Under the pieces are notes generated by a model. The model had not been told where the DNA came from and ran no database searches. It worked only from the letters and a program-made list of their open reading frames with translations. A DNA stretch of 64,000 nucleotides from Consotaella salsifontis (GTDB taxonomy: Bacteria; Pseudomonadota; Alphaproteobacteria; Rhizobiales; Rhizobiaceae): the NCBI RefSeq assembly GCF_900167365.1, contig NZ_FUXL01000004.1, forward strand, positions 62,001-126,000. Direction: 5' to 3'. This document shows positions 1 to 64,000 of this stretch, in pieces. The translations under genes and the position numbers were made by a program. Numbering within the stretch: the stretch's first letter is position 1; each line of letters starts with the position of its first letter.

Positions 1-1659
1 CGTCTTCGTGCTTTCCGCTCCAGGTGCGTGGATCAGGATGCCTTCGGCAGCGCCCCAGGTCGGCTGCTCCTCGATTTCATAGCCCATGTCGGTGAGCTTC
101 TGGCGCGTGTCCGGCGACAGCGCGAAGGGCTCGGCAAAGACCTTGTCCGGCAGCCACTGGTGATGGATGCGCGGCGCGTCGATCGCCGCCTGGATATCCA
201 TGCCGTGGTCGATGACGTTGAGGATCGCCTCCAAGGTGATGGTGATGATGCGCGAGCCGCCGGGGCTGCCGACCACCATGAAGATCTGTCCATCCTTGGT
301 GACGATGGTCGGGCTCATGGAGCTCAGCGGCCGCTTTCCCGGCGCAATCGCGTTCGCCTTGCCCTGGACGAGGCCGAAGAGATTGGCGGCGCCGGGCTTG
401 GAGGTGAAGTCGTCCATCTCGTCGTTGAGGAAGAAGCCGGTGTCGCCGGCGATCACCTTGGCGCCGAACAGCGCGTTGATCGTAAAGGTCAGAGAAACCG
501 CGTTCCCGTCCTTGTCGACGACAGAAAAATGCGTCGTCTCTGTGCCCTCGTGCGGCTCCTTGCCGGGCTGGACTTCGGACGACGGCGTGGCCCGCCCTTC
601 CTTGATCTCGGCGCGGATGGCCTCCGCGTGCTCCTTGGAGAGCAGCTTCTTGATCGGATTGTCGACAAAGGCCGGATCGCCCAGCGAGAAGTTGCGGTCG
701 ACATAGGCATGGCGCATGGCCTCGACCATCAAGTGGACGCTCTCAGCCGAATGGAAGCCGAGCTTGTCCAACGGATAGGCCCCGACCACGCCGAGGATTT
801 CGCAGATCGTCGTGCCGCCCGAGCTCGGCGGCGGCGATGAAATGACGGCATAGCCGCGATAGGTGCAGCGCACCGGGTCGGTTTCGTCGATGGAATAGTC
901 GGCAAAGTCCTGGGTCGTCAGGATGCCGCCGTTCTTCTCGCTGGCGGCGGAGACCGCCTCGGCGATCGGCCCCTTGTAGAAGGCGTCCGGCCCGTCCTTC
1001 TGGATGGCCTCGAGAGTGGCCGCCAGGTCGCTTTGGACGAGCTTATCGCCCACCTGCCACGGCTTGCCGTCGTGAAGAAAGATCGAGGCGACGTTGGGCT
1101 GGCCGGCGAAGGCGTCGGTGGCTTGGCCGAGAATGTCGACATCGCCCTTCTTCAGCACATAGCCCTCGCGGGCCAGACGAATGGCCGGCGCCATCACCTC
1201 CTCGCGCTTCATCGTGCCGTATCGCTGAAGCATGGTGTCGAGTCCGAGCACGGTGCCGGGAACGCCGACCGCCTTGTAGCCGTCGAGGCTGAGGCGGGGC
1301 ACGACCTCGCCCTTGTCGTCGAGATACATGGTCTCGGTGGCGGCCGCCGGTGCCTTCTCGCGGAAATTGAGGAAGGTGTCCTTGCCGCTCGCCAGATGGA
1401 TGGTGGCAAAGCCGCCCCCGCCGAGATTGCCGCAACAGGGATGAACGACGGCGAGCGCATAGCCGACCGCGACAGCCGCATCCACCGCGTTGCCGCCCCT
1501 CTTGAGGATGTCGGCCCCGACTTCGGAGGCATAGTGCTGGGCGGTCACCGCCATCCCCTCGCCCGCTTCGACCGGCGGTGGCGACACCGCCCCGGCGAGC
1601 GAGGGAACGAAGATCGGCGCGAGAGTGAGAATGAGCCTTGCGGCCAGAATTCGAGGCAT
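1..1659 (-). CDS. ggt: gamma-glutamyltransferase, 5' part (gene runs off the left edge)
   Basis: This is a periplasmic Ntn-hydrolase that cleaves or transfers the gamma-glutamyl group of glutathione. The frame stays open from the ATG at 1659 to the window edge (553 codons), so only the last residues are missing. It starts with a Sec signal peptide (MPRILAARLILTLAPIFVPS). The autoprocessing site motif TTHFSVVD begins at about T375, which becomes the N-terminal nucleophile of the small subunit. Downstream glycine-rich motifs, including PLSSMSPT and GSPGGSRI, are the usual gamma-glutamyl-binding segments. An AAAGGAG ribosome site lies about 6 bases before the start. The family is normally 560-590 residues, so very little is lost. 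No neighbour shares an obvious pathway. Confidence 0.95.
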   Translation of the reverse strand, partial: MPRILAARLILTLAPIFVPSLAGAVSPPPVEAGEGMAVTAQHYASEVGADILKRGGNAVDAAVAVGYALAVVHPCCGNLGGGGFATIHLASGKDTFLNFREKAPAAATETMYLDDKGEVVPRLSLDGYKAVGVPGTVLGLDTMLQRYGTMKREEVMAPAIRLAREGYVLKKGDVDILGQATDAFAGQPNVASIFLHDGKPWQVGDKLVQSDLAATLEAIQKDGPDAFYKGPIAEAVSAASEKNGGILTTQDFADYSIDETDPVRCTYRGYAVISSPPPSSGGTTICEILGVVGAYPLDKLGFHSAESVHLMVEAMRHAYVDRNFSLGDPAFVDNPIKKLLSKEHAEAIRAEIKEGRATPSSEVQPGKEPHEGTETTHFSVVDKDGNAVSLTFTINALFGAKVIAGDTGFFLNDEMDDFTSKPGAANLFGLVQGKANAIAPGKRPLSSMSPTIVTKDGQIFMVVGSPGGSRIITITLEAILNVIDHGMDIQAAIDAPRIHHQWLPDKVFAEPFALSPDTRQKLTDMGYEIEEQPTWGAAEGILIHAPGAESTKT

Positions 1660-1838
1660 CGAAGTCTCCTTTCGGCGAGGGCGAGGCGAAGGGAGCCGAT
1701 GTCGTTTAAGACAGCGCGTCAAAGCTGCTCCCACCCTTCAAGGTAGCGCAGCTTTCGCGAATTGGTCGTGGGAAGGTGAAGATGCGGGAGCGCGCTTTCG
1801 AGCGACGCGATGGACGGGTGACCGCTCAGCTTGAATCG

Positions 1839-2564
1839 CTACGCGTCGTTGCTGTCAAGGCGAAAAGGATAAGCGGTATCGAGAATAAGCCGGTAAAGGA
1901 TTGAAAAGACGAGCCCACAGATAAGCCAGGCGAGCACGACATCAGAAAGGAAATGTCCGCCGAAGGCGATCCGGTTCAGCGATAGCGATATGGCATAGAG
2001 GAGCGTTATTGCTGTCGCATATGGCCTTACTTGCTTAGGCGTAACCAGGGCCGCAGCGACGAGCCAAGCTGACGAGGAAGCCTCTCCGCTGACAAACGAA
2101 CAGTTCTCATCGCACCGTTCGCTGATCACCCAGACCATCTGGTGCGCGGCGCTCCCACCAAAGACGTCCAGATTGACCGGTCTGGGTCGACCCCAGAACT
2201 CCTTCAGGAGGCCGTTCACGATCAGGCCCGGCCCGAGAGCTAGTCCACACAGTAACCAGATCGGTTGGCGTGCCCGTGACCAGGTCAGCGCTCCGTTGAT
2301 GGCATCCCGGAGGATGCGGACCAGGATAAAAATGATGACCCCAGCCAGCACCCAGGGAGAACTCTTGCGGAGCCATTGCAGGTTGGGGTCGCTCGAGGAG
2401 ATGAAGCCATCGACAGGGCTGAAGAACCACCGGCTTACAACCAAATCGACTTCTGGAAATATCCAGAAAAACGTGCTGCTTGCCAAAATGGAAAGCGAGA
2501 ACGCGACAATCAGACGGTTCGATTTCGCGGCGGATGAAGCGGAGAGATATAGGGAGGCGCTCAT
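1839..2564 (-). CDS. PAP2-family membrane phosphatase (possibly a lipid A or lipid phosphatase)
   Basis: This 241-residue integral membrane protein has the three PAP2 motifs. KEFWGRPRP is the KxxxxxxRP motif, SFVSGEASSS stands where the PSGH motif usually sits, and NRIAFGGHFLSD is the SRxxxxxHxxxD motif. About five hydrophobic segments flank them. The family removes phosphate from lipid phosphates or pyrophosphates in the membrane. In motif 2 Glu replaces the usual His (SGE for SGH). From memory this variant is common in proteobacterial PAP2 proteins, but it affects the residue expected to act as general acid. The gene is divergent from an OmpR-type two-component system, and the region between has a CTTGCA direct repeat. 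Regulation by that system and a lipid A substrate are inferences. The ribosome site before the ATG is weak. Confidence 0.85.
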   Translation of the reverse strand: MSASLYLSASSAAKSNRLIVAFSLSILASSTFFWIFPEVDLVVSRWFFSPVDGFISSSDPNLQWLRKSSPWVLAGVIIFILVRILRDAINGALTWSRARQPIWLLCGLALGPGLIVNGLLKEFWGRPRPVNLDVFGGSAAHQMVWVISERCDENCSFVSGEASSSAWLVAAALVTPKQVRPYATAITLLYAISLSLNRIAFGGHFLSDVVLAWLICGLVFSILYRLILDTAYPFRLDSNDA

Positions 2565-2586
2565 GGCCGGCGCATGCGATGGCTAG

Positions 2587-2617
2587 CTTGCAGAAAACTT
2601 GCAGATCCAATCTTGCG
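2587..2617. promoter_or_regulatory. CTTGCA-N5-CTTGCA direct repeat, candidate response-regulator box
   Basis: CTTGCA occurs at 2587-2592 and again at 2598-2603, exactly 11 bp apart (hexamer-N5-hexamer). A third related copy, CTTGCG within the palindrome CTTGCGCAAG, starts at 2612. Two half-sites one helical turn apart is the usual layout of OmpR/PmrA-type operators. The repeat sits between the PAP2 gene and the response regulator, so it could serve both. The binding is inferred. Confidence 0.5.
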
Positions 2618-2737
2618 CAAGGTTCGATGCAGCCGCCGGAAATGAGCAGCGCGCGTGGCGGTCGCGCTGGCTTGCGTGCCCTCAGCGGAAGCAGAGCATC
2701 ATGTTGACCAGCCGCTGTGACGTCATGGAGAGCTGCG

Positions 2738-3415
2738 ATGCGAATTCTGGTCGTTGAGAATGATCGTTTGCTGTCCGGGGCCTTGGAGCGACGGTTGACC
2801 GAGGTGGGTCATGCGGTCGATGTGTTCGCGACTGTTGCGGACGCCGAGGCGGCCTGGAAAATCGCGCCATACGACCTCAGCATCGTGGACATCATGCTCG
2901 ACGATGGCGATGGCCGGTCGCTCGTCCGGTCTGTTCGGGCCGCCGGTCTACGGACGCCGACATTGATGCTCACCGCGCGAGATGAGATCGGGGACCGGGT
3001 GACCGGACTGGATGCGGGGGCTGACGACTATCTCGTTAAGCCCTTTGCAACCGAAGAGCTACTGGCACGATTGAGGGCGCTGCGACGGCGCTCTGCGGAG
3101 ATCACGGCGAGCGAGTTGCGCATAGGAAATCTTCTCTACGATCCCCAGACCCCGAGTCTGACAGTGGGCGATCAAGTCGTCAGGCTGACCGCTCAAGAAT
3201 ATGCGGCCCTCGACAAACTGATCCGTGCCGGCGAGCGCATAACGCCGAAACGCATGCTGGGCGAGCATCTTTACGCGCTTCATCAGGACTGGTCTGACAA
3301 CGCGGTCGAGACGCTGGTTCATCGGCTCCGCCGGAAGCTTCTGGAGGCGGGCGCCACGGTCGAGCTTAAGGCGCTGCGAGGTCTGGGCTACATTCTGTAC
3401 GAGACCGAGGCATGA
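2738..3415 (+). CDS. OmpR/PmrA-family response regulator
   Basis: This 225-residue response regulator has a receiver domain at residues 1-115. It carries the acidic patch E8/D9, the phosphoacceptor D51 (SIVDIML), T79 and K101 in LVKPF. A winged-helix DNA-binding domain follows at about 125-222, with the NAVETLVHRLRRKL recognition helix and a RGLGYIL wing. I chose the ATG at 2738 because GGAG stands 7 bases upstream. A GTG seven codons earlier has no ribosome site. The stop overlaps the kinase start (ATGA), so the two are coupled. Sequence style is nearest the QseB/PmrA/TctD group. The target is unknown, but the divergent PAP2 gene is the obvious candidate. Confidence 0.95.
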   Translation: MRILVVENDRLLSGALERRLTEVGHAVDVFATVADAEAAWKIAPYDLSIVDIMLDDGDGRSLVRSVRAAGLRTPTLMLTARDEIGDRVTGLDAGADDYLVKPFATEELLARLRALRRRSAEITASELRIGNLLYDPQTPSLTVGDQVVRLTAQEYAALDKLIRAGERITPKRMLGEHLYALHQDWSDNAVETLVHRLRRKLLEAGATVELKALRGLGYILYETEA

Positions 3416-4839
3416 GACGACCCTATCGCCTCGATGTGAGACTCGCGGTCGTCGTGACCGTGATATCTGCCTTAACCCTGGTGGGTGCTGGGACGATCCT
3501 GTCCATGGAGTTTCTGCGCGGCCAGTTCGCGATCGAGGAACGAGGACTGTCAGCGCAGGTCGAGGAATGGGCGGGATTGCTTCGGCGCAATCCTGACGGC
3601 ACCGTTGTGTTTGACCGCCCAGCCGAGCCGTCAGTAGAGATTGACCCACCCTATACGGGACTCCTGTCAGGTACACGGCCAGTGTACGGATACACCGTGA
3701 CGGATGCGGCAGGCACGGTGCTGGATCGCTCCGAGGTCAACGCTCCAGCCGGACATCCCGGGCGCGCAGATTCGGAACCCGTTCTCTTGGTGGGACCGAC
3801 GCTCGACGGCACCGGACCGGTCCTCATCGCTGAATTGTTCGTGCCGGAACTTAAGGTCTGGCTCCGACTGGCACGATCGCGCTCTGATGTGACTGCCTTG
3901 ACCAACACGTTCTTTGCCCAGTCTCTCGAAGAATTGGGGTGGGCGGCGATCGGAATGCTCGTCGTCATGGTGATCACGGCCGTGAGCATCGTTCGCTTCA
4001 GTCTCTTGGGACTTCGGCGAGTAGCTGCGCAGGCCGAGCAGATCACGTTCGACAATCTGGGTCATCAGCGGCTTGCCGGCTCATCGGCACCTGCGGAGGT
4101 TCAGCCGTTGATCGCCGCCGTCAACCATGCCTTGGACAGCATAAGGGCCGGCGCCGTCGCGCAGCGTGATTTTTCCATCCATGCCGCCCATGAGTTGAGG
4201 ACGCCGCTCGCCGACCTCAAGCTGCGGCTGGAAAGCCTTTCGTCCGATCCGGACCGTAACGCGGCCATGCAGGACATCGACGCCATGGCCCGTCTGATCG
4301 AGCAGCTGCTGCATATCGCTCGGTTGGACGGCAGTACGGTCTTCTCCCTCCAATCGCTCCACCTCGGCGAGACAGTTGCTCAAGTCCTGGAGGAAGCCGC
4401 GCCTCGGCTGATGTCTGCGGGCTGGTTCATTGAGGCAGACGGCCTCGACCTACCGGTCCAAATAATCGGCGACCCGACATTGATCGCGCTGGTTCTGAGG
4501 AATCTTTTGGATAATGTCCGCAAGCACACAGCGACCGGAAGTAATGTGAAAGTGTCCATCTCAAAGGACGGAACGCTTCTGTTTGCCGATACCGGACCGG
4601 GCTTGCCCAGCGGGTTTCCCACTTCAGGCTTTGCACGATTTGTCCGGGGTAATGAGAATACCCGCTCGGGAAGCGGGCTGGGGCTTTCGATATGTGAAAC
4701 CGCCATGCGACGTATGAGAGGAACCTTCAGCATGGAGCCGACAGTTGGCGGCGCCGCGTTTCGAATGAACTTCAACCTGGATCGAAGTTCCAATGAGGAC
4801 AAACAAACCGAACTCAAGGGGCGTAACGTCTCGGTCTGA
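3412..4839 (+). CDS. sensor histidine kinase paired with the upstream response regulator
   Basis: This 475-residue inner-membrane kinase has TM1 at about residues 12-34 and a periplasmic sensor domain of about 140 residues. TM2 is at about 176-198 and is followed by a HAMP-like linker. The dimerisation/phosphoacceptor helix is HAAHELRTPLADLK with H260. The ATPase domain shows the N box NLLDNVRKHT, the G1 box ADTGPGLP and the G2 box GSGLGLSI. Gene order and the ATGA overlap make it the cognate kinase. The periplasmic domain has no motif I recognise, so the signal is unknown. The architecture matches QseC/PmrB-type sensors. Confidence 0.95.
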   Translation: MRRPYRLDVRLAVVVTVISALTLVGAGTILSMEFLRGQFAIEERGLSAQVEEWAGLLRRNPDGTVVFDRPAEPSVEIDPPYTGLLSGTRPVYGYTVTDAAGTVLDRSEVNAPAGHPGRADSEPVLLVGPTLDGTGPVLIAELFVPELKVWLRLARSRSDVTALTNTFFAQSLEELGWAAIGMLVVMVITAVSIVRFSLLGLRRVAAQAEQITFDNLGHQRLAGSSAPAEVQPLIAAVNHALDSIRAGAVAQRDFSIHAAHELRTPLADLKLRLESLSSDPDRNAAMQDIDAMARLIEQLLHIARLDGSTVFSLQSLHLGETVAQVLEEAAPRLMSAGWFIEADGLDLPVQIIGDPTLIALVLRNLLDNVRKHTATGSNVKVSISKDGTLLFADTGPGLPSGFPTSGFARFVRGNENTRSGSGLGLSICETAMRRMRGTFSMEPTVGGAAFRMNFNLDRSSNEDKQTELKGRNVSV

Positions 4840-5246
4840 CGCCTCAACTGATTGGGGTGCGGCTTTTGCGAGGCTCGGGATCGAGCCTGAACAACCGACA
4901 TAGGCGCATTCCAGCCAACCCCAGCCCGGCCAAGGGAGGGATCGCGTAGCCATACCGTCGACCGCGCGCCATCGCGACGCTTGGCACAGCCAACTGGCGA
5001 ACGGTTTCCCTGCCGGCGGGCCTCACTCGCTTCCCATCCTCCTCGTCAGATGCGAGGGATCGCTCTCCGCTGGGAAGGGCGGTGGCCGGACAGGGATCGA
5101 TCCTCGGCCGCCGGACTGCCTCCACTCCTGGAACCCGACCCATACGCCTCTTGCGCCGCGATCTGCCAGGAAAACGCGATTCTGAGACGTTGCGGGAGGA
5201 AGCAGACATGCAACAATAGCCCGAGGACGACTTGGGGCGGGCAAAA
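4840..5246. other. intergenic region, no gene recognised
   Basis: This is 407 bases between the kinase and the acyltransferase. Open frames here on both strands have Arg/Pro/Ser-rich translations and lack ribosome sites, so I treat them as non-coding. I see no convincing terminator or promoter. It probably holds the acyltransferase promoter. Confidence 0.6.
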
Positions 5247-6317
5247 ATGTCTGGAGAAACGCGCGAGCGGCGCAAGACCATCGCCAACATCCAGATGCTT
5301 CGCGCCCTCGCCGCGCTTGGCGTCGTCGGCCATCACATCATCGATTCTCTCAACAACTATATTGGCAATTACAATATCCATATCGATGTCGGCGCGCGAG
5401 GCGTCGACATCTTTTTCGTCATCAGCGGATACATCATGGCGTACACGGCTATGACGTCACAGACGAGCCCGCTCCGCTTCGCAACCGACCGAATTTTTCG
5501 GATCGTCCCGATCTATTACATCCTGACGCTGGCCGCGTCCGCAGCCTTGATTTCAGGCTTCAAGCTCTTCGGACAGTCGTTTTCGGCACAAGAGCTTCTT
5601 CTCTCCCTGTCGTTCATCCCTTATCCGCACGGACCGATCCTGTTCGTCGGCTGGACGCTGAACTACGAGATGTTCTTCTATGCGATATTTTGCATGTCGC
5701 TGTTCTTCGACAACAGGATCATGAGCCTGACTGTTTCGATGCTGTCGATCGTGGTCCTGTGCGCCCTGCACAGTCACATGAGCGGCGCCCTCAAGACGCT
5801 TTCGGACCCGATCATCATCGAGTTCGCGCTGGGCATCGCGCTGCTGTTCATCCTGCGCACGACAAGAACGCCGCCGCTCATCGCGGGCATGATCGGGCTT
5901 TCCGGCTTTGCCGGCCTTGTCGTGCCGGAATTCGTCGCCCTGGGCGCAGGGTCATACCGGGCTGTCGTCGCCACCTCAGCCTTCCTGATCGTCTATTCGG
6001 CCATATCCCTTGAAGGAAGCGGAAGGTACACCCGGAGCAGCCTGGTGCTCCTTCTGGGAAACGCGAGCTACTCGCTTTACTTGATCCATCCCTTTGTTCT
6101 GCAGGTCATCGGGAAGATCAGCATCAAGACCGGGATGAACGAAAGCTGGCCGGGCCTGCTTGCAACGGTGCTGACGATGATCGCCTGCTCGGCGATGGCG
6201 GGCACGGCGCTGCATCTATGGCTCGAGAAGCCGATGACCAAATGGCTCAAGGGCACCGCGCGCGGAACGGCGGGCGCGGTCGCGCTTCAACCAACGGCGA
6301 GTGAAAAGCTCGGCTGA
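5247..6317 (+). CDS. acyltransferase 3 family membrane protein (ExoZ/OafA-like)
   Basis: This 356-residue protein has about ten transmembrane segments and is of the Acyl_transf_3 type. These proteins transfer acetyl, succinyl or other acyl groups to surface polysaccharides, lipids or glycolipids. Hallmarks are NIQMLRALAALGVVGHHI near the N-terminus, with the conserved histidine pair, then DIFFVISGYIMAY, FATDRIFRIVPIYY and GWTLNYEMFFYAIF. Near the end are SYSLYLIHPFV and LEKPMTKWLK. The ATG at 5247 gives the normal start. A TTG five codons upstream is possible but has no better ribosome site. No glycan gene is adjacent, although glycan genes occur elsewhere in the window, so its substrate cannot be read from context. 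Confidence 0.9.
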   Translation: MSGETRERRKTIANIQMLRALAALGVVGHHIIDSLNNYIGNYNIHIDVGARGVDIFFVISGYIMAYTAMTSQTSPLRFATDRIFRIVPIYYILTLAASAALISGFKLFGQSFSAQELLLSLSFIPYPHGPILFVGWTLNYEMFFYAIFCMSLFFDNRIMSLTVSMLSIVVLCALHSHMSGALKTLSDPIIIEFALGIALLFILRTTRTPPLIAGMIGLSGFAGLVVPEFVALGAGSYRAVVATSAFLIVYSAISLEGSGRYTRSSLVLLLGNASYSLYLIHPFVLQVIGKISIKTGMNESWPGLLATVLTMIACSAMAGTALHLWLEKPMTKWLKGTARGTAGAVALQPTASEKLG

Positions 6318-6354
6318 TCGGTCGCCGCTCGCGCGGGGATCATGGCCGCTAGCC

Positions 6355-6969
6355 TCAATCCCTTGCCGTCATCCTCGCCAGGAACAGCGGATCGTATTCC
6401 GGCGAGCGGACGCGGCGGCGGTCCGCCTCGGGCGCGGCGAGCGGCTGGGCGGGCGCAAGCTTCTCCGCCGCCTCGAAGGCAAGGCGCTGATAGATACCGG
6501 TGCCTTCGCTCTTCCAGGCGATCTCTTCCTTCGTCAGCTCGCGCATCACCCGCGCCGGGACGCCGGCGACGAGCGTGTTCGGCGGCACGATCATTCCCGA
6601 CTTGACGAAGGCCATGGCGCCGACGATGGCGTTCTCGCCGATCACCGCCTCGTCCATCACCACCGCGTTCATGCCGACCATGGCGTTGCGCCTTACCCGG
6701 CAACCGTGAAGCACAGCGCCGTGGCCGATATGGCCGTCCTCCTCGACCACCACGTCGATCGCGGGAAATGAATGGACGACGCAGGTTTCCTGAATGTTGG
6801 AGCCCCTTTCGAGGATGATGCGGCCGAAGTCGCCGCGCAGCACGGCGCAGGGGCCGACATAGCAGGCGGCTCCGATGATGACGTCGCCGATGACGACGGC
6901 ATTGGGGTGGACGAAGGCGGATGGATCGATCGCCGGGACGACCCCGTCATAGGCATAGATGCCGTTCAT
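6355..6969 (-). CDS. paaY: PaaY-type gamma-carbonic-anhydrase/hexapeptide thioesterase
   Basis: This 204-residue left-handed beta-helix protein has repeated hexapeptides such as VVIGDVIIGAACYVGPCAVL and GHGAVLHGC. Metal-binding histidines lie in HSFPAID, GHIGHGAVLHG and nearby. PaaY proteins hydrolyse dead-end CoA thioesters formed when the phenylacetate pathway leaks. The ATG overlaps the paaZ stop (ATGA), which fixes the start and places it as the last gene of the paa operon. It is convergent with the acyltransferase across a 37-base gap. The C-terminal extension of about 30 residues past the helix is typical of PaaY. Confidence 0.92.
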   Translation of the reverse strand: MNGIYAYDGVVPAIDPSAFVHPNAVVIGDVIIGAACYVGPCAVLRGDFGRIILERGSNIQETCVVHSFPAIDVVVEEDGHIGHGAVLHGCRVRRNAMVGMNAVVMDEAVIGENAIVGAMAFVKSGMIVPPNTLVAGVPARVMRELTKEEIAWKSEGTGIYQRLAFEAAEKLAPAQPLAAPEADRRRVRSPEYDPLFLARMTARD

Positions 6970-9050
6970 CGCGCGGTCTCCTCCGCTGCCGGCGGCCAAC
7001 TCTTGGCCACCATGGTGAGCACGTCGTATTGCGCCACCACCTTGCCGTCCTGGCGCGTCACCTGACAGTCCCAGCGAACCTCGCCGTGTCCTGCGTCCTG
7101 GCGCGGATTGATCTCCTTGCAGGTGAGGCGCACCGACAGGGCATCGCCCGGATAGACCGGCGCCAGGAAGCGCAGATTGTCGGCGCCGTAATTGGCGAGA
7201 ACCGGCCCCGGCGCCGGATCGACGAAGAGCCCGGCGGCAAAGGAGACGACGAGATAGCCGTGGGCGACCCGCCCGTCGAAGAACGGGTTCGCCTTGGCCG
7301 CCGCCTCGTCCATGTGGGCGTAGAAGGTATCGCCGGTAAAGGCCGCGAAATGCTCGATGTCGTCGAGCGTCACGGTGCGCGGGCCGGCGATGAGCTGATC
7401 GCCGATCTCGAGTTCGGCAAGGGATTTGCGGAACGGGTGCGTTGTGTCCGCTCGAACCGCGGCGCCCTCGCTCCACCGGCCGGTGACGGCGGAAAGCAGG
7501 CGCGGCGTACCCTGGATGGCGGTACGCTGCATGTAATGGATCATGCCGCGCAGCCCGCCGAGCTCCTCGCCGCCGCCGGCGCGCCCCGGCCCGCCATGGA
7601 CCAGCACCGGAAGCGGGGAGCCGTGACCGGTGGAGGATTTGGCGCTGTCGCGATTGCCGATCATGACCCTTCCATGGAAAGGCGCGAGGCCAAGCGTCAC
7701 CTCGGCGGCGACATCGGGATCGTCGGTAAAGAGCGAGGCGACGAGCGAGCCCTGTCCGCGCCGCGCCAGGGCCACCGCCTCCTCATTGCCGTCATAGGGC
7801 ATGACGGTCGCCACCGGCCCGAACGCCTCGACGTCGTGGATGGCGGAAGCGGATATCGGCCTATCGCAATAGAGAAGGACGGGCGAGAGGAAGGCGCCTT
7901 TCTCCCGGTTGCCGGAGACGACCGCCGCCGCCTCATGCATGTTGCCGGCAACGATCTCGGCCTCCTTGCCGAGTTCGGCGACGCGCGCCCGCACCTCGGC
8001 GAGCTGGCCCAGCGAAGAGAGCGGCCCCATGCGCACGGCCTCGTCACGCGGGTTGCCGACGGTGGTTCCGGCAAGCCTCTGTCGCAGCGCCTCGACAAGC
8101 GCCTTAGCGTGGGCGCGTGGGGCTATGACCCGGCGGATGGCGGTGCACTTCTGCCCGGCCTTCGCCGTCATCTCGCGCGCCACCTCTTTGACGAAGAGGT
8201 CGAATTCCGGCGTGCCCGGCCCGGCGTCGGCCCCAAGGATGGCGGCGTTGAGGCTGTCGGCCTCCATGGTGAAGCGCGTCGAATTGGCGACGATCGTCGG
8301 ATGGCATTTCAGCTTACGCCCGGTCGTTGCCGAGCCGGTGAAGGTGACGACGTCCTGGCCGGTGACGTGGTCGAGAAGATCGCCGACCGAACCGCAGACG
8401 AGCTGCAGCGCCCCCTCGGGCAGGATGCCGCTGGCGACGATGGCCCTCACCACGCTTTCGGTGAGGTAGGACGTCTGGCTGGCGGGCTTTACCAGTGCAG
8501 GAACGCCCGCGAGGAGGCAGGGTGCTATCTTCTCCAACATGCCCCAGACGGGGAAATTGAAGGCGTTGATGTGGATCGCCACGCCTTCGAGCGGCGTCAG
8601 GATGTGCTGGGCCGAAAAGCTGTCGTCACGCGACAGGCGTTCCAGGTCGCCATCGACGAGAACGCGCGTGTTGGGCAGCTCCCGCCGCCCCTTGGAGCCG
8701 TAGGAGAGCAGCGTTCCAATGCCGCCCTCGATGTCGATCCACGAGTCCGCTCGCGTCGCCCCGGTGGCGAAGCTCTCCTCGTAGAACGCCTCCTTCATGG
8801 CCATCAGCATCTGGCCGATGGCCTTCAGCATCGCCGCCCGCTCATGGAACGACATGGCCCGAAGCCTACGCCCGCCGATCGACCGGCCATGGGCGAGCGC
8901 CTCGCCGAGATCGAGTCCGGAGGCGTCGACGAGGGCGACGGGCTCGCCTGTCGCCGCATCGAGAAGAGGTACCCCCTCGCCCGTGCCCGCGCTCCAGCGG
9001 CCGCAGACATAGCTTTCGAGACGGCGCGGCCGGGATGCCGTGGCGGTCAT
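6966..9050 (-). CDS. paaZ: bifunctional oxepin-CoA hydrolase / 3-oxo-5,6-dehydrosuberyl-CoA semialdehyde dehydrogenase
   Basis: PaaZ opens the oxepin-CoA ring and oxidises the resulting aldehyde. At 694 residues it is close to the E. coli enzyme (681). The aldehyde dehydrogenase domain covers about 1-525, with the catalytic Cys in AGQKCTAIRR (C302), the general base E263 in TMEADSLN and FTGSATTG in the cofactor region. The MaoC-like (R)-hydratase domain covers about 540-690, with FTGDTFYAHMDE carrying the catalytic Asp/His. Both active sites are intact. It sits between the ferritin-like gene and paaY in the operon. A long open frame exists on the opposite strand but is a high-GC shadow. Confidence 0.97.
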   Translation of the reverse strand: MTATASRPRRLESYVCGRWSAGTGEGVPLLDAATGEPVALVDASGLDLGEALAHGRSIGGRRLRAMSFHERAAMLKAIGQMLMAMKEAFYEESFATGATRADSWIDIEGGIGTLLSYGSKGRRELPNTRVLVDGDLERLSRDDSFSAQHILTPLEGVAIHINAFNFPVWGMLEKIAPCLLAGVPALVKPASQTSYLTESVVRAIVASGILPEGALQLVCGSVGDLLDHVTGQDVVTFTGSATTGRKLKCHPTIVANSTRFTMEADSLNAAILGADAGPGTPEFDLFVKEVAREMTAKAGQKCTAIRRVIAPRAHAKALVEALRQRLAGTTVGNPRDEAVRMGPLSSLGQLAEVRARVAELGKEAEIVAGNMHEAAAVVSGNREKGAFLSPVLLYCDRPISASAIHDVEAFGPVATVMPYDGNEEAVALARRGQGSLVASLFTDDPDVAAEVTLGLAPFHGRVMIGNRDSAKSSTGHGSPLPVLVHGGPGRAGGGEELGGLRGMIHYMQRTAIQGTPRLLSAVTGRWSEGAAVRADTTHPFRKSLAELEIGDQLIAGPRTVTLDDIEHFAAFTGDTFYAHMDEAAAKANPFFDGRVAHGYLVVSFAAGLFVDPAPGPVLANYGADNLRFLAPVYPGDALSVRLTCKEINPRQDAGHGEVRWDCQVTRQDGKVVAQYDVLTMVAKSWPPAAEETAR

Positions 9051-9072
9051 GGCAGGTCCTTTGCTGGATCGG

Positions 9073-9828
9073 TCAATCGAGCTGAAGATCGCCGAGGCGG
9101 TCGTCGGTGAGGGTTGCCCACTTCGTCATCAGGATCTCGTTCGGCGTGTGCCGAAGGCCGAAGCGCTTCAGCACCTGATAGCGAAGCGACCCCGCCTGGC
9201 CGAAGGTCGCGGCGACGCGCGGGCGCCAATAGGCGATCGCCTTGCGCGCCTTCGCCCTGCCCTCCTCGCTCTCCGCGATCCGGGCGAGCCCCTCATAGCC
9301 GAGTTCGGCGTGGCGCGTCTCACGCTGTGCGATCTCGCGGAAGGTCTCGGCCAGAGGCCCGTAGGAGACGTGGCTCAGCTCCTCCAGCTGGACCACCGTG
9401 GCGATCCCCATGAGGACGTTCATCACCACCGCGTCGACCCAGCCCTGGAGCGGATAATGGAAGACGGAGAGGCGCATGTCGCCGCCCTGGCGCGCGGCGG
9501 CGATGTCCGCTTCTCGCTCGACCCGCGTGTCCCACGGTCGGTGCGTGGCATAGCGCGCCGTATCAACGCCGAAGGTCTCCATCACCTTGAGGACGCGCTC
9601 GGCGTGATCGGCCTTTTCGAGGACGATCCGCGCCGCGGCGATGCGCGCCTTGATGCCGGGCGCGTCGTTGATCGCGTCGGCAAACCCGGCCGAGCCGGCG
9701 AGCTCGCTGTCGACGAAGGAGGCCATGAGCCGCAGAAGCTCGCCGCGATAGCGCGACGGCACGTTGGCGGGCGAGGTGAGGATGCCGCCCTCGGCCAGAT
9801 AGTCCTCAATGCTCATCGTTTCGGGCAT
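9073..9828 (-). CDS. PaaA/PaaC-like ferritin-fold protein, accessory to the paa operon
   Basis: This 251-residue protein resembles the phenylacetyl-CoA epoxidase catalytic/structural subunits (PaaA_PaaC family) but duplicates neither paaA nor paaC. Candidate di-iron ligands are visible: Glu in FVDSELAG, DHAERV, QLEELSHV and the ExxH motif ETRHAELG. It lies between paaE and paaZ in the same direction, with spacers of 8 and 22 bases. I chose the ATG at 9828 because GAGG is 6-8 bases upstream. A TTG at 9840 would overlap the paaE stop. The role is unknown; it could be a third epoxidase-type subunit, a ring-modifying oxygenase or a protective partner. Confidence 0.8.
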   Translation of the reverse strand: MPETMSIEDYLAEGGILTSPANVPSRYRGELLRLMASFVDSELAGSAGFADAINDAPGIKARIAAARIVLEKADHAERVLKVMETFGVDTARYATHRPWDTRVEREADIAAARQGGDMRLSVFHYPLQGWVDAVVMNVLMGIATVVQLEELSHVSYGPLAETFREIAQRETRHAELGYEGLARIAESEEGRAKARKAIAYWRPRVAATFGQAGSLRYQVLKRFGLRHTPNEILMTKWATLTDDRLGDLQLD

Positions 9829-9836
9829 CTCGATCC

Positions 9837-10913
9837 TCAACTGTCGTAGCTGACGACGACCCGCTCAGTCAGCGGATAGCTCTGGCAGGTCAGGACGTAA
9901 CCCTGGCGGACCTCGTAGTCCTCGAGGGCGTGGTTGGCGATCATCTCCACCTCGCCCTCGACCACGCGGGCGCGGCAGGTGGAGCAGACGCCCGCCTTGC
10001 AGGCATAGGGCGCGTCGATCTTGTTCTCGATCGCCGCGTCGAGAAGGCTCTGGCCCTCGCGCGACATCGTGAAGTCGCGCGTCGTGCCGTCGAGCGTCAC
10101 CAGCGCCTCGGTGACGTTGCCCCGGTCGTTCTGCGCGACGGCGGCGCGCTTCACCGGCGCGCGCCCCGGCTGGCCGGAGGCGAAAAGCTCGAACTTGATC
10201 TGGCGCTCTTCGAGGCCGTGCTCGCGTAAGGACTTCGCGATGGTCAGCATCATCTGCTCGGGGCCGCAGATGAAGGCTGTGTCGACGGAGGCAATATCGA
10301 TCCAGCTCTTGAAGAGCGCGCTGCATTTCGCCTCGTCGATGCGCCCCGAAAAAAGCTCGATCTCGTCCGCGCCGGTCTTGAGGATATGGATCAGGGCGAA
10401 CCGGCCGAGATAGAGGTCCTTCAGGTCCTCCAGCTCCTCGCGGAACATGATCGAGTTCACCTGGCGGTTGGCATAGACCAGGGTGAAGGAGGATTTCAGC
10501 TCGCGGGCAAGCGTCGTCTTGACGAGCGAGAGCACCGGCGTGATGCCGGAGCCGGCGGCGAAGGCGAGGTAGTGACGCTCGGCGGTTGGGTCGAGCTCCA
10601 CGTGGAAGTTGCCCATGGGCGGCATTGCCTCAAGGACATCCCCCGGCTGAAGCGCCTCGTTGGCCCAGCTCGAAAAGGCGCCGCCATCGACGCGCTTGAT
10701 GGCGACACGCAGGGCGCCGTCGTCGCAGCCGGCACAGACGGAATAGGAACGGCGCAACTCCTCGCCGTCGAAGAGCCGGCGGAAGGTGAGATACTGGCCT
10801 TGGGTGAAGGCGAAGGCGGCGCGGTCTTCCTCGCGCGGCTCCAGCGTCACCACCACGGCGTCGCGCGTCTCGCGCTTGACGGCGGTGACGGTCAGGGGAT
10901 GAAATCGTGCCAT
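9837..10913 (-). CDS. paaE: phenylacetyl-CoA 1,2-epoxidase reductase subunit PaaE
   Basis: This 358-residue reductase passes electrons from NADPH to the PaaAC di-iron centre. It has an FAD domain with RRSYSVC, then an NAD(P) domain with FAAGSGITPVLSLV and AFICGPEQMM. The C-terminal plant-type [2Fe-2S] ferredoxin domain has the CKAGVCSTCRARV cysteines and a final TCQ. The ATG at 10913 has GAGGA 8 bases upstream. An ATG six codons earlier (10931) is possible but nearly touches the paaD stop. All cofactor motifs are intact. Confidence 0.96.
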   Translation of the reverse strand: MARFHPLTVTAVKRETRDAVVVTLEPREEDRAAFAFTQGQYLTFRRLFDGEELRRSYSVCAGCDDGALRVAIKRVDGGAFSSWANEALQPGDVLEAMPPMGNFHVELDPTAERHYLAFAAGSGITPVLSLVKTTLARELKSSFTLVYANRQVNSIMFREELEDLKDLYLGRFALIHILKTGADEIELFSGRIDEAKCSALFKSWIDIASVDTAFICGPEQMMLTIAKSLREHGLEERQIKFELFASGQPGRAPVKRAAVAQNDRGNVTEALVTLDGTTRDFTMSREGQSLLDAAIENKIDAPYACKAGVCSTCRARVVEGEVEMIANHALEDYEVRQGYVLTCQSYPLTERVVVSYDS

Positions 10914-10933
10914 GAGGCGGTTCCTCGGCATCC

Positions 10934-11461
10934 TCAGATGCACTTGAAATAATCGAAGGGTTCGAGGCACTCGGCGCAGCGATAGCTCGCCTTGCAGGGC
11001 GTCGAGCCGAACTGGCTGACGCGCTCCGTCCGGGTCGAGCCGCAGCGCGGGCAGGCGATGGAAAGGTCGGCGGCGCCGGCAAGGCGGCGCGCCCGCTGGA
11101 TCAGCCGCCCGTCGGCGGCGGTGCCGTCGATGGGCGGGGCGATGCCATAGGCGCGAAGCTTCTCGCGCCCCTCGGCGCTGATCCAGTCTGTCGTCCAGGG
11201 CGGCGAGATGCGCCGTTCCAGGCGAAGGGCCTCGACGCCATGGTCTCGCAGCGCCTGCTCGATGTCGAGATTGATGATGCTGGTGGCGGGGCAGCCGGAA
11301 TAGGTGGGCGTCACCGTGACCACCAGCGTTTCGCCCTCATAGGCGACGTCGCGGATGATGCCGAGGTCGACCAGCGAGATCACGGGAATCTCCGGGTCGG
11401 GCACTTCGGCGAGCCAGGACCAGACCTCCTCGATCGCCGGCAGGGTTCGCACAGCGCTCAT
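10934..11461 (-). CDS. paaD: phenylacetyl-CoA epoxidase maturation protein PaaD
   Basis: This 175-residue protein has an N-terminal MIP18/DUF59 domain (VPDPEIPVISLVDLGI) and a C-terminal zinc-ribbon-like segment with CPRCGS and YRCAEC cysteines. PaaD is needed to assemble the Fe-S or di-iron centres of the epoxidase. It sits 6 bases after paaC. Length and both cysteine pairs match the family, so it looks functional. Confidence 0.95.
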   Translation of the reverse strand: MSAVRTLPAIEEVWSWLAEVPDPEIPVISLVDLGIIRDVAYEGETLVVTVTPTYSGCPATSIINLDIEQALRDHGVEALRLERRISPPWTTDWISAEGREKLRAYGIAPPIDGTAADGRLIQRARRLAGAADLSIACPRCGSTRTERVSQFGSTPCKASYRCAECLEPFDYFKCI

Positions 11462-11467
11462 GGCCGC

Positions 11468-12244
11468 TCACCACTTCGCGCCGGGATAGGCGCGCTGGAG
11501 GAACTGAAGATCGGCGAGAATATAGCCGAGATGCTCGGTATGGACGCCGCGCTTGCCGCCCTTGTGGCTGTAGCCGCTGTCAGGCACGGTGAGCGTCGCC
11601 TCTCCCATCACCTCGCCGATCACCGCCTGCCAATGCGGCTTGAGACTGGCCGGGTCCGGCGCGATGCCGGCCTCCGCCATCGCCGCGTCGACCGCATCGG
11701 CCAGAAACATTTCGCCCGTATAGGGCCAGAGGTCGTCGAGCGCGGCCTGCATCCGCCGGTGGCTCTCGTCCGTGCCGTCGCCCAGCCGGATGACGAGATC
11801 GGAGGAGCGTTCGAGGTGATAGGCGACCTCGCGGCCGGCCTTAGCCGCGATCTCGGCAACGCGGGAATCGGCCGAGCGCTCCAGCGCCTTCAGCATGTCG
11901 AGATGCCAGGCGTCGAAGAGGAACTGGCGCATCAGCGTCTGGCCGAAGTCGCCGTTCGGCCGCTCGACGAGGAGCAGGTTGCGGAAGGCGGCGGCGTCGC
12001 GCAGATAGGCGAGGCTGTCGGCCGTCCTGCCCTTCCCCTCGATTTCGCCGCCGAGCCCCAGCCACATCTGCGTCTGACCGATGAGGTCGAGCGCCGTGTT
12101 GGCGAGCGCGATATCCTCCTCCAAGACCGGCGAATGGCCGCACCATTCCGAGACACGATGGCCGAGGATCAGCGTGTTGTCGCCCATGCGCAGGGCGAAC
12201 TCGAAAAGGGAAGCGCGATCCACGGAGGCTTCGAGCGCGCCCAT
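11468..12244 (-). CDS. paaC: phenylacetyl-CoA epoxidase structural subunit PaaC
   Basis: This 258-residue ferritin-like protein is the structural partner of PaaA in the epoxidase core. Recognisable segments are GDNTLILGHRVSEWCGHSP, DLIGQTQMWLG and FLFDAWHLDML. The ATG shares one base with the paaB stop (TGATG), giving tight coupling. PaaC normally lacks a competent metal site and I see no full pair of ExxH ligands here, which fits. Confidence 0.95.
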   Translation of the reverse strand: MGALEASVDRASLFEFALRMGDNTLILGHRVSEWCGHSPVLEEDIALANTALDLIGQTQMWLGLGGEIEGKGRTADSLAYLRDAAAFRNLLLVERPNGDFGQTLMRQFLFDAWHLDMLKALERSADSRVAEIAAKAGREVAYHLERSSDLVIRLGDGTDESHRRMQAALDDLWPYTGEMFLADAVDAAMAEAGIAPDPASLKPHWQAVIGEVMGEATLTVPDSGYSHKGGKRGVHTEHLGYILADLQFLQRAYPGAKW

Positions 12245-12528
12245 CACATGTGCCCCACTTCTTCGGGAATGTCGAAGAAGGTCGGGTGGCGATAGACCTT
12301 CGAGTTGGAAGGCTCGAACAGCGGCCCCTTGTCCGATGGGCTGGACGCGGTGATATCGGCTGATTTCACCACCCAGATGGAAACGCCCTCGTTGCGGCGG
12401 GTGTAGACATCGCGGGCGTTGCGGATCGCCATTTCCGCGTCGGGCGCGTGAAGACTGCCGACATGGCGATGGTTGAGGCCATGCTGGCCACGGATGAAGA
12501 TCTCCCAAAGGGGCCATTGGCTGGACAT
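12244..12528 (-). CDS. paaB: phenylacetyl-CoA epoxidase subunit PaaB
   Basis: This 94-residue small subunit bridges PaaAC heterodimers and helps dock the reductase. Typical PaaB text is WPLWEIFIRGQHGLNHRHVG, with SIWVVKSADI and VYRHPTFFDIPEEV near the end. The start at 12528 is fixed by a strong GGGAGGAG ribosome site. It lies 97 bases downstream of paaA, the widest gap inside the paa operon. Confidence 0.95.
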   Translation of the reverse strand: MSSQWPLWEIFIRGQHGLNHRHVGSLHAPDAEMAIRNARDVYTRRNEGVSIWVVKSADITASSPSDKGPLFEPSNSKVYRHPTFFDIPEEVGHM

Positions 12529-12625
12529 CGGTTCTCCTCCCGGATGAAAGCCCAGTTCGTCGGTGGAGCGCGGCGCCGCGTGTTTCCCGCGGCTGCCGAC
12601 GACCCCGTTCAATCTGTCGGATGCG

Positions 12626-13612
12626 TCAGGCGGCCTGGCGCTTGCCGTGCTTTTCCGCGTGCGCCATCAGCCCCTCGCGGAACCAGGCGCCGTCCTCCCA
12701 CGCCTTGACCCGCGCGCCGAGGCGCTCCTTGTTGCAGGGGCCGTTGCCGGCGATCACCTCGAAGAACTCGGACCAGTCGGGCTCGGAAAAGTCATAGCCG
12801 CCCTTTTCCTCGTTCCACCTGAGGTTATCGTCGGGGATGGTGAGGCCGAGATATTCGGCCTGCGGCACGGTCTGATCGACGAATTTCTGGCGCAACTCGT
12901 CATTGGTGTTGATCTTGATCTTCCAGGCAATCGACTGTGCCGAATGGACGGAGTCCTTGTCGGACGGTCCGAACATCATGAGCGAGGGATACCAGAAGCG
13001 GTTCAGTGCATCCTGCGCCATCGCGCGCTGCTCGGGCGTACCCTTGGCCATCTTCATCATGATGTCGTAGCCCTGGCGCTGGTGGAAGCTTTCCTCCTTG
13101 CAGATGCGGATCATCGCGCGGCTGTAGGGGCCGAAGGAGGTGCGCTGCAACGGCACCTGGTTCATGATCGCCGCCCCGTCCACCAGCCAGCCGACAGCGC
13201 CGATATCGGCCCAGTTGAGCGTCGGATAGTTGAAGATCGAGGAGTATTTCATCGAGCCGTTGTGGAGCTTCTCCATCAGCTCGTCGCGCGAGACGCCCAG
13301 CGTCTCGGCGGCACAATAGAGGTAGAGGCCGTGGCCCGCCTCGTCCTGTACCTTGGCAAGGAGGATGGCCTTGCGCTCCAGGGTGGGGGCGCGCGTGATC
13401 CAGTTGCCCTCGGGAAGCTGGCCTACGATCTCCGAATGGGCGTGCTGGCCGATCTGGCGCACCAGCGTCTTGCGGTAGCCCTCCGGCATCCACTCCTTGG
13501 GCTCGATCTTCTCGCCGCGATCGACGCGCTCCTGGAAGGCGCGTTCCTCCGGGCTCATCTCTTCCAGCGTCTTGACGCCCTTGGCGTCGGTCTTGACCAT
13601 CTGCGCATACAT
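12626..13612 (-). CDS. paaA: phenylacetyl-CoA epoxidase catalytic subunit PaaA
   Basis: This 328-residue di-iron monooxygenase subunit converts phenylacetyl-CoA to its 1,2-epoxide. Metal-binding segments are [25 protein letters not shown] and [13 protein letters not shown], each carrying the expected Glu and ExxH ligands. CoA-contacting basic residues occur in [11 protein letters not shown]. It starts MYAQMVKTD and is the second gene of the operon, 19 bases after the thiolase. The length is normal and all ligands are present. Confidence 0.97.
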
Positions 13613-13631
13613 GAAGGGGCTCCTCCCTGTT

Positions 13632-14837
13632 TCAGACGCGTTCAATGACGAGGGCAATTCCCTGCCCGACGCCGATACACATGGTTGCAAGGCCGTAACG
13701 CCCGCCCCGGCGGGCGAGTTCATAGGCCAGGGTCGTGACGAGGCGCGCGCCGCTCATGCCGAGCGGATGGCCGAGCGCGATGGCGCCGCCATTGGGATTG
13801 ACGTGGTCGGCGTCATCCGGCAGCCCCAGCTGGCGCAGAACGGCGAGCGCCTGCGCGGCGAAGGCTTCGTTGAGCTCAATCAAGTCCATCTGGTCGAGAG
13901 TGAGCCCCGCGATCTGAAGCGCCTTGCGCGCCGCCGGCTCGGGACCTATCCCCATGATGCGCGGCGGCACGCCGGCCGCCGCCATGGCGACGATCCGAGC
14001 GATGGGCCGAAGGCCATGGGCCTTGGCGGCCGCCTCGGACGCGACGAGCAGCGCGGCAGCGCCGTCGTTGACGCCCGATGAGTTGCCCGCCGTCACCGTC
14101 AGATCGGGACCGTTGACGCCCTTGAGCTTGGCCAGCACCTCGACCGTGGTGCCCGGTCGCGGATGCTCGTCGACCGAAACGACGACAGGCTCGCCCTTCT
14201 TCTGGGGGATCGTGACAGGCACGACCTCCTCCGCGAACCGTCCCGCCTCCTGCGCCGCCGCCCAGCGCGCCTGGCTACGGGCGGCAAAAGCGTCCTGGTC
14301 GGCGCGGCTGACGCCATAATCGGCGGCGACGTTGTCCGCCGTCTCCGGCATAGAGTGGTTGCCGTGGGCCGACTTCAGCTTCGGATTGGGAAAGCGCCAG
14401 CCGATCGTCGTGTCATAGACGGCGCTTGCCCGCGAGAAGGCGCTTTCGGCCTTCGGCATCACGAAGGGCGCGCGCGACATGGATTCGACGCCGCCGGCGA
14501 TCATCAAGGCGCAGTCGCCGGCGCGGATGGCGCGGGCGGCCATGCCCACCGCGTCCATGCCGGAGCCGCAGAGGCGATTGACGGTCGTTCCCGGAACGGA
14601 GACTGGTAGGCCGGAGAGCAGCACCGCCATGCGCGCGACGTTGCGATTGTCCTCGCCCGCCTGATTGGCGCAGCCATAGACGACGTCGTCGACCGCCGAC
14701 CATTCGACCTGAGGGTTGCGCTCCATCAGCGCGGAAAGGGGAAGAGCGGCGAGGTCATCCGCGCGAACCTGGGCCACGGCCCCGGCATAGCGGCCGATCG
14801 GCGTGCGTACCGCATCGCAGATAAACGCCTCGGTCAT
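13632..14837 (-). CDS. paaJ: 3-oxoadipyl-CoA/3-oxo-5,6-dehydrosuberyl-CoA thiolase
   Basis: This 401-residue thiolase performs the last CoA-dependent cleavages of the phenylacetate pathway. It shows the acyl-enzyme cysteine in [12 protein letters not shown], the histidine motif [19 protein letters not shown] and the C-terminal base cysteine in TMCIGVGQG. The start at 14837 follows a GGGAGGG ribosome site. It leads the paa operon and has a promoter with an operator directly upstream. The PcaF protein of the beta-ketoadipate pathway is nearly identical in style, but the position favours a paa role. Confidence 0.94.
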
Positions 14838-14882
14838 CAGCGGCCCTCCCAAGCCTCTGCCGATCGTCACTCCTCGATTGAT

Positions 14883-14926
14883 CGACCGGTCGGACGATTT
14901 ATAGCCGACAATACATCACATGAAAA
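14883..14926 (-). promoter_or_regulatory. paa operon promoter with overlapping palindromic operator
   Basis: On the minus strand a TTTTCA -35 (14926-14921) and a TATAAA -10 (14903-14898) are separated by exactly 17 bases. The perfect palindrome CGACCGGTCG (14883-14892) lies 5 bases after the -10, where transcription should begin. An operator on the start site implies repression, presumably relieved by phenylacetyl-CoA. A TetR-type PaaR repressor is the likely binder by analogy with other proteobacteria. No such gene is in this window. Confidence 0.7.
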
Positions 14927-14990
14927 GCGTCTATTCTGATTTTTTTGTGACCCTTTGGCGCAAGCCGCCATAGCGCGTGCGGCAGCGGTG

Positions 14991-15033
14991 GAAAAAGGGA
15001 GCGGAAAGGCGCGCCGAACCGCGCCCTTCCGCT
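14991..15033 (-). terminator. intrinsic terminator of the aldolase-like gene
   Basis: Arms at 15000-15013 and 15020-15033 pair over 13 of 14 positions, with a 6-base loop. On the minus strand the hairpin is followed by TCCCTTTTTC. It stands 6 bases past the stop of the minus-strand gene at 15040 and separates that gene from the paa promoter. Confidence 0.8.
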
Positions 15034-15039
15034 GACCCG

Positions 15040-16047
15040 TCAGGCGGAAACGGCTTCCTTCAGCACGGCCTCGGTCACGAGGCTGTCGTCCTCCAGGCTG
15101 CGCACGGGCGCCAGGCCCTTTTCCTTCAGCGCGCTGTGATAGGCCTTCACCGCCTCCAGCGGCATCATCTCTCCATCCACGACCTTGCGCATCATGGCGA
15201 TCAGATCGAGCTGGCTTTCCGCCTGGTTGATCTTGCGCCCGAAGAGGGCAACGCGCGCGCCGTATTTCTCTGCCTGGTAGAGAAGCTCGAAGGTGTCGCG
15301 GTTGGTGCCGGCCCCGCCGCCGAGCACGCCCACCACGAGCGACGGATCGAAGGACACAAGTTCTTCCAGCGCCGCCGGGCCGTTGTAGGGATATTTCAGA
15401 AACTCGGGCCGCTCCTCCTCCAGAAGGCCCGACAGGCAGCGCAACAGGCAGTCGTTGACGTAGCTGCCGATCTCATCCGCCGGCAATCCCGTGTCGACGT
15501 TGGGGTTGAAGACTTCGAGGAAGTATGTGATCCCGTTCTGGATCGCATCCTCGCGGAAATCGCGGAAAGCCTCCAGCGAACGAAGGTCGGCCTCGAGATC
15601 GTTGTTGAAGGTGACAGAGTAGAGCGCGAGATCCGAAAGGTCGGCCTTGGAAATGCGTTTCAGCGAGGGCGAGCGGAAGGGCCGCGATGGCCCGAGCTTG
15701 CCGTAGCCCGAGGGCCGCACGCCCCAAACGTCGGTGGTGTCGTTGCCGCGGAAGGCGGGCTTGACCTTCGTGCCCTTGAAGGCGCCGGCCTTGGTCAGTT
15801 GTTCCAGGTTGGACGCCGACACCAGCATGATGTCGAGGAGGTCCTGCTGGACGACCTCGGTGACGACATCCAGGAATTCAGCCCGCGTCCTGTGGCGCAG
15901 CAGCTTTCCCTTCGCGTCCCACACCGGCCCGGCAAGGACCAGCGGGTTGGCCATGTCGCCGTCCTTGGCGTCGGCGATCATGAAATCGCCCTTGCGATAC
16001 TCCCCCGCGCGGATGCGCGCGATCTTCCTGTCGTAGCGGTAGTGCAT
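15040..16047 (-). CDS. uncharacterised aldolase-like TIM-barrel protein
   Basis: This 335-residue protein looks cytosolic and has an aldolase-like TIM-barrel feel. It starts MHYRYDRKIARIRAGEYRKG and carries MIADAKDGDMANPL, DIMLVSASNLEQL, GNDTTDVWGVR and VVGVLGGGAGTNRDTF. I recognise the family as a conserved hypothetical of Hyphomicrobiales and some other phyla, but I know no assigned function. A conserved Lys in FLKYPYNG would fit a class I aldolase Schiff base, which is inference. GGAGGACTT precedes the ATG. It is monocistronic, with a strong terminator, so it is not part of the paa operon. Confidence 0.75.
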   Translation of the reverse strand: MHYRYDRKIARIRAGEYRKGDFMIADAKDGDMANPLVLAGPVWDAKGKLLRHRTRAEFLDVVTEVVQQDLLDIMLVSASNLEQLTKAGAFKGTKVKPAFRGNDTTDVWGVRPSGYGKLGPSRPFRSPSLKRISKADLSDLALYSVTFNNDLEADLRSLEAFRDFREDAIQNGITYFLEVFNPNVDTGLPADEIGSYVNDCLLRCLSGLLEEERPEFLKYPYNGPAALEELVSFDPSLVVGVLGGGAGTNRDTFELLYQAEKYGARVALFGRKINQAESQLDLIAMMRKVVDGEMMPLEAVKAYHSALKEKGLAPVRSLEDDSLVTEAVLKEAVSA

Positions 16048-16217
16048 AAGTCCTCCAGCGGGTTTGCCGGGCCGTAAGCGCAAGATGGACCTCCGCGCAT
16101 CATTTGCGACCGGCCGAAAACCGATTTGGAGAGTCTACCCGCCCGGCGCGATCGTTCCAATCGCTATCGCACGCCAGCGCGCGCGAATGGACGCATGGCG
16201 AAGCAGCTGCGGTGCGC

Positions 16218-17234
16218 TCACAGCGTCACGCGGAAGTAGTCGACATACCACTCGACGAAGCGCGCGATGCCGGTGGCCAGCGGCGTCTCCGGCGCGTAGC
16301 CGGTGAGGCGCATCAGGTCGCCCGAATCGGCCCAGGTCGCCGGCACGTCCCCCGCCTGCATCGGCATCAAGTTCTTGATCGCCTCGCGTCCAAGCGCCTT
16401 TTCTAGCGTCTCGATGAATTCCATCAGCGCCTCTGGCCGGTTCTTGCCGATGTTGAGAATGCGGTAGGGCGCGACGCCGCTGGTCGCCGGATCGGGCGCG
16501 TCGGGGTCCCAGGACGGGTCGACCTCGGGCGGAAGCGGCAGCAGCGCCTCAATGCCGGCGACGATATCGTCGACATAGGTGAAGTCGCGCCGCATCTCGC
16601 CGTGATTGAAGACGTTGATCGGGCGCCCCGCCAGGATCGCATCGGCAAAGAGCATCGGCGCCATGTCGGGCCGGCCCCACGGCCCATAGACGGTAAAGAA
16701 GCGCAGCCCGGTCGTCGGGATCGCGAAGAGGTGGGCGTAGGTGTGCGCCATCAGCTCGTTCGCCTTTTTCGTCGCCGCATAGAGCGAGAGCGGATGCTCC
16801 GCGCTCTTGTGCTCAGAATAGGGCATCTGCCGGTTGGCGCCGTAGACCGAGCTGGACGAGGCGAAGACGAAATGCGCCACGGGATGGGCGCGGGCAGCCT
16901 CCAGAAGCGACAGAAGCCCGTCGATATTGCTGTGGGTGTAGGAGAACGGCTCCTTCAGCGAATACCGCACTCCCGCCTGGGCCGCGAGATTGACGACGTG
17001 GCTCGGTTTATGCTCGGCGAAGAGCGCCATCATCCTGTCGCGGTCGGCGATATCGGCGCGAACATCGAGATATCCCGACTGGCCGATGAGGCGCGCCAGC
17101 CGCGCCTCCTTCAGTGCGACATCGTAATAGGGCGAGAGGTTGTCGACCCCGATCACCTCGTGACCGGCGCCGAGCAGGCGCCCGGCGAGATTGGCGCCGA
17201 TGAACCCGGCGGTTCCCGTAACCAGAACCTTCAT
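16218..17234 (-). CDS. lpsL: UDP-glucuronate 4-epimerase
   Basis: This 338-residue extended short-chain dehydrogenase interconverts UDP-glucuronate and UDP-galacturonate for surface polysaccharide or LPS. The NAD motif is TGTAGFIGANL and the catalytic pair is in YAATKKAN. The segments GVRYSLKEPFSY, RFFTVYGPWGRPDMA and INVFNHGEMRRDFTYVDD are diagnostic of the LpsL/Cap1J type. The start at 17234 begins MKVLVTG. It is monocistronic and divergent from the ACIII operon. Its product shares the UDP-glucuronate pool with the UDP-xylose synthase at 54 kb. Confidence 0.93.
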   Translation of the reverse strand: MKVLVTGTAGFIGANLAGRLLGAGHEVIGVDNLSPYYDVALKEARLARLIGQSGYLDVRADIADRDRMMALFAEHKPSHVVNLAAQAGVRYSLKEPFSYTHSNIDGLLSLLEAARAHPVAHFVFASSSSVYGANRQMPYSEHKSAEHPLSLYAATKKANELMAHTYAHLFAIPTTGLRFFTVYGPWGRPDMAPMLFADAILAGRPINVFNHGEMRRDFTYVDDIVAGIEALLPLPPEVDPSWDPDAPDPATSGVAPYRILNIGKNRPEALMEFIETLEKALGREAIKNLMPMQAGDVPATWADSGDLMRLTGYAPETPLATGIARFVEWYVDYFRVTL

Positions 17235-17442
17235 TCCATTTCCCTTTGTCGCATGTTGCCGCTTCAGGCGCGGCGGCACTATGGCGGCTTGCCGTGACTT
17301 GCGAAAGAGCCGCGCCGATCGAATTCCCGCGCTTCCTTAGCCGGCCAATATGGCTAGCCTTGCCGCTCATCGCCCCTATGTGCCCTACTCGCCGATGCCT
17401 CACCGGCGCCCTTCACGACCTCAGGAACGAGGCCTCTACCGG

Positions 17443-18099
17443 ATGCCACAGATCTTCAGGCCTGGCGCCAACGCCTATGCCCGCATCGTGCTGGTCTGTC
17501 TGGTCACGGTCCCTGTCATCTCGATTCTCGTCGTTTACGTTGTGATGGGTTCGTCCTTTGTCACCGGCCAGAACGTCTTCGTCGACCAGAGCCCGCCCTT
17601 CAGCCACCAGCATCATGTCGGAGCGCTCGGCATCGGCTGCAAAATGTGCCACGTCTCGGTCGAGAAGTCGGCCTTCGCAGGGCTACCGACCACCCACGTC
17701 TGCATGACCTGCCACTCGCAGATATGGACCAACGCGCCGATGCTCGCGCCGGTCAGGGCGAGCATGGCCGAGGACAAGCCGCTGAAGTGGCGGCGCGTCA
17801 ACAATCTGCCGGACTATGTCTTCTTCGACCACAGCGCCCACGTGAAGAATGGCGTCGGTTGCTCGAGTTGCCATGGCGCCGTCGACACGATGCCGCTGAT
17901 GGAACAGGCAAAGCCTCTCACCATGAGCTGGTGCCTCAGTTGCCACGAGGCGCCGGAGAAGATGCTGCGCCCGGAAGACCAGATCTACAACCTCCATTGG
18001 TCGCCGCCCAAGGATCAGGAGGAGAAGGGGAAGGCTCTCATCGCCCACTACGCCATCGACCCGAAGCATCTCATCGACTGTTCGGTCTGCCACCGATGA
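17443..18099 (+). CDS. actA: alternative complex III pentaheme cytochrome c subunit ActA
   Basis: This 218-residue protein has one N-terminal transmembrane anchor (residues 15-38) and a periplasmic domain with five CxxCH sites: CKMCH, CMTCH, CSSCH, CLSCH and CSVCH. Additional His residues, such as the HQHH segment, can supply distal ligands. Five hemes and this gene order define ActA of alternative complex III, the quinol:electron-acceptor oxidoreductase that replaces cytochrome bc1. I chose the ATG at 17443 (MPQIFRPG); upstream in-frame codons look non-coding. Its stop overlaps actB (ATGA). Confidence 0.95.
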   Translation: MPQIFRPGANAYARIVLVCLVTVPVISILVVYVVMGSSFVTGQNVFVDQSPPFSHQHHVGALGIGCKMCHVSVEKSAFAGLPTTHVCMTCHSQIWTNAPMLAPVRASMAEDKPLKWRRVNNLPDYVFFDHSAHVKNGVGCSSCHGAVDTMPLMEQAKPLTMSWCLSCHEAPEKMLRPEDQIYNLHWSPPKDQEEKGKALIAHYAIDPKHLIDCSVCHR

Positions 18100-20969
18100 C
18101 GACGCAAGCCCCTGCCCCCTCCATCGCCTCTTCTGCCGCCGCCGGGCCGACCCGGCGCGACGCGCTGCGCCTGCTCGCCTTGGCGCTGGCGGGTTCTGCC
18201 GCCGCCTGCAGCAAGGCCGAGGACATCGTGCCGCTGACCGAGGCGCCGGAGAGCCTCATCTCCGGGGAGCCCCTGCGCTTCGCCACGACGCTGCCCCTCG
18301 GCGGCTATGGCCGCGGCATGATCGTTACATCGGTGGACGGACGGCCGATCAAGGTCGAGGGCAACCCGCGCCATCCCGGCAGCCAGGGAGCGACTGACAT
18401 TTTCGCCGAGGCGGAAATCCTCTCGCTCTATGATCCAACCCGTCTTCGAACGCCCTATAAGGCCGGGCGTCCGCAAAGTTGGGAGGCGTTCTTCTCCGAA
18501 CTCTCGCCGCGCCTCGACGCTCTTCGCGCACGGGGCGGCGAAGGACTTGCGATCCTGACCGGGCGCGTCACCTCTCCGACGCTTCTTCGCCAGATGGAGG
18601 CGTTGCGGCGGCTCTACCCGGCGATGCGCTGGACGCGCTATGAGCCGATCGGCGACGACAATGCCCGTGCCGGCGCCCGCGCGGCCTTCGGACGGCCTCT
18701 CGATCTCGTGCCGCATCTCGACCGCTGCGACCTCGTCCTGACCCTCGGCGCCGATCCGCTGGGCGCCGGCCCCGACCAGATCGCCAACGGCTCCGACTTC
18801 CGCAAGCGGCGCACGGTGCGCAGCAACGCGCGCGACATGATGCGGCTCTACAGCATCGAAAGCGAGCGGACGCTCACCGGCGCCATGGCCGATCATCGCT
18901 TGGCGCTCGGCCCAGAGGCCATTCTGGACGTCGCCTGGGGCTTGGCGGACGGGCTGGACGACGCCGGAACGGCACCGGCGGCGTCGCCCGATTCCAGATT
19001 TGTTGAAGCGCTTCTCGCCGATCTTGATGCCCATCGTGGCCGCGCCCTCGTTCTGGTCGGCGAAGGACAACCGCCGGAGCTTCATGCGCTCGCTCATTGG
19101 ATGAACGCCCGTCTCGGCGCCTTCGGCGCGACCGTCGATCTGGTCGAGCCCAGCGACCCGATAGAGGAGGACCACGCCGCAAGCCTGAGCGCGCTGGTCG
19201 GAGACCTTCATCGCGGCGCGGTGGATACGCTGCTGATCCTCTCGGGCAATCCTGTCTACGATGCGCCGGCCGATCTCGATTTCGGCGCCGCGCTCGACAA
19301 GGCCGCCTTCTCGGCCCAGCTGGACACGCTCCCCAACGAAACCAACGCGCGCACGGCGTGGCGGCTGGCAGGGAGCCACCCGCTGGAAGCCTGGTCGGAC
19401 CTGCGCTTCCGGGACGGAACCGCCTCCGTCGTCCAGCCGCTGATCAAGCCGCTCTATGAAACACGCACGGCCCATGATCTCCTCGCCCTGCTCGGCGGCG
19501 CGAACGGTTCCGCCGCTTACGACCTGGTGCGGGCGACGTGGCAGCCGGCAGCCGGCGCGGCAGACTTCGAGGCCTTCTGGCAGAATGCGCTGACGGACGG
19601 CTTCATCGCTGGCAGCGCCTCAGCCCCCGTGGCGCCTCCCCTGATCGCGGCCAAGCCGGCGCGACCGCCGCGGCGGGAGAGCGAGGGGCTGACGCTCCTC
19701 TTCCGTCCTGATCCGACGATCTGGGACGGCCGCTATGCCGACAACGCCTGGCTTCAGGAATGCCCGAAGCCGTTCTCCCGCTATACGTGGGAAAACGTGG
19801 TTCATCTCTCGCCCGAGGATGCCCGGCTTCTCGGCATCGAAAGCGGAGACGAAGCGCGGCTGGAGCTTGGCGGGCGGGCGATAGACGCCACCTGCTGGCA
19901 GGATGAGGCGCAGGCGCCCGGCACAGCGGCGATCACTCTCGGCTATGGGCGCACGAGCGCCAGCCCCATCGGTCTCGGCCTCGGCGCCAATGCCTTCGCG
20001 CTTCGCACGTCCGATACACCCTGGGTCGCGCCGGGGCTGAGGATCAGGCGCATCGGCGGCAAGGGCGCGGCTCTGCGCACCCAGTTCACGCTCGATGCCG
20101 ACGGGCGCGACCTCGCGCCGGAACACCCCCTCTCGGCGCTCGCGGCCCTGGCGGGCGGCGAGAAGAAGGAGCCGGACAGTTTCTATCCCGAGCAGCCTTA
20201 CGAGCGCGTCGCCGAGGAGGAGAAGCCCGGCTATGCCTGGGGCATGGTGATCGACACCACGCTGTGCACCGGCTGCAACGCATGCGTCGTCGCCTGTCAG
20301 GCGGAGAACAACGTGCCGGTGGTCGGCCCCGACGAAATCGCGCGGGGCCGCGACATGCACTGGCTGCGCATCGACACCTATGAGCACCAGGAAGAGGACG
20401 AGCTGCGCACCGTCTTCGAGCCAGTACCCTGCATGCACTGCGAGAAGGCGCCGTGCGAGCCGGTCTGCCCGGTCGGCGCCTCGGTGCATGACCACGAGGG
20501 GCTCAACGTCCAGGTCTACAACCGGTGCGTCGGCACGCGTTTCTGCCAGGCGAACTGCCCCTACAAGGTCCGCCGTTTCAACTTCTTCGGCTATGCGGAC
20601 GGCCAGGAATACGCCAATCTCGGCGAGGAGCCGGCGCAGGCGCGCTACAACCCGGACGTCACCGTGCGGCCGCGCGGCGTCATGGAGAAGTGCACCTACT
20701 GCGTCCAGCGGATTTCCTCCGCGCGGCGCGAGGCCGAAAAGGAGAACCGGCGCATTGCCGACGGCGAGGTGACGCCTGCCTGCGCCGGTGCCTGCCCGAC
20801 CCAGGCGATCCACTTCGGCGACATCGGAACGAAGACCTCCAAGGTCAGCGCGCTGCGCAGGGAGCCGCAGCACCACGTTCTCCTGGAAGAGGTCGGCACG
20901 CGGCCGCGCACCACCTATCTGTCGCGCATTCGCAACCCGAACCCGGCTCTTCGCGGAGGATCGCGATGA
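18096..20969 (+). CDS. actB: alternative complex III iron-sulfur/molybdopterin-like subunit ActB
   Basis: This 957-residue fusion is the ACIII hallmark. A twin-arginine signal (TRRDALRLLALAL), followed by a possible lipobox ending in AAC, directs it to the periplasmic face. Residues about 50-680 are a molybdopterin-oxidoreductase-like domain without the usual N-terminal Fe-S cysteines, consistent with a cofactor-free domain. Residues about 705-940 are a ferredoxin-type domain with cysteine sets CTGCNACVVAC, CMHCEKAPCEPVCP, CVGTRFCQANCP and CTYC...CAGACP. Those serve the expected [3Fe-4S] and [4Fe-4S] clusters. ATGA overlaps tie it to actA and actC. Confidence 0.96.
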   Translation: MTTQAPAPSIASSAAAGPTRRDALRLLALALAGSAAACSKAEDIVPLTEAPESLISGEPLRFATTLPLGGYGRGMIVTSVDGRPIKVEGNPRHPGSQGATDIFAEAEILSLYDPTRLRTPYKAGRPQSWEAFFSELSPRLDALRARGGEGLAILTGRVTSPTLLRQMEALRRLYPAMRWTRYEPIGDDNARAGARAAFGRPLDLVPHLDRCDLVLTLGADPLGAGPDQIANGSDFRKRRTVRSNARDMMRLYSIESERTLTGAMADHRLALGPEAILDVAWGLADGLDDAGTAPAASPDSRFVEALLADLDAHRGRALVLVGEGQPPELHALAHWMNARLGAFGATVDLVEPSDPIEEDHAASLSALVGDLHRGAVDTLLILSGNPVYDAPADLDFGAALDKAAFSAQLDTLPNETNARTAWRLAGSHPLEAWSDLRFRDGTASVVQPLIKPLYETRTAHDLLALLGGANGSAAYDLVRATWQPAAGAADFEAFWQNALTDGFIAGSASAPVAPPLIAAKPARPPRRESEGLTLLFRPDPTIWDGRYADNAWLQECPKPFSRYTWENVVHLSPEDARLLGIESGDEARLELGGRAIDATCWQDEAQAPGTAAITLGYGRTSASPIGLGLGANAFALRTSDTPWVAPGLRIRRIGGKGAALRTQFTLDADGRDLAPEHPLSALAALAGGEKKEPDSFYPEQPYERVAEEEKPGYAWGMVIDTTLCTGCNACVVACQAENNVPVVGPDEIARGRDMHWLRIDTYEHQEEDELRTVFEPVPCMHCEKAPCEPVCPVGASVHDHEGLNVQVYNRCVGTRFCQANCPYKVRRFNFFGYADGQEYANLGEEPAQARYNPDVTVRPRGVMEKCTYCVQRISSARREAEKENRRIADGEVTPACAGACPTQAIHFGDIGTKTSKVSALRREPQHHVLLEEVGTRPRTTYLSRIRNPNPALRGGSR

Positions 20970-22294
20970 CGGCGAGGTCCGGCCGCGGCTATACAGCGCT
21001 GACGGAATCCGTCGCCGACCCGGTTCTGAGCGCGCCGGCGGGCCGCTCGTGGTGGCTGCTCTTTTCGGCCGGGCTCGTTCTGACGTGTGTCTTCTTCGGC
21101 TCGATCTTCTGGCTCTTCTACGAAGGCATCGGCATTTTCGGCAACAACACCAGCGTCGTCTGGGCCTATCCGATCGCCAACTATGTCTGGTGGATCGGCA
21201 TCGGCAACGCCGGCACGCTGATCTCGTGCATGCTGCTTCTGACGCGCCAGAAATGGCGCTCCTCGATCAACCGCTTCGCCGAGGCAATGACGCTGTTCGC
21301 CGCCGCCATCGCCGGCATCTTCCCGATCCTTCACCTGGGCCGGCCGCTCTATTTCTACTGGCTGGTGCCCTATCCCAACACCATGGACCTTTGGCCACAG
21401 TGGAAAAGCCCGCTGGTGTGGGACTTCTTCGCCATCGCCAGCTACCTGATCTTCTCGCTCCTCTTCTGGTATGTCGGCGCGCTTCCCGACTTCGCGACCT
21501 TCCGCGACCGCTCGCGAAGCCGCGCCGGTCAGCTCATCTATGGTGCCCTGGCTCTGGGCTGGCGCGGCTCCGTGCGTCACTGGGCCGCCTACGAGACCTT
21601 CTACAAGACGATGGCCGCGCTCGGCGTGCCGCTGGTCGTCTCGGTCCACAGCGTCGTCGGCATGGACTTTGCGGCCGGCAACATGCCGGGCTGGCAGGAA
21701 ACGATCTTCCCGCCCTATTTTGTAGTCGGCGCCATGTTTTCGGGCTTCGCCATGGTGGTGGTGCTGGCGGCCATCGTACGCCGCTTCCTGCGCACCGAGG
21801 AGCTGGTCACGCGCCACCATTTCGAGGCGATGGCGAAGATCCTTCTTGCCGGGTCCATCGTCATGGGCCTGTCCTACGGCACGGAGGCCTTTCAGAGCTG
21901 GTACGCCGGCGACGATGTCGACCGCACCGTCGTCGCCTTCCAGTACACGGGCACCTATGCCTGGCTGATGTGGATGCAGATCGCCTGCAACGTCGCGATT
22001 CCGCAGCTGCTGTGGCTGCCGGCCGCGCGCCGGAGCATCCCGGTGCTCCTCGTCATCGCCGTCCTCATCAATGTCGGCATGTATCTCGAGCGTATCCTCA
22101 TCATCATCAACACCTTGTCGCGCGGCCATCTGCCGTCGATGTGGAGCAGCTACGCGCCGACCCTGTGGGATTGGCTGCTGCTGGCCGGTTCGCTCGGCTT
22201 CTTCCTGTTGCTCTTCGCCTGTTTTCTGCGGCTCGCGCCCGCCATCTCCATGCACGAGATGCGCAAGCTGGTCTTCGAGGGAGGGCGCGAATGA
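20966..22294 (+). CDS. actC: alternative complex III NrfD-like membrane subunit ActC
   Basis: This 442-residue NrfD/PsrC-family protein has about ten transmembrane helices and is expected to bind the quinol. It has the family segments NYVWWIGIGNAGTLIS, FPILHLGRPLYFYWL, SVHSVVGMDFAAG and NVGMYLERILIIINTL. It receives the electrons that pass to the ActB clusters and ActA/ActE hemes. Start and stop overlap both neighbours by four bases. Confidence 0.95.
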   Translation: MTARSGRGYTALTESVADPVLSAPAGRSWWLLFSAGLVLTCVFFGSIFWLFYEGIGIFGNNTSVVWAYPIANYVWWIGIGNAGTLISCMLLLTRQKWRSSINRFAEAMTLFAAAIAGIFPILHLGRPLYFYWLVPYPNTMDLWPQWKSPLVWDFFAIASYLIFSLLFWYVGALPDFATFRDRSRSRAGQLIYGALALGWRGSVRHWAAYETFYKTMAALGVPLVVSVHSVVGMDFAAGNMPGWQETIFPPYFVVGAMFSGFAMVVVLAAIVRRFLRTEELVTRHHFEAMAKILLAGSIVMGLSYGTEAFQSWYAGDDVDRTVVAFQYTGTYAWLMWMQIACNVAIPQLLWLPAARRSIPVLLVIAVLINVGMYLERILIIINTLSRGHLPSMWSSYAPTLWDWLLLAGSLGFFLLLFACFLRLAPAISMHEMRKLVFEGGRE

Positions 22295-22815
22295 CGCTTC
22301 TCCTGGCCGAATTCGACAGCGCCCGCTCGCTTCTCGACGCCGCCCGCCAAACGCGGGAAGCAAGCACCTTCCGCGTCATCGACGCCTTCTCGCCTTTCGC
22401 AGTGGAGGGGCTGGCCGAAGAGATCGAGGGCTTTGCCACATCTCCCGTTCGCCCGGCCATGCTGGCGGGCGGCATCGCCGGAGGAGCATTCGGCCTCTTC
22501 CTGCAATGGTATTCGGCGGCCATCGCCCTGCCCATCATGGCGGGCGGGCGGCCCTTCGCCAGTTGGCCGGATTTCTTTTTCGTCACCTTCGAGATGATGG
22601 TCTTCGGCGCCGCCACCACCGGCTTCGTCGTTCTGCTCTGGTCCTGCGGCCTGCCGCGTCTGCACCACCCGATCTTCGACGCGCCGGACTTCGAGCGCGC
22701 CACGCAGGATCGCTTCTTCCTGGAGGTCGATGCTGGCAAGGCGGCGGACCGCGCCGCGGCGCGCCAGTATCTACACGCCCTCGGCGCCCTCTCGGTCAGC
22801 GAGGTGGAGACATGA
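22291..22815 (+). CDS. actD: alternative complex III subunit ActD (DUF3341)
   Basis: This 174-residue protein has two central transmembrane helices (about residues 55-77 and 95-118) flanked by soluble ends. It matches the DUF3341/ActD pattern: TFRVIDAFSPFAVEGL near the start, then PIMAGGRPFASWPDF between the helices and HHPIFDAPDF after them. ActD is a peripheral scaffold of ACIII without cofactors. Overlaps with actC and actE are ATGA. Confidence 0.92.
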   Translation: MTLLLAEFDSARSLLDAARQTREASTFRVIDAFSPFAVEGLAEEIEGFATSPVRPAMLAGGIAGGAFGLFLQWYSAAIALPIMAGGRPFASWPDFFFVTFEMMVFGAATTGFVVLLWSCGLPRLHHPIFDAPDFERATQDRFFLEVDAGKAADRAAARQYLHALGALSVSEVET

Positions 22816-23339
22816 GGGCGGCACTGTTTCTCGTGCTGTTCGCCGCTCTCGGTCTTGCCGGCTGCGGCGATGGCGACATGGCCGATCAACCCTCGCTGCG
22901 CGACCAGGAGGCGAGCGACATCTGGGGCATCGGAACGTCGGTCCGACCGCTGCCGGAGGGCGCCATCGCGCAGATCGCCCCCGCGACGGAAGCCGCGCTC
23001 GCCGTCCCGCCGCCGGTGTCCGAAGCGCTGCTTCATCGGGGTCAGGAGGACTTCGAGACCTTCTGCGCACCCTGCCACGGGTTCGCCGGCGATGGCGACG
23101 GCATCATCGTCCAGCGCGGCTTCTCGCCGCCGCCTTCCTATCATTCGCCCCGGCTGAGGGCGGCGCCGGCCTCGCACTTCATCGACGTCATCACCAACGG
23201 ATTCGGCGCCATGTATTCCTTCGCCGACCGCGTCACGCCGGAAGAGCGCTGGGCGATCGTGGCCTATATCCGCGCCCTTCAGCTTTCGCGCGAAGCGAGC
23301 CTTGCCGAGTTTCCCGAAGCCTCGGAGAAACTGCGATGA
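22812..23339 (+). CDS. actE: alternative complex III monoheme cytochrome c lipoprotein ActE
   Basis: This 175-residue protein has a lipoprotein signal with lipobox LAGC at about residue 18 and a single CAPCH heme site. A distal Met is likely in GAMYSF. ActE hands electrons from the ACIII core to the oxidase. The adjacent caa3 oxidase has its own cytochrome domain, so a direct handover is plausible. It overlaps actD and actF by ATGA. Confidence 0.94.
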   Translation: MRAALFLVLFAALGLAGCGDGDMADQPSLRDQEASDIWGIGTSVRPLPEGAIAQIAPATEAALAVPPPVSEALLHRGQEDFETFCAPCHGFAGDGDGIIVQRGFSPPPSYHSPRLRAAPASHFIDVITNGFGAMYSFADRVTPEERWAIVAYIRALQLSREASLAEFPEASEKLR

Positions 23340-24400
23340 TCGTGCGCCGCTTCACTTTCGATCATTCCTCGCGCCGCATCGCTCTCATCGGCGGGCTTGG
23401 CGCGGTCGCCCTCGTGGTTGTCGCGATCTTCGATCTATCCGCCGCGCTCCACGGCCTTCTTGCCGCGCTGTTGGCGTGGATCGCGGTTCCTGTCGGCGCC
23501 CTGCTTCTCCTGCTCATCCATCGCCTGACGGGCGGGCGCTGGGGAGAGGCCTCGCGGGAGACGCTCTCGGCAACGGCACGGACGCTGCCTCTTCTGGCGC
23601 TCGCCTTCCTGCCCATCCTGCTCCTGTCGCCCTCCCTCTTTTCCTGGGCGGCCAACGCCGATGCGGCCGTTCATCCCGACGTTGCCGACCTTTATCTCTC
23701 GCCGACGCTCTTCGGCGTCCGCGCCCTGGTCATCCTGGGACTGTGGAGCGCCCTGGCCTGGACCGCATCCCAGGGCCTCCTCGGCGTTCTCGGCGCGGCT
23801 CTCGGCCTCGCGCTCTACGGGCTGTCGATCAGCTTTGCCGGGATCGATTGGGTTCTCTCGCTCGATCCCCACTTCAAATCGACAGCCTTCGCCATGAGCC
23901 TCGCGGTCTCGCAGCTCGTCGCGGGCATCGCCTTCGTGGCCCTGACACGGGATGAGGCTGCGCCGGCAACGAGCGACATTCTTGCCCTGCTCGTCGCCTT
24001 CTCTCTGGGGCTCTTCTATCTCGACATGATGCAGTTCCTCGTCGCCTATGACGGCAATCTGCCCGACAAGGCATCCTGGTATCTGAGGCGGTCTGGGCCC
24101 GGAGAGGTTGCCGTTCTGACGTGCGCGTTTCTCGGCACGGTGGCCGTTCCCTTCGCCACCGCTCTGCGCGCCCGCTGGCGGCGTTCACCTGCGGCCCTGC
24201 AGGTGTGCGGAGCCACCGCTCTCGTCGGCGTTTCCGCGCGGGTTCTTTGGCTGGTGCTCCCGGAAGCCTCCTCCACGGCCTTGAGTTGGATTGCCGCTGC
24301 GACAGCCCTTCTGGCGATCGGTTGCCTCTTTGTCGGCGCCCTCGGACGAACGGCGCGTCCCCTGCTGACGCAAAGAAAAAGGAGAGCGCATGGCGCCTGA
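23336..24400 (+). CDS. actF: alternative complex III membrane subunit ActF
   Basis: This 354-residue, roughly ten-helix membrane protein matches ActF, the second NrfD-like subunit. Typical text is LFSWAANADAAVHPDVADLYLSP (about residue 100) and YGLSISFAGIDWVLSLDPHF (about 160). FYLDMMQFLVAYDGNLPDK (about 225) and WYLRRSGP follow. The conserved acidic/polar residues within these helices are thought to serve proton movement. The 3' end overlaps the next gene by 11 bases. Confidence 0.93.
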   Translation: MIVRRFTFDHSSRRIALIGGLGAVALVVVAIFDLSAALHGLLAALLAWIAVPVGALLLLLIHRLTGGRWGEASRETLSATARTLPLLALAFLPILLLSPSLFSWAANADAAVHPDVADLYLSPTLFGVRALVILGLWSALAWTASQGLLGVLGAALGLALYGLSISFAGIDWVLSLDPHFKSTAFAMSLAVSQLVAGIAFVALTRDEAAPATSDILALLVAFSLGLFYLDMMQFLVAYDGNLPDKASWYLRRSGPGEVAVLTCAFLGTVAVPFATALRARWRRSPAALQVCGATALVGVSARVLWLVLPEASSTALSWIAAATALLAIGCLFVGALGRTARPLLTQRKRRAHGA

Positions 24401-24971
24401 CCGCTCTTCCCGGCCCCCTCGCGACAGGAAGACCTCGTCGTCGCGCTTCATGCTGTCCGCGCTGGCGGCTTTCGCGGCGGGCGCGGCGGCCATCCCGCTG
24501 GCAGGCGGGCTGCGCGCTCTCGGCCAGCGCCTCGGCGCGACGATGGAAGGCAAGCGCGCTGACCGCGAGCCGGAAGCGCCGCACGTCTGGACCGGGCGCA
24601 TTCTCCTCGTCCTCGCCGGATGGACGGTCTTCGTCGCGGCGGGCCTCTACGCGATGCTCCTCTTCGTCAACGCGCATGTTCCGGTCAACACGCCGTTCGA
24701 AAGCGTGAGCCAATTCCCCTCTCCGGCCATCGAGACAGACCCGCAGGCGCAGCTCACGGTCCTCCAGTCGAACCAGCGCCAGAGGCTCACCGGCTATGCC
24801 TGGGTCGATCGCGCAGCGGGCCTCGTCCATGTGCCGATCACGCGAGCCATGGAAGCGATCGCCGCGCGCGGTGATCATGCCTTCGATCCCCTCGAAGCGG
24901 CGGCAGGCGACGACGCGCGTGGCCGCGCGGTCGAGGCGGCCGGCCAGGCTCGGCAAGGGAGGGCTCCATGA
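24390..24971 (+). CDS. small membrane protein of the ACIII-oxidase operon, function unknown
   Basis: This 193-residue protein has two hydrophobic segments (about 19-42 and 68-91) and a periplasmic tail. The tail has ETDPQAQLTVLQSNQRQRL and GYAWVDRAAGLVHVPITRAM. That YxWVDRxxGxVxxPIxRAM pattern recurs, from memory, in small proteins next to SCO and cytochrome oxidase genes. The ATG has an AAAAGGAGA ribosome site inside actF. Between actF and sco it is well placed for oxidase assembly or for bridging the supercomplex, but no function is established. Confidence 0.75.
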   Translation: MAPDRSSRPPRDRKTSSSRFMLSALAAFAAGAAAIPLAGGLRALGQRLGATMEGKRADREPEAPHVWTGRILLVLAGWTVFVAAGLYAMLLFVNAHVPVNTPFESVSQFPSPAIETDPQAQLTVLQSNQRQRLTGYAWVDRAAGLVHVPITRAMEAIAARGDHAFDPLEAAAGDDARGRAVEAAGQARQGRAP

Positions 24972-25762
24972 TCCGCGCCGTCGCCACCACCCTCGCGCTC
25001 TTGTGGCTCCTCACTGCTCCCGCCGTCGCGGTTCTGGCGCCGGCCGACCTCGATGGTGTGGTGCTGTCGCCTCCCCCCGATGCCGCCCTGCCTCTCGACG
25101 CCGAAGTGACAGACGAGGCCGGGCAAACGACGACGCTGAAGACGGCCCTTTCCGCCCATCCGGTCTCGCTCTTCCTTTTCGTCGACTACACCTGCACCAG
25201 CATTTGCGGGCCGGCTCTCGCCATGGCATCCAGCTCGCTTCAAAATCCCGCGCTCGCCGATCTCGATGTCGGGCTGGTGGTGGTCGGCATCGACCCCAAG
25301 GACGGGCCGCGCGAGGCGCGCGTGATGCGCGACGCCCAAATCAACCCTTCTTCGAAGCTCGCCCGGCGGGCAAGCTTCCTGACCGCCGACGAGGCGACGG
25401 TCGCCCGGCTGACCGAGGCCGTCGGCTACCGTTATCGCTATGATCCGGACACCGATCAGTTCGCGCATCCGGCGGGCACGCTTCTCGTCAACGACCATGG
25501 CACCCTCCTGCGCGTCGTCGCCAGCCTCGCCCTCGATCCCGACAATCTGCGCCTGACGCTGGTAGATGCGGGCAAGGGCCGCGTCGGCACGCTTCTCGAT
25601 CAGGTGGTTCTGCGCTGCTACGGCTTCGATCCGGCGACAGGGCTCTACAACAGCCAGGTCTGGCTGCTCCTGAGGATCGGCGGGGGGCTGATCGTCGTGC
25701 TGCTTGCCGGGTTGATGATCGCTCTCAGCCGCTCCAGCGCCCGTCGGAGGAGTGAGGCCTGA
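24968..25762 (+). CDS. SCO1/SenC-family copper chaperone
   Basis: This 264-residue protein has an N-terminal signal or anchor, a thioredoxin-like domain and a C-terminal transmembrane helix. The copper-binding CxxxC is in DYTCTSICGPAL and the distal His in QFAHPAGTLLV. SCO proteins load the CuA centre of oxidase subunit II, which is the next gene. The C-terminal anchor is an addition to the usual N-terminal one. The stop shares one base with the coxB start. Confidence 0.93.
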   Translation: MIRAVATTLALLWLLTAPAVAVLAPADLDGVVLSPPPDAALPLDAEVTDEAGQTTTLKTALSAHPVSLFLFVDYTCTSICGPALAMASSSLQNPALADLDVGLVVVGIDPKDGPREARVMRDAQINPSSKLARRASFLTADEATVARLTEAVGYRYRYDPDTDQFAHPAGTLLVNDHGTLLRVVASLALDPDNLRLTLVDAGKGRVGTLLDQVVLRCYGFDPATGLYNSQVWLLLRIGGGLIVVLLAGLMIALSRSSARRRSEA

Positions 25763-26700
25763 TGGGAGAATCGATCTTTTGGCTTCCGGCGGCGAGCGAA
25801 CAGGGCGAGCAGGTCGACCACCTGTTCTTCCTGCTTCTGGCTGTCTCCGCCATCGTCACCATCGTCGTTTTCGTCCTCCTCGTCACCTTTGCCGTGCGCT
25901 ATCGCCACGGCTCAAAGGCCAAGCGCGGCAAGCTGCCCAATCTCATGCGGCGCGAGCTGGAGATCGGCTGGACGGCGGCGACGGCCTTCCTCTTCCTCTT
26001 CATCTTCTGGTGGGTGAGTTCGGCGCAGCTCGAGGGCTATTCGCCGCCGCCCGACGCGCTGGAAATCCACGTCACGGCCAAGCAATGGATGTTCAAGACG
26101 CAGCAGCCGAGCGGCGTCCGCGAGATCAACGAACTCCATCTGCCGGTCGACACCCCGGTCCGGCTGGTCATGGCCTCGGAGGACGTCATCCACTCGTTCT
26201 GGGTACCGGCCTTCCGCTTCAAGCGCGACATCCTTCCGGGCCGGGTCACGCAAGGGTGGTTCACGCCCGACAAGACCGGCACCTTCCATCTGTTCTGCGC
26301 CGAGTTCTGCGGCACCAACCACTCCGAGATGACCGGCCGGATCATCGTCATGTCCCAGGCCGACTACGCCGAATGGACCGCCGGCCAGCCGCAGGGCGAC
26401 GACCTCGGCAAGGAGGGCGCGAAGCTCTTCGTCGCCAAGGGATGCTCGGGGTGCCACGCGCCCTCCTCCAAGGTTCACGCGCCGAACCTTGCCGGGCTCT
26501 TCGGTCGGAAGATCCCCCTTGCCGACGGCAGCATCGTGACCGCCGACGAACGCTATATTCGCGACTCCATCCTGCAGCCGCGACGTGAGATCGCCGCCGG
26601 CTATCCCCCCATCATGCCGAGCTTCCAGGGCGTGGTGAGCGAGGAGGACCTCACGCGCCTGCTCGCCTATATCCGCTCCATCGGAAAGGAGACGCCATGA
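25762..26700 (+). CDS. coxB: cytochrome c oxidase subunit II with fused cytochrome c domain (caa3 type)
   Basis: This 312-residue protein has two transmembrane helices (about 22-45 and 72-92) and a cupredoxin CuA domain. Its ligands are in VIHSFWVP and [12 protein letters not shown] (Cys-x3-Cys-x3-His-x2-Met). A C-terminal class I cytochrome c domain from about residue 215 has CSGCH and a distal Met in IMPSF. The fused heme makes this a caa3-type enzyme. It would accept electrons directly from the ACIII cytochromes. Confidence 0.96.
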
Positions 26701-28406
26701 CGGACGCCGCCGCCATTCGTTCCGCCGAAGCCAAGGAGCCGCCGAGCTACCTCAAGGCGGGAAGGACGGTCGCCTCCTGGCTGACGACCACCGACCACAA
26801 GCGCATCGCGCTGCTCTATTTCGGCTCGATCACCTTCTTCTTCTTCATCGGCGGTGCGGCGGCGACGCTGATCCGCCTGGAGCTGATTTCGCCGGAAGGC
26901 CGCTTCTTCACCAATGACGGCTACAACCGGCTGTTCACGCTGCACGGCGTGATCATGGTCTGGTTCTTCCTGGTACCCTCGATCCCGACCACCTTCGGCA
27001 ATTTCCTCTTGCCGCTGATGGTCGGCGCCAAGGACGTCGCCTTCCCCCGCCTCAATCTCATGAGCTGGTATCTCAACATGGCGGGCGGCCTGCTCGTCCT
27101 CGCCTGCCTCATCCTTGGCGGCGTCGACACGGGCTGGACGTTCTACACGCCCTTCTCCAGCATGTTCTCCAATGGCTATGTCGTGCTGGCGGCGGCCGCC
27201 GTCTTCGTCGCCGGCTTCTCGACGATCGCCACCGGCGTCAACTTCATCGTGACGGTGCATGTCTTGCGCGCACCGGGAATGACATGGTTCCGCCTGCCGC
27301 TGTTCGTCTGGACGCAGTATGCGACCGCCGCCGTCATCGTGCTGGCGACGCCGGTCCTCGCCATCTCGCTGCTGCTGTTGATGGCCGAGAGGCTGTTCGG
27401 CCTACCGATCTTCGATCCGGCCCATGGCGGCGACCCTGTGCTCTTCCAGCACCTCTTCTGGTTCTACAGCCACCCGGCGGTCTACATCATGGTACTGCCG
27501 GCCTTCGGCGTGATCTCGGAAATCGTCACCTGCTTCTCGCGCCGCCGCATCTTCGGCTACACCGCCATGATCTGGGCGATCCTCGGCATCGCCGTCATCG
27601 GCTTCTTCGTCTGGGGCCACCACATGTTCGTGGCGGGTATGTCGCCCTTCGCCGCGCTGGTCTTCTCGTTCCTGTCCTTCGTTGTCGCCGTGCCCTCGGC
27701 CATCAAGGTCTTCAATTGGACCTTCACGCTCTATCGCGGGCAGATCTATTTCGAGGCGCCGATGATCTACGCCCTCGGCTTCATCGGCCTTTTCACCACA
27801 GGTGGGCTATCGGGCCTCTTCACCGCCTCGCTGCCTATCGACGTTCACGTCACCGACAGCTACTTCGTCGTCGCCCATTTCCACTACATCATGGTCGGCG
27901 GCTCGGTGTCCGCCTTCTTCGGCGCGCTTCATTTCTGGTGGCCGAAGATCACCGGAAGGCTGGCCCCAGACCGCTGGGCGCGCTTTTCGGCAATCCTCAT
28001 GTATTTCGGCTTCAACTTCACCTTCTTCCCGCAGTTCGTCATGGGCTATCTGGGCATGAACCGGCGCTACCATCACTACGCGCCGGAATTCCAGATCTAC
28101 CATGTCACCTCCTCGGCGGGCGCGGCGATCCTCGCCGCCGCCTACCTCCTGCCCATGGGATATCTCACCTGGTCCCTGTTCTACGGCCGCAAGGCCGGAG
28201 ATAATCCCTGGGGCGCCACCGGACTCGAGTGGCAGACCACCTCCCCGCCGCCTCGCGAGAATTTCGTCGAGCAACCGAGGGTGGACGAAGGGCCGTATCT
28301 CTATCACCCGGACCAGGTCGCCCCGTTCGAGGAGGCGCCGGAGCGCCGTCAGCAGCATGATCCGCAGGGCAAGAGCGATCCGACCCGCGCGGGGATGGAA
28401 GAATGA
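26697..28406 (+). CDS. coxA: cytochrome c oxidase subunit I, A2-type
   Basis: This 569-residue heme-copper oxidase core has twelve helices. Ligands are H in FTLHGVIMV (heme a), HPAVY (CuB His with the cross-linked Tyr), GHHMFV (CuB) and [10 protein letters not shown] (hemes a3 and a). Helix VI reads YSHPAVYIM rather than GHPEVY. The Tyr-Ser pair replacing the D-channel glutamate defines the A2 subfamily found in caa3 oxidases. The C-terminal 60 residues are an acidic, Pro-rich tail. ATGA overlaps join it to coxB and coxC. Confidence 0.97.
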
Positions 28407-29035
28407 GCAACGACGCCGCCCTCAAGGAGCCCTTCGAGTCGCTTGATCGTCAAAGACTATCGGCCGCGCTCGGCATGTGGATCTTCCTCGCCAGCGAGGT
28501 GCTTTTCTTCGGCGGCATGTTCCTGGGCATGACCATCTACCGCCAGATCCACCCGGACGCGATCATGGAGGCGGCGCGCGAGACGAACGTCCTCTTCGGC
28601 TCGATCAACACGGCGCTCCTCCTCATCTCCAGCGTCACCATGGTGCTGGCCGACAAGGCGGCGGAAAAGGGCCTGAAAAGCGCCGTGCTCGCCTTCCTCG
28701 CGGCGACAGCGGCGCTCGGCCTGTGCTTTCTCGTCCTCAAGGGCTTCGAATACCGCGAAGACATCCATGAGCATCTGGTGCCCGGCCCGGACTTCAAGCT
28801 GCATACGCCGGCGGCGCAACTCTTCTTCGGCTTCTACTGGATCATGACCGGCGTCCACGCCGTGCATCTCACCATCGCGATCGTCGCCGTCTCCACCTAC
28901 TTCGTGCGCATCTGGCGCGGCGGCTTTCCGTTCGAAGGCAGCGCCGCCCTTCCCGTGCTCGGCCTCTACTGGCACCTCGTCGACATCATCTGGATCTTCC
29001 TCTACCCCCTTCTTTATCTCGGGGGGCGCACATGA
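28403..29035 (+). CDS. coxC: cytochrome c oxidase subunit III
   Basis: This 210-residue, five-helix subunit III stabilises proton uptake in subunit I. Family text is [15 protein letters not shown] near the start, with [20 protein letters not shown] and [19 protein letters not shown] near the end. It is the shorter form lacking the first two helices, as is usual for caa3 enzymes. Overlaps are ATGA on both sides. Confidence 0.95.
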
Positions 29036-29397
29036 CCGCGCAGACAAGAAGCCGCACGGATCGCGCCGAGTTGTGGCGGCTGTCGCGGGGCAGCCTCGTT
29101 ATTGGCGTGGCGCTGATGGCGCTCCTCGCGCTCACGCTCGTATTCGCCTATGTGCCGATGGGCGCCTGGAACGCACCGGTCAGCTATGCCATCGCGGCGG
29201 CCAAGGCGCTGCTCGTCGCCGCCTTCTTCATGAAGCTCAAGAGTTCTCCGGCGCTTCTGACGCTGGCGGCGCTGGCCGGCCTCTTCTGGTTGGCGACCCT
29301 CTTTGCCCTGTCGCTCACCGACTATCCCTTCCGCCAGGCCGGTGAGCGGATCACGGCGCCGGTTCCAAGCCGGATCGGAACAGAGTCGCCCCTGTGA
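29032..29397 (+). CDS. coxD: cytochrome c oxidase subunit IV (prokaryotic type)
   Basis: This 121-residue protein has three hydrophobic helices. It has the short SYAIAAAKALLVAAFFMKLK segment typical of the COX4_pro family (subunit IV). The subunit has no cofactor and stabilises the complex. It is last in the run of overlapping genes that begins with actA. Confidence 0.88.
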   Translation: MTAQTRSRTDRAELWRLSRGSLVIGVALMALLALTLVFAYVPMGAWNAPVSYAIAAAKALLVAAFFMKLKSSPALLTLAALAGLFWLATLFALSLTDYPFRQAGERITAPVPSRIGTESPL

Positions 29398-29443
29398 CAG
29401 CCGAGAGGCGCAATCTGTCTTCCGTCAGCCGCATTCGCGTGCG

Positions 29444-30136
29444 ATGGCGAAAGAAATGAGCCCGTTCGCCCGAATCGCCTATCTTGCCACTGCCCTCGCC
29501 GCGAGCGCGACCGCCACGGCGGCGTCCGCCCATCCACACGTCTTCGTGGATGCGACGATGGAAATCAGCGCGAGCGCCGACGGTCATCTCGCCGCCGTTC
29601 ACAACATCTGGTGGATGGACGAGCTCTTCTCCTCCAGCGTCATTCCCGATTTCGACAAGAACGCCAATGGCCGTCTCGATCCGAGCGAGCTGAAGGCGGT
29701 TGGCGCGCAGGTGAAGAAGTCCATCGCCGAATGGTCGTTCTATACCTTCGTACGCGTCAATGGGGCGCCGATCGAGATGCAGCCGCCGCCGGTGCTCAAT
29801 GTCAGTTACGACCAGAAGCGGGGCCAATTGCTGTTCGATTTCACCATGAAGCCGGCAAAGCCCCTCGATCTGAAGAAGCAGGCGGTCAGCTTCTCAAACT
29901 TCGACGACAGCTATTTCGTCGCCTTCGACTTCAAGCGCGGGATCGAGGATTTCCGGCTGAAGGGGATCGGCTCGCGTTGCACGAAGCAGCTCGATGTTCC
30001 GACGTCCGACGAGGCAGCAAACGCCTGGATGCAGCAGATTGCGGGGCTGGGGCCTGACGCTCAGGTGCCGGACGATGGCATCAAGTTCTCGCAAGTCCTG
30101 TCGACCCGTTTCGAGCTCGACTGCACGCACGGCTGA
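29444..30136 (+). CDS. DUF1007-family secreted protein with an EF-hand-like loop
   Basis: This 230-residue protein has a signal peptide ending ASA and a mature start HPHVFVDATMEI, the DUF1007 hallmark. An EF-hand-like loop DFDKNANGRLDPSE lies at about residue 68, so calcium or another metal may bind. DUF1007 genes usually precede a NicO/HupE-type nickel or cobalt permease, but none follows here; the next gene is convergent. I start it at 29444; an ATG at 29456 is also possible. It is 46 bases after coxD and may be co-transcribed with the oxidase genes. Confidence 0.85.
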   Translation: MAKEMSPFARIAYLATALAASATATAASAHPHVFVDATMEISASADGHLAAVHNIWWMDELFSSSVIPDFDKNANGRLDPSELKAVGAQVKKSIAEWSFYTFVRVNGAPIEMQPPPVLNVSYDQKRGQLLFDFTMKPAKPLDLKKQAVSFSNFDDSYFVAFDFKRGIEDFRLKGIGSRCTKQLDVPTSDEAANAWMQQIAGLGPDAQVPDDGIKFSQVLSTRFELDCTHG

Positions 30137-30151
30137 GGTGCCGGGCGATCC

Positions 30152-31753
30152 TCAGACGTGGCCGCCCACGACCTTGCCCGGCCGGGCGCCGCTCTGCCGG
30201 CCAGCCTCGATGACCGCCCCGCCATTCACCCACAGCTCTGAAACGCCGGAGGCAAGCACGGTGGAATCGGCGAAGGTCGCCTCGTCGGCGATGCTATCCT
30301 CGAACAGGACGAGGTCCGCCGCCATGCCGGGGCGCACAAGCCCGCGATCGGTGAGCCCGAAGCGCTGGGCCGCGACCGAGGTCATGCGCCGCACCGCGTC
30401 CTCCAGCGGAAACCAGCCGCTTTCGCGCCGCAGCCGCCCCGCGATCCTCGGAAAGGTGCCGAAGGCGCGCGGATGGGGCTTCGAGCCCGGGCGCGGTATC
30501 CCGTCCGATCCGGCCATGTAGAGGCGGTGGCAGCAGGCGGCGTGGAGGTCGTCCTCGTCGAGCTGGAACAGAATGACGCCGGTTTGGCCGGCGTCCGCGT
30601 CGATGAGCCTCAACATGAGATCGAAGGGCGAGGTCGAAAGGCGGCGCGCCGCCTGCCGCATGTCGCAGCCTTCCAGATGCTTGAGATCGGCGGCGCCCAC
30701 GGCGGACAGGCGGACGTTTTCCCATCCGATGAGGAAGACCTTGCTCTGCCCCTCGAAGGCCTCTCCGCCATGCTCGATCCAGTGCTGGAGACGCGCCCGC
30801 CATTCCGGCTGGGCGAGGCGGCCCTTCAGCGCCGGGAGGCCGCCATCCATCGCCGAGGGCGGCAGAAGCTGGAGCATCCATGTGCTTCCGGCGGGATAGG
30901 GATACATGTCGAAGCTGATGTCGATCCCCTCCCCCCGCATCTCCTCGAGCCGCGCCGCCGCCTTCGGCACCTGACCCCAGTTGGGACGCCCCGCCGACTG
31001 AAGATGGGAGAGCAGACCCGCCGCGCCGGAGATAGCAAGGACGCGGCCGAACTCCTCGATCGCGTCCATGAGCCCCGCCTCGTAGCTGCGGATATGGGCG
31101 GCGACGACACCGCCGAAGCCGCCAACCACCCGCCCGAGAGCGACAAGCTCCTCCTCGCCGGCGAAGGCGCTTGGAGGGTAGACGAGACCGAGCGACAGGC
31201 CAGCCGCGCCCTGCCGCATCTGTTCGGAAAGCAGCGCGGACATCGCCGCGATCTCCGCCTCGCTGGCGGGGCGTCGGTCATAGCCCATGACGGCGAGACG
31301 CAAGGCCGCGTGACCGACGAGAGAGACGAGGTTGAGCGCGACGCCCTCGCGCTCCAGCGCGGCGCGATAGCCGGAAAGGTCATCGAAGATCTCCGCGTCG
31401 GCTGTTTCGCCGAGAAGGCCGGAGAAATGCCCGCGCAGCGCCTCGCGCGATCCCGGCACGGCCGGATAGAGCGAGAAGGAGCAATTGCCGACGACGATGG
31501 TCGTCACGCCCTGAAACGCTTTCTCCGGGCGGTCGCGCTCCCTCAGGAAGCTCAGATCGTCATGGCAATGGGCGTCGATGAAGCCGGGCGAAAGATAGCG
31601 CTCGTCGGCGTCGACGACCCGCGCCCCATCGGCGGGAGAGAGGCCCGAGCCGATCCGCGCAATGCGGCCGTTCGCGATCTCCACATCGCCGCGATACCAG
31701 GGAGCGCCCGTGCCGTCGATGATGCGGGCACCGCGAATGAGCGTCGTGGTCAT
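30152..31753 (-). CDS. N-acyl-D-amino-acid deacylase (D-aminoacylase)
   Basis: This 533-residue amidohydrolase-superfamily enzyme removes the acyl group from N-acyl-D-amino acids. Metal-site segments are FIDAHCHDD, VVGNCSFSL (bridging Cys of D-aminoacylases), LLSHLQSAG and the Asp in AGSDGIPRP. A C-terminal beta-sandwich piece has GMAADLVLFED. It is downstream of the PLP enzyme on the same strand (50-base gap) and so probably belongs to the IclR regulon. It ends 15 bases from the convergent DUF1007 gene. Confidence 0.9.
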   Translation of the reverse strand: MTTTLIRGARIIDGTGAPWYRGDVEIANGRIARIGSGLSPADGARVVDADERYLSPGFIDAHCHDDLSFLRERDRPEKAFQGVTTIVVGNCSFSLYPAVPGSREALRGHFSGLLGETADAEIFDDLSGYRAALEREGVALNLVSLVGHAALRLAVMGYDRRPASEAEIAAMSALLSEQMRQGAAGLSLGLVYPPSAFAGEEELVALGRVVGGFGGVVAAHIRSYEAGLMDAIEEFGRVLAISGAAGLLSHLQSAGRPNWGQVPKAAARLEEMRGEGIDISFDMYPYPAGSTWMLQLLPPSAMDGGLPALKGRLAQPEWRARLQHWIEHGGEAFEGQSKVFLIGWENVRLSAVGAADLKHLEGCDMRQAARRLSTSPFDLMLRLIDADAGQTGVILFQLDEDDLHAACCHRLYMAGSDGIPRPGSKPHPRAFGTFPRIAGRLRRESGWFPLEDAVRRMTSVAAQRFGLTDRGLVRPGMAADLVLFEDSIADEATFADSTVLASGVSELWVNGGAVIEAGRQSGARPGKVVGGHV

Positions 31754-31803
31754 GGCGCCAGAGCCTTTCTCAAAAATCGCGTTCGCTGCCGCTTAACGCC
31801 GGC

Positions 31804-33006
31804 TCAATCCGGCCAGCGGCTCATGGCCGCCATCTTCGCCTTGCGGCGGGCGAGGAGCGGTGTCGCGATGACGGTGTTTGAGCGGGCCGCCCTGGTCAGT
31901 TCCTCGTCCAGCCGGCGCGCGACGATCGTCTCTTCGCCCTCGTGGAGGTTGCACGGGTCGAGGTAGAAATAATGATGTTCCACCTCGTGGTCGCGCACGA
32001 TTACAGGCGGTTCACCCCGCGCCATCGCGTCGGCGAGGTCCCAGGCGGTAATATGGGCAGCCTCCGGATCGACCGTGACCTTGAGGCGGTCGAGGGGGTT
32101 GTTCGTCGGGTCGGGGACGATCCTCGGATCGACGCCGGCGCGCCCTTCCAGCGTCGAAAGCCAAAGGTCGAGCGCCCGCTTCTCCCTGGCGCGCACCGCC
32201 GCATGGTCGCGCTTTCCCCAAGCCTCCAGCGCGGCGATGGCGCCGGCGATGCTCTCCTTGCCGACCTTCATGCCGCGGCCGATGCCGAGATTCTGGAGAT
32301 AGGCCGCCTTCACCAGGTCCTTGGCGCCGGCGACGATGCCTCCCGTCGGCCCGCCCAGGAACTTGTGCGAAGAATAGAGCGCCACGTCGGCGCCGCGAGC
32401 GAGAAAGCCGGTGAGATCGTATTCCGACGCGCCATCCACGATTACCGGCACACCCTTGGCATGGGCGACCTCGGCGAACTCCTCAAGCGGAATCTGGCCA
32501 TATTCGACGACATGGTGGGACACGACATAGAGCGCCGCCGCCGTGCGCTCGGTGATTGCGCCGGCAAGGTGATAGGCCTCGGCCGACGTCGCCTGGCCGA
32601 CAGAGACGACCTTGGCGCCCGATATCCGCACCGCCTGCTCCACCGGCGCGCCGTAGTTGACGAGATGCCCCGCCTGGACCACGACCTCGTCGCGCGGCAG
32701 ACGGCTGGTATCCGGCAGGCGCTCGATGGCCGCAAGGTCCGCGCCGGTCATGGCGCCGGCGACGGCGAGCGTGATCCCGGCCGAGCATGAGGCGGTGACG
32801 AAGCCGGCCTCCGCCCCGCAAGCCTTGGCGATCGTCCTCGATGCCCTGCGTTGCAGATCGCCCATCTCGACGAATTCCGTTAGGATGGCGCGCATTGCCT
32901 CGACGGCCTCGGGCACGACGATGGAAGCACCCAGCGAGGTCATTGTGCCGGAGGCGTTGATGACCGGCCGAAGGCCCCATTCGCTTCGAATGTCGGATGA
33001 TGCCAT
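31804..33006 (-). CDS. SelA-like PLP-dependent enzyme (DgaE/D-glucosaminate-6-phosphate ammonia-lyase family)
   Basis: This 400-residue fold-type I PLP enzyme has the Schiff-base Lys in [15 protein letters not shown]. It also has [15 protein letters not shown] near the N-terminus and the Asp of the cofactor pocket in [15 protein letters not shown]. Relatives are D-glucosaminate-6-phosphate ammonia lyase and the partners of EF_0837-type amidohydrolases; such an amidohydrolase is in this island. The reaction is therefore probably an amino-acid or amino-sugar-acid elimination, and not selenocysteine synthesis. It is divergent from iclR with operator-like repeats between. Confidence 0.85.
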
Positions 33007-33030
33007 ATCGACTCTCCTGCGGAATCCACA

Positions 33031-33067
33031 CTTCCACTAATATGGAAGAGATGATATAATTAAGGAA
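33031..33067. promoter_or_regulatory. paired operator sites between the DgaE-like gene and iclR
   Basis: A perfect TTCC-N8-GGAA palindrome lies at 33032-33047, extended to CTTCCA...TGGAAG (33031-33048). A second site retains the half TAATTAAGGAA (33057-33067). Their centres are 20 bp apart. The same pair with the same spacing occurs before the ABC substrate-binding gene at 42.64 kb. This marks it as the likely IclR operator. Confidence 0.65.
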
Positions 33068-33115
33068 TGATACGCCCGGCCTCAGGGCCGGTCAACGCGA
33101 AAGAAGGCGTCTCCG

Positions 33116-33904
33116 ATGTCCGAAGCCGAAACTCTCCGCCCCCGGCGGGCGCGCCAAAGCGGCATCGACCGGGCGCTGCAGATCCTCGATCATCTTCAGG
33201 CGACTGGTGTGCCGGTGACGGCCTACGAGATCGCCCGCTCCATCGGCGCGCCAATTTCGACGGTCTATTCGATCATCGACGATCTGGTGGAGAAGTCCCT
33301 TCTCAGCCGCGTCGAGGGCAATGCCGTCTGGCTCGGGCCCCGGCTCTATTATTACGGCCTCGCCTATGCCGCTTCGCTCGACGCTTTCGCGGTCGCCAGC
33401 GAAGTCATGCGCGAATTTGCCATGGAGGTCGGCGAGACAGTCCAGATCTGCGGCCGCGACGGCGACATGATGGTGGTGATGGGCATGACCGAGGGGCCGG
33501 GGCATTTCCGCGTCACCTCCAAGGTCGGGACACGGGTTCCGCTGTCCTGGACGGCGTCGGGGCGCCTTCTGGTCGGCCATCTTCCGTTCGAGGAGAGGCT
33601 GGCGATCTTCCAGCGTTCCGCCCGCCCGTCGCCGACAGGCCGGGCCGAGACGAATGCGGCAACCCTCGCCGAGGCCGCCGGCAAGGCCTTTGGCGAGTGC
33701 ATCTCCGTGCAGATCGGAGAATCCGACTTTGCCGTCTCCTGCATCGCGGCGCCGATCCGCGACGAGGCGGGCCATTGCCTGATGACCATTTCCATCGTTC
33801 TGCCCGAACAGAAGGCCGTGCAGGGGCGCGAGCACTACTGCTCGGCCGTCAGGGACTGCGCCGCCCGCATCGAGCGCCGACTCGGCAGCGCCGCGCGGCA
33901 ATGA
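33116..33904 (+). CDS. IclR-family transcriptional regulator
   Basis: This 262-residue regulator has an N-terminal winged helix-turn-helix (about 17-75: GIDRALQILDHLQ, then YEIARSIGAPISTVYSIIDDL). The C-terminal ligand-binding domain is at about 90-255. It is divergent from the PLP enzyme gene and flanked on both sides by the catabolic genes, the usual place for a local controller. The effector is probably a pathway intermediate. The shared operator pairs suggest that it controls itself and both minus-strand transcription units. Confidence 0.93.
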   Translation: MSEAETLRPRRARQSGIDRALQILDHLQATGVPVTAYEIARSIGAPISTVYSIIDDLVEKSLLSRVEGNAVWLGPRLYYYGLAYAASLDAFAVASEVMREFAMEVGETVQICGRDGDMMVVMGMTEGPGHFRVTSKVGTRVPLSWTASGRLLVGHLPFEERLAIFQRSARPSPTGRAETNAATLAEAAGKAFGECISVQIGESDFAVSCIAAPIRDEAGHCLMTISIVLPEQKAVQGREHYCSAVRDCAARIERRLGSAARQ

Positions 33905-33933
33905 TCGGCGCGTCCCGTCCCGCCCCATTCTGA

Positions 33934-34395
33934 TCAGTCCGCCACCTCGATCACCGCCTCGATCTCGACGGTGATCTGGTTCGGAAGGGACCCCATGCCG
34001 ACGGCCGAGCGGGCATGGCGCCCCGCCTCTCCGAAGACTTCGATCATCAGGTCCGAGCAGCCGTTGATCACCGCCGGATGATCGGCGAAGTCAGGCGCCG
34101 CGTTGACCATGCCGAGCAGCTTGACGACGCGGCGAACGCGGCCGAGATCGCCGAGGACGTCGTGCATCACCGCAATGAGGTTGATGCCGGTGAGCCGCGC
34201 GTCTTCATAGGCACGCTCGACCGGGATTTCCGCCCCGACCTTGCCCTTGCGAAGGCGTCCCTCGGCATCGAGCGGCCCCTGCCCGGAGAGAAACAGCAGA
34301 TTGCCGGCTCGAACATGGGTTTCGAAATTGGCGATGGGTTTGGGCGCGGACGGCAAAGTGATGCCGAGGGCCTCCAGGCGCTGATAGGCGGACAC
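33934..34395 (-). CDS. RidA/YjgF-family protein
   Basis: This 153-residue RidA-superfamily protein deaminates reactive enamine/imine intermediates made by PLP enzymes. Conserved text is NLLFLSGQGPLD, INLIAVMHDVLGDL and SLPNQITVEIEAVIEV. I set the start at the GTG at 34395 because AGGAGA lies 9 bases upstream and the family normally begins SAYxRLxxLG. An ATG at 34416 lacks a ribosome site. Its presence fits an island with a PLP-dependent ammonia lyase-like enzyme. It follows dppF after 107 bases. Confidence 0.9.
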   Translation of the reverse strand: MSAYQRLEALGITLPSAPKPIANFETHVRAGNLLFLSGQGPLDAEGRLRKGKVGAEIPVERAYEDARLTGINLIAVMHDVLGDLGRVRRVVKLLGMVNAAPDFADHPAVINGCSDLMIEVFGEAGRHARSAVGMGSLPNQITVEIEAVIEVAD

Positions 34396-34463
34396 GGAAA
34401 ATGCTCTCCTGATCATTGAAGTTCGTGGTATCGGCGTCCTACGGGACGTCCTGTCGGCTTGTC

Positions 34464-34493
34464 GGGAAGCGCTGGGCGCTCCCCCGTTTTTTT
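34464..34493 (+). terminator. plus-strand intrinsic terminator between ridA and dppF
   Basis: The hairpin GGGA-a-GCGC / GCGCTCCC (34464-34483) has a 3-base loop and is followed by CCG and seven T. The T-run makes it a plus-strand terminator, yet both flanking genes are on the minus strand. The nearest plus-strand gene is iclR, ending 560 bases upstream. Confidence 0.75.
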
Positions 34494-34502
34494 CAGATTG
34501 CG

Positions 34503-35486
34503 CTAGAGCACGCCCTCGGCCTCAAGCTCGGCGCGCCGCACGCAGGCCGATAGCTGGCGCTCCACGCCGGTGACGGGCACCGGCACGGGATCGCCCTCGG
34601 CACAGACGGGTTTGGCGTAGGGGCAGCGTGTGCGAAACACGCAGCCGGACGGCGGCGAGAGTGGGCTCGGAATATCGCCCTCCAGCACCAGCTCGGAACG
34701 CTCGGCGTCGGGATCGGGCACCGGCGCCGCCGAAAGCAGCGCCTTGGTATAGGGGTGGCGCGGCCGGGCGTAGATGGCGCGGGCCGGACCCTGCTCCATG
34801 ATCCGGCCGAGATAGAGCACGATGACGTCGTCGCAGAGATATTCGACGACGGTCAAATCGTGGGCGACGATCAGCATGGTGAGGCCGAGCTCGGCCTGAA
34901 GGTCCTGGATCAGGTTGAGGATCTGCGCCTGAACCGACACGTCGAGAGCCGACACCGGCTCGTCGGCGACGATGAACTCCGGCTCGACGGCAAGCGCCCG
35001 GGCGATGCCGATGCGCTGACGCTGTCCGCCGGAAAATTCGTGAGGGTAACGCCGCGCGTGCTCGGGCTGGAGACCAACCTTGGTGAGCAGTTCGGCGATG
35101 CGCGCCTGACGCGCCGCCCCCTTGGCGAGGCCGTGGGTGTCGAGCGCCTCGCCGATGATGGCGCCCACCCGCATCCTCGGGTCGAGGCTCGAATAAGGGT
35201 CCTGAAAGATGATTTGGAGGCGCCGGCGGTAGCGGCGCATCTCCTTGGGCGGCAGCGTGAAAAGGTCGACGCCGTCGAACACGGCCTTGCCGGAACTCGG
35301 CTCGACCAGCCGCAGCACCGAACGACCAATGGTCGTCTTGCCCGAGCCGGACTCGCCGACGAGTCCCGTCACCGTGCCGCGCCGCACCTCGAAGCTGACA
35401 CCGTCGACGGCGCGGACCACGCCGCGCGTCGAGGGAAAGCGCTTGGAGAGATTCTCCACGACAAGCAGGGGAGACGCATCGCTCAT
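34503..35486 (-). CDS. oligopeptide/dipeptide ABC transporter ATP-binding protein (DppF/OppF-like)
   Basis: This 327-residue cytoplasmic ATPase has Walker [11 protein letters not shown]-loop [12 protein letters not shown], signature [15 protein letters not shown] and Walker B FIVADEP. The C-terminal oligopeptide-transporter extension has the four-cysteine pattern [16 protein letters not shown]...LSAC. It pairs with the upstream DppD-like ATPase, which it overlaps by ATGA. It powers uptake of the compound bound by the protein at 41 kb. Confidence 0.95.
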
Positions 35487-36553
35487 GACAGCTCCTCATG
35501 CCGAATGCAGCGCGAGGCATGGTCGGGATCGACCTTGACCAGGGGCGGCTTTCGCGCCTCGCAGGCATCGATCCGCAGAGGGCATCGCGGCGCAAAGCTG
35601 CAACCGTCGGGCAGCTCGGTGGTCGAGGGCACGTTGCCGGGGATGGGGGTCAGGCGACGGCGGACCGCCGGCTCGCCCCCGGCGGAAGGCGCGAGGTCGC
35701 GCGCCGGATTGGGCGTCGCGTGGAGAAGGCCGAGCGTATAGGGATGGCGTGGCTTGCGGAAGAGCTCGCGCATGGGCGCCTGCTCGACCACGCGGCCGGC
35801 GTACATCACCACCACCTCGTGGGCGATTTCCGCCACCACGCCGAGATTGTGGGTGATGAAGAGCATGCTCATGCCCATCTCGGCCTGAAGCCGCTCCAGT
35901 AGCCGTAGGATCTGCTTCTGAATGGTGACGTCCAACGCCGTCGTCGGCTCGTCGGCGATGAGCAGGCGCGGCTTGCAGGCGAGAGCGAGGGCGATCATCA
36001 CACGCTGGCGCATGCCGCCGGAAAGCTGGTGCGGATAGTCGCCGAGACGGTTGCCCGCTGCGGGAATCTCGACGAGTTCCAGCATCTGCCGGGCGTGCTC
36101 CAGTGCCTTCGTCCTGCCGATGGGCTCGTGCAGCATCGTCATTTCGGCGATCTGGTCGCCGATGGTCATCAGCGGATTGAGCGAGGTCATCGGCTCCTGA
36201 AAGATCATCGCGATCTCGGCGCCGCGGATCTTGCGCATCTCCTTCTGCGAGAGCTTGTCGAGGGCAATCATCGTCCCTGAGCGCTGGCGAAAGCGGATGC
36301 TGCCGCCCGCGATCCGCCCCCCTCGCGCCAGAAGCTGCATGATGGAGAGGCTGGCGACCGACTTGCCGGAGCCGGATTCACCCACCACGGCAACGGTCTC
36401 GCCGGCGCGTACGCGGAAGGTGACGTCGTCCACGGCTTTCGCGACGCGCGGCGGCCGGCCGAAATGCGTCTCCAGCCCGTCGACGGCGAGGATGATGTCC
36501 GGATCATCTTCAGCGAGCGGCGCCCCCGCCTTGGTCATCACCGCAGCGCTCAT
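35483..36553 (-). CDS. oligopeptide/dipeptide ABC transporter ATP-binding protein (DppD/OppD-like)
   Basis: This 356-residue ATPase has Walker [11 protein letters not shown]-loop [12 protein letters not shown], signature [15 protein letters not shown], Walker B LLIADEP and the C-terminal cysteine set [14 protein letters not shown]...CIR. The start at 36553 (MSAAVMTK) overlaps the amidohydrolase stop (ATGA). An upstream in-frame ATG at 36574 would lie deeper in that gene. Confidence 0.95.
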
Positions 36554-37749
36554 GGCATCGCCTGTCCGCAGCACGGGCAGTGCGCCGCCTTCGCCGGAAC
36601 GTGGCGGGACGCCGCGATCGTCTCGGCGCCGAGGATGACGGCACGCGGCTCGATCATCTTGGCGAGCAGGGCCGCGTGACCAAGCGAATCCCGCACGGAA
36701 AGATCGGCATCGACGACGTCGAAGATGGTGAATTCCGCCGGCCGGCCGACGTCCAGCTGGCCGTCCGTCGCCAGCCCGAGCACCGAGGCCGGCGCGGTCG
36801 TCACCGCGTCCACCACGTCCGAAAGGTCCATTCCGACGCTCATCATCTTCGACATCGTCGTGGCGAGGTCAAATGCCGGCCCGTCGAGCGAACGCGCATG
36901 AAGATCGGTGGAGATGGAAAAGGGCTTCAGTCCGCGCTTGAGCGCATACTCGCCCACCTTGAAGGAGAACGAGGCGCCACCATGGCCGATGTCGAGACGA
37001 ATACCCTTGTCGGCCGACCGCTGGACCAGATCGAAGAGGTCTTCGTCCTCCATGATCGAGCCGCCGGCCTTGCCGTTGAAGCAATGGGTGACGATGTCGC
37101 CGGGCCCCAGCACCTCCAGAACCTCGTCATAGGTCGGGGGCGGCTCGCCGACATGCACCATGAGCGGCAGCTTCAATATCTTGCCGAGTTTCTTGGCGAG
37201 CTTCACCGGCGTAATGCCCCAGCCATTCAGGATGACATGGCTCGCCCGCACCTTGATGCCGACGATGATGTCGCGGTTGGCCTCGACGGTCGCGATGATC
37301 TTGTCGATGTCGATCGAGCGCATGTCGATCAGCTCGGAGGTGTTGTAGCTGTCGATCAGCCCGATGGAGCCGATGTTGAGGAAGGCGCGGACGCGCTCGC
37401 GCGCCGGCTCCACGATGAAGCGACGGAATCCGGCAAAGCTCGCCTGCCCCGCCGAGCCGGCATCGACCAGCGTGGTGACGCCACGCTTGAGGCCGCAGTC
37501 GTCCGGCATGATCGAGATTTCGGTGCCGCCCCACCAGATATGGACATGAAGATCGGTCCAGCCGGGGGAGAGATAGGCGCCGCCGCCTTCGAAGACCCGC
37601 GCCTCGGCGGGCGCTGCGAGGTCGCGGCCGGTCGCCGCGATGCGGCCATCGGCATCGACCAAGACGTCGATGGCGGTGGACGGCGCGCCGGCGATGGCGA
37701 TCGGCCGGACATTGCGAACGAGAAGCGGGGTTGCGGAAAAGTCGATCAT
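36550..37749 (-). CDS. EF_0837/AHA_3915-like amidohydrolase/deacetylase
   Basis: This 399-residue amidohydrolase-superfamily enzyme has metal-site segments WTDLHVHIWW, VGIKVRASH (candidate carbamylated Lys), LPLMVHVGEP, IVTHCFNGKAG and the Asp in SISTDLHARS. Members of this subgroup are linked with SelA/DgaE-like PLP enzymes, as in this island, and deacylate small N-acyl compounds. Lying inside the transporter operon between permease and ATPase genes, it probably acts on the imported substrate. The C-terminus has an unusual HCPCCGQ cysteine motif. Confidence 0.88.
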   Translation of the reverse strand: MIDFSATPLLVRNVRPIAIAGAPSTAIDVLVDADGRIAATGRDLAAPAEARVFEGGGAYLSPGWTDLHVHIWWGGTEISIMPDDCGLKRGVTTLVDAGSAGQASFAGFRRFIVEPARERVRAFLNIGSIGLIDSYNTSELIDMRSIDIDKIIATVEANRDIIVGIKVRASHVILNGWGITPVKLAKKLGKILKLPLMVHVGEPPPTYDEVLEVLGPGDIVTHCFNGKAGGSIMEDEDLFDLVQRSADKGIRLDIGHGGASFSFKVGEYALKRGLKPFSISTDLHARSLDGPAFDLATTMSKMMSVGMDLSDVVDAVTTAPASVLGLATDGQLDVGRPAEFTIFDVVDADLSVRDSLGHAALLAKMIEPRAVILGAETIAASRHVPAKAAHCPCCGQAMP

Positions 37750-37768
37750 GATGCGCGGACCTCCTCCT

Positions 37769-38632
37769 TCAGACGTTCTGCGACAGGCGCGGATCGAGAA
37801 GATCGCGCAGGCCGTCGCCGACGAGCTGGAGCGAGAGCACGGTGAGGACGATGGCGATGCCGGGAAAGAGCATCAGCCAGGGCGCCGTGTTCATGAATTC
37901 GCGACCGAGGCTGATCATCGTTCCCCAGGTGGGAACGTCGGGCGAGACGCCGACGCCGAGGAAGGACAGCCCCGCCTCGGCCAGCATGGCATAGGCGAAG
38001 ACGAAGGTGCCCTGGACGAGGATGGGTGAGACGAGACTGCGCAGGATGTGCCGCGTCAAGATGGCGAAGGTGCCGACGCCGAGCGCATGGGCCGCCTCGA
38101 TGAAGGTCAGCTCGCGCGTCACCAGCGTCGAGGCGCGCACGATGCGGGCGAGACGCGGCGCATAGGTGATGCCGAGAGCGGCGATGACGTTGACGACCGA
38201 GGCGCCAAGCGCGGCAACCAGGGAGATGGCGAGGAGAATATCTGGGAAGGCCATCATGGCGTCGAGCAGGCGCGAGATGGCCGGATCGAGCCGGCGGAAG
38301 TAGCCGGCCGCGACGCCGAGCACCAGGCCAATGACGCCAGAAACAAGGACCACCGAGGCGCCGACGGTGAGGGAGAGCCGCCCCGCGTAAAGCGTGCGGG
38401 CAAAGATATCGCGACCGAAATCATCGGTGCCGAACCAATGCTCGGCCGAAGGCGGCTTGAGGCGGCTGGCGATGGAGAGCTTGGTCGGCGAGAACGGCGT
38501 CACGAAGGGCGCGAACACCGCAAGCGCGACAACGATGATGAGAAGGACGAGGCCGATCGCCACGGCGGGCCGCTGGAGAAAGGCGCGCAGCGAGGCCGGC
38601 GCGCCGGCCGAGGAGGCAGCGACGGCGGCCAT
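37769..38632 (-). CDS. peptide ABC transporter permease (DppC/OppC-like)
   Basis: This 287-residue permease has six helices and the N-terminal OppC-type segment LKPPSAEHWFGTDDFGRDIF. The ATPase-contact (EAA) loop is FIEAAHALGVGTFAILTRHI. The start at 38632 shares bases with the dppB stop (TGATG). Only this 287-codon reading is gene-like; the frame stays open further upstream but translates as Arg-rich shadow. Confidence 0.95.
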   Translation of the reverse strand: MAAVAASSAGAPASLRAFLQRPAVAIGLVLLIIVVALAVFAPFVTPFSPTKLSIASRLKPPSAEHWFGTDDFGRDIFARTLYAGRLSLTVGASVVLVSGVIGLVLGVAAGYFRRLDPAISRLLDAMMAFPDILLAISLVAALGASVVNVIAALGITYAPRLARIVRASTLVTRELTFIEAAHALGVGTFAILTRHILRSLVSPILVQGTFVFAYAMLAEAGLSFLGVGVSPDVPTWGTMISLGREFMNTAPWLMLFPGIAIVLTVLSLQLVGDGLRDLLDPRLSQNV

Positions 38633-39594
38633 CAGTAGCGCACCCTTGGGTCGATCACGACGTAGAGCATGTCGATGAGGAAGTTGATGAGAACATAGAT
38701 AGCGGCGACCACCAGCAACGCCCCCTGGATCACCGGATAGTCGCGCCGAAGCACCGCCGAGACGACCAGCGAGCCGACGCCGGGAAGGCCGAACACGGTT
38801 TCGGTGACGACGGCGCCAGAGATGAGCAGCGCGAGGGTCAGGCCGATGACGGTGACGATGGGAATGAGGGCGTTCTTGAAGGCGTGGCGCATGACCGCGC
38901 GAAACTCGCTCATGCCCTTGGAGCGCGCGGTGCGGACATAATCCTCCTGGAGAACGTCGAGCATCGAGGCGCGGGTGAAGCGCACGATCAGCGCCGAGTT
39001 GACGATGCCGAGCGAGACGGCGGGAAGAACGAGGTGCTGAATGCGGTCGAAGAAGCCGGCATAGGGTCCGCCATAGCCGGAGGTCGGAAACCAACCCATC
39101 TGGACGGAGAACCACTGGATCAGGAGAAGCCCCAGCCAGAAGCTCGGAATGGAGGCGGAGAGCATGGCCGCGACGACGACCGCCTGATCGAAGAGCGTGC
39201 CGCGCTTATAGGCGGCAATGATGCCGACCGGCACGCCGATAATGGTGGCAATCAGGATCGAAAAGATGGTGAGGAAGAAGGTCGGCTCCGCCCGGTCGGC
39301 CAGCGCCGAAAGCACCGGCTGATTGAGGAAGATGGATTGACCGAGATCGCCGTGCAACAATTGTCCGAGATAGAGGAAATATTGGACAAGCATCGGCTGA
39401 TCGAGCCCCAATTGGGCGCGGAGCTGATCGATGTCGGCCTGCGTTGCGTCCGGCCCCAGCATGACGGCCGCCGGATCGCCCGGCGTGACGCGGACGATGA
39501 CGAAGACCACCGTCACCAACAGCGCGAGCACGACGATCATCCCGCCGAGCCGGCTCAGAACACGCCGCGCCATGGCACCCCGCGCCATCGTCAT
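38632..39594 (-). CDS. peptide ABC transporter permease (DppB/OppB-like)
   Basis: This 320-residue six-helix permease has DppB hallmarks: RVTPGDPAAVMLGPDA after helix 1, the EAA loop DYVRTARSKGMSEFRAVMRHA, ETVFGLPGVGSLV and the C-terminal DPRVRY. It starts at 39594; an ATG at 39573 is an alternative. It lies 37 bases after the GH1 gene in the operon. Confidence 0.95.
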   Translation of the reverse strand: MTMARGAMARRVLSRLGGMIVVLALLVTVVFVIVRVTPGDPAAVMLGPDATQADIDQLRAQLGLDQPMLVQYFLYLGQLLHGDLGQSIFLNQPVLSALADRAEPTFFLTIFSILIATIIGVPVGIIAAYKRGTLFDQAVVVAAMLSASIPSFWLGLLLIQWFSVQMGWFPTSGYGGPYAGFFDRIQHLVLPAVSLGIVNSALIVRFTRASMLDVLQEDYVRTARSKGMSEFRAVMRHAFKNALIPIVTVIGLTLALLISGAVVTETVFGLPGVGSLVVSAVLRRDYPVIQGALLVVAAIYVLINFLIDMLYVVIDPRVRY

Positions 39595-39631
39595 CGCACG
39601 CTCGCGCCGCGAGCCGTGGAGCCGGGGGCGG

Positions 39632-40978
39632 TCATGGCCTGCCCTCCGGCGGGATCACGGCATTTTTCGCGATCACGCCCCGCATCCAGTAATAGCTGCT
39701 CTTCGGGATGCGCTGGAGCGTCGGATAATCGGTGTAGACGAGGCCGAAGCGCTTGGTGAAGCCGCTGTTCCACTCGAAATTGTCCATCAGCGACCAGGCG
39801 AAATAGCCGCGAACGTCCGCCCCGTTCTCGATGGCGCCGGCGAGCGCGGTGAAATAGTCGGCGAAATAGGCGATGCGGTCCGGGTCGTGGACGCTGCGAT
39901 CAGGCCGAAGGGCATCGGGAAAGGCGCAGCCACCCTCGGTGATGTAGATCGGCGGATGGCCGTAGCGCGAGCCGACATCCTCGATCTGCTCGACCAGCGC
40001 CGAAGGATCGATGCGCCAGTTGACGTCCGTCAGCGGATATCCCGGCGGCGGCACGCGCTCGATGAGGCCCCACATCGTCGTGTCGGTGGGTGCCACATAG
40101 ACGCGGTTGTAGTGGTTGAGGCCGAAGAAATCCAAGGGCTGGCGGATCACCGCCATGTCGCCCTCGGCGATATGGGGCTCGATTTCGGTAGCCAGAGGCT
40201 CGGGATAGGTGCCGAGCCAGAGCGGGTCCACCATGACCCGGCGCCAGATGCACTCGGCGAGCGGCAACACGGCGCGGTGCGCCTCGTCGTCGACCGCCGG
40301 ATGAACCGGGCCGAGGGAGACGATGTTGCCGGCCTCGGCGCCGGGCGCCTCCGCCCTCACCGCCTGGATGGTCAGGCCATGGGCAAGATTGATGTGGTGG
40401 ATCGCCTTGACCGTATCCTCGCGCGACTGCCGGCCCGGCGCATGGCGGCCGACATTATAGGCCACCCAGGGGATGACGTTCGGCTCGTTGATGGGCACGA
40501 AGCGCTTGACGCGATCGCCGAAATGCCGCCCGACAATCGCCGCATAGTCAGCGAACCAACGGGCGCAATCGCGGTTACGCCAGCCGCCGTCCGCCTCGAT
40601 CGGCGAGGGCATGTCCCAGTGGTGCAGGCAGATCCAGGGCTCGATGCCCTCATGCAGCATCAGATCGATGACGCGGTCGTAGAAGTCGAGCCCGAGCGGA
40701 TTCACGGTGCCGCGCCCGCTCGGAAGAATGCGTGACCAGGCGGTCGACAGCCGGAAGGCGCCAAGCCCGAGCCCCTTCATCAGGGCAATGTCCTCGGGAT
40801 AGCGGTGGTAGAAATCGCAGGCGACATCGGCCGTGTCGCCGTTGCGGATCTTGCCGGGAGCGCGCGTGAAGTCGTCCCAGACCGTCGGGCCGCGTCCGTC
40901 GATGGCGGCTGCGCCCTCGGTCTGGAAGGCCGACGCGGCGGCCCCCCACAGGAATCCGGCGGGAAATTGCCTGGTCAT
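39632..40978 (-). CDS. GH1 family beta-glucosidase
   Basis: This 448-residue cytosolic retaining glycosidase has the acid/base E165 in PINEPNV and the nucleophile E348 in IYITEGG. It also has FLWGAAASAFQTEGA at the N-terminus and WSLMDNFEWNSGF in the aglycone-side loop. GH1 enzymes hydrolyse beta-glucosides, 6-phospho-glucosides or related glycosides. Without a PTS nearby, an unphosphorylated glycoside brought in by the ABC importer is the likely substrate. It is 7 bases after the binding-protein gene. Confidence 0.94.
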   Translation of the reverse strand: MTRQFPAGFLWGAAASAFQTEGAAAIDGRGPTVWDDFTRAPGKIRNGDTADVACDFYHRYPEDIALMKGLGLGAFRLSTAWSRILPSGRGTVNPLGLDFYDRVIDLMLHEGIEPWICLHHWDMPSPIEADGGWRNRDCARWFADYAAIVGRHFGDRVKRFVPINEPNVIPWVAYNVGRHAPGRQSREDTVKAIHHINLAHGLTIQAVRAEAPGAEAGNIVSLGPVHPAVDDEAHRAVLPLAECIWRRVMVDPLWLGTYPEPLATEIEPHIAEGDMAVIRQPLDFFGLNHYNRVYVAPTDTTMWGLIERVPPPGYPLTDVNWRIDPSALVEQIEDVGSRYGHPPIYITEGGCAFPDALRPDRSVHDPDRIAYFADYFTALAGAIENGADVRGYFAWSLMDNFEWNSGFTKRFGLVYTDYPTLQRIPKSSYYWMRGVIAKNAVIPPEGRP

Positions 40979-40985
40979 GCGGTTC

Positions 40986-42521
40986 TCAGCCCTTGCGCGA
41001 GGTGTTCCAGAAGAACGGCCACGGCACGACGGTCAGGTTTTCGAGAGACGCTGAAGCCGCCGAGAGCGCATTGAAGTTGCCGACCTTGTAGAGCGGAGCA
41101 TCGTCGTAGAAGACCCTCTGCACCTCCGGGAAGAGCGCGACGCGCTTGTCCGGATCGGGCTCGGCGTTAAAGGCGCTGACGGCCTTCTGCTTCTCGTCGC
41201 TCACCCACCAGCCCGGATAGGAATCCGACATGGAGCCGATGAGCGCCGGCTCCGGCACGAACGGTCCGTGGGTGATGAAGATATCCCAGAGCGAGGGGTC
41301 CTGGCGCCGCGTCGTCAGCGTCGCCCAGTCGGACACCTGCATGTCGGTCTTGAAGCCCGCCGCCTGAAGGTAGGCGACCATGACCTGGGCGATCTTGTAG
41401 TGGAACTCGTACTGCCGGCTCGTGAGGATGCGGATGGGGCTGCCGTCGTAGCCCGCCTCCTTCATCAGCGCCGCCGCCTTTTCAGCGTCCGCCGCGCCGT
41501 AGCGCTCGACACCCCCTTCGGTGTGCCAAACGTAGTTCTCGGGATAGAGGGCGCCATCCACCTTGAAGAACTTCTCGTCACCGAAGGCGGCGAGCATCAT
41601 GTCGTTCGGATCGAGCGCGGCCTGGACGGCATGACGCATCTTCTTGTTGGAGAGGATGCCGGCCTTCATGTTCATGACGATCGAAGGATTGCCGAAGGGC
41701 TCCAGGATCAGAGGCTTGACGCCGGACGCACCGTCGAGCTGGCCATAGGCCTCGGTCGGCAGAAGATCGGCAAAGACATACTGGCCCGAAACGACGCCGG
41801 CGACGCGGGTGTTCGGGTCCGGCACGGGAACGAAGCGGATCTCGTCGAAGATCGGTTCTCGCTTACCGCCATAGCCGCTGGCCGCCTCCTCGCGCGCCGC
41901 ATAGTCTTCGAAGCGGGCGAGCTGAATATACTGGTCCGGCTTGTGCTCGACGAGCTTATAGGGCCCGGTGCCTACGAATTCTGTCAGCGGCTCGGCGAGC
42001 TTGCCCTTGGGCAGCACGACGGCGGCGGAGTTGTTGAACGCAAGAAGCGCCAGAAGCGGCGCCCAGGGCTCCTTCATAGTGATCTTGATGGCGTTGTCGC
42101 CGTTCGCCTCGACGCCTGAGACATAGGCGGCGGCCTGCTTGCCGCGACCGGCGACAGCAAGCCAGCGCTGAAGGGACGCCACCACATCGGCGGACGTCAT
42201 CGGCGAACCGTCATGGAATTTGACGCCCTCGCGCAGCTTCACGTCGTAAGCCTTGCCGCCGTCGGAGATGGCGGGCATCTCGGCCGCCAGCATCGGCACT
42301 GTCTTCCATTCGCCATCGAAGGTGAAGAGCGTCTCGAAGATGTGCTGGGTGATGGTGCCGACGAGGTCGGCCGTCGACATCATGGGATCGAGCGTCGGCG
42401 GCTCGCCAATCATGGCGACGTCGATGATGCCGCCGGAGCCAGCGGCGGCCCTGGCGGGAAAGTTGAGGGCGAGAACGCCCATTGCGGTCCCTGCGAGAAA
42501 TGAGCGGCGGTCGATGATCAT
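40986..42521 (-). CDS. ABC transporter substrate-binding protein, peptide type (SBP_bac_5)
   Basis: This 511-residue periplasmic binding protein has a twin-arginine-like signal (IDRRSFLAGTAMGVLAL, cleavage near ARAAAG). The family signature region is VPMLAAEMPAISDGG followed by REGVKFHDGSPMTSADVV, and EFVGTGPYKLVEH follows later. The start at 42521 has AGGAG 7 bases before it. It leads the operon SBP-GH1-dppBC-amidohydrolase-dppDF-ridA. Family members bind oligopeptides but also glycosides and opines, so specificity is open. Confidence 0.94.
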   Translation of the reverse strand: MIIDRRSFLAGTAMGVLALNFPARAAAGSGGIIDVAMIGEPPTLDPMMSTADLVGTITQHIFETLFTFDGEWKTVPMLAAEMPAISDGGKAYDVKLREGVKFHDGSPMTSADVVASLQRWLAVAGRGKQAAAYVSGVEANGDNAIKITMKEPWAPLLALLAFNNSAAVVLPKGKLAEPLTEFVGTGPYKLVEHKPDQYIQLARFEDYAAREEAASGYGGKREPIFDEIRFVPVPDPNTRVAGVVSGQYVFADLLPTEAYGQLDGASGVKPLILEPFGNPSIVMNMKAGILSNKKMRHAVQAALDPNDMMLAAFGDEKFFKVDGALYPENYVWHTEGGVERYGAADAEKAAALMKEAGYDGSPIRILTSRQYEFHYKIAQVMVAYLQAAGFKTDMQVSDWATLTTRRQDPSLWDIFITHGPFVPEPALIGSMSDSYPGWWVSDEKQKAVSAFNAEPDPDKRVALFPEVQRVFYDDAPLYKVGNFNALSAASASLENLTVVPWPFFWNTSRKG

Positions 42522-42637
42522 CTCTAACTCCTGTCGGGCGTGGATCGGCGGCATGCGGATCAGCGGGAGCGGGACCGGCGAAGCGTCGGAGCCCAAGAGC
42601 GGGCGGCGGGAGAGCCGCGGCATTCGACGTGCGTCTA

Positions 42638-42674
42638 TTCCTTAATTAAGGAAGCTATCTTCTAGAAATGGAAG
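42638..42674. promoter_or_regulatory. paired IclR-type operator sites upstream of the SBP operon
   Basis: A perfect 16-base palindrome, TTCCTTAATTAAGGAA (42638-42653), is followed 20 bp away (centre to centre) by a half-conserved second site ending ATGGAAG (42668-42674). GGAAGCTA occurs twice 20 bp apart, at 42650 and 42670. The rest of the 304-base gap (42522-42825) holds nothing I can name. Its local A+T richness here fits a promoter region. Confidence 0.65.
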
Positions 42675-42825
42675 CTAGCAGATGCTTATCATCACGTCAA
42701 ACGCGCCCGATGCCGAATTTAAAGGCGATGAACAGGGTTAGATTTCACGCGGACGAACGCAAGAGGGCAATCTATGCAGCCACGACCGGTGGGAACCTCC
42801 CCTTCCCGCTACCGTTCGCTGCATC

Positions 42826-43713
42826 ATGAAAGTCATCCCAGGCGAGAGTTCGAGTGGTGGATTGGCGGCTCCGGAAGAGCCGTCTCCCTCCAATTTTCCG
42901 GCCACTGGTACGAAAGAGCTCCAAAACGCGTCGGCGTCGGTCCGCTTCGTCTCCTACAACATCCATTCCGGTATCGGCGCCGACAGACGCCACGACGTGA
43001 GCCGCATCGCTCGTGCCCTCGACGAATGCGACGCGGCGGTTGTTGCGCTTCAGGAAGTGGACGTCGGGCGGCGGCGCACCGACTTCGCGCATCAGGCGAA
43101 CCACATCGGGCAGGAACTGGGGATGCACGTCCACTTTCATCCCGCCCTGGAGATCGAGGACGAGGACTATGGCGACGCCATCCTGACGAAAATGCCATCC
43201 CGCCTCATGAAGGCAGGGCTTTTGCCGGGTCTGAAGCATAGACCTCGCCTGGAGCCACGTGGCGCCATCTGGGTCGAGATCGAGATTGGCGGGCAAGCGA
43301 TTCAGGTGATCAACACCCATCTCGGCCTCAACCGCCGTGAGCGAATGGCCCAGGTCGAAGAGCTTCTCGGCGAGCGCTGGCTGGGCTCGCCGCTCTGCCG
43401 CGACCCGGTCGTGCTTCTCGGCGATTTCAACGCCCTACCCCGCTCCACCGTTTTCGCCCGTCTGGCCGGAGCGTTGACGGACGCGCGCCGAACGGCCCCG
43501 GAAGGCCGGAGCCCCGCGACGTTCCCGAGCCGTTTCCCCCTGCTGCGCCTCGATCACGTCTTCACGCGCGGCGCCGTCACCGTGCGCTCGCTCGCCGTTC
43601 CGCGCACGCCGCTGACGCGCGCCGCGTCGGACCACCTGCCGCTGGTGGTCGAGCTCGAGTTCGACCCAGGCACGAAAACCTCAACGCATGTTCCCGACAG
43701 GAGGCCCGCGTGA
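42826..43713 (+). CDS. endonuclease/exonuclease/phosphatase (EEP) family protein, YbhP-like
   Basis: This 295-residue EEP-superfamily hydrolase has SYNIHSGIG, VVALQEVD (metal Glu), NTHLGLN, LLGDFNALPRS (catalytic Asp-x-Asn) and the final SDHLPLVVELEF (catalytic Asp-His). All active residues are present. The homologue YbhP is encoded in E. coli beside YbhN and ClsB, whose homologues follow here. A phosphodiester lipid or nucleotide substrate is inferred from the fold. The next gene overlaps its stop (GTGA). Confidence 0.88.
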   Translation: MKVIPGESSSGGLAAPEEPSPSNFPATGTKELQNASASVRFVSYNIHSGIGADRRHDVSRIARALDECDAAVVALQEVDVGRRRTDFAHQANHIGQELGMHVHFHPALEIEDEDYGDAILTKMPSRLMKAGLLPGLKHRPRLEPRGAIWVEIEIGGQAIQVINTHLGLNRRERMAQVEELLGERWLGSPLCRDPVVLLGDFNALPRSTVFARLAGALTDARRTAPEGRSPATFPSRFPLLRLDHVFTRGAVTVRSLAVPRTPLTRAASDHLPLVVELEFDPGTKTSTHVPDRRPA

Positions 43714-44741
43714 CCGCCGTGACTTCACAAGAGGATACGGCGCCGGCCGACGATCGTGACGATGCCGGCGACAAGAAGCGCGGTCGCAGTTGGCGCATCT
43801 GGCTCACCCGCCTCACGCTCGTCCTCGGCATCGCGCTTGCCGTCTACCTCCTCGCGCGGACACTCGGCCGCTACAGCTTCAACGAGCTCGTCGCCTCCGT
43901 CACCATTTTCCCCGCCGGCCATCTCGCCATGGCGGGCGTCTTCGCCTTCGCAAGCTACGCAACGCTGACGCTGTTCGACTTTCTCGCGGTTCGCTATGTC
44001 GGGCGACGCATTCCCTATCCAAAGGTCGCGCTGGCCTCGTTCGTCGCTCTGTCGCTCGGCCATTCCATCGGCTTTGCCGGCCTCAGCAGCGGTGCGATCC
44101 GCTATCGCTTCTATTCCAAATTTGGCCTTTCCATCGGGGATGCGGCGCGGGTCGTCCTCTTTTCCGGCATCACGGTGGGGCTGGGTCTCGCGGCGCTGGG
44201 GGGCGGCACCATCCTCATCGAGCCCGACCTCGCCGCGAAGGTCATGGGGCTGTCGCGCTCCGTCACGGTCACCATCGGTATCGCCTGCCTTGCCGGCTGC
44301 GCCATCTTCCTGCTTCTGGCGGCGACGGTGCGCCAACGCCTGACGCTCTGGCGCTGGTCGATCGAAATGCCGACATTGAAGCTGGCTGCGGCGCAGCTCG
44401 TCGTCGGCACCGTGAATTTCATGTTCGCCGCCGCCTGTCTTCATCAGGCACTGCTCGGCGTCGCGGAGATCCCCTATCTTTCGGCCGCCACGATCTATGT
44501 CCTGGCCAATGCCGGCGTGGTCATCGCGCATGTGCCGGGCGGCCTCGGCGTGATCGAGGCAGTGGTCATGTACCTCCTACCCGAGCACCAGGTGATCGGC
44601 GCGATCCTGGTCTTCCGCTTCGTCTATTTCCTCGTGCCGCTGATGATCGGCGGGATCGTCTTCCTCATCGTCGAGGCGCGGTGGCGGCTGCAGAAGCGCC
44701 AGGGAGAGCAACCCGCCCCAGCCGGCACGCGGTCCAATTGA
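43710..44741 (+). CDS. UPF0104/lysylphosphatidylglycerol-synthase-like membrane protein, YbhN-like
   Basis: This 343-residue protein has about eight transmembrane helices and no aminoacyl-transferase domain, so it is a flippase-like half of the MprF architecture. Recognisable text is YLLARTLGRYSFNEL, FAGLSSGAIRYRFYS, VIAHVPGGLGVIEAVV and FRFVYFLVPLMIGG. The GTG start at 43710 has AGGAGG upstream and overlaps the ybhP-like stop. Lipid translocation is inferred from the family. Confidence 0.87.
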   Translation: MTAVTSQEDTAPADDRDDAGDKKRGRSWRIWLTRLTLVLGIALAVYLLARTLGRYSFNELVASVTIFPAGHLAMAGVFAFASYATLTLFDFLAVRYVGRRIPYPKVALASFVALSLGHSIGFAGLSSGAIRYRFYSKFGLSIGDAARVVLFSGITVGLGLAALGGGTILIEPDLAAKVMGLSRSVTVTIGIACLAGCAIFLLLAATVRQRLTLWRWSIEMPTLKLAAAQLVVGTVNFMFAAACLHQALLGVAEIPYLSAATIYVLANAGVVIAHVPGGLGVIEAVVMYLLPEHQVIGAILVFRFVYFLVPLMIGGIVFLIVEARWRLQKRQGEQPAPAGTRSN

Positions 44742-44754
44742 GCCTCAGCGCCCA

Positions 44755-46233
44755 TCAGGGGCGCCAGGCGCGCCACCATGAGAGAGAGCCGAAGGGCGCG
44801 GCCGGATCGAGAAGGCCGGTGCCGGCGACGGGCTGCCTCGGCCCCTCGTCACTCATGGCCGGCAGCGGCTTCAGGCGGCGCTCCCCCGTATTCAGGCGCT
44901 CGACAGCGGCGAGCAACGAACCCTCGGCGGAAATCGTCGCGGCCACGGTCTCGGCATCCGTGCCGAGATGCTCGGCCAACAGCTTGTCACGGACCGCAGC
45001 GATGGCCGCGCGCCCCTTCTCGTCATCAGCCTCCACACAGACGTCGCACTCGGTGTCGAGCCCCATCGACCGATTGTTGAGGTTGGCTGAGCCGATCTTC
45101 AACGCGACATCATCCACCACGAGAACCTTCGAGTGGACGAATATCTCATGCGAGACGCCGTCACGCTCCGTCGCGGGATAGACCACGCGGAGCCGGCCGT
45201 GATGGTCGACCTCGCGCAGCGCGCGTATAAGGCGGTCCCGGTTGTTGCCCAGCGCGACCTGCTCGACCCAGCCATTCAGCGTCCGGCTCGTCGCCACCAG
45301 GATTTCCGGCCCGTCGGGGCGCTGCAGCAATTCCGAGAGGACCCGGCGCGCCAGGCGGCCGGAGAAATACTGGCTTTCGATGTAGACGAACTTCCTGGCC
45401 GCGCGGAGGGTATCCTCCAGCAGATGACCGACCTCGTGAACGGCGGGGGAAGCGCCCCTCGAAGGCGCGGTGATCGCCACGCCCGCCCGCATCTCTTTTA
45501 CATCTGCCGGGCAGTCGCTCGGCCAGCAGCACGCCGTCCCCGTCACCGGGTCCAGCGCCTCTCCTGTGGCCGAAAGCCAGCGCTCGCGGGCGACGTTGGC
45601 GACCTCGCGCGCGATCGGTCCGCTGAAAAGCATCTGACAGTCATGGACGGGATGGTAGAGCGAGCCATCGGGCCGGGCCCGGCGCGGATCGTCTGGTCGG
45701 TGCTCGCTGGTGTCCCAGCGCTCGATCGTCAGATCGATGCCGCCGACGAAGGCGAGAGCGTCGTCGATCGCCACGATCTTCTGATGGTGGCAACCGTAGA
45801 GCGGGTGATCGGTCGCCAGTCGCAGCGAAATTCTCGGATGGTCCTGCCACTCCGCGCCGAACAGGAGAGGCTTGGGGTCGCTCGGGGTGTGCACCACGGC
45901 GACGCTCCAGACCAGGATGCGCACTTCCAGATCGGGCTTCGCCTCGACCAGCGCGCGCAGGGTGCTGCCAAGCGTAGCGGCGGCAGGGTCGCCGATATCG
46001 GGACCATGGAGCGGAATCCGGCCATCGAAATCCCAGCCGACGATCAGGATGGAGCGCTCCGCGCACTTCAGACATTCGTCGAGGCGCGAAAAATAGTCCT
46101 CCCCGTCGATCAAAAGTGCGGCCTGCTCCACCCGCGACACGCCACGACAGTTGCGCGCCGGATCGAGGATAGGCTCGCTCCTTTGCAGGGAAGGCTGGGA
46201 TCGAGACTCTGTCACAACAACACGCTTCAGCAT
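44755..46233 (-). CDS. phospholipase D/cardiolipin synthase-like protein
   Basis: This 492-residue protein has two HxKxxxxD motifs: HHQKIVAIDDALAFVGGID and HSKVLVVDDVALKIGSANLN. The two catalytic lobes are complete, so it can act as a phosphatidyltransferase or phospholipase. It lacks N-terminal transmembrane helices, resembling ClsB-type cytosolic or peripheral enzymes. It is convergent with the ybhN-like gene at a 13-base gap, whereas the E. coli genes run in one direction. I start it at 46233 (MLKRVVV); a GTG at 46266 would add 11 residues. Neither has a strong ribosome site. Confidence 0.85.
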   Translation of the reverse strand: MLKRVVVTESRSQPSLQRSEPILDPARNCRGVSRVEQAALLIDGEDYFSRLDECLKCAERSILIVGWDFDGRIPLHGPDIGDPAAATLGSTLRALVEAKPDLEVRILVWSVAVVHTPSDPKPLLFGAEWQDHPRISLRLATDHPLYGCHHQKIVAIDDALAFVGGIDLTIERWDTSEHRPDDPRRARPDGSLYHPVHDCQMLFSGPIAREVANVARERWLSATGEALDPVTGTACCWPSDCPADVKEMRAGVAITAPSRGASPAVHEVGHLLEDTLRAARKFVYIESQYFSGRLARRVLSELLQRPDGPEILVATSRTLNGWVEQVALGNNRDRLIRALREVDHHGRLRVVYPATERDGVSHEIFVHSKVLVVDDVALKIGSANLNNRSMGLDTECDVCVEADDEKGRAAIAAVRDKLLAEHLGTDAETVAATISAEGSLLAAVERLNTGERRLKPLPAMSDEGPRQPVAGTGLLDPAAPFGSLSWWRAWRP

Positions 46234-46411
46234 TTCAACTTCGCCCAACACTCGCGACGCACACACACTTTCATGCCCATGACGAAGCGGGCGGCCTTTC
46301 AGCCGCCTGCCCTGTCCGCCCCAGTTATGGCGTATGCGGGCTTGGACAAGCGCGAGCTATGAGCGCCACTCAAACCCCCATCAAGTGGGCGTCAACGATG
46401 AAATACATCTT

Positions 46412-46440
46412 TTGAATATGCAAACAGGATCGCCAATAAT
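46412..46440 (+). promoter_or_regulatory. candidate sigma-70 promoter of the glycan cluster
   Basis: TTGAAT (46412-46417) and AATAAT (46435-46440) are separated by exactly 17 bases in the least GC-rich part of the 334-base gap 46234-46567. Transcription would start near 46447, giving a leader of about 120 bases. The leader has a GCACCT/AGGTGC hairpin (46472-46494) and ends in a GGAGG ribosome site 5 bases before the GTG at 46568. I see no other element in this gap. Confidence 0.5.
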
Positions 46441-46567
46441 CGTTGACGGCTACCAAACTCCGCCCTGGAAGGCACCTGCTTCACCACTAGGTGCTGAGCA
46501 TCGAGTTCGTCCCGCGAACCATGATCATCATTCCCATTCTCGCAGTTGAGTATCGTCGGAGGCCTAA

Positions 46568-47677
46568 GTGGGAAACCAGTACTTGGTAACAGGTGGGCTC
46601 GGCTTCATTGGCCGGGCTCTTTGTCGTGAGTTGCTCAATGCCGGTTATCGAGTTCGTGTTCTGGACGCCCTGATCGACCAGGTTCATGGCGGCAAGGTTC
46701 CGGACCTGGATGAAAGGGTGGATTTCGTCCACGGCGATGTCCGCGACCATGAGGCGGTGCGCCGCGCCATCGACGGTGTCGAAGGTGTTTTCCATCTGGC
46801 GGCCGAGGTCGGCGTCGGCCAAAGCATGTACGAGATCGAACGCTATACCAGCGGCAACGATGTCGGCACCGCCGTACTTCTGCAGGAACTGATCGACAAG
46901 CCGGTTCGGCGCATCGTCGTGGCCTCGTCCATGAGCGTCTATGGCGAGGGGCTCTACGAAACCGATCAGGGCGCGCGCGTCTCGAACGCCCGGCGCTCCC
47001 CGTCGCGGCTGAAACAGGGCCTCTGGGAGCCCACCGCCTCGGATGGCAGCGATCTCCGCCCGATACCGACCGACGAATCGAAGCCTGTCGATCTCGCCTC
47101 GATCTATGCGCTGACGAAATACTGCCAGGAGCGCGCCGTCCAGATCTTCGGCGAAGCCTATGGCGTGGAAACAGTGGCGCTGCGGCTCTTCAACGTGTTT
47201 GGCGCGGGCCAGGCCCTGTCGAATCCCTATACCGGCGTGCTCGCCAATTTCGCCTCCCGCCTGATGAACGGCCAAAGCCCGACGATCTTCGAGGATGGTC
47301 AGCAGCGGCGCGATTTCGTCCATGTCGCGGATGTGGCGCGCGCCTTCCGGCTCGCCATGGAAAAGCCTGAAGCCGCCGGCCATACGATCAACATCGGCAG
47401 CGGCCGGGCCTACGCGATCAGCGAGGTCGCGACGCTGCTCGCCGAAGCCATGGGCGCCCCGCAGATCAAGCCGGAAATTCTCGGCAAGGCGCGAACAGGC
47501 GACATCCGAAACTGCTTTTCCGACATTTCGCGCGCCCGCCAGTTCCTCGGCTTCGAGCCGCGCTTTCTACTGGAGGATTCCCTCTCCGAGTTCGTCGCAT
47601 GGGTGAAGGCGGAAACGGCCCACGATCGCAACAGCCAGATGCGCCGCGAGCTCGAGACGCGAGGGCTCGTGGCATGA
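46568..47677 (+). CDS. NAD-dependent sugar epimerase/dehydratase
   Basis: This 369-residue extended SDR acts on a nucleotide sugar. The NAD motif is VTGGLGFIGRAL, SSMSVYGEG supplies the catalytic Ser/Thr, and YALTKYCQE the Tyr/Lys pair. A loop of about 45 residues before the YxxxK pair, with RPIPTDESKPVD, is longer than in GalE. It starts at a GTG with GGAGG 5 bases upstream and opens the glycan cluster. Its stop overlaps the fusion gene (ATGA). The exact sugar cannot be read; a dTDP/GDP/CDP-hexose or UDP-sugar are all possible. Confidence 0.88.
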   Translation: MGNQYLVTGGLGFIGRALCRELLNAGYRVRVLDALIDQVHGGKVPDLDERVDFVHGDVRDHEAVRRAIDGVEGVFHLAAEVGVGQSMYEIERYTSGNDVGTAVLLQELIDKPVRRIVVASSMSVYGEGLYETDQGARVSNARRSPSRLKQGLWEPTASDGSDLRPIPTDESKPVDLASIYALTKYCQERAVQIFGEAYGVETVALRLFNVFGAGQALSNPYTGVLANFASRLMNGQSPTIFEDGQQRRDFVHVADVARAFRLAMEKPEAAGHTINIGSGRAYAISEVATLLAEAMGAPQIKPEILGKARTGDIRNCFSDISRARQFLGFEPRFLLEDSLSEFVAWVKAETAHDRNSQMRRELETRGLVA

Positions 47678-49716
47678 GTGATCCGCGCCAGAAGGAGCCG
47701 GGTTTCGGCTTCGTTGAGTGGTTCCGCAAGGGCGAGCATCAGCGAGTCGAGCGTGCCGTGGCGGGCATGGTGGGCATGGGCGCCAAGCGGGTGCGCACGC
47801 ACCTTTCCTGGGCCGAGTACCACGAGCCCGATGGCCGCGACTGGTACGACTGGCTGATCCCGACGCTGGCGGACAAGCTGGACGTCCTGCCTTGCGTCCA
47901 CTACACGCCGCCCTCCCTGTCGCGCACCGGCCGTTCGTCCGGCGCGCCTGTCCGTCTTCTCGACTATCCCGATTTCATCGACGAGGTGCTGACGCGCTAC
48001 GGGCACCACTTCACCCATGTCGAGCTGTGGAACGAGCCGAACAACCTGCTCGATTGGGACTGGCGGATCGACCGCGATTGGAACCTCTTCTGCGAGATGA
48101 TCGGCGCCGCGGCCCATTGGACTGGCGAGCGGGGCTGGAAGGCGGTCCTTGCCGGCCCGTGCCCGTTCGACGCGGCTTGGCTCGACCTCATGGGAGAGCG
48201 CGGCGTGCTCGCCAAGGTGGCCGCCGTGGGGCTTCATGGCTTTCCCGGCACGTGGGACAGCGAGTTCGGCTCATGGAAGGGCTGGCGGCAACACTATGCC
48301 GAGGCGCGCGAAATCCTCGACCGCTATAATGGCGATGCGGAAATCTGGATCACCGAGGCCGGATACTCGACCTGGCGTAACGACGAGATCGTGCAGGTGG
48401 CGGAGTTCCTCGATCTCCTCGATCTGCCGGCTGCGCGACACTACTGGTACGGCTGGCAGGATATCGCGCCGGACGTGGCGGTGCAGGAGGGACACTACTT
48501 CGACCCTCGGCATTATCACCTCGGCGTCGTCGCCGCCGGCGGACGGACGAAGCTTCTCGGCCGCTGCCTGGCGGAGGGCGGCGTCGCCAAGGCGCGAGCC
48601 ATAGACGAATTGGCCCGCCCTGCCCTCGCCCGGCCCGCCAACGCGGTGACGATCATCGGCGGCGCCGGCTTCATCGGCTCCAATCTGGCGAAAACCTACC
48701 TCGAAGAAGGCCGGGACATCGTCATTCTCGACGATCTCAGCCGCCCCGGCGTGGAGCGAAACCTCGATTGGTTGAAGCGCGAGCATGGGGACCACGTTCA
48801 CCCGATCGTCGCCGACGTACGCGACCGCCGCGCTCTCGATGAGGCGCTCTGCGGAACCGAGGCGGTGTTTCACTTTGCCGCCCAGGTGGCGGTGACGACC
48901 AGCCTCGACGATCCGATTCAGGATTTCTCGGTCAATGCCGAGGGCACGCTCGCGGTGCTGGAGGCGGCGCGGCGCTCGGGCCGCAAGTTTCCGCTGGTCT
49001 TTTCCTCCACCAACAAGGTCTATGGCGGGCTCGACGATCTCGCCATGAGCGAGCTCGCCGATCGCTATGCTCCCGCCGATGAGGACATTCGCGCCCACGG
49101 CGTCGGCGAGACGCGCAGCCTTGATTTCTGCACGCCTTATGGATGCTCCAAGGGCGTGGCCGACCAATACGTTCTCGACTACGCCAAGTCCTACGGCCTG
49201 CCGACGGCGGTGCTGAGGATGAGCTGCATCTATGGTCCGCGCCAGTTCGGCACGGAGGACCAGGGCTGGGTGGCGCATTTCCTGATCAAGGCGCTGCGCG
49301 GCGAGCCGATCACCATCTTCGGCAACGGCAAGCAGGTTCGCGATATCCTCCACGTGGCCGACGCCGTCGCCGCCTATCGGACCGTTTCGGCCAATATCGG
49401 CAAGGTTTCGGGCCAGGCCTTCAACCTCGGCGGCGGGCCGGCCAACGCTGTCAGCCTCAAGCTGGTCCTAGAAGAGATCGCCCGGCTGACCGGCCGAAAG
49501 GTGGCGCTGGAACATGGCGACTGGCGCCAGGGCGACCAGTTCTATTTCGTTGCCGATACCCGAAAGCTTGCTGCCGCCCTGGGCTGGCGCGCCGAAATCG
49601 GATGGCGCGATGGAATGCGCGACCTGACGGAGTGGCTGCGGAGCGGCGAAGGCCCGGTGCCGACGGCCAAAACTGTCTCGGAAGAGGCGGCGCCCGTCCT
49701 TCGAGCCATCGCATGA
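47674..49716 (+). CDS. fusion of a clan-A glycoside hydrolase and an NAD-dependent sugar epimerase
   Basis: This 680-residue two-domain protein has no signal peptide. Residues 1-310 form a TIM-barrel glycosidase of the GH39/GH5 style, with acid/base E121 in ELWNEPNN and nucleophile E228 in WITEAGYS. Residues 320-660 are an extended SDR with IIGGAGFIGSNL (from 326), SSTNKVYGG and YGCSKGVAD (Y489/K493). The epimerase half resembles CDP-paratose 2-epimerase-like enzymes. Both active sites look intact. Joining a glycoside hydrolase to a nucleotide-sugar enzyme is unusual and suggests trimming and recycling, or a sugar-binding role. Overlaps tie it to the first epimerase gene. Confidence 0.85.
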   Translation: MSDPRQKEPGFGFVEWFRKGEHQRVERAVAGMVGMGAKRVRTHLSWAEYHEPDGRDWYDWLIPTLADKLDVLPCVHYTPPSLSRTGRSSGAPVRLLDYPDFIDEVLTRYGHHFTHVELWNEPNNLLDWDWRIDRDWNLFCEMIGAAAHWTGERGWKAVLAGPCPFDAAWLDLMGERGVLAKVAAVGLHGFPGTWDSEFGSWKGWRQHYAEAREILDRYNGDAEIWITEAGYSTWRNDEIVQVAEFLDLLDLPAARHYWYGWQDIAPDVAVQEGHYFDPRHYHLGVVAAGGRTKLLGRCLAEGGVAKARAIDELARPALARPANAVTIIGGAGFIGSNLAKTYLEEGRDIVILDDLSRPGVERNLDWLKREHGDHVHPIVADVRDRRALDEALCGTEAVFHFAAQVAVTTSLDDPIQDFSVNAEGTLAVLEAARRSGRKFPLVFSSTNKVYGGLDDLAMSELADRYAPADEDIRAHGVGETRSLDFCTPYGCSKGVADQYVLDYAKSYGLPTAVLRMSCIYGPRQFGTEDQGWVAHFLIKALRGEPITIFGNGKQVRDILHVADAVAAYRTVSANIGKVSGQAFNLGGGPANAVSLKLVLEEIARLTGRKVALEHGDWRQGDQFYFVADTRKLAAALGWRAEIGWRDGMRDLTEWLRSGEGPVPTAKTVSEEAAPVLRAIA

Positions 49717-49757
49717 GCGACGATCGCAAAAAGCGGTGGGGCCTCGTCGTCCGATGA
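49713..49757 (+). CDS. possible 14-codon coupling ORF (MSDDRKKRWGLVVR)
   Basis: An ATG overlaps the upstream stop (ATGA at 49713), and the reading frame ends in a TGA that overlaps the next ATG (49754) in the same way. The peptide is basic and has no recognisable family. It may simply keep ribosomes moving to the glycosyltransferase start or be an accident of composition. Confidence 0.3.
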   Translation: MSDDRKKRWGLVVR

Positions 49758-50872
49758 CCGCGCGACGCATTCTGATGACCGCCGACGCCGTGGGCGGCGT
49801 CTGGCAGTACTGCCTGGACGCAGCCCGTGCTCTAAGCGCGTCGGGCGTCGAGATCGTGCTGGCCGTTCTCGGCCCCGCCCCGGACGCGGCGCAGCGCGCC
49901 GAAGCCATGGCCCTGCGCAACCTTTCGCTCGTCCATCTCGACGCGCCGCTGGACTGGCTCGTCGAGGATGAGGCGGAGCTTGATCCTCTCGCCCGTCAGC
50001 TCGACGGTCTTGCGGGCCGAACGGGCGTGGACCTTATCCATCTCAACGCGCCGTCACAGGTTGTGGGTCTCGGCCAATCGCGCCCGGTCGTCGCCGTCTC
50101 CCATTCCTGTGTGATCACCTGGTGGCGCGCCATGCGCGATGGTCCCTGGCCCGCGGAATGGGACTGGAAGCACCGGCGCAATCGGGCGGGTTTCAACGCG
50201 GCCGATGTGGTGCTCGCGCCAAGCCGCAGCCACGCGGAAGCCCTCAAGGCGGCCTACGGCGAAATCGCCGGTCTGCGCGTCGTCCACAACGCGGTTCGCC
50301 CCGCGCCCGAAAGCTCAAGCGGCAAGGAACCATTCGCCTTTGCCGCCGGGCGCTGGTGGGACGAGAGCAAAAACGGACATTCGCTGGACGCGGCGGCCGC
50401 CGACTGTGCTTGGCCCGTCGTCATGGCCGGAAACACCGAAGGACCGAACGGCCAGGCGCTGGATCTTCGCCATGCCGAGGCGCCGGGAGTTCTGTCGAGC
50501 GATGCGGTGCGCGAAATGATGGCGCGCGCCGCCATCTTCGTCTCGCCCTCGCTTTACGAACCCTTCGGTCTGGCGCTGCTGGAAGCGGCCCACGCGAAGT
50601 GCGCCCTCGTCGTCAGCGACATTGCCATCTTCCGCGAGGTTTGGGCGGACGCCGCGCTCTTCGTCGATGCTCGCGATGCCGGCGCGATGGCGAAGGCCCT
50701 CAACCGCCTCATCGCCGATCCGGGCGAAAGACAACGCCTCGGCGAGAAGGCGGCCGAACGCGCCGCCGCGTTTTCGCTGGAACGGCAGTGTCGCGGGCTT
50801 CTCGACGCCTATCGTGCCGCGACGCAGCGTCATGAGCAGCGGGCACGGCCCGCCGTCGCCCTGGTGGAGTAG
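49754..50872 (+). CDS. glycosyltransferase family 4-like
   Basis: This 372-residue GT-B enzyme has an N-terminal MTADAVGGVWQYCLDAARAL domain and a C-terminal nucleotide-sugar domain. The latter has FVSPSLYEPFGLALLEAA, the GT4 ExxxxxxxE motif. A conserved His lies in VAVSHSCVITWW. It has no membrane segment, so it is soluble or peripheral. It starts at 49754, with ARRILMTADAVGG matching the usual GT4 beginning. It is followed three bases later by the next transferase gene. Confidence 0.9.
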   Translation: MTARRILMTADAVGGVWQYCLDAARALSASGVEIVLAVLGPAPDAAQRAEAMALRNLSLVHLDAPLDWLVEDEAELDPLARQLDGLAGRTGVDLIHLNAPSQVVGLGQSRPVVAVSHSCVITWWRAMRDGPWPAEWDWKHRRNRAGFNAADVVLAPSRSHAEALKAAYGEIAGLRVVHNAVRPAPESSSGKEPFAFAAGRWWDESKNGHSLDAAAADCAWPVVMAGNTEGPNGQALDLRHAEAPGVLSSDAVREMMARAAIFVSPSLYEPFGLALLEAAHAKCALVVSDIAIFREVWADAALFVDARDAGAMAKALNRLIADPGERQRLGEKAAERAAAFSLERQCRGLLDAYRAATQRHEQRARPAVALVE

Positions 50873-50874
50873 CC

Positions 50875-52005
50875 ATGCATTTTCTGTTCTACACCCACTC
50901 CCTCGTCTCCGACTGGAACCACGGCAACGCGCATTTTCTGCGCGGCGTCATGCGAAACCTCCACGAGCGCGGCGATTCCGCCCTGGCGCTGGAGCCGGCC
51001 GGCGGCTGGAGCCGCGACAATCTCGCCAAGGACCAGGGCGTCGCCGTGGAGGCGCGCTTCTTCCGCGCGTTCCCCACCTTGCGCTCGGAAACCTACGACG
51101 CCGATTTCGACCACGAGGCGGCGCTGGCCGAGGCGGATGTCGTCATCGTCCACGAATGGACCGACCCGGCGCTGATCGCGCGCATCGGTAGGGCACGGGC
51201 CAACGGCGGAACGTTCACCCTTCTCTTTCACGACACCCACCATCGCGCGGTGTCCCAGGAAGGAGAGATCGCCGAGATGCGGCTTGCCGACTATGACGGC
51301 ATCCTCGCCTTTGGCGAGACCCTGCGCCAGCGCTATCTCAAGGCGGGGTGGGGCCGAACGGTCTTCACCTGGCACGAGGCGGCCGACACGCCCCTCTTTA
51401 GGCCGCTGCCGGAGGTGGAGAAGACCGGAGAGCTGATCTGGATCGGCAACTGGGGCGACGGCGAGCGCACGCGCGAACTCCAAACCTTCCTGATGGAACC
51501 GGCGCGCCGACTTGGGCTCGACGCCACGGTGCGCGGCGTGCGCTATCCCAAGGAGGCGCTCGCCGAACTGGAGCGGGCCGGCATCCACTATGGCGGCTGG
51601 ATTGCCAATGCGGACGTTCCGGCCGCGTTCGCCGCCCACCGCGCGACGGTGCATGTGCCGCGCCGACCCTACGTCGAGGCCCTGCCGGGCATTCCGACGA
51701 TCCGCGTCTTCGAGGCGCTGGCCTGCGGCATTCCATTGGTTTCGGCGCCGTGGCGCGACGAGGAGGCGCTGTTCAGGCCCGGCAGGGATTTCCTTTTCGC
51801 CGAGAACGGCGAGGAGATGGCCCGGCACCTGCGCGCCATCCTCTCCGACCCGGACCTTGCTAACTCGCTCGCCCGATCCGGCCTCGAGACGATCCTGTCG
51901 CGTCACACCTGCGCCCACCGCGTCGACCAGCTCTTTGAAATCCTCTCGGAGATCGGAACGGATAGGGTCCGCCGCCAGATCGCCACACAGGAGGCCGCGC
52001 AATGA
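50875..52005 (+). CDS. glycosyltransferase, GT-B fold (CgeB-like)
   Basis: This 376-residue soluble protein starts MHFLFYTHSLVSDWNHGNAH. The second half has IPTIRVFEALACGIPLVSAPW and RPGRDFLF, the C-terminal pattern of GT4/CgeB-type transferases. The donor-binding Glu is in RVFEALACG. It is the first of three similar transferases that overlap by ATGA, perhaps produced by duplication. Each presumably adds one sugar. Confidence 0.86.
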   Translation: MHFLFYTHSLVSDWNHGNAHFLRGVMRNLHERGDSALALEPAGGWSRDNLAKDQGVAVEARFFRAFPTLRSETYDADFDHEAALAEADVVIVHEWTDPALIARIGRARANGGTFTLLFHDTHHRAVSQEGEIAEMRLADYDGILAFGETLRQRYLKAGWGRTVFTWHEAADTPLFRPLPEVEKTGELIWIGNWGDGERTRELQTFLMEPARRLGLDATVRGVRYPKEALAELERAGIHYGGWIANADVPAAFAAHRATVHVPRRPYVEALPGIPTIRVFEALACGIPLVSAPWRDEEALFRPGRDFLFAENGEEMARHLRAILSDPDLANSLARSGLETILSRHTCAHRVDQLFEILSEIGTDRVRRQIATQEAAQ

Positions 52006-53096
52006 GGATCGCCTTTTACGGCTCCAGCCTGCTCTCGTCCTATTGGAACGGCGCCGCTACCTATTATCGCGGCCTGCTTCGCGCTCTCGCCGGCCACGGG
52101 CATCAGATCACCTTTTACGAGCCGGACGTCTACGACCGGCAGAAGAACCGCGATATCGAGCCGCCGGACTGGTGCCGCGTCGTCGTCTATGACGGCACGA
52201 TCGACGCCCTGAAGACGGTGTGCGCCGAAGCCGGCGACTACGACGTCGTGGTCAAGGCAAGCGGCGTCGGCTTCATGGATGACGATCTCCTGCGCGGGGT
52301 GCTCGCCCACGCGCGGCGCGATGCCGTCACCGTGTTCTGGGATGTCGACGCGCCGGCGACCCTCGCCGAAATCCGCGCGGCGCCGGATCACGCGGTTCGC
52401 GCCGCGCTCGATGAGCTCGACCTCGTCCTCACCTATGGCGGCGGCGACCCGGTCATCGATGCCTACCGGGCAATCGGCGCCGCCGAGTGCATCCCGATCT
52501 ACAACGCGCTCGATCCCTCGACCCATTTCCCGGTGTCGCCCGATCCGCGCTTTGCCGCCGATCTCGGCTTCCTAGGCAACCGGCTTCCCGATCGAGAGGC
52601 GCGGGTGGAGGAGTTCTTCCTGCGGTCCGCCACCGAGGTTCCCAGCTCGACCTTCCTTCTCGGCGGATCGGGCTGGGCCGACAAGCCGATGCCCGGCAAC
52701 GTATCCTATGTCGGCCATGTCGGCACGCGCGATCACAACGCCTTCAACTGCACGCCCAAGGCGGTGATCAACATCAACCGGGCGAGCATGGCCGAGATCG
52801 GCTTTTCGCCGCCGACCCGCGTCTTCGAGGCCGCCGGCGCCGGTGCGTGCCTGATCACCGATCACTGGACAGGAGTCGAGCTCTTCCTGAAGCCCGACGA
52901 TGAGGTTCTCGTAGCGCGCGACGGCCAGGATGTCGCGTCCATCATGCGGGAGCTGACGCCCGAGCGGGCGGGCGAAATCGGCAGGGCCGCTCTCGCCCGC
53001 GTCCTTGCCGAACACACCTATGAGAAACGCGCCGAGGAGGCGGACTGCATCCTGAGCAACGCTTCGGCGGCCAAGCGCGCGGAGGCGGCGGAATGA
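52002..53096 (+). CDS. glycosyltransferase, GT-B fold (CgeB-like)
   Basis: This 364-residue relative of the flanking genes starts MRIAFYGSSLLSSYWNGAATYYRGL. It has the C-terminal pattern PPTRVFEAAGAGACLITDHW and ELFLKPDDEVL, typical of CgeB-type proteins. The segment DLGFLGNRLPDREARVEEFF resembles the linker of spore-maturation CgeB. There is no signal or transmembrane helix. It overlaps both neighbours by ATGA. Confidence 0.87.
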   Translation: MRIAFYGSSLLSSYWNGAATYYRGLLRALAGHGHQITFYEPDVYDRQKNRDIEPPDWCRVVVYDGTIDALKTVCAEAGDYDVVVKASGVGFMDDDLLRGVLAHARRDAVTVFWDVDAPATLAEIRAAPDHAVRAALDELDLVLTYGGGDPVIDAYRAIGAAECIPIYNALDPSTHFPVSPDPRFAADLGFLGNRLPDREARVEEFFLRSATEVPSSTFLLGGSGWADKPMPGNVSYVGHVGTRDHNAFNCTPKAVININRASMAEIGFSPPTRVFEAAGAGACLITDHWTGVELFLKPDDEVLVARDGQDVASIMRELTPERAGEIGRAALARVLAEHTYEKRAEEADCILSNASAAKRAEAAE

Positions 53097-54199
53097 GCAA
53101 GCGCCCCCTCGACATCGTCATTCTCGGCCTCTCCCTCGCCTCCTCCTGGGGCAACGGCCACGCGACGACGTTCCGTTCGCTTCTGCGCGGCGTGAAGCGC
53201 CTCGGCCACAACGTCCTGTTCCTGGAGCGCGAGGTTCCCTGGTATGCCGGGGGCAACCGCGATCTGCCCGATCCCGACTTCTGCGATCTCCAGTTTTATC
53301 AAGGCCTGGACGACCTCGAAGACCGCTTCGCCGAGCGCATTCGCGGTGCCGACGCGGTCATCGTCGGCTCCTACGTGCCGGACGGCGTCGCGGCGATCGA
53401 TCAGGTGCTGGCGCTCGCCAACGGAACCGTCGGCTTCTACGACATCGATACGCCGGTGACGCTTGCCAAGCTGCGGCGAGGCGACGAGGAATATCTCTCG
53501 GTGCGCCAAATCCCGCGCTTCGACGTCTATTTCTCCTTCAGCGGCGGGCGGACGCTCGATCGCCTCCAGAGTGAATACGGGGCGCGGCGCGCCGAGGCGC
53601 TGTTCTGTTCGGTGGAGGCGGAGCGCTACCGCCCCACAGGAGAACCGCCGCGCTGGGACCTCGGATATCTCGGCACCTATAGCGACGACCGGCAGCCGAC
53701 GCTGGAAAAGCTGCTGCTCGAGCCAGCGCGGCGTCTGCCGGAGTGTCGTTTCGTGGTCGCCGGGCCGCAATATCCCGACACCATCGACTGGCCGGACAAT
53801 GTCGAGCGCATCGAACATCTGCCGCCCGCCGAGCACGCCTCCTTCTATAGCCGTCAGCGCTACACGCTGAACGTCACCCGCGCCGACATGATCGCCGCCG
53901 GCTGGTCGCCCAGCGTGCGCCTGTTCGAGGCCGCCGCCTGCGGCACGCCGATCATCAGCGACGCCTGGGACGGCCTGGACAAGCTCCTGCCGGGCGGCGT
54001 CGCCATCGCCGAGAACGCGGACGATGTCGTCGCTCTCCTAAGGGACAGGACGGACGAGGAGCGCGGATCGATGGCGGCCAAAGCCAAGGCCACGGTTCTT
54101 GCCGATCACACGGGCGACGCGCGCGCCCTCGAGTTCATCTCCGCCTTGCGACAGGCCGCAGCCTCCCCTGCCGCCGAACGCAAGTCGGCCCTTGCCTGA
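53093..54199 (+). CDS. glycosyltransferase, GT-B fold (CgeB-like)
   Basis: This 368-residue protein starts MSKRPLDIVILGLSLASSWGNGHATTFRSLL and carries SPSVRLFEAAACGTPIISDAW. The mid-segment GYLGTYSDDRQPTLEKLLLEPAR matches CgeB-type domains. It is the last gene before a 164-base gap with a terminator-like hairpin, so the first transcription unit of the glycan cluster may end here. Confidence 0.87.
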   Translation: MSKRPLDIVILGLSLASSWGNGHATTFRSLLRGVKRLGHNVLFLEREVPWYAGGNRDLPDPDFCDLQFYQGLDDLEDRFAERIRGADAVIVGSYVPDGVAAIDQVLALANGTVGFYDIDTPVTLAKLRRGDEEYLSVRQIPRFDVYFSFSGGRTLDRLQSEYGARRAEALFCSVEAERYRPTGEPPRWDLGYLGTYSDDRQPTLEKLLLEPARRLPECRFVVAGPQYPDTIDWPDNVERIEHLPPAEHASFYSRQRYTLNVTRADMIAAGWSPSVRLFEAAACGTPIISDAWDGLDKLLPGGVAIAENADDVVALLRDRTDEERGSMAAKAKATVLADHTGDARALEFISALRQAAASPAAERKSALA

Positions 54200-54249
54200 A
54201 GTCCTTTAGCAACCGCGCCGGCTCGCGGCCGGCTTCATCGAAGTTCGGA

Positions 54250-54274
54250 GGAACGAACCAAAACCCTCGCTGTT
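54250..54274 (+). promoter_or_regulatory. possible EcfG (general stress response) promoter of the uxs operon
   Basis: GGAAC at 54250-54254 is followed by 16 bases and then TGTT at 54271-54274. The alphaproteobacterial EcfG consensus is GGAAC-N16/17-CGTT, so three of four -10 bases match. It lies about 110 bases before the uxs start. The match is short and unconfirmed. Confidence 0.35.
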
Positions 54275-54314
54275 TTCCATAACAGAGCACCTCCCTCACC
54301 AGATCATTCTGCTG

Positions 54315-54342
54315 CACCGCCGGATTCGGCCGGTGAATTTTT
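54315..54342 (+). terminator. terminator-like hairpin directly upstream of uxs
   Basis: CACCGCCG (54315-54322) pairs with CGG-c-CGGTG (54327-54335) around a GATT loop with one bulge. AA and five T follow (54336-54342). The uxs ribosome site AGGAG begins only 8 bases later. It can end transcripts from the glycosyltransferase unit or act as an attenuator for uxs. Confidence 0.65.
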
Positions 54343-54363
54343 CGCTTTCAGGAGTCAACGCAC

Positions 54364-55406
<1,043 letters not shown>

Positions 55407-55410
<4 letters not shown>

Positions 55411-56153
55411 GCGGGACGTCAACCGCGTTGCGGCGTGAAATCGAGGCGCTTGGGCCCTGGTTTCACAACATCCGCATCGGCGATGTCGAAACCGCTCCGG
55501 ACCATTTCCTGGGCGACTATCCCGCCTTCAAATGGAACGGGTTCAAGCATGTGGTGCCGGCGGATCTCGAGGGGCGCAGTGTCCTCGATATCGGCTGCAA
55601 CGCCGGGTTCTATTCGATAGAGATGAAGCGGCGAAACGCCGGCCGCGTCGTCGCGATCGATTCCGACCCGCACTATTTGCGGCAGGCGGAGTTTGCCAGC
55701 CGCCACGCCGGTGTCGATATCGAGCTCCGCCAGATGTCGGTCTACGACGTGGGCAAGCTGGGCGAGACCTTCGACCTCGTGATCTTTATGGGCGTGCTCT
55801 ATCACCTGCGCCATCCGCTGCTGGCGCTCGACCTTCTCTATGAGCATGTCGTGGGTGACCGGATGTTGTTTCAGTGCATGCAGCGGGGCTCGGCGCAGTC
55901 CATGACGCCGGAGGAGAACCACTCCTTCGACGAGTGGAAGATCTTCGACGATCACGATTGGCCGAAGCTTCACTTCATCGAGGAGCGCTACGCCGACGAT
56001 CCGACCAACTGGTTCGTGCCCAACAAGGCGGGCGCAGAGGCCATGTTGCGTAGCGCCGGTTTCGTCATCGAGGCCAACCCGGAGCGCGAAGTCTATCTTC
56101 TGCGGCGCGAAGAACGGCACTACGCGGCCGAGCCGCCGCCCTCCATCCGCTGA
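55407..56153 (+). CDS. SAM-dependent methyltransferase (resembles TIGR04290)
   Basis: This 248-residue class I methyltransferase has motif I VLDIGCNAGFYSIEM, an acidic residue binding the ribose in AIDSDPHYL and motif IV DLVIFMGVLYHLRHPL. From memory it belongs to the family TIGR04290, known from similar glycosyltransferase clusters but without a characterised reaction. It probably O-methylates a sugar. It starts at GTG 55407 overlapping the uxs stop (GTGA). The C-terminal part has WFVPNKAGAEAML, shared by relatives. Confidence 0.88.
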
Positions 56154-56192
56154 ACCGTGGACTGTATGAACATCGACACGCCGAGGAGTACC

Positions 56193-57182
56193 ATGACAGA
56201 TAATCCGTCTCGCTCACCCGCGGCCATGGAGGCGGTGGTCGTCACCGGTCCGGGCAGGATCGCGATCGAGACGCACCCCGTTCCAACGCCGGGCGCCGGT
56301 CAGGTCGTCATCGAACTGGAAGGCTGCGGCGTCTGCGCCTCCAATCTCGTTCCGTGGTCGGGGCCGGAATGGATGCAGTTCCCGACCGAGCCGGGCGGGC
56401 TCGGCCATGAGGGATGGGGAACGATCCGCGCCCTGGGCGAAGGCGTGGAAGGCCTGTCCGTGGGCCAGCGCGTTGCCGCCCTCTCCTATCATGCCTATGC
56501 CGAATACGACGTTGCCGAGGCCGACGCGGTGGTGCCGCTGCCTGAGGCGCTTGAGGGCAAGCCCTTTCCCGCCGAGCCCCTGGCCTGCGCCATCAACGCC
56601 TTCAAGCGCTGCGGCATCGAGGCCGGGCAGACGGTCGCGATCATCGGCATCGGCTTCATGGGCGCGCTGCTGACACAGCTCGCCAGCGCCGCCGGCGCCC
56701 GCGTCATCGCAATATCCCGCCGGCCGTTCGCGCTCGAAATGGCTCGCCGGATGGGCGCTGCCGAGACGATCGTCATGGATGACCATTGGAGGATCATCGA
56801 GGAGGTCAAGACGCTGACTGACGGGCGGCTCTGCGACTGCGTCATCGAGGCGGTGGGTGCCCAATGGCCGCTCGACCTCGCGGCGGAGCTGACACGCGAG
56901 CGCGGCCGCCTCGTCATCGCCGGCTACCACCAGGACGGTCCGCGCCAGGTCAACATGCAGCTGTGGAACTGGCGGGGGCTTGATGTCGTCAACGCCCACG
57001 AGCGGGAACAGGCCGTCTATATCCAGGGCATGCGCGATGCGGTGGAGGCGGTTGCCTCCGGCCGCCTCGACCCCGCCCCGCTCTTCACCCACACCTTTCC
57101 CCTGTCGCGCCTGGACGATGCGCTGAACATGGCGCGCGACCGCCCCGATGGTTTCATGAAAGCGCTGGTGCTGTGCCAATGA
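56193..57182 (+). CDS. zinc-dependent alcohol dehydrogenase-like oxidoreductase
   Basis: This 329-residue MDR enzyme has GCGVCASNLVPW (first catalytic Cys), GGLGHEGWG (catalytic His and Glu), a Rossmann motif IIGIGFMGALL and the usual C-terminal ending. The structural-zinc cysteine cluster is missing, as in many small MDR proteins. GAGGAG is 4-5 bases before the ATG. Placed between the methyltransferase and a Gfo/Idh/MocA oxidoreductase, it probably oxidises or reduces a sugar-derived intermediate. Confidence 0.87.
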   Translation: MTDNPSRSPAAMEAVVVTGPGRIAIETHPVPTPGAGQVVIELEGCGVCASNLVPWSGPEWMQFPTEPGGLGHEGWGTIRALGEGVEGLSVGQRVAALSYHAYAEYDVAEADAVVPLPEALEGKPFPAEPLACAINAFKRCGIEAGQTVAIIGIGFMGALLTQLASAAGARVIAISRRPFALEMARRMGAAETIVMDDHWRIIEEVKTLTDGRLCDCVIEAVGAQWPLDLAAELTRERGRLVIAGYHQDGPRQVNMQLWNWRGLDVVNAHEREQAVYIQGMRDAVEAVASGRLDPAPLFTHTFPLSRLDDALNMARDRPDGFMKALVLCQ

Positions 57183-58204
57183 CGCTCACCTCAATGTCCG
57201 CATCCCTCGCCTCCTCCCATGGCCGGCCGCGCGTCGGCTTTCTCGGCGTCGGATGGATCGGCCGCCACAGGCTCGAGGCCATGGCGGCGACGGGAGCGAT
57301 CGACGTCGCGGCGATCGCCGACCCCTCGTCGGCCATGGTGGAGGAAGCGCTCGCCGTCGCGCCCGGCGCTCAGGTGGGACAGTCCCTCGACGACCTTCTC
57401 GCCATGGATCTCGACGGCGTCGTCATCGCGACGCCGAGCGCGCTTCATGCCGAACAGTCGATCGCCGCGCTGGAGCAAGGCCTCGCCGTCTTCTGCCAGA
57501 AGCCGCTCGGACGCACCCACCAGGAGGTCGCAGCGGTGATCGAAGCGGCGCGCGCCGCCGACCGCCTCCTCGGCGTGGATCTCTCCTATCGCCAGACGGC
57601 GGGAATGGAGAAGATCCGGTCGCTCGTTCAGGGCGGAGAACTGGGCTCGATCTTCGCCGTCGATCTCGTCTTCCACAACGCCTATGGCCCCGACAAGGAC
57701 TGGTTCTACGACAAGGCCCGCTCGGGCGGCGGCTGCGTCATGGATCTCGGCGTCCATCTCGTGGATCTGGCGCTTTGGACCCTGGGCTTTCCCGCCGTCA
57801 GCCAAGTCGACGGCCGCCTCTTCCGGCAGGGAGAGCGCATCGCCAGCGATGCCGACGAAGTGGAGGATTTTGCCCTCGCCACCATCGAGCTCGGCAATGG
57901 CGCCGTGGTTCGCCTTGCCTGCTCCTGGCGCCTCCAGGCCGGATGCGACGCCGTCATCGGCGCAAGCTTCCACGGGACAGGCGGCGGCGCAGAGTTCCGC
58001 AACGTCAACGGTTCGTTCTACGATTTCGTCGCCGAGCGCTTCCGCGGCACGGCGAGAGAGCCGCTTGCCGCGCCGCCGGACGAATGGGGCGGCCGCGCCG
58101 CCTCGGCCTGGGCCGAACGTCTCGCCCAAAGTGCCGCCTTCGACCCTGCCTGCGAGACGCTGGAGCCGGTGGCCAGCGTACTCGACGCGATTTATGGGCG
58201 TTGA
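57179..58204 (+). CDS. Gfo/Idh/MocA-family oxidoreductase
   Basis: This 341-residue protein has the N-terminal Rossmann motif GFLGVGWIGRHRLEAM and the family dinucleotide/substrate motif CQKPLGRT, with the catalytic Lys of EKP-type sites. A C-terminal substrate domain has GGGCVMDLGVHLVDLALW. Such enzymes oxidise, reduce or epimerise sugars or cyclitols. It overlaps the zinc dehydrogenase stop by ATGA, so the two probably act in sequence. Confidence 0.9.
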   Translation: MTLTSMSASLASSHGRPRVGFLGVGWIGRHRLEAMAATGAIDVAAIADPSSAMVEEALAVAPGAQVGQSLDDLLAMDLDGVVIATPSALHAEQSIAALEQGLAVFCQKPLGRTHQEVAAVIEAARAADRLLGVDLSYRQTAGMEKIRSLVQGGELGSIFAVDLVFHNAYGPDKDWFYDKARSGGGCVMDLGVHLVDLALWTLGFPAVSQVDGRLFRQGERIASDADEVEDFALATIELGNGAVVRLACSWRLQAGCDAVIGASFHGTGGGAEFRNVNGSFYDFVAERFRGTAREPLAAPPDEWGGRAASAWAERLAQSAAFDPACETLEPVASVLDAIYGR

Positions 58205-58253
58205 GGGGCGGCGGCCGTCAAGCGCGGGTTATTCTCTTGGACGCGACCGGACT

Positions 58254-58277
58254 GCCGGAACTGATGCCGGTTCCGGC
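58254..58277 (+). repeat. perfect 8-bp inverted repeat (GCCGGAAC/GTTCCGGC)
   Basis: The arms at 58254-58261 and 58270-58277 are separated by 8 bases in the gap between the Gfo/Idh/MocA gene and the small protein. No T-run follows, so it is an operator or an mRNA stem and not a clear terminator. Confidence 0.5.
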
Positions 58278-58325
58278 GACTTGCCCCTCCATCACTCCAA
58301 ATCCATCGGACGAAGGGGAGCCAGC

Positions 58326-58592
58326 ATGGCCGAAGCGACGACCGATCACGACACGATCCGCTCCTGGGCGGAAAAGAGCGGCGGCAAGCCGGCCGCCGTC
58401 AAGGAGACCCATCAGGGCGGCGACGTCGGCATCATCCGCATCATGTTTCCCGATGCGCCCAATTCCGAGCATGAATGGCTCGTCGAGATTTCCTGGGACG
58501 AGTTCTTCCGCGAGTTCGAGGAGCGCAAGCTGCAGCTCCTCTACGAGAAGGACAGCCTGTTCTCCAAGCTGGTCAGCCGCGACAACGGCTGA
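58326..58592 (+). CDS. small conserved protein of unknown function (88 aa)
   Basis: This 88-residue acidic cytosolic protein has a strong ribosome site (GGGGAG). Conserved-looking text is TDHDTIRSWAEKSGG, GIIRIMFPDA and EISWDEFFREFEERKLQLLY. I recall close relatives mislabelled in databases as 1,4-alpha-glucan branching enzyme; there is no catalytic domain here. It is followed by a terminator, so it ends the uxs transcription unit or has its own. Confidence 0.75.
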   Translation: MAEATTDHDTIRSWAEKSGGKPAAVKETHQGGDVGIIRIMFPDAPNSEHEWLVEISWDEFFREFEERKLQLLYEKDSLFSKLVSRDNG

Positions 58593-58605
58593 AGACAGTC
58601 ATTCG

Positions 58606-58632
58606 GCCGGCGGAGATTTCCGCCGGCTTCTT
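58606..58632. terminator. terminator between the convergent small-protein and SDR genes
   Basis: A perfect 9-base stem (GCCGGCGGA/TCCGCCGGC) with a 4-base loop lies at 58606-58627 and is followed by TTCTT. It separates the plus-strand small gene from the minus-strand SDR gene and could stop both. Confidence 0.7.
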
Positions 58633-58641
58633 CGTCTCAGG

Positions 58642-59421
58642 CTATCTGTCGCCTGAGCCGGGCTCGGCCATCTTGCGGTGCTGCCCGGCGAGGAATTCGG
58701 GCGAGGTGATATCGGCGAGCGTCGCCTGGAGCTTATTCTTCCAGCCGCTGACGACATCGCCCGTCCCGCTCATCATCGCCTTAAAGCCGTCCTCGGCGAC
58801 CTTGGCCGGATCGTCCTTCTTCTGCTGGCCGACGCTGGTGTCGAGCATGCCGGCGCGGCGGAAGAACTCGGTGTCGGTCGGCCCCGGCATCAGGCAGGAA
58901 ACGGTGACGCCGGTGTCCTTCAGCTCGTCGCGCAGACCGAAGGCAAAATTGTCCAGGAAAGCTTTCGTGCCATTGTAGACGGCCTGGAAGCTGCCCGGCA
59001 TCCAGCCCGCGATCGACCCGGTGATGAGGATCTTGCCCTCGCCGCGCCGGCGCATGTCGTTGCCGATCCGGTGAATGAGATAGATCGTGCCGGTGATATT
59101 AGTGTCGACGACACGGCGGGCGGCATCGAAGTTCTGGTCCAGGAAGCCCTTGCCGAGGCCGCGCCCCGCATTGGCGAGAAGCGCGTCAACTGTGCGTCCC
59201 GCAGTGACCTCATACAGCTTGTCCACGCCCTCGGTGGTGGCGAGATCGGCCTCCACCGTGACGACATCGGCGCCGAGCGCGCGCAGATCGGCCGCCGCCC
59301 TCTCAATTTCGGGTTCATCGGCGGCAATGATGAGGTCGAAACCGTTTTCAGCACATTGGCGGGCGAGATGATAGCCGATGCCGCTGGAGGCACCGGTGAC
59401 CACAGCGAGTTGGCGTGCCAT
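58642..59421 (-). CDS. short-chain dehydrogenase/reductase
   Basis: This 259-residue classical SDR has VTGASSGIGYHLA at the NAD(P) site, DALLANAGRG (NNAG-type motif), the catalytic Ser in ITGSIAG and YNGTKAF (Tyr/Lys). The C-terminal tail has KAMMSGTGDVVSGWKNKLQ, which I recall from SDRs of the DltE type, frequent beside general-stress genes. The substrate is unknown. It is downstream of the zinc alcohol dehydrogenase on the same strand (68-base gap). Confidence 0.88.
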   Translation of the reverse strand: MARQLAVVTGASSGIGYHLARQCAENGFDLIIAADEPEIERAAADLRALGADVVTVEADLATTEGVDKLYEVTAGRTVDALLANAGRGLGKGFLDQNFDAARRVVDTNITGTIYLIHRIGNDMRRRGEGKILITGSIAGWMPGSFQAVYNGTKAFLDNFAFGLRDELKDTGVTVSCLMPGPTDTEFFRRAGMLDTSVGQQKKDDPAKVAEDGFKAMMSGTGDVVSGWKNKLQATLADITSPEFLAGQHRKMAEPGSGDR

Positions 59422-59489
59422 GACATTGTCCTTGGATATGGTTGCATAAGCACGGGCGGGCTCCCTGGCCGCACCCGCGCGCGAACCGG

Positions 59490-60659
59490 CTAGGGCTTCA
59501 AGACCACCTTGACGCAGCCGTCCTTCTTGTCGCGGAAGGTCTTGTAGAGTTCCGGGCCGTCTTCCAGCGTCGCGCGGTGCGTAATGATGAAGGACGGATC
59601 GATTTCGCCCCGCTCGATCCGCTCCATGAGCTGCGGCAGGTAGCGCTGCACCGGCGTCTGGGCCATGCGGAAGGTCAGGCCGCGATTGATCGCCGAGCCC
59701 ATCGGCACCTTGTCGAGCAGGCCGCCATAGACCCCGACGATGGAGATGGTGCCGAAGTTGCGGCAACAGTGGATCGCCTGACGCAGCACATGCGGGCGGT
59801 CCGTGCCCATGAAGGTCGCGGTCTTGATGCGGTCGAGCACGGAGTCGGCGCTCGCGGCGGCATGCGCTTCGGTGCCGACGGCGTCGATGCAGGAATCGGG
59901 GCCGCGGCCGTTGGTGAGGTCCTGGATCTTGTCGTAGATGTCCTCGTCCATGAAATCGAGCGTGACGGCGCCGCACTCGCGCGCCATTTCGAGGCGCTCC
60001 GGCACCGTGTCGATGGCGATGACCCGCTCGGCTCCCAGAAGAAACGCGCTCTTGATCGCCATCAGCCCCACCGGCCCGCAGCCCCAGACCGCGACGGTGT
60101 CGCCGCCATGGATGTTGCAGTTCTCGGCCGCCATGTAGCCGGTCGGAAAGATGTCGGAGAGGAAAAGGACCTGCTCGTCGGTGAGCCCCTCCGGCACCTT
60201 GATGGGGCCGAAATCGGCATAGGGAACGCGGAGATACTCCGCCTGCCCGCCAGGGAACCCGCCGAGGATGTGGGAGTAGCCGAAGAGCCCGGCCGGTGAG
60301 TGGCCCCAGAGCTTCTCGGCCATCGCCTTATTGGGGTTCGATCTCTCGCAGCCAGAATAGAGCCCGCGCTGGCAGAAGAAGCATTCGCCGCAGGAAATGG
60401 TAAAGGGCACGACGACGCGGTCGCCCACCTTCAGCTTGGTATTGTCCTTGCCGACCTCGACCACCTCTCCCATGGTTTCGTGGCCGAGCACGTCGCCGCT
60501 TTCCATGCCCGGCATGATGCCGTCATAGAGGTGAAGGTCCGAGCCGCAGATGGCGCAGGCCGTTACCTTGATGATGGCGTCGCGCCCGTTCTCGATCTTC
60601 GGATCGGGAACGGTTTCGCAGCGGATATCTTGTTTTCCATGATAGCAAAGGGCGCGCAT
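59490..60659 (-). CDS. zinc-dependent alcohol dehydrogenase (formaldehyde-dehydrogenase-like)
   Basis: This 389-residue MDR enzyme is of the glutathione-independent formaldehyde dehydrogenase type. It has the catalytic ligands [11 protein letters not shown] and LGHETMG, a structural-zinc cysteine set [15 protein letters not shown], and the Rossmann motif [11 protein letters not shown]. The length and the loop [18 protein letters not shown] fit this subgroup. GGAGG precedes the ATG by 6 bases. The true substrate could be a range of aldehydes or alcohols. Confidence 0.9.
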
Positions 60660-60766
60660 GGGAACCTCCAGATTGCAGCCGGCAATGGTTGCTTTTGAAG
60701 CCCCGCGATGGCGTTCGGGTTCCTGCAAAATCGAGGAAAACCCGTCCCAAACATCTTAGCCGCCAA

Positions 60767-60795
60767 ATATTCTCGACATATTTCGACCATATTTC
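60767..60795. repeat. three 11-bp-spaced ATATTTC direct repeats between adh and Mn catalase
   Basis: ATATTCTCGAC (60767), ATATTTCGACC (60778) and ATATTTC (60789) follow each other at exactly 11 bp. They lie in the 277-base divergent gap 60660-60936. Phased repeats of this kind are typical transcription-factor arrays. No promoter is clear beside them. Confidence 0.5.
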
Positions 60796-60936
60796 AGAGG
60801 TCACCCACCAGATCTATTGCCGCCCAAGCAAATATCCCCTTTGCCGATGAACGAACAATTCCTGCGATCATTGGGACTGCGATCCGGCCCCATGTTCTCG
60901 TGCGGGCTGGAAAACGGCTAAAGAGAGGATTTGCAC

Positions 60937-61794
60937 GTGTTTTATCATGACAAGCGACTTCAGTACCCGGTCAAGGTCGAGAAGCCGGACCCGCATTTCG
61001 CGCGGATGCTGCAGCAGGCGATCGGCGGGATCGAGGGCGAAATCCGCGTCTGCATGCAGTACTTCTTCCAGGCCTGGGGCGCGCGCGGCCCGACCACGAA
61101 ATACCGCGACATGCTCCTCCACACGGCCACCGAGGAGATGGGCCATGTCGAGATGCTGGCGACGGCTGTCGCACTGAACCTTGAGCCAGCGCCGCTCCAG
61201 GATCAGGAAGAGAGCGCCGCCGACGCGGTGGTCGGCGCCGTCATGGGCGGCGAGAACCCGCGCCACGTGATGGAAGGGATGCTGCACCGGCATATCCTAT
61301 CCACCGGGCTGGCCGCCTTCCCGGCCAATTCGGACGGTGTGCCCTTCGACATGTCGCATATCTACGCCAGCGGGAACCTCGCCGCCGACATGTACTGCAA
61401 CGTCGCGGCCGAGAGCACGGGCCGCGTCCTGGCGACCCGCCTCTACAACGCCACCAACGACCCCGGCATGAAGGACATGCTGCACTTCATGATCGCCCGC
61501 GACACCATGCATCAGCAGCAATGGCTGGCGGTTATCGAGGAACTAGGCGGGCACGAAGGGACGCTTCCGATCCCCAACAGCTTCCCGCAGAGCAAGGAGC
61601 ACCAGGAGCATTCCTACGACTTCTTCGCCACCGCCGCGGATGGTTCACCGCCGCCGCAGGGCCGGTGGACGACGGGTCCCTCGCTCGACCGCAAGGGCGA
61701 GTTTTCCGTGTTCCAGAACAAGCCTCTCGGCGAGGAACCGGTGCTCGGGCCGGCACGGCCGCACAGCGGAGCCCAAAGCGAGCAGATCGACTGA
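60937..61794 (+). CDS. manganese catalase
   Basis: This 285-residue ferritin-like dimanganese catalase disproportionates hydrogen peroxide. Ligand segments are GGIEGEIRVCMQYFFQ (Glu), TEEMGHVEMLAT (ExxH), NVAAESTGR (Glu) and DTMHQQQW (His). I chose the GTG at 60937 because GAGAGGA is 8 bases upstream and the family starts FYHDKxLQYPV. A TTG two codons earlier is possible. It is divergent from the alcohol dehydrogenase. Such catalases are often induced in stationary phase or general stress. Confidence 0.92.
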   Translation: MFYHDKRLQYPVKVEKPDPHFARMLQQAIGGIEGEIRVCMQYFFQAWGARGPTTKYRDMLLHTATEEMGHVEMLATAVALNLEPAPLQDQEESAADAVVGAVMGGENPRHVMEGMLHRHILSTGLAAFPANSDGVPFDMSHIYASGNLAADMYCNVAAESTGRVLATRLYNATNDPGMKDMLHFMIARDTMHQQQWLAVIEELGGHEGTLPIPNSFPQSKEHQEHSYDFFATAADGSPPPQGRWTTGPSLDRKGEFSVFQNKPLGEEPVLGPARPHSGAQSEQID

Positions 61795-61842
61795 CCACGC
61801 GGCGAAGGCTTACGCTTAGCCCGAAATATTCCCAGGAAACGA

Positions 61843-61875
61843 CAGTGGGGGCGACCGATTCGGTCGCCCCCACTG
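61843..61875. terminator. strong perfect hairpin after Mn catalase
   Basis: A perfect 15-base stem with an ATT loop (61843-61857 and 61861-61875) begins 48 bases after the catalase stop. No T-run follows on either strand, so it is a stem-type terminator or transcript stabiliser, not a classical intrinsic terminator. Confidence 0.55.
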
Positions 61876-61973
61876 ACTAAAAGCTCAGCCGCTCAACCTT
61901 TTCTTAACCCACGATACGGCGCGCAATCCCTGTCTGCGCGAGTGTGCGAGAAATAGACGGGAGGCTGAAGCCA

Positions 61974-62228
61974 ATGAACATGCTCATCGACGATGCCGTT
62001 CGCGAGGCAGCCCAGAACGCCAGCGCCATCAATTCCATCCTGGTGGTCCGCTCCACCGCCCGGCGCATCGCCGCGCAGCTCGGCGCGAGCGAAGAGGAGG
62101 ATATTGACGCAGTAGCCCGGATGCTGATCAAGGAATGCGCCCGTCTCGGCGTCGCCATGGAATATCAGCCAGCCGACGCCCTGTTGCGCATCCAGCGCCA
62201 TGGCGGCGGCGTTCTGCTTGAATGGTGA
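61974..62228 (+). CDS. small conserved protein of unknown function (84 aa)
   Basis: This 84-residue cytosolic helical protein starts MNMLIDDAVREAAQNASAIN. It ends GGVLLEW and has GGAGG 9 bases before the ATG. A frame 10 codons longer exists but lacks a ribosome site. I do not recognise the family. It is upstream of, and opposite to, the tRNA gene. Confidence 0.65.
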   Translation: MNMLIDDAVREAAQNASAINSILVVRSTARRIAAQLGASEEEDIDAVARMLIKECARLGVAMEYQPADALLRIQRHGGGVLLEW

Positions 62229-62288
62229 AGGTTCGCCACGCACCGGCCTAGCATTCTGTTCCAGCAGAAAGGCTGATGAAAGACATTT

Positions 62289-62365
62289 TGGTGGGCCCGG
62301 CAGGACTCGAACCTGCAACCAAGCGGTTATGAGCCGCCGGCTCTGACCAATTGAGCTACAGGCCC
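62289..62365 (-). tRNA. tRNA-Ile2 (CAT anticodon; lysidine-modified) with encoded CCA
   Basis: The minus strand folds into a cloverleaf. The acceptor is GGGCCTG/CGGGCCC, the D-arm is AGCTCAATTGGTCAGAGC and the anticodon loop is CTCATAA (CAT at 62331-62329). The T-arm is CAGGTTCGAGTCCTG and the 3' end is CCA. The GGCGGCTCATAACCGCTTGG region resembles E. coli Ile2 (ileX) more than elongator or initiator Met, so it probably reads AUA after lysidine modification. Confidence 0.9.
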
Positions 62366-62586
62366 ACACGCATCTGCCCTAGACCAAAGATCGCCGGGCG
62401 GCAAGGTCGGCAGCGCAGGCAGACGAGGTCCGGCGGGCGGGAGATCGGACACCCGGCAAGACCGCATGGACGACTGGTTATCGGGGATATCGAAAGGCAA
62501 GAGCGAGACGCAGCCTCGCCGCGCACCCTTTTGCCGCATTCTCCATCGACAACAGGCCTCCACATCAAAGGAGACTGTTTCCGATC

Positions 62587-63336
62587 ATGCGTATCGCCCT
62601 CTGCCGCACCCTGCTTCCGCTCGTCATTCTCGCCTCGGCGCCCGCCTGGGCAGAGCAAGGCATGCCCGGCACAGCCGCCAGCTCGCCCAGGGATGTCGCC
62701 CGCATCAGCGTCAGCGGCACGGGAGAAATCTCGGTCAAGCCGGATATGGCCGTGACGACCGTGACGGTGCTGCGGGACGCGGACACGTCGCGCGCGGCGG
62801 TCGATGCCGTCAACGAGGCAGCGGCCAAGGTTATCTCGGAACTGAAGCAACTCGGGATCGAGGCGCGCGATCTACAGACATCGGATTTCTCGATCTCGCC
62901 GCGATACAGCAATCAGGTTCCCTCTCCCGATAGACAGCAGAACCCGGAAATCATCGGCTATGAAGCGCGCAACAGTGTGACGATCCGCATTCGCGATGTC
63001 GCGCGGATCGGCGAGGTGCTGGACCGCGTCGTCACCCAGGGCGTCAACCAGGGCGGCAACATCTCCTTCGTCGTGTCCGACCCGGCGCCGGCGCGCGCGG
63101 ACGCCCGTCGCAAGGCGGTCGAGCAGGCCCGCTCGGCGGCCGAGACCCTCGCCGAGGCAGCTGGCGTCAAGCTTGGCCGGATCCTCTCGATCAATGACGG
63201 CGGCGAAATGGCTCCGATGCCGGTCGCCTTCGCGCAGCGCGGCATGATGAAGATGGAGGACGCTTCCGTCCCGGTCGAGGTCGGGGAAAACACCATCCGC
63301 GCCAATGTCGACATGGTCTTCGAAATCGCCGAATGA
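62587..63336 (+). CDS. SIMPL-domain (DUF541) periplasmic protein
   Basis: This 249-residue protein has a Sec signal ending PAWAEQ. The SIMPL/DUF541 fold has ISVSGTGEISVKPDMA near the start, YEARNSVTIRIRD in the middle and DARRKAVEQARSAAETLA near the C-terminal third. These proteins form oligomeric periplasmic rings; BP26 of Brucella is a well known relative. AAAGGAGA lies 11 bases upstream of the ATG. It is convergent with the small secreted-protein gene across a hairpin. Confidence 0.92.
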   Translation: MRIALCRTLLPLVILASAPAWAEQGMPGTAASSPRDVARISVSGTGEISVKPDMAVTTVTVLRDADTSRAAVDAVNEAAAKVISELKQLGIEARDLQTSDFSISPRYSNQVPSPDRQQNPEIIGYEARNSVTIRIRDVARIGEVLDRVVTQGVNQGGNISFVVSDPAPARADARRKAVEQARSAAETLAEAAGVKLGRILSINDGGEMAPMPVAFAQRGMMKMEDASVPVEVGENTIRANVDMVFEIAE

Positions 63337-63360
63337 TTCCGGCGCGCTTCTGACAACAGA

Positions 63361-63399
63361 AACGAAAAGGCCGCGAGCGCCGGGCTGGCTCTCGCGGCC
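63361..63399 (-). terminator. terminator of the small secreted-protein gene
   Basis: A perfect 9-base stem (GGCCGCGAG at 63369-63377 with CTCGCGGCC at 63391-63399) is followed on the minus strand by TTTTCGTTTC. It lies between two convergent genes and is oriented to stop the minus-strand one. Confidence 0.65.
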
Positions 63400-63457
63400 C
63401 AAAGGAGCATGAGAGGCGGCGCGCCCAAAGGCCCTGCCGCCTCTTCAGCTCAACTGG

Positions 63458-63832
63458 TCAGCGCATGCGGACCACGGGACAGCCGGGAACGCGGGCGAAG
63501 GTCACGCGGGAATGGTGTCCCCAGCGGCGCCCGGCAACCGTAACCGAGCGGCGGCCGACATCAGCCACATGCGCCCGGTTGAAGCCCATGCGCCCTGCCT
63601 TGAAGAGGGCATCGCGCGGGGAGCAGGTGCCGCGCTGATAGCGCCGGCCGTCATGACGCGGGCCGCCCCTTCCCCATTCCGCGAGGCGAAGATCGGCGCC
63701 CCGGTCGGTCGTGATCGTGATGGAGGCAGAGCCGTGGCGCTCGGCGGCGGCGGCAGGAGCGGCAGCAAGCGTCGTGGCTCCCGCGGCAAGGGCGGCAACG
63801 ACACAGGCGGCACGGGCGAGGGTCTTCAACAT
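63458..63832 (-). CDS. small secreted protein, Rhizobiales type, function unknown
   Basis: This 124-residue protein has a clear signal peptide (residues 1-30) and a basic mature part. The C-terminal CSPRDALFKAGRMGFNRAHV and GCPVVRMR form a short domain with two cysteines. I recall this CSPRxALxKAxxMG pattern from short exported proteins of Hyphomicrobiales with no known role. The stop is just beyond the hairpin at 63369-63399. Confidence 0.75.
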   Translation of the reverse strand: MLKTLARAACVVAALAAGATTLAAAPAAAAERHGSASITITTDRGADLRLAEWGRGGPRHDGRRYQRGTCSPRDALFKAGRMGFNRAHVADVGRRSVTVAGRRWGHHSRVTFARVPGCPVVRMR

Positions 63833-63954
63833 CTGGGTTCTCCTTTGGCTTCCGTCAGCGGCTCATCGGAGCCGAAGAATGAACACACCTTAGGAGGGGC
63901 TGGCTGAACGGGACCGGAAGGCACCGTTCATCAACCGTTCAGCGCCCGCCGGCC

Positions 63955-64000
63955 TCACCCGCTGGAAAGAAGGGCCGCCAGCGCCGGTCGGTCGTAGGCC
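63955..64000 (-). CDS. possible C-terminus of a gene running off the right edge
   Basis: A minus-strand frame enters from the right edge and reads AYDRPALAALLSSG, followed by a TGA at 63957-63955. It is only 14 codons, so the call rests on the frame being open to the edge and on the gene-dense context. The gap 63833-63954 holds the promoter side of the secreted-protein gene and nothing else I can name. Confidence 0.3.
   Translation of the reverse strand, partial: AYDRPALAALLSSG

What the first reader, a model, noticed from the sequence alone, without database searches (positions are those of the whole stretch)
46568..58592. Uncharacterised glycan cluster without transporter or polymerase
Eleven same-strand genes encode two sugar epimerase activities, a glycosidase-epimerase fusion, four GT-B glycosyltransferases, UDP-xylose synthase, a methyltransferase of the TIGR04290 type and two oxidoreductases. 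A small conserved protein ends the set. I see no flippase, polymerase, priming transferase or exporter. Every product looks cytosolic. This fits a soluble, methylated, xylose-containing oligosaccharide or a modification of a cytosolic target, and not capsule, EPS or O-antigen. Similar sets occur in other proteobacteria (from memory), but no product is known.
Basis: partly seen in the sequence, partly recalled or inferred. Interest (0 to 1): 0.8.

Follow-up and report, generated by a model that had tools for sequence, protein, structure and literature searches.

The report
Uncharacterised transporter-less glycan biosynthesis cluster
This stretch carries a conserved set of genes that probably builds a small, xylose-containing, methylated sugar chain inside the cell, possibly as stress protection; the same set sits in well-studied laboratory rhizobia, so its unknown product can be looked for directly.

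Summary
Ten packed + strand genes (46568-58204) encode a 4-epimerase-like SDR, a glycosidase/2-epimerase fusion, four GT-B enzymes, a UDP-xylose synthase, a TIGR04290 methyltransferase, a Zn-ADH and a Gfo/Idh/MocA protein. The small ORF at 58326-58592 is a loose neighbour. Co-occurrence is not chance: among 398 genomes of the phylum, the g5 glycosyltransferase and TIGR04290 occur in the same 14. Gene order is conserved. None of 840 ORFs called inside the cluster spans of 81 loci has four or more predicted membrane segments.

New: there are two variants. In the window's variant the glycosidase is fused to a CDP-tyvelose-2-epimerase-like domain. The other has a free glycosidase that is a circular permutation of the fused one, plus inositol-phosphate synthase (8 of 8 against 0 of 12 genomes). 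EcfG-type stress promoters are enriched upstream of many copies, though not of the window's first gene. The set is also on Sinorhizobium meliloti 1021 pSymB and Rhizobium etli CFN42 p42b.

Best reading: a cytosolic, stress-regulated, methylated, pentose-containing oligosaccharide, on a cyclitol acceptor in one variant. The product is unproven.

The parts
46568..47677 (+). g1: extended SDR, NDP-sugar 4-epimerase-like (start 46568 or 46631)
   Evidence: Pfam Epimerase 2.5e-53; best PDB match a UDP-glucose 4-epimerase, 147 bits, substrate not resolved
47674..49716 (+). g2: fusion of a GH-A-type glycosidase domain (47674-48639) and a CDP-tyvelose-2-epimerase-like domain (48640-49716); the longest ORF starts 47599
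49736..50872 (+). g3: GT4-type glycosyltransferase (GT-B)
   Evidence: Pfam Glycos_transf_1 8e-19 and Glyco_transf_4 8.7e-16
50875..52005 (+). g4: GT-B glycosyltransferase, PF13524
   Evidence: 8e-39
52002..53096 (+). g5: GT-B glycosyltransferase, PF13524; marker used for co-occurrence
   Evidence: 1.6e-35
53093..54199 (+). g6: GT-B glycosyltransferase, PF13524
   Evidence: 2e-36
54250..54274 (+). EcfG-type promoter-like motif GGAAC-N16-TGTT, 114 bases before g7
   Evidence: among 57 g7 upstream regions only this and one other have a relaxed match, so it is not a conserved site
54364..55410 (+). g7: UDP-glucuronate decarboxylase (UDP-xylose synthase)
   Evidence: 360 bits
55428..56153 (+). g8: TIGR04290 family methyltransferase (longest ORF starts 55320)
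   Evidence: 380 bits, cut-off 300; only weak PDB matches, best a CmoB-type tRNA enzyme, 46 bits
56157..57182 (+). g9: zinc-binding alcohol/polyol dehydrogenase
   Evidence: Pfam ADH_zinc_N 1.2e-19; best PDB match a ketose reductase, 104 bits
57173..58204 (+). g10: Gfo/Idh/MocA oxidoreductase
   Evidence: Pfam, best PDB match 90 bits; 94 bits to the IolG model, against 420 for the genome's IolG on another contig
58326..58592 (+). g11: small conserved protein, loosely associated neighbour
   Evidence: no Pfam hit; 15 of 81 loci, 12 of them on the other strand
42792..42816 (+). exact EcfG-type motif before the neighbouring gene at 42826, outside the cluster
   Evidence: a single match is not above chance for the whole window (mean 1.51 expected)

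Best explanation
The cluster is a co-inherited cytosolic pathway for a small hetero-oligosaccharide. Assigned by strong homology: g7 makes UDP-xylose from UDP-glucuronate (an NDP-sugar dehydrogenase that could supply it is elsewhere in the genome); the C-terminal part of g2 is a sugar-nucleotide 2-epimerase; g1 is 4-epimerase-like; g3-g6 are four GT-B transferases; g8 is a SAM methyltransferase. Inferred: g9 and g10 oxidise and re-reduce a polyol or cyclitol acceptor, g3-g6 add up to four sugars including xylose or its epimer, g8 caps the chain by methylation, and the glycosidase trims or transglycosylates the chain in the cytosol. In the second variant an inositol-phosphate synthase and a histidine phosphatase would supply inositol as acceptor. 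EcfG-type promoters upstream of many copies suggest induction by the general stress response, so the product is most likely a stress protectant kept in the cell.
For: g5 and TIGR04290 in the same 14 of 398 genomes; conserved order; same architecture in R. etli. Decarboxylase 360 bits, 2-epimerase 277 bits, glycosidase fold and both glutamates. 0 of 840 ORFs with four or more membrane segments. Inositol synthase in 8 of 8 genomes with the permuted glycosidase and 0 of 12 with the fused one. EcfG motif before g1 in 11 of 44 and before the inositol synthase in 16 of 68; control motifs of the same letters average 0.29 and 0.62, maxima 3 and 7. A sigma-factor family with a PhyR-sigma2-type domain (Pfam on one member) neighbours 32 of 81 loci. 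NDP-sugar dehydrogenase and NepR in the own genome.
Against: No metabolite or expression data. The window's genome has no PF01658 inositol synthase, so an inositol acceptor there would have to be imported, or the acceptor is another one. The window's own g1 has no motif upstream, and 26 of 44 g1 upstream regions lack even the relaxed motif. The strict motif also occurs on the reverse strand of 7 of 44 g1 and 6 of 68 inositol-synthase upstream regions, so some sites may serve divergent neighbours. G009 has g1-g7 without TIGR04290 and G089 has a truncated set. Export or priming genes may lie elsewhere in the genome; pyruvyl-transferase-like genes, more usual for surface polysaccharides, neighbour 12 of 81 loci.
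Confidence: 0.45

Rival explanations
1. The cluster builds a glycan on a membrane lipid (glycolipid, inositol lipid or LPS-core decoration) on the cytosolic face; flipping and export use genes elsewhere in the genome.
For: GT-B enzymes are often peripheral membrane proteins (general knowledge). Polysaccharide pyruvyl transferase (PF04230) and FrhB-type genes neighbour 12 of 81 loci each, and a weak GT9-like family 13 of 81.
Against: No integral membrane protein, lipid-phosphate sugar transferase or lipid synthase recurs inside the cluster.
Confidence: 0.25
2. The oligosaccharide decorates a cytosolic target, such as a protein or a redox cofactor, in the manner recalled for mycofactocin glycans.
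For: All products look cytosolic; two dehydrogenases lie beside the cluster; g8 has a very weak match (20 bits, cut-off 200) to the mycofactocin oligosaccharide methyltransferase model.
Against: No precursor peptide, cofactor gene or dedicated carrier recurs in the loci (recurrent families only).
Confidence: 0.15
3. An ordinary surface polysaccharide locus whose transport genes have been separated from it.
For: Enzyme content alone resembles surface polysaccharide loci; S. meliloti is recalled to have a separate UDP-xylose locus for an arabinose-containing polysaccharide.
Against: Transport genes would have to be absent from the locus in every conserved version held: 0 of 840 ORFs, in records titled as several phyla.
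Confidence: 0.12

Closest known systems
Rhizobium etli CFN42 p42b RHE_RS22255-RHE_RS22300 (annotated; no function found in the papers searched)
   Same: g1-g8 in the same order with the fused g2, g9 and g10 divergent beside it, and relatives of the window's downstream SDR and Zn-ADH (65% and 82%) nearby
   Different: g9/g10 lie on the other strand and on the other side; a nucleotidyltransferase and a metallophosphoesterase lie close by
Sinorhizobium meliloti pSymB locus (strains 1021 and R14)
   Same: g1, a free 2-epimerase, g3-g8, g9 and g10
   Different: inositol variant: inositol synthase, histidine phosphatase and the permuted glycosidase (annotated as beta-xylosidase in R14) instead of the fusion
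CDP-tyvelose 2-epimerase (TyvE; Thermodesulfatator enzyme with CDP-glucose activity)
   Same: 277 bits; TNK and YxxxK invariant in 33 of 33 aligned rows
   Different: TyvE Tyr203, Trp210 and Met85 positions are Glu, His and Val in 33 of 33 rows, so nucleotide or sugar may differ; fused to a glycosidase here
PslG / GH39-type glycosidases
   Same: barrel fold (E 5e-12, TM 0.67 by query length) and two conserved glutamates
   Different: about 15% identity; no membrane or signal segment detected; fused to an epimerase
UDP-xylose locus of the S. meliloti arabinose-containing polysaccharide (recalled, not tested)
   Same: uses a UDP-xylose synthase
   Different: recalled as a surface polysaccharide made by other genes

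Membership tests
Capsule, EPS or O-antigen biosynthesis locus | flippase/polymerase or exporter, and priming transferase, in the locus | tested here: not met
   0 of 840 ORFs inside the cluster spans of 81 loci have four or more membrane segments, by a simple hydropathy scan; unlinked genes not tested
UDP-glucuronate decarboxylase (UDP-xylose synthase) | sequence clearly closest to characterised decarboxylases, SDR catalytic motif kept | tested here: met
   360 bits against 126 for the next enzyme; alignment shows the conserved STSEVYGDP and CYDEGKR stretches
UDP-glucuronate decarboxylase (UDP-xylose synthase) | UDP-xylose formed in vitro | not testable with these tools
   needs an enzyme assay
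CDP-tyvelose 2-epimerase (TyvE) | catalytic TNK and YxxxK | tested here: met
   33 of 33 rows, the window's sequence counted twice, 32 loci
CDP-tyvelose 2-epimerase (TyvE) | CDP- and sugar-contacting residues Tyr203, Trp207, Trp210, Phe211, and the VAM segment | tested here: not met
   Trp207 and Phe211 kept, but Tyr203, Trp210 and Met85 replaced by Glu, His and Val in 33 of 33 rows; filed as TyvE-like, not as TyvE
Retaining clan GH-A glycosidase (GH39/PslG-like) | (beta/alpha)8 barrel with two conserved glutamates | tested here: met
   fold; E121 and E228 in 14 of 14
Retaining clan GH-A glycosidase (GH39/PslG-like) | glycosidase activity | not testable with these tools
   needs an enzyme assay
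TIGR04290 methyltransferase | score over the curated cut-off | tested here: met
   380 against 300 bits
EcfG (general stress response) regulon | EcfG-type promoter upstream of the first gene | tested here: inconclusive
   11 of 44 strict and 18 of 44 relaxed across copies, but none before g1 in the window; one near-match before g7
Cytosolic compatible solute or protectant pathway | soluble product that accumulates under stress | not testable with these tools
   needs metabolite analysis

The most novel reading that the evidence does not exclude
A widespread and undescribed class of stress-induced cytosolic protectant: a methylated, xylose-containing oligosaccharide on an inositol or other cyclitol core, made by a locus found in Alphaproteobacteria and in records titled as Acidobacteriota, Myxococcota, Pedobacter and Dyadobacter, with a glycosidase that exists in two circularly permuted forms matched to two acceptor chemistries.
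Probability: 0.3. Interest if true: 0.85.

Novelty: new variant of a known kind. Interest (0 to 1): 0.66.

Why it matters
A conserved pathway without a known product is carried by the model rhizobia S. meliloti 1021 and R. etli CFN42, where gene removal and metabolite work are routine. If the product is a stress protectant it would add a chemical class beside trehalose to the alphaproteobacterial general stress response. The pair of normal and circularly permuted glycosidases in equivalent loci would be a natural experiment on how a catalytic barrel tolerates permutation.

Tried and rejected
Chance clustering was rejected. An exporter inside conserved versions was sought and not found; a sugar ABC transporter set next to g8 in S. 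meliloti R14 lies outside the core, and I did not test its conservation. An inositol product in the window's own strain is weakened by the absence of PF01658 in its genome (98.46% complete). Exact EcfG matches in the whole window are not above chance (1 found, 1.51 expected). Foldseek of the permuted protein gave no convincing chain (best E 1.8e-4; TM by query length at most 0.47 in the 50 rows shown), which is what a sequential aligner would be expected to give.

Papers. 'TIGR04290' is in no held paper. Gene-content searches gave nothing relevant. Six S. meliloti locus tags, recalled and never confirmed because the held NC_003078 record has no gene annotation, gave none. Stress-regulon papers were searched by terms only: PMC6599016, PMC7083833, PMC3892343 (passages), PMC8877191, PMC2912261, PMC10315480 (passages), PMC4167512, PMC6180224, PMC3616915 (no term found). 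None names this locus in the passages seen; supplements were not available. PMC6599016 lists EcfG-dependent glycosyltransferase and glycosidase genes in Sphingomonas melonis; whether they are homologous was not tested. PMC7851689 and PMC13098431: passages.

Rows and limits. The 80 relatives are the best 80 of 242 and lean towards Mesorhizobium. Held stretches reach at most 10 kb each side, so only 6 of 81 loci show g1, g3, g4, g5/g6, g7 and g8 together and 13 of 81 show none of g1, g2/free epimerase, g3, g4, g7. Gene calls in the loci come from my own hexamer script. Some loci are one contig taken twice (L035 and L130) and many are close relatives, so motif and order counts are not independent. 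G094 (TIGR04290 and inositol synthase, no g5 and no glycosidase match; small contig) is outside the 8-against-12 comparison.
Full report
What is there. The + strand from 46568 to 58204 holds ten genes, several overlapping by four bases. The small ORF at 58326-58592 has no Pfam hit, is in 15 of 81 loci and lies on the strand opposite to g8 in 12 of the 15; I treat it as a neighbour.

Sharper functions. g7 matches UDP-glucuronic acid decarboxylase 1 with 360 bits, the next enzyme 126. The fusion's C-terminal domain matches CDP-tyvelose 2-epimerase with 277 bits, the next enzyme type 122. Its TNK and YxxxK are invariant in 33 of 33 aligned rows (the window's sequence counted twice, 32 loci), while the positions of TyvE Tyr203, Trp210 and Met85 are Glu, His and Val in all 33; the roles of the TyvE residues come from passages of PMC13098431 and PMC7851689. 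It is therefore a TyvE-like 2-epimerase whose nucleotide or sugar may differ. The N-terminal domain is modelled as a barrel (mean pLDDT 84.6) nearest to PslG and a GH39 enzyme, with the glutamates of WNEP and WxTE invariant in 14 of 14. g1 is 4-epimerase-like without a clear substrate.

It is a real unit. Among 151 genomes (the own one and 150 relatives), TIGR04290 above cut-off is in 19 and g5 at E 1e-30 or better in 19, 18 shared. Without the own genome the table is 17, 1, 1, 131, Fisher p 3e-20. In 398 genomes drawn from the phylum, both (E 1e-60 or better) are in the same 14, the own one included, and the glycosidase profile (E 1e-20 or better) is in those 14 plus one. The genomes are related to each other, so the p values overstate independence. 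Order is kept: g3-g4 adjacent in 40 of 41 loci that have both, g5/g6-g7 in 40 of 40, g1-epimerase in 21 of 21. Of 11 fetched fused-type regions, 9 hold all of g1-g8; in one of the 9 (L124) g8 precedes g7 and a radical SAM gene is inserted; L128 lacks g8 and L129 is truncated. Against the set as indivisible: G009 has no TIGR04290 and G089 a truncated set.

Two variants. In the window's variant the glycosidase is fused to the epimerase. In the other, a free protein of about 310 residues follows g8 directly in 74 of 77 loci that have both. This free protein is a circular permutation. In one pair the fused domain's residues 118-293 match its first half (E 8e-23) and residues 9-110 its second half (E 2e-13). 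The swapped two-block order is present in 77 of the 78 loci with any glycosidase match; the unpermuted form is in L035, L080 and L098. Rotating the sequence improves the alignment clearly in 76 of 77 members. The start residues M-I-E are nearly invariant and both glutamates invariant in 27 aligned sequences. Its model (mean pLDDT 86.0) is a barrel that begins at the strand before WNEPN. L080 and L098 (Dyadobacter) carry both forms, so the forms are not strictly exclusive. L034 and L069 showed neither in the held stretch. Inositol-phosphate synthase (PF01658) is in 8 of 8 genomes with the free form and 0 of 12 with the fused form among the 151, p 8e-6; by the tool's labels the 20 are in 20 genera. 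Its association with TIGR04290 itself is weaker (9 of 18 against 14 of 132, own genome excluded, p 2e-4).

No export machinery. A hydropathy scan found no membrane segment in the window's eleven proteins, and 0 of 840 ORFs between the outermost core genes of 81 loci (window included) have four or more. The scan is simple, flanks are limited to 10 kb, and unlinked genes are not covered.

Stress link. The EcfG motif GGAAC-N15-18-CGTT lies within 400 bases upstream of g1 in 11 of 44 and of the inositol synthase in 16 of 68; control motifs of the same letters average 0.29 and 0.62 (maxima 3 and 7). Allowing TGTT gives 18 of 44 and 18 of 68. Other genes of the set show none or few (g8 0 of 93, free glycosidase 0 of 78, g3 0 of 34, g7 1 of 57, g4 4 of 59 with control maximum 9), as expected inside operons. 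The strict motif is also on the reverse strand of 7 and 6 of these regions, so some sites may serve divergent neighbours. The consensus is in passages of PMC7083833, PMC6599016 and PMC3892343, and TGTT as a natural -10 box in PMC7083833. A sigma-factor family (PF04542, PF08281 and PhyR_sigma2 on one member) neighbours 32 of 81 loci. The own genome has NepR. Against: the window has no such motif before g1; it has GGAAC-N16-TGTT before g7 and an exact match at 42792 before a neighbouring gene, which alone is not above chance.

Model organisms. tblastn finds g5 in 148 plasmid records (66 Sinorhizobium, 48 Rhizobium) and g8 in 132 (66 and 35). R. etli CFN42 p42b carries the fused architecture with g9/g10 divergent and relatives of the window's downstream SDR (65%) and Zn-ADH (82%) nearby. 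S. meliloti 1021 pSymB carries the inositol variant; in strain R14 it is annotated as inositol-3-phosphate synthase, histidine phosphatase, beta-xylosidase (the permuted protein), Gfo/Idh/MocA, epimerases, glycosyltransferases and TIGR04290.

Mechanism. The own genome has one NDP-sugar dehydrogenase above cut-off, consistent with UDP-glucuronate for g7. From there: UDP-xylose by g7, further donors by g1 and the 2-epimerase, up to four additions by g3-g6, methylation by g8. The pair g9/g10 most plausibly works on a polyol or cyclitol; g10 is only a distant relative of the genome's own IolG (94 against 420 bits). The role of the glycosidase (trimming or transglycosylation) is a guess. Order of steps, acceptor, linkages and product are not shown.

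Novelty. NCBI has a family for g8 and public genomes hold the genes, so the members are not new. Searches aimed at the locus or its product found no description; the library is open-licence only and misses most subscription papers. The other four searches were about single enzymes, permuted glycosidases and the promoter. The two variants, the permuted glycosidase, the inositol link and the promoter enrichment are, as far as I could search, not described.

Noticed in passing
L087:10746-11678 and the same family in 76 further loci: A glycosidase-like protein that is a circular permutation of the window's fused glycosidase domain, starting at the strand before WNEPN, both glutamates kept.
   Followed up: yes
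window 42792-46266: Endonuclease/exonuclease/phosphatase-family, LPG-synthase-TM-like and PLD-family genes beside the cluster, with an exact EcfG-type motif before the first.
   Followed up: partly
L109, L068, L082, L101 (Mesorhizobium loci): A recurrent side module near the inositol variant: GT4, SAM methyltransferase, acetyltransferase PF13480 and PIG-L deacetylase (40, 39, 36 and 15 of 81 loci).
   Followed up: no
L090:4467-6200 (-): A 577-residue protein without any Pfam hit, from a family in 26 of 81 loci and divergent from the inositol synthase in S. meliloti pSymB.
   Followed up: no
L081:15176-16465; also L124: A radical SAM/B12-binding protein between the 2-epimerase and g3 in some loci; the family is in 14 of 81.
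   Followed up: no
L129 (G089): A cluster that breaks off inside g4, with no g5 match and no TIGR04290 above cut-off in the genome; apparently a decaying copy.
   Followed up: partly
L141:15548-22305: Sugar ABC transporter genes, a DUF2961 protein and a LacI regulator next to g8 in S. meliloti R14.
   Followed up: no
L051:11688-12989 and L080:14150-15250: FrhB-type (PF04432) and polysaccharide pyruvyl transferase (PF04230) genes paired beside 12 of 81 copies, also in S. meliloti pSymB.
   Followed up: partly
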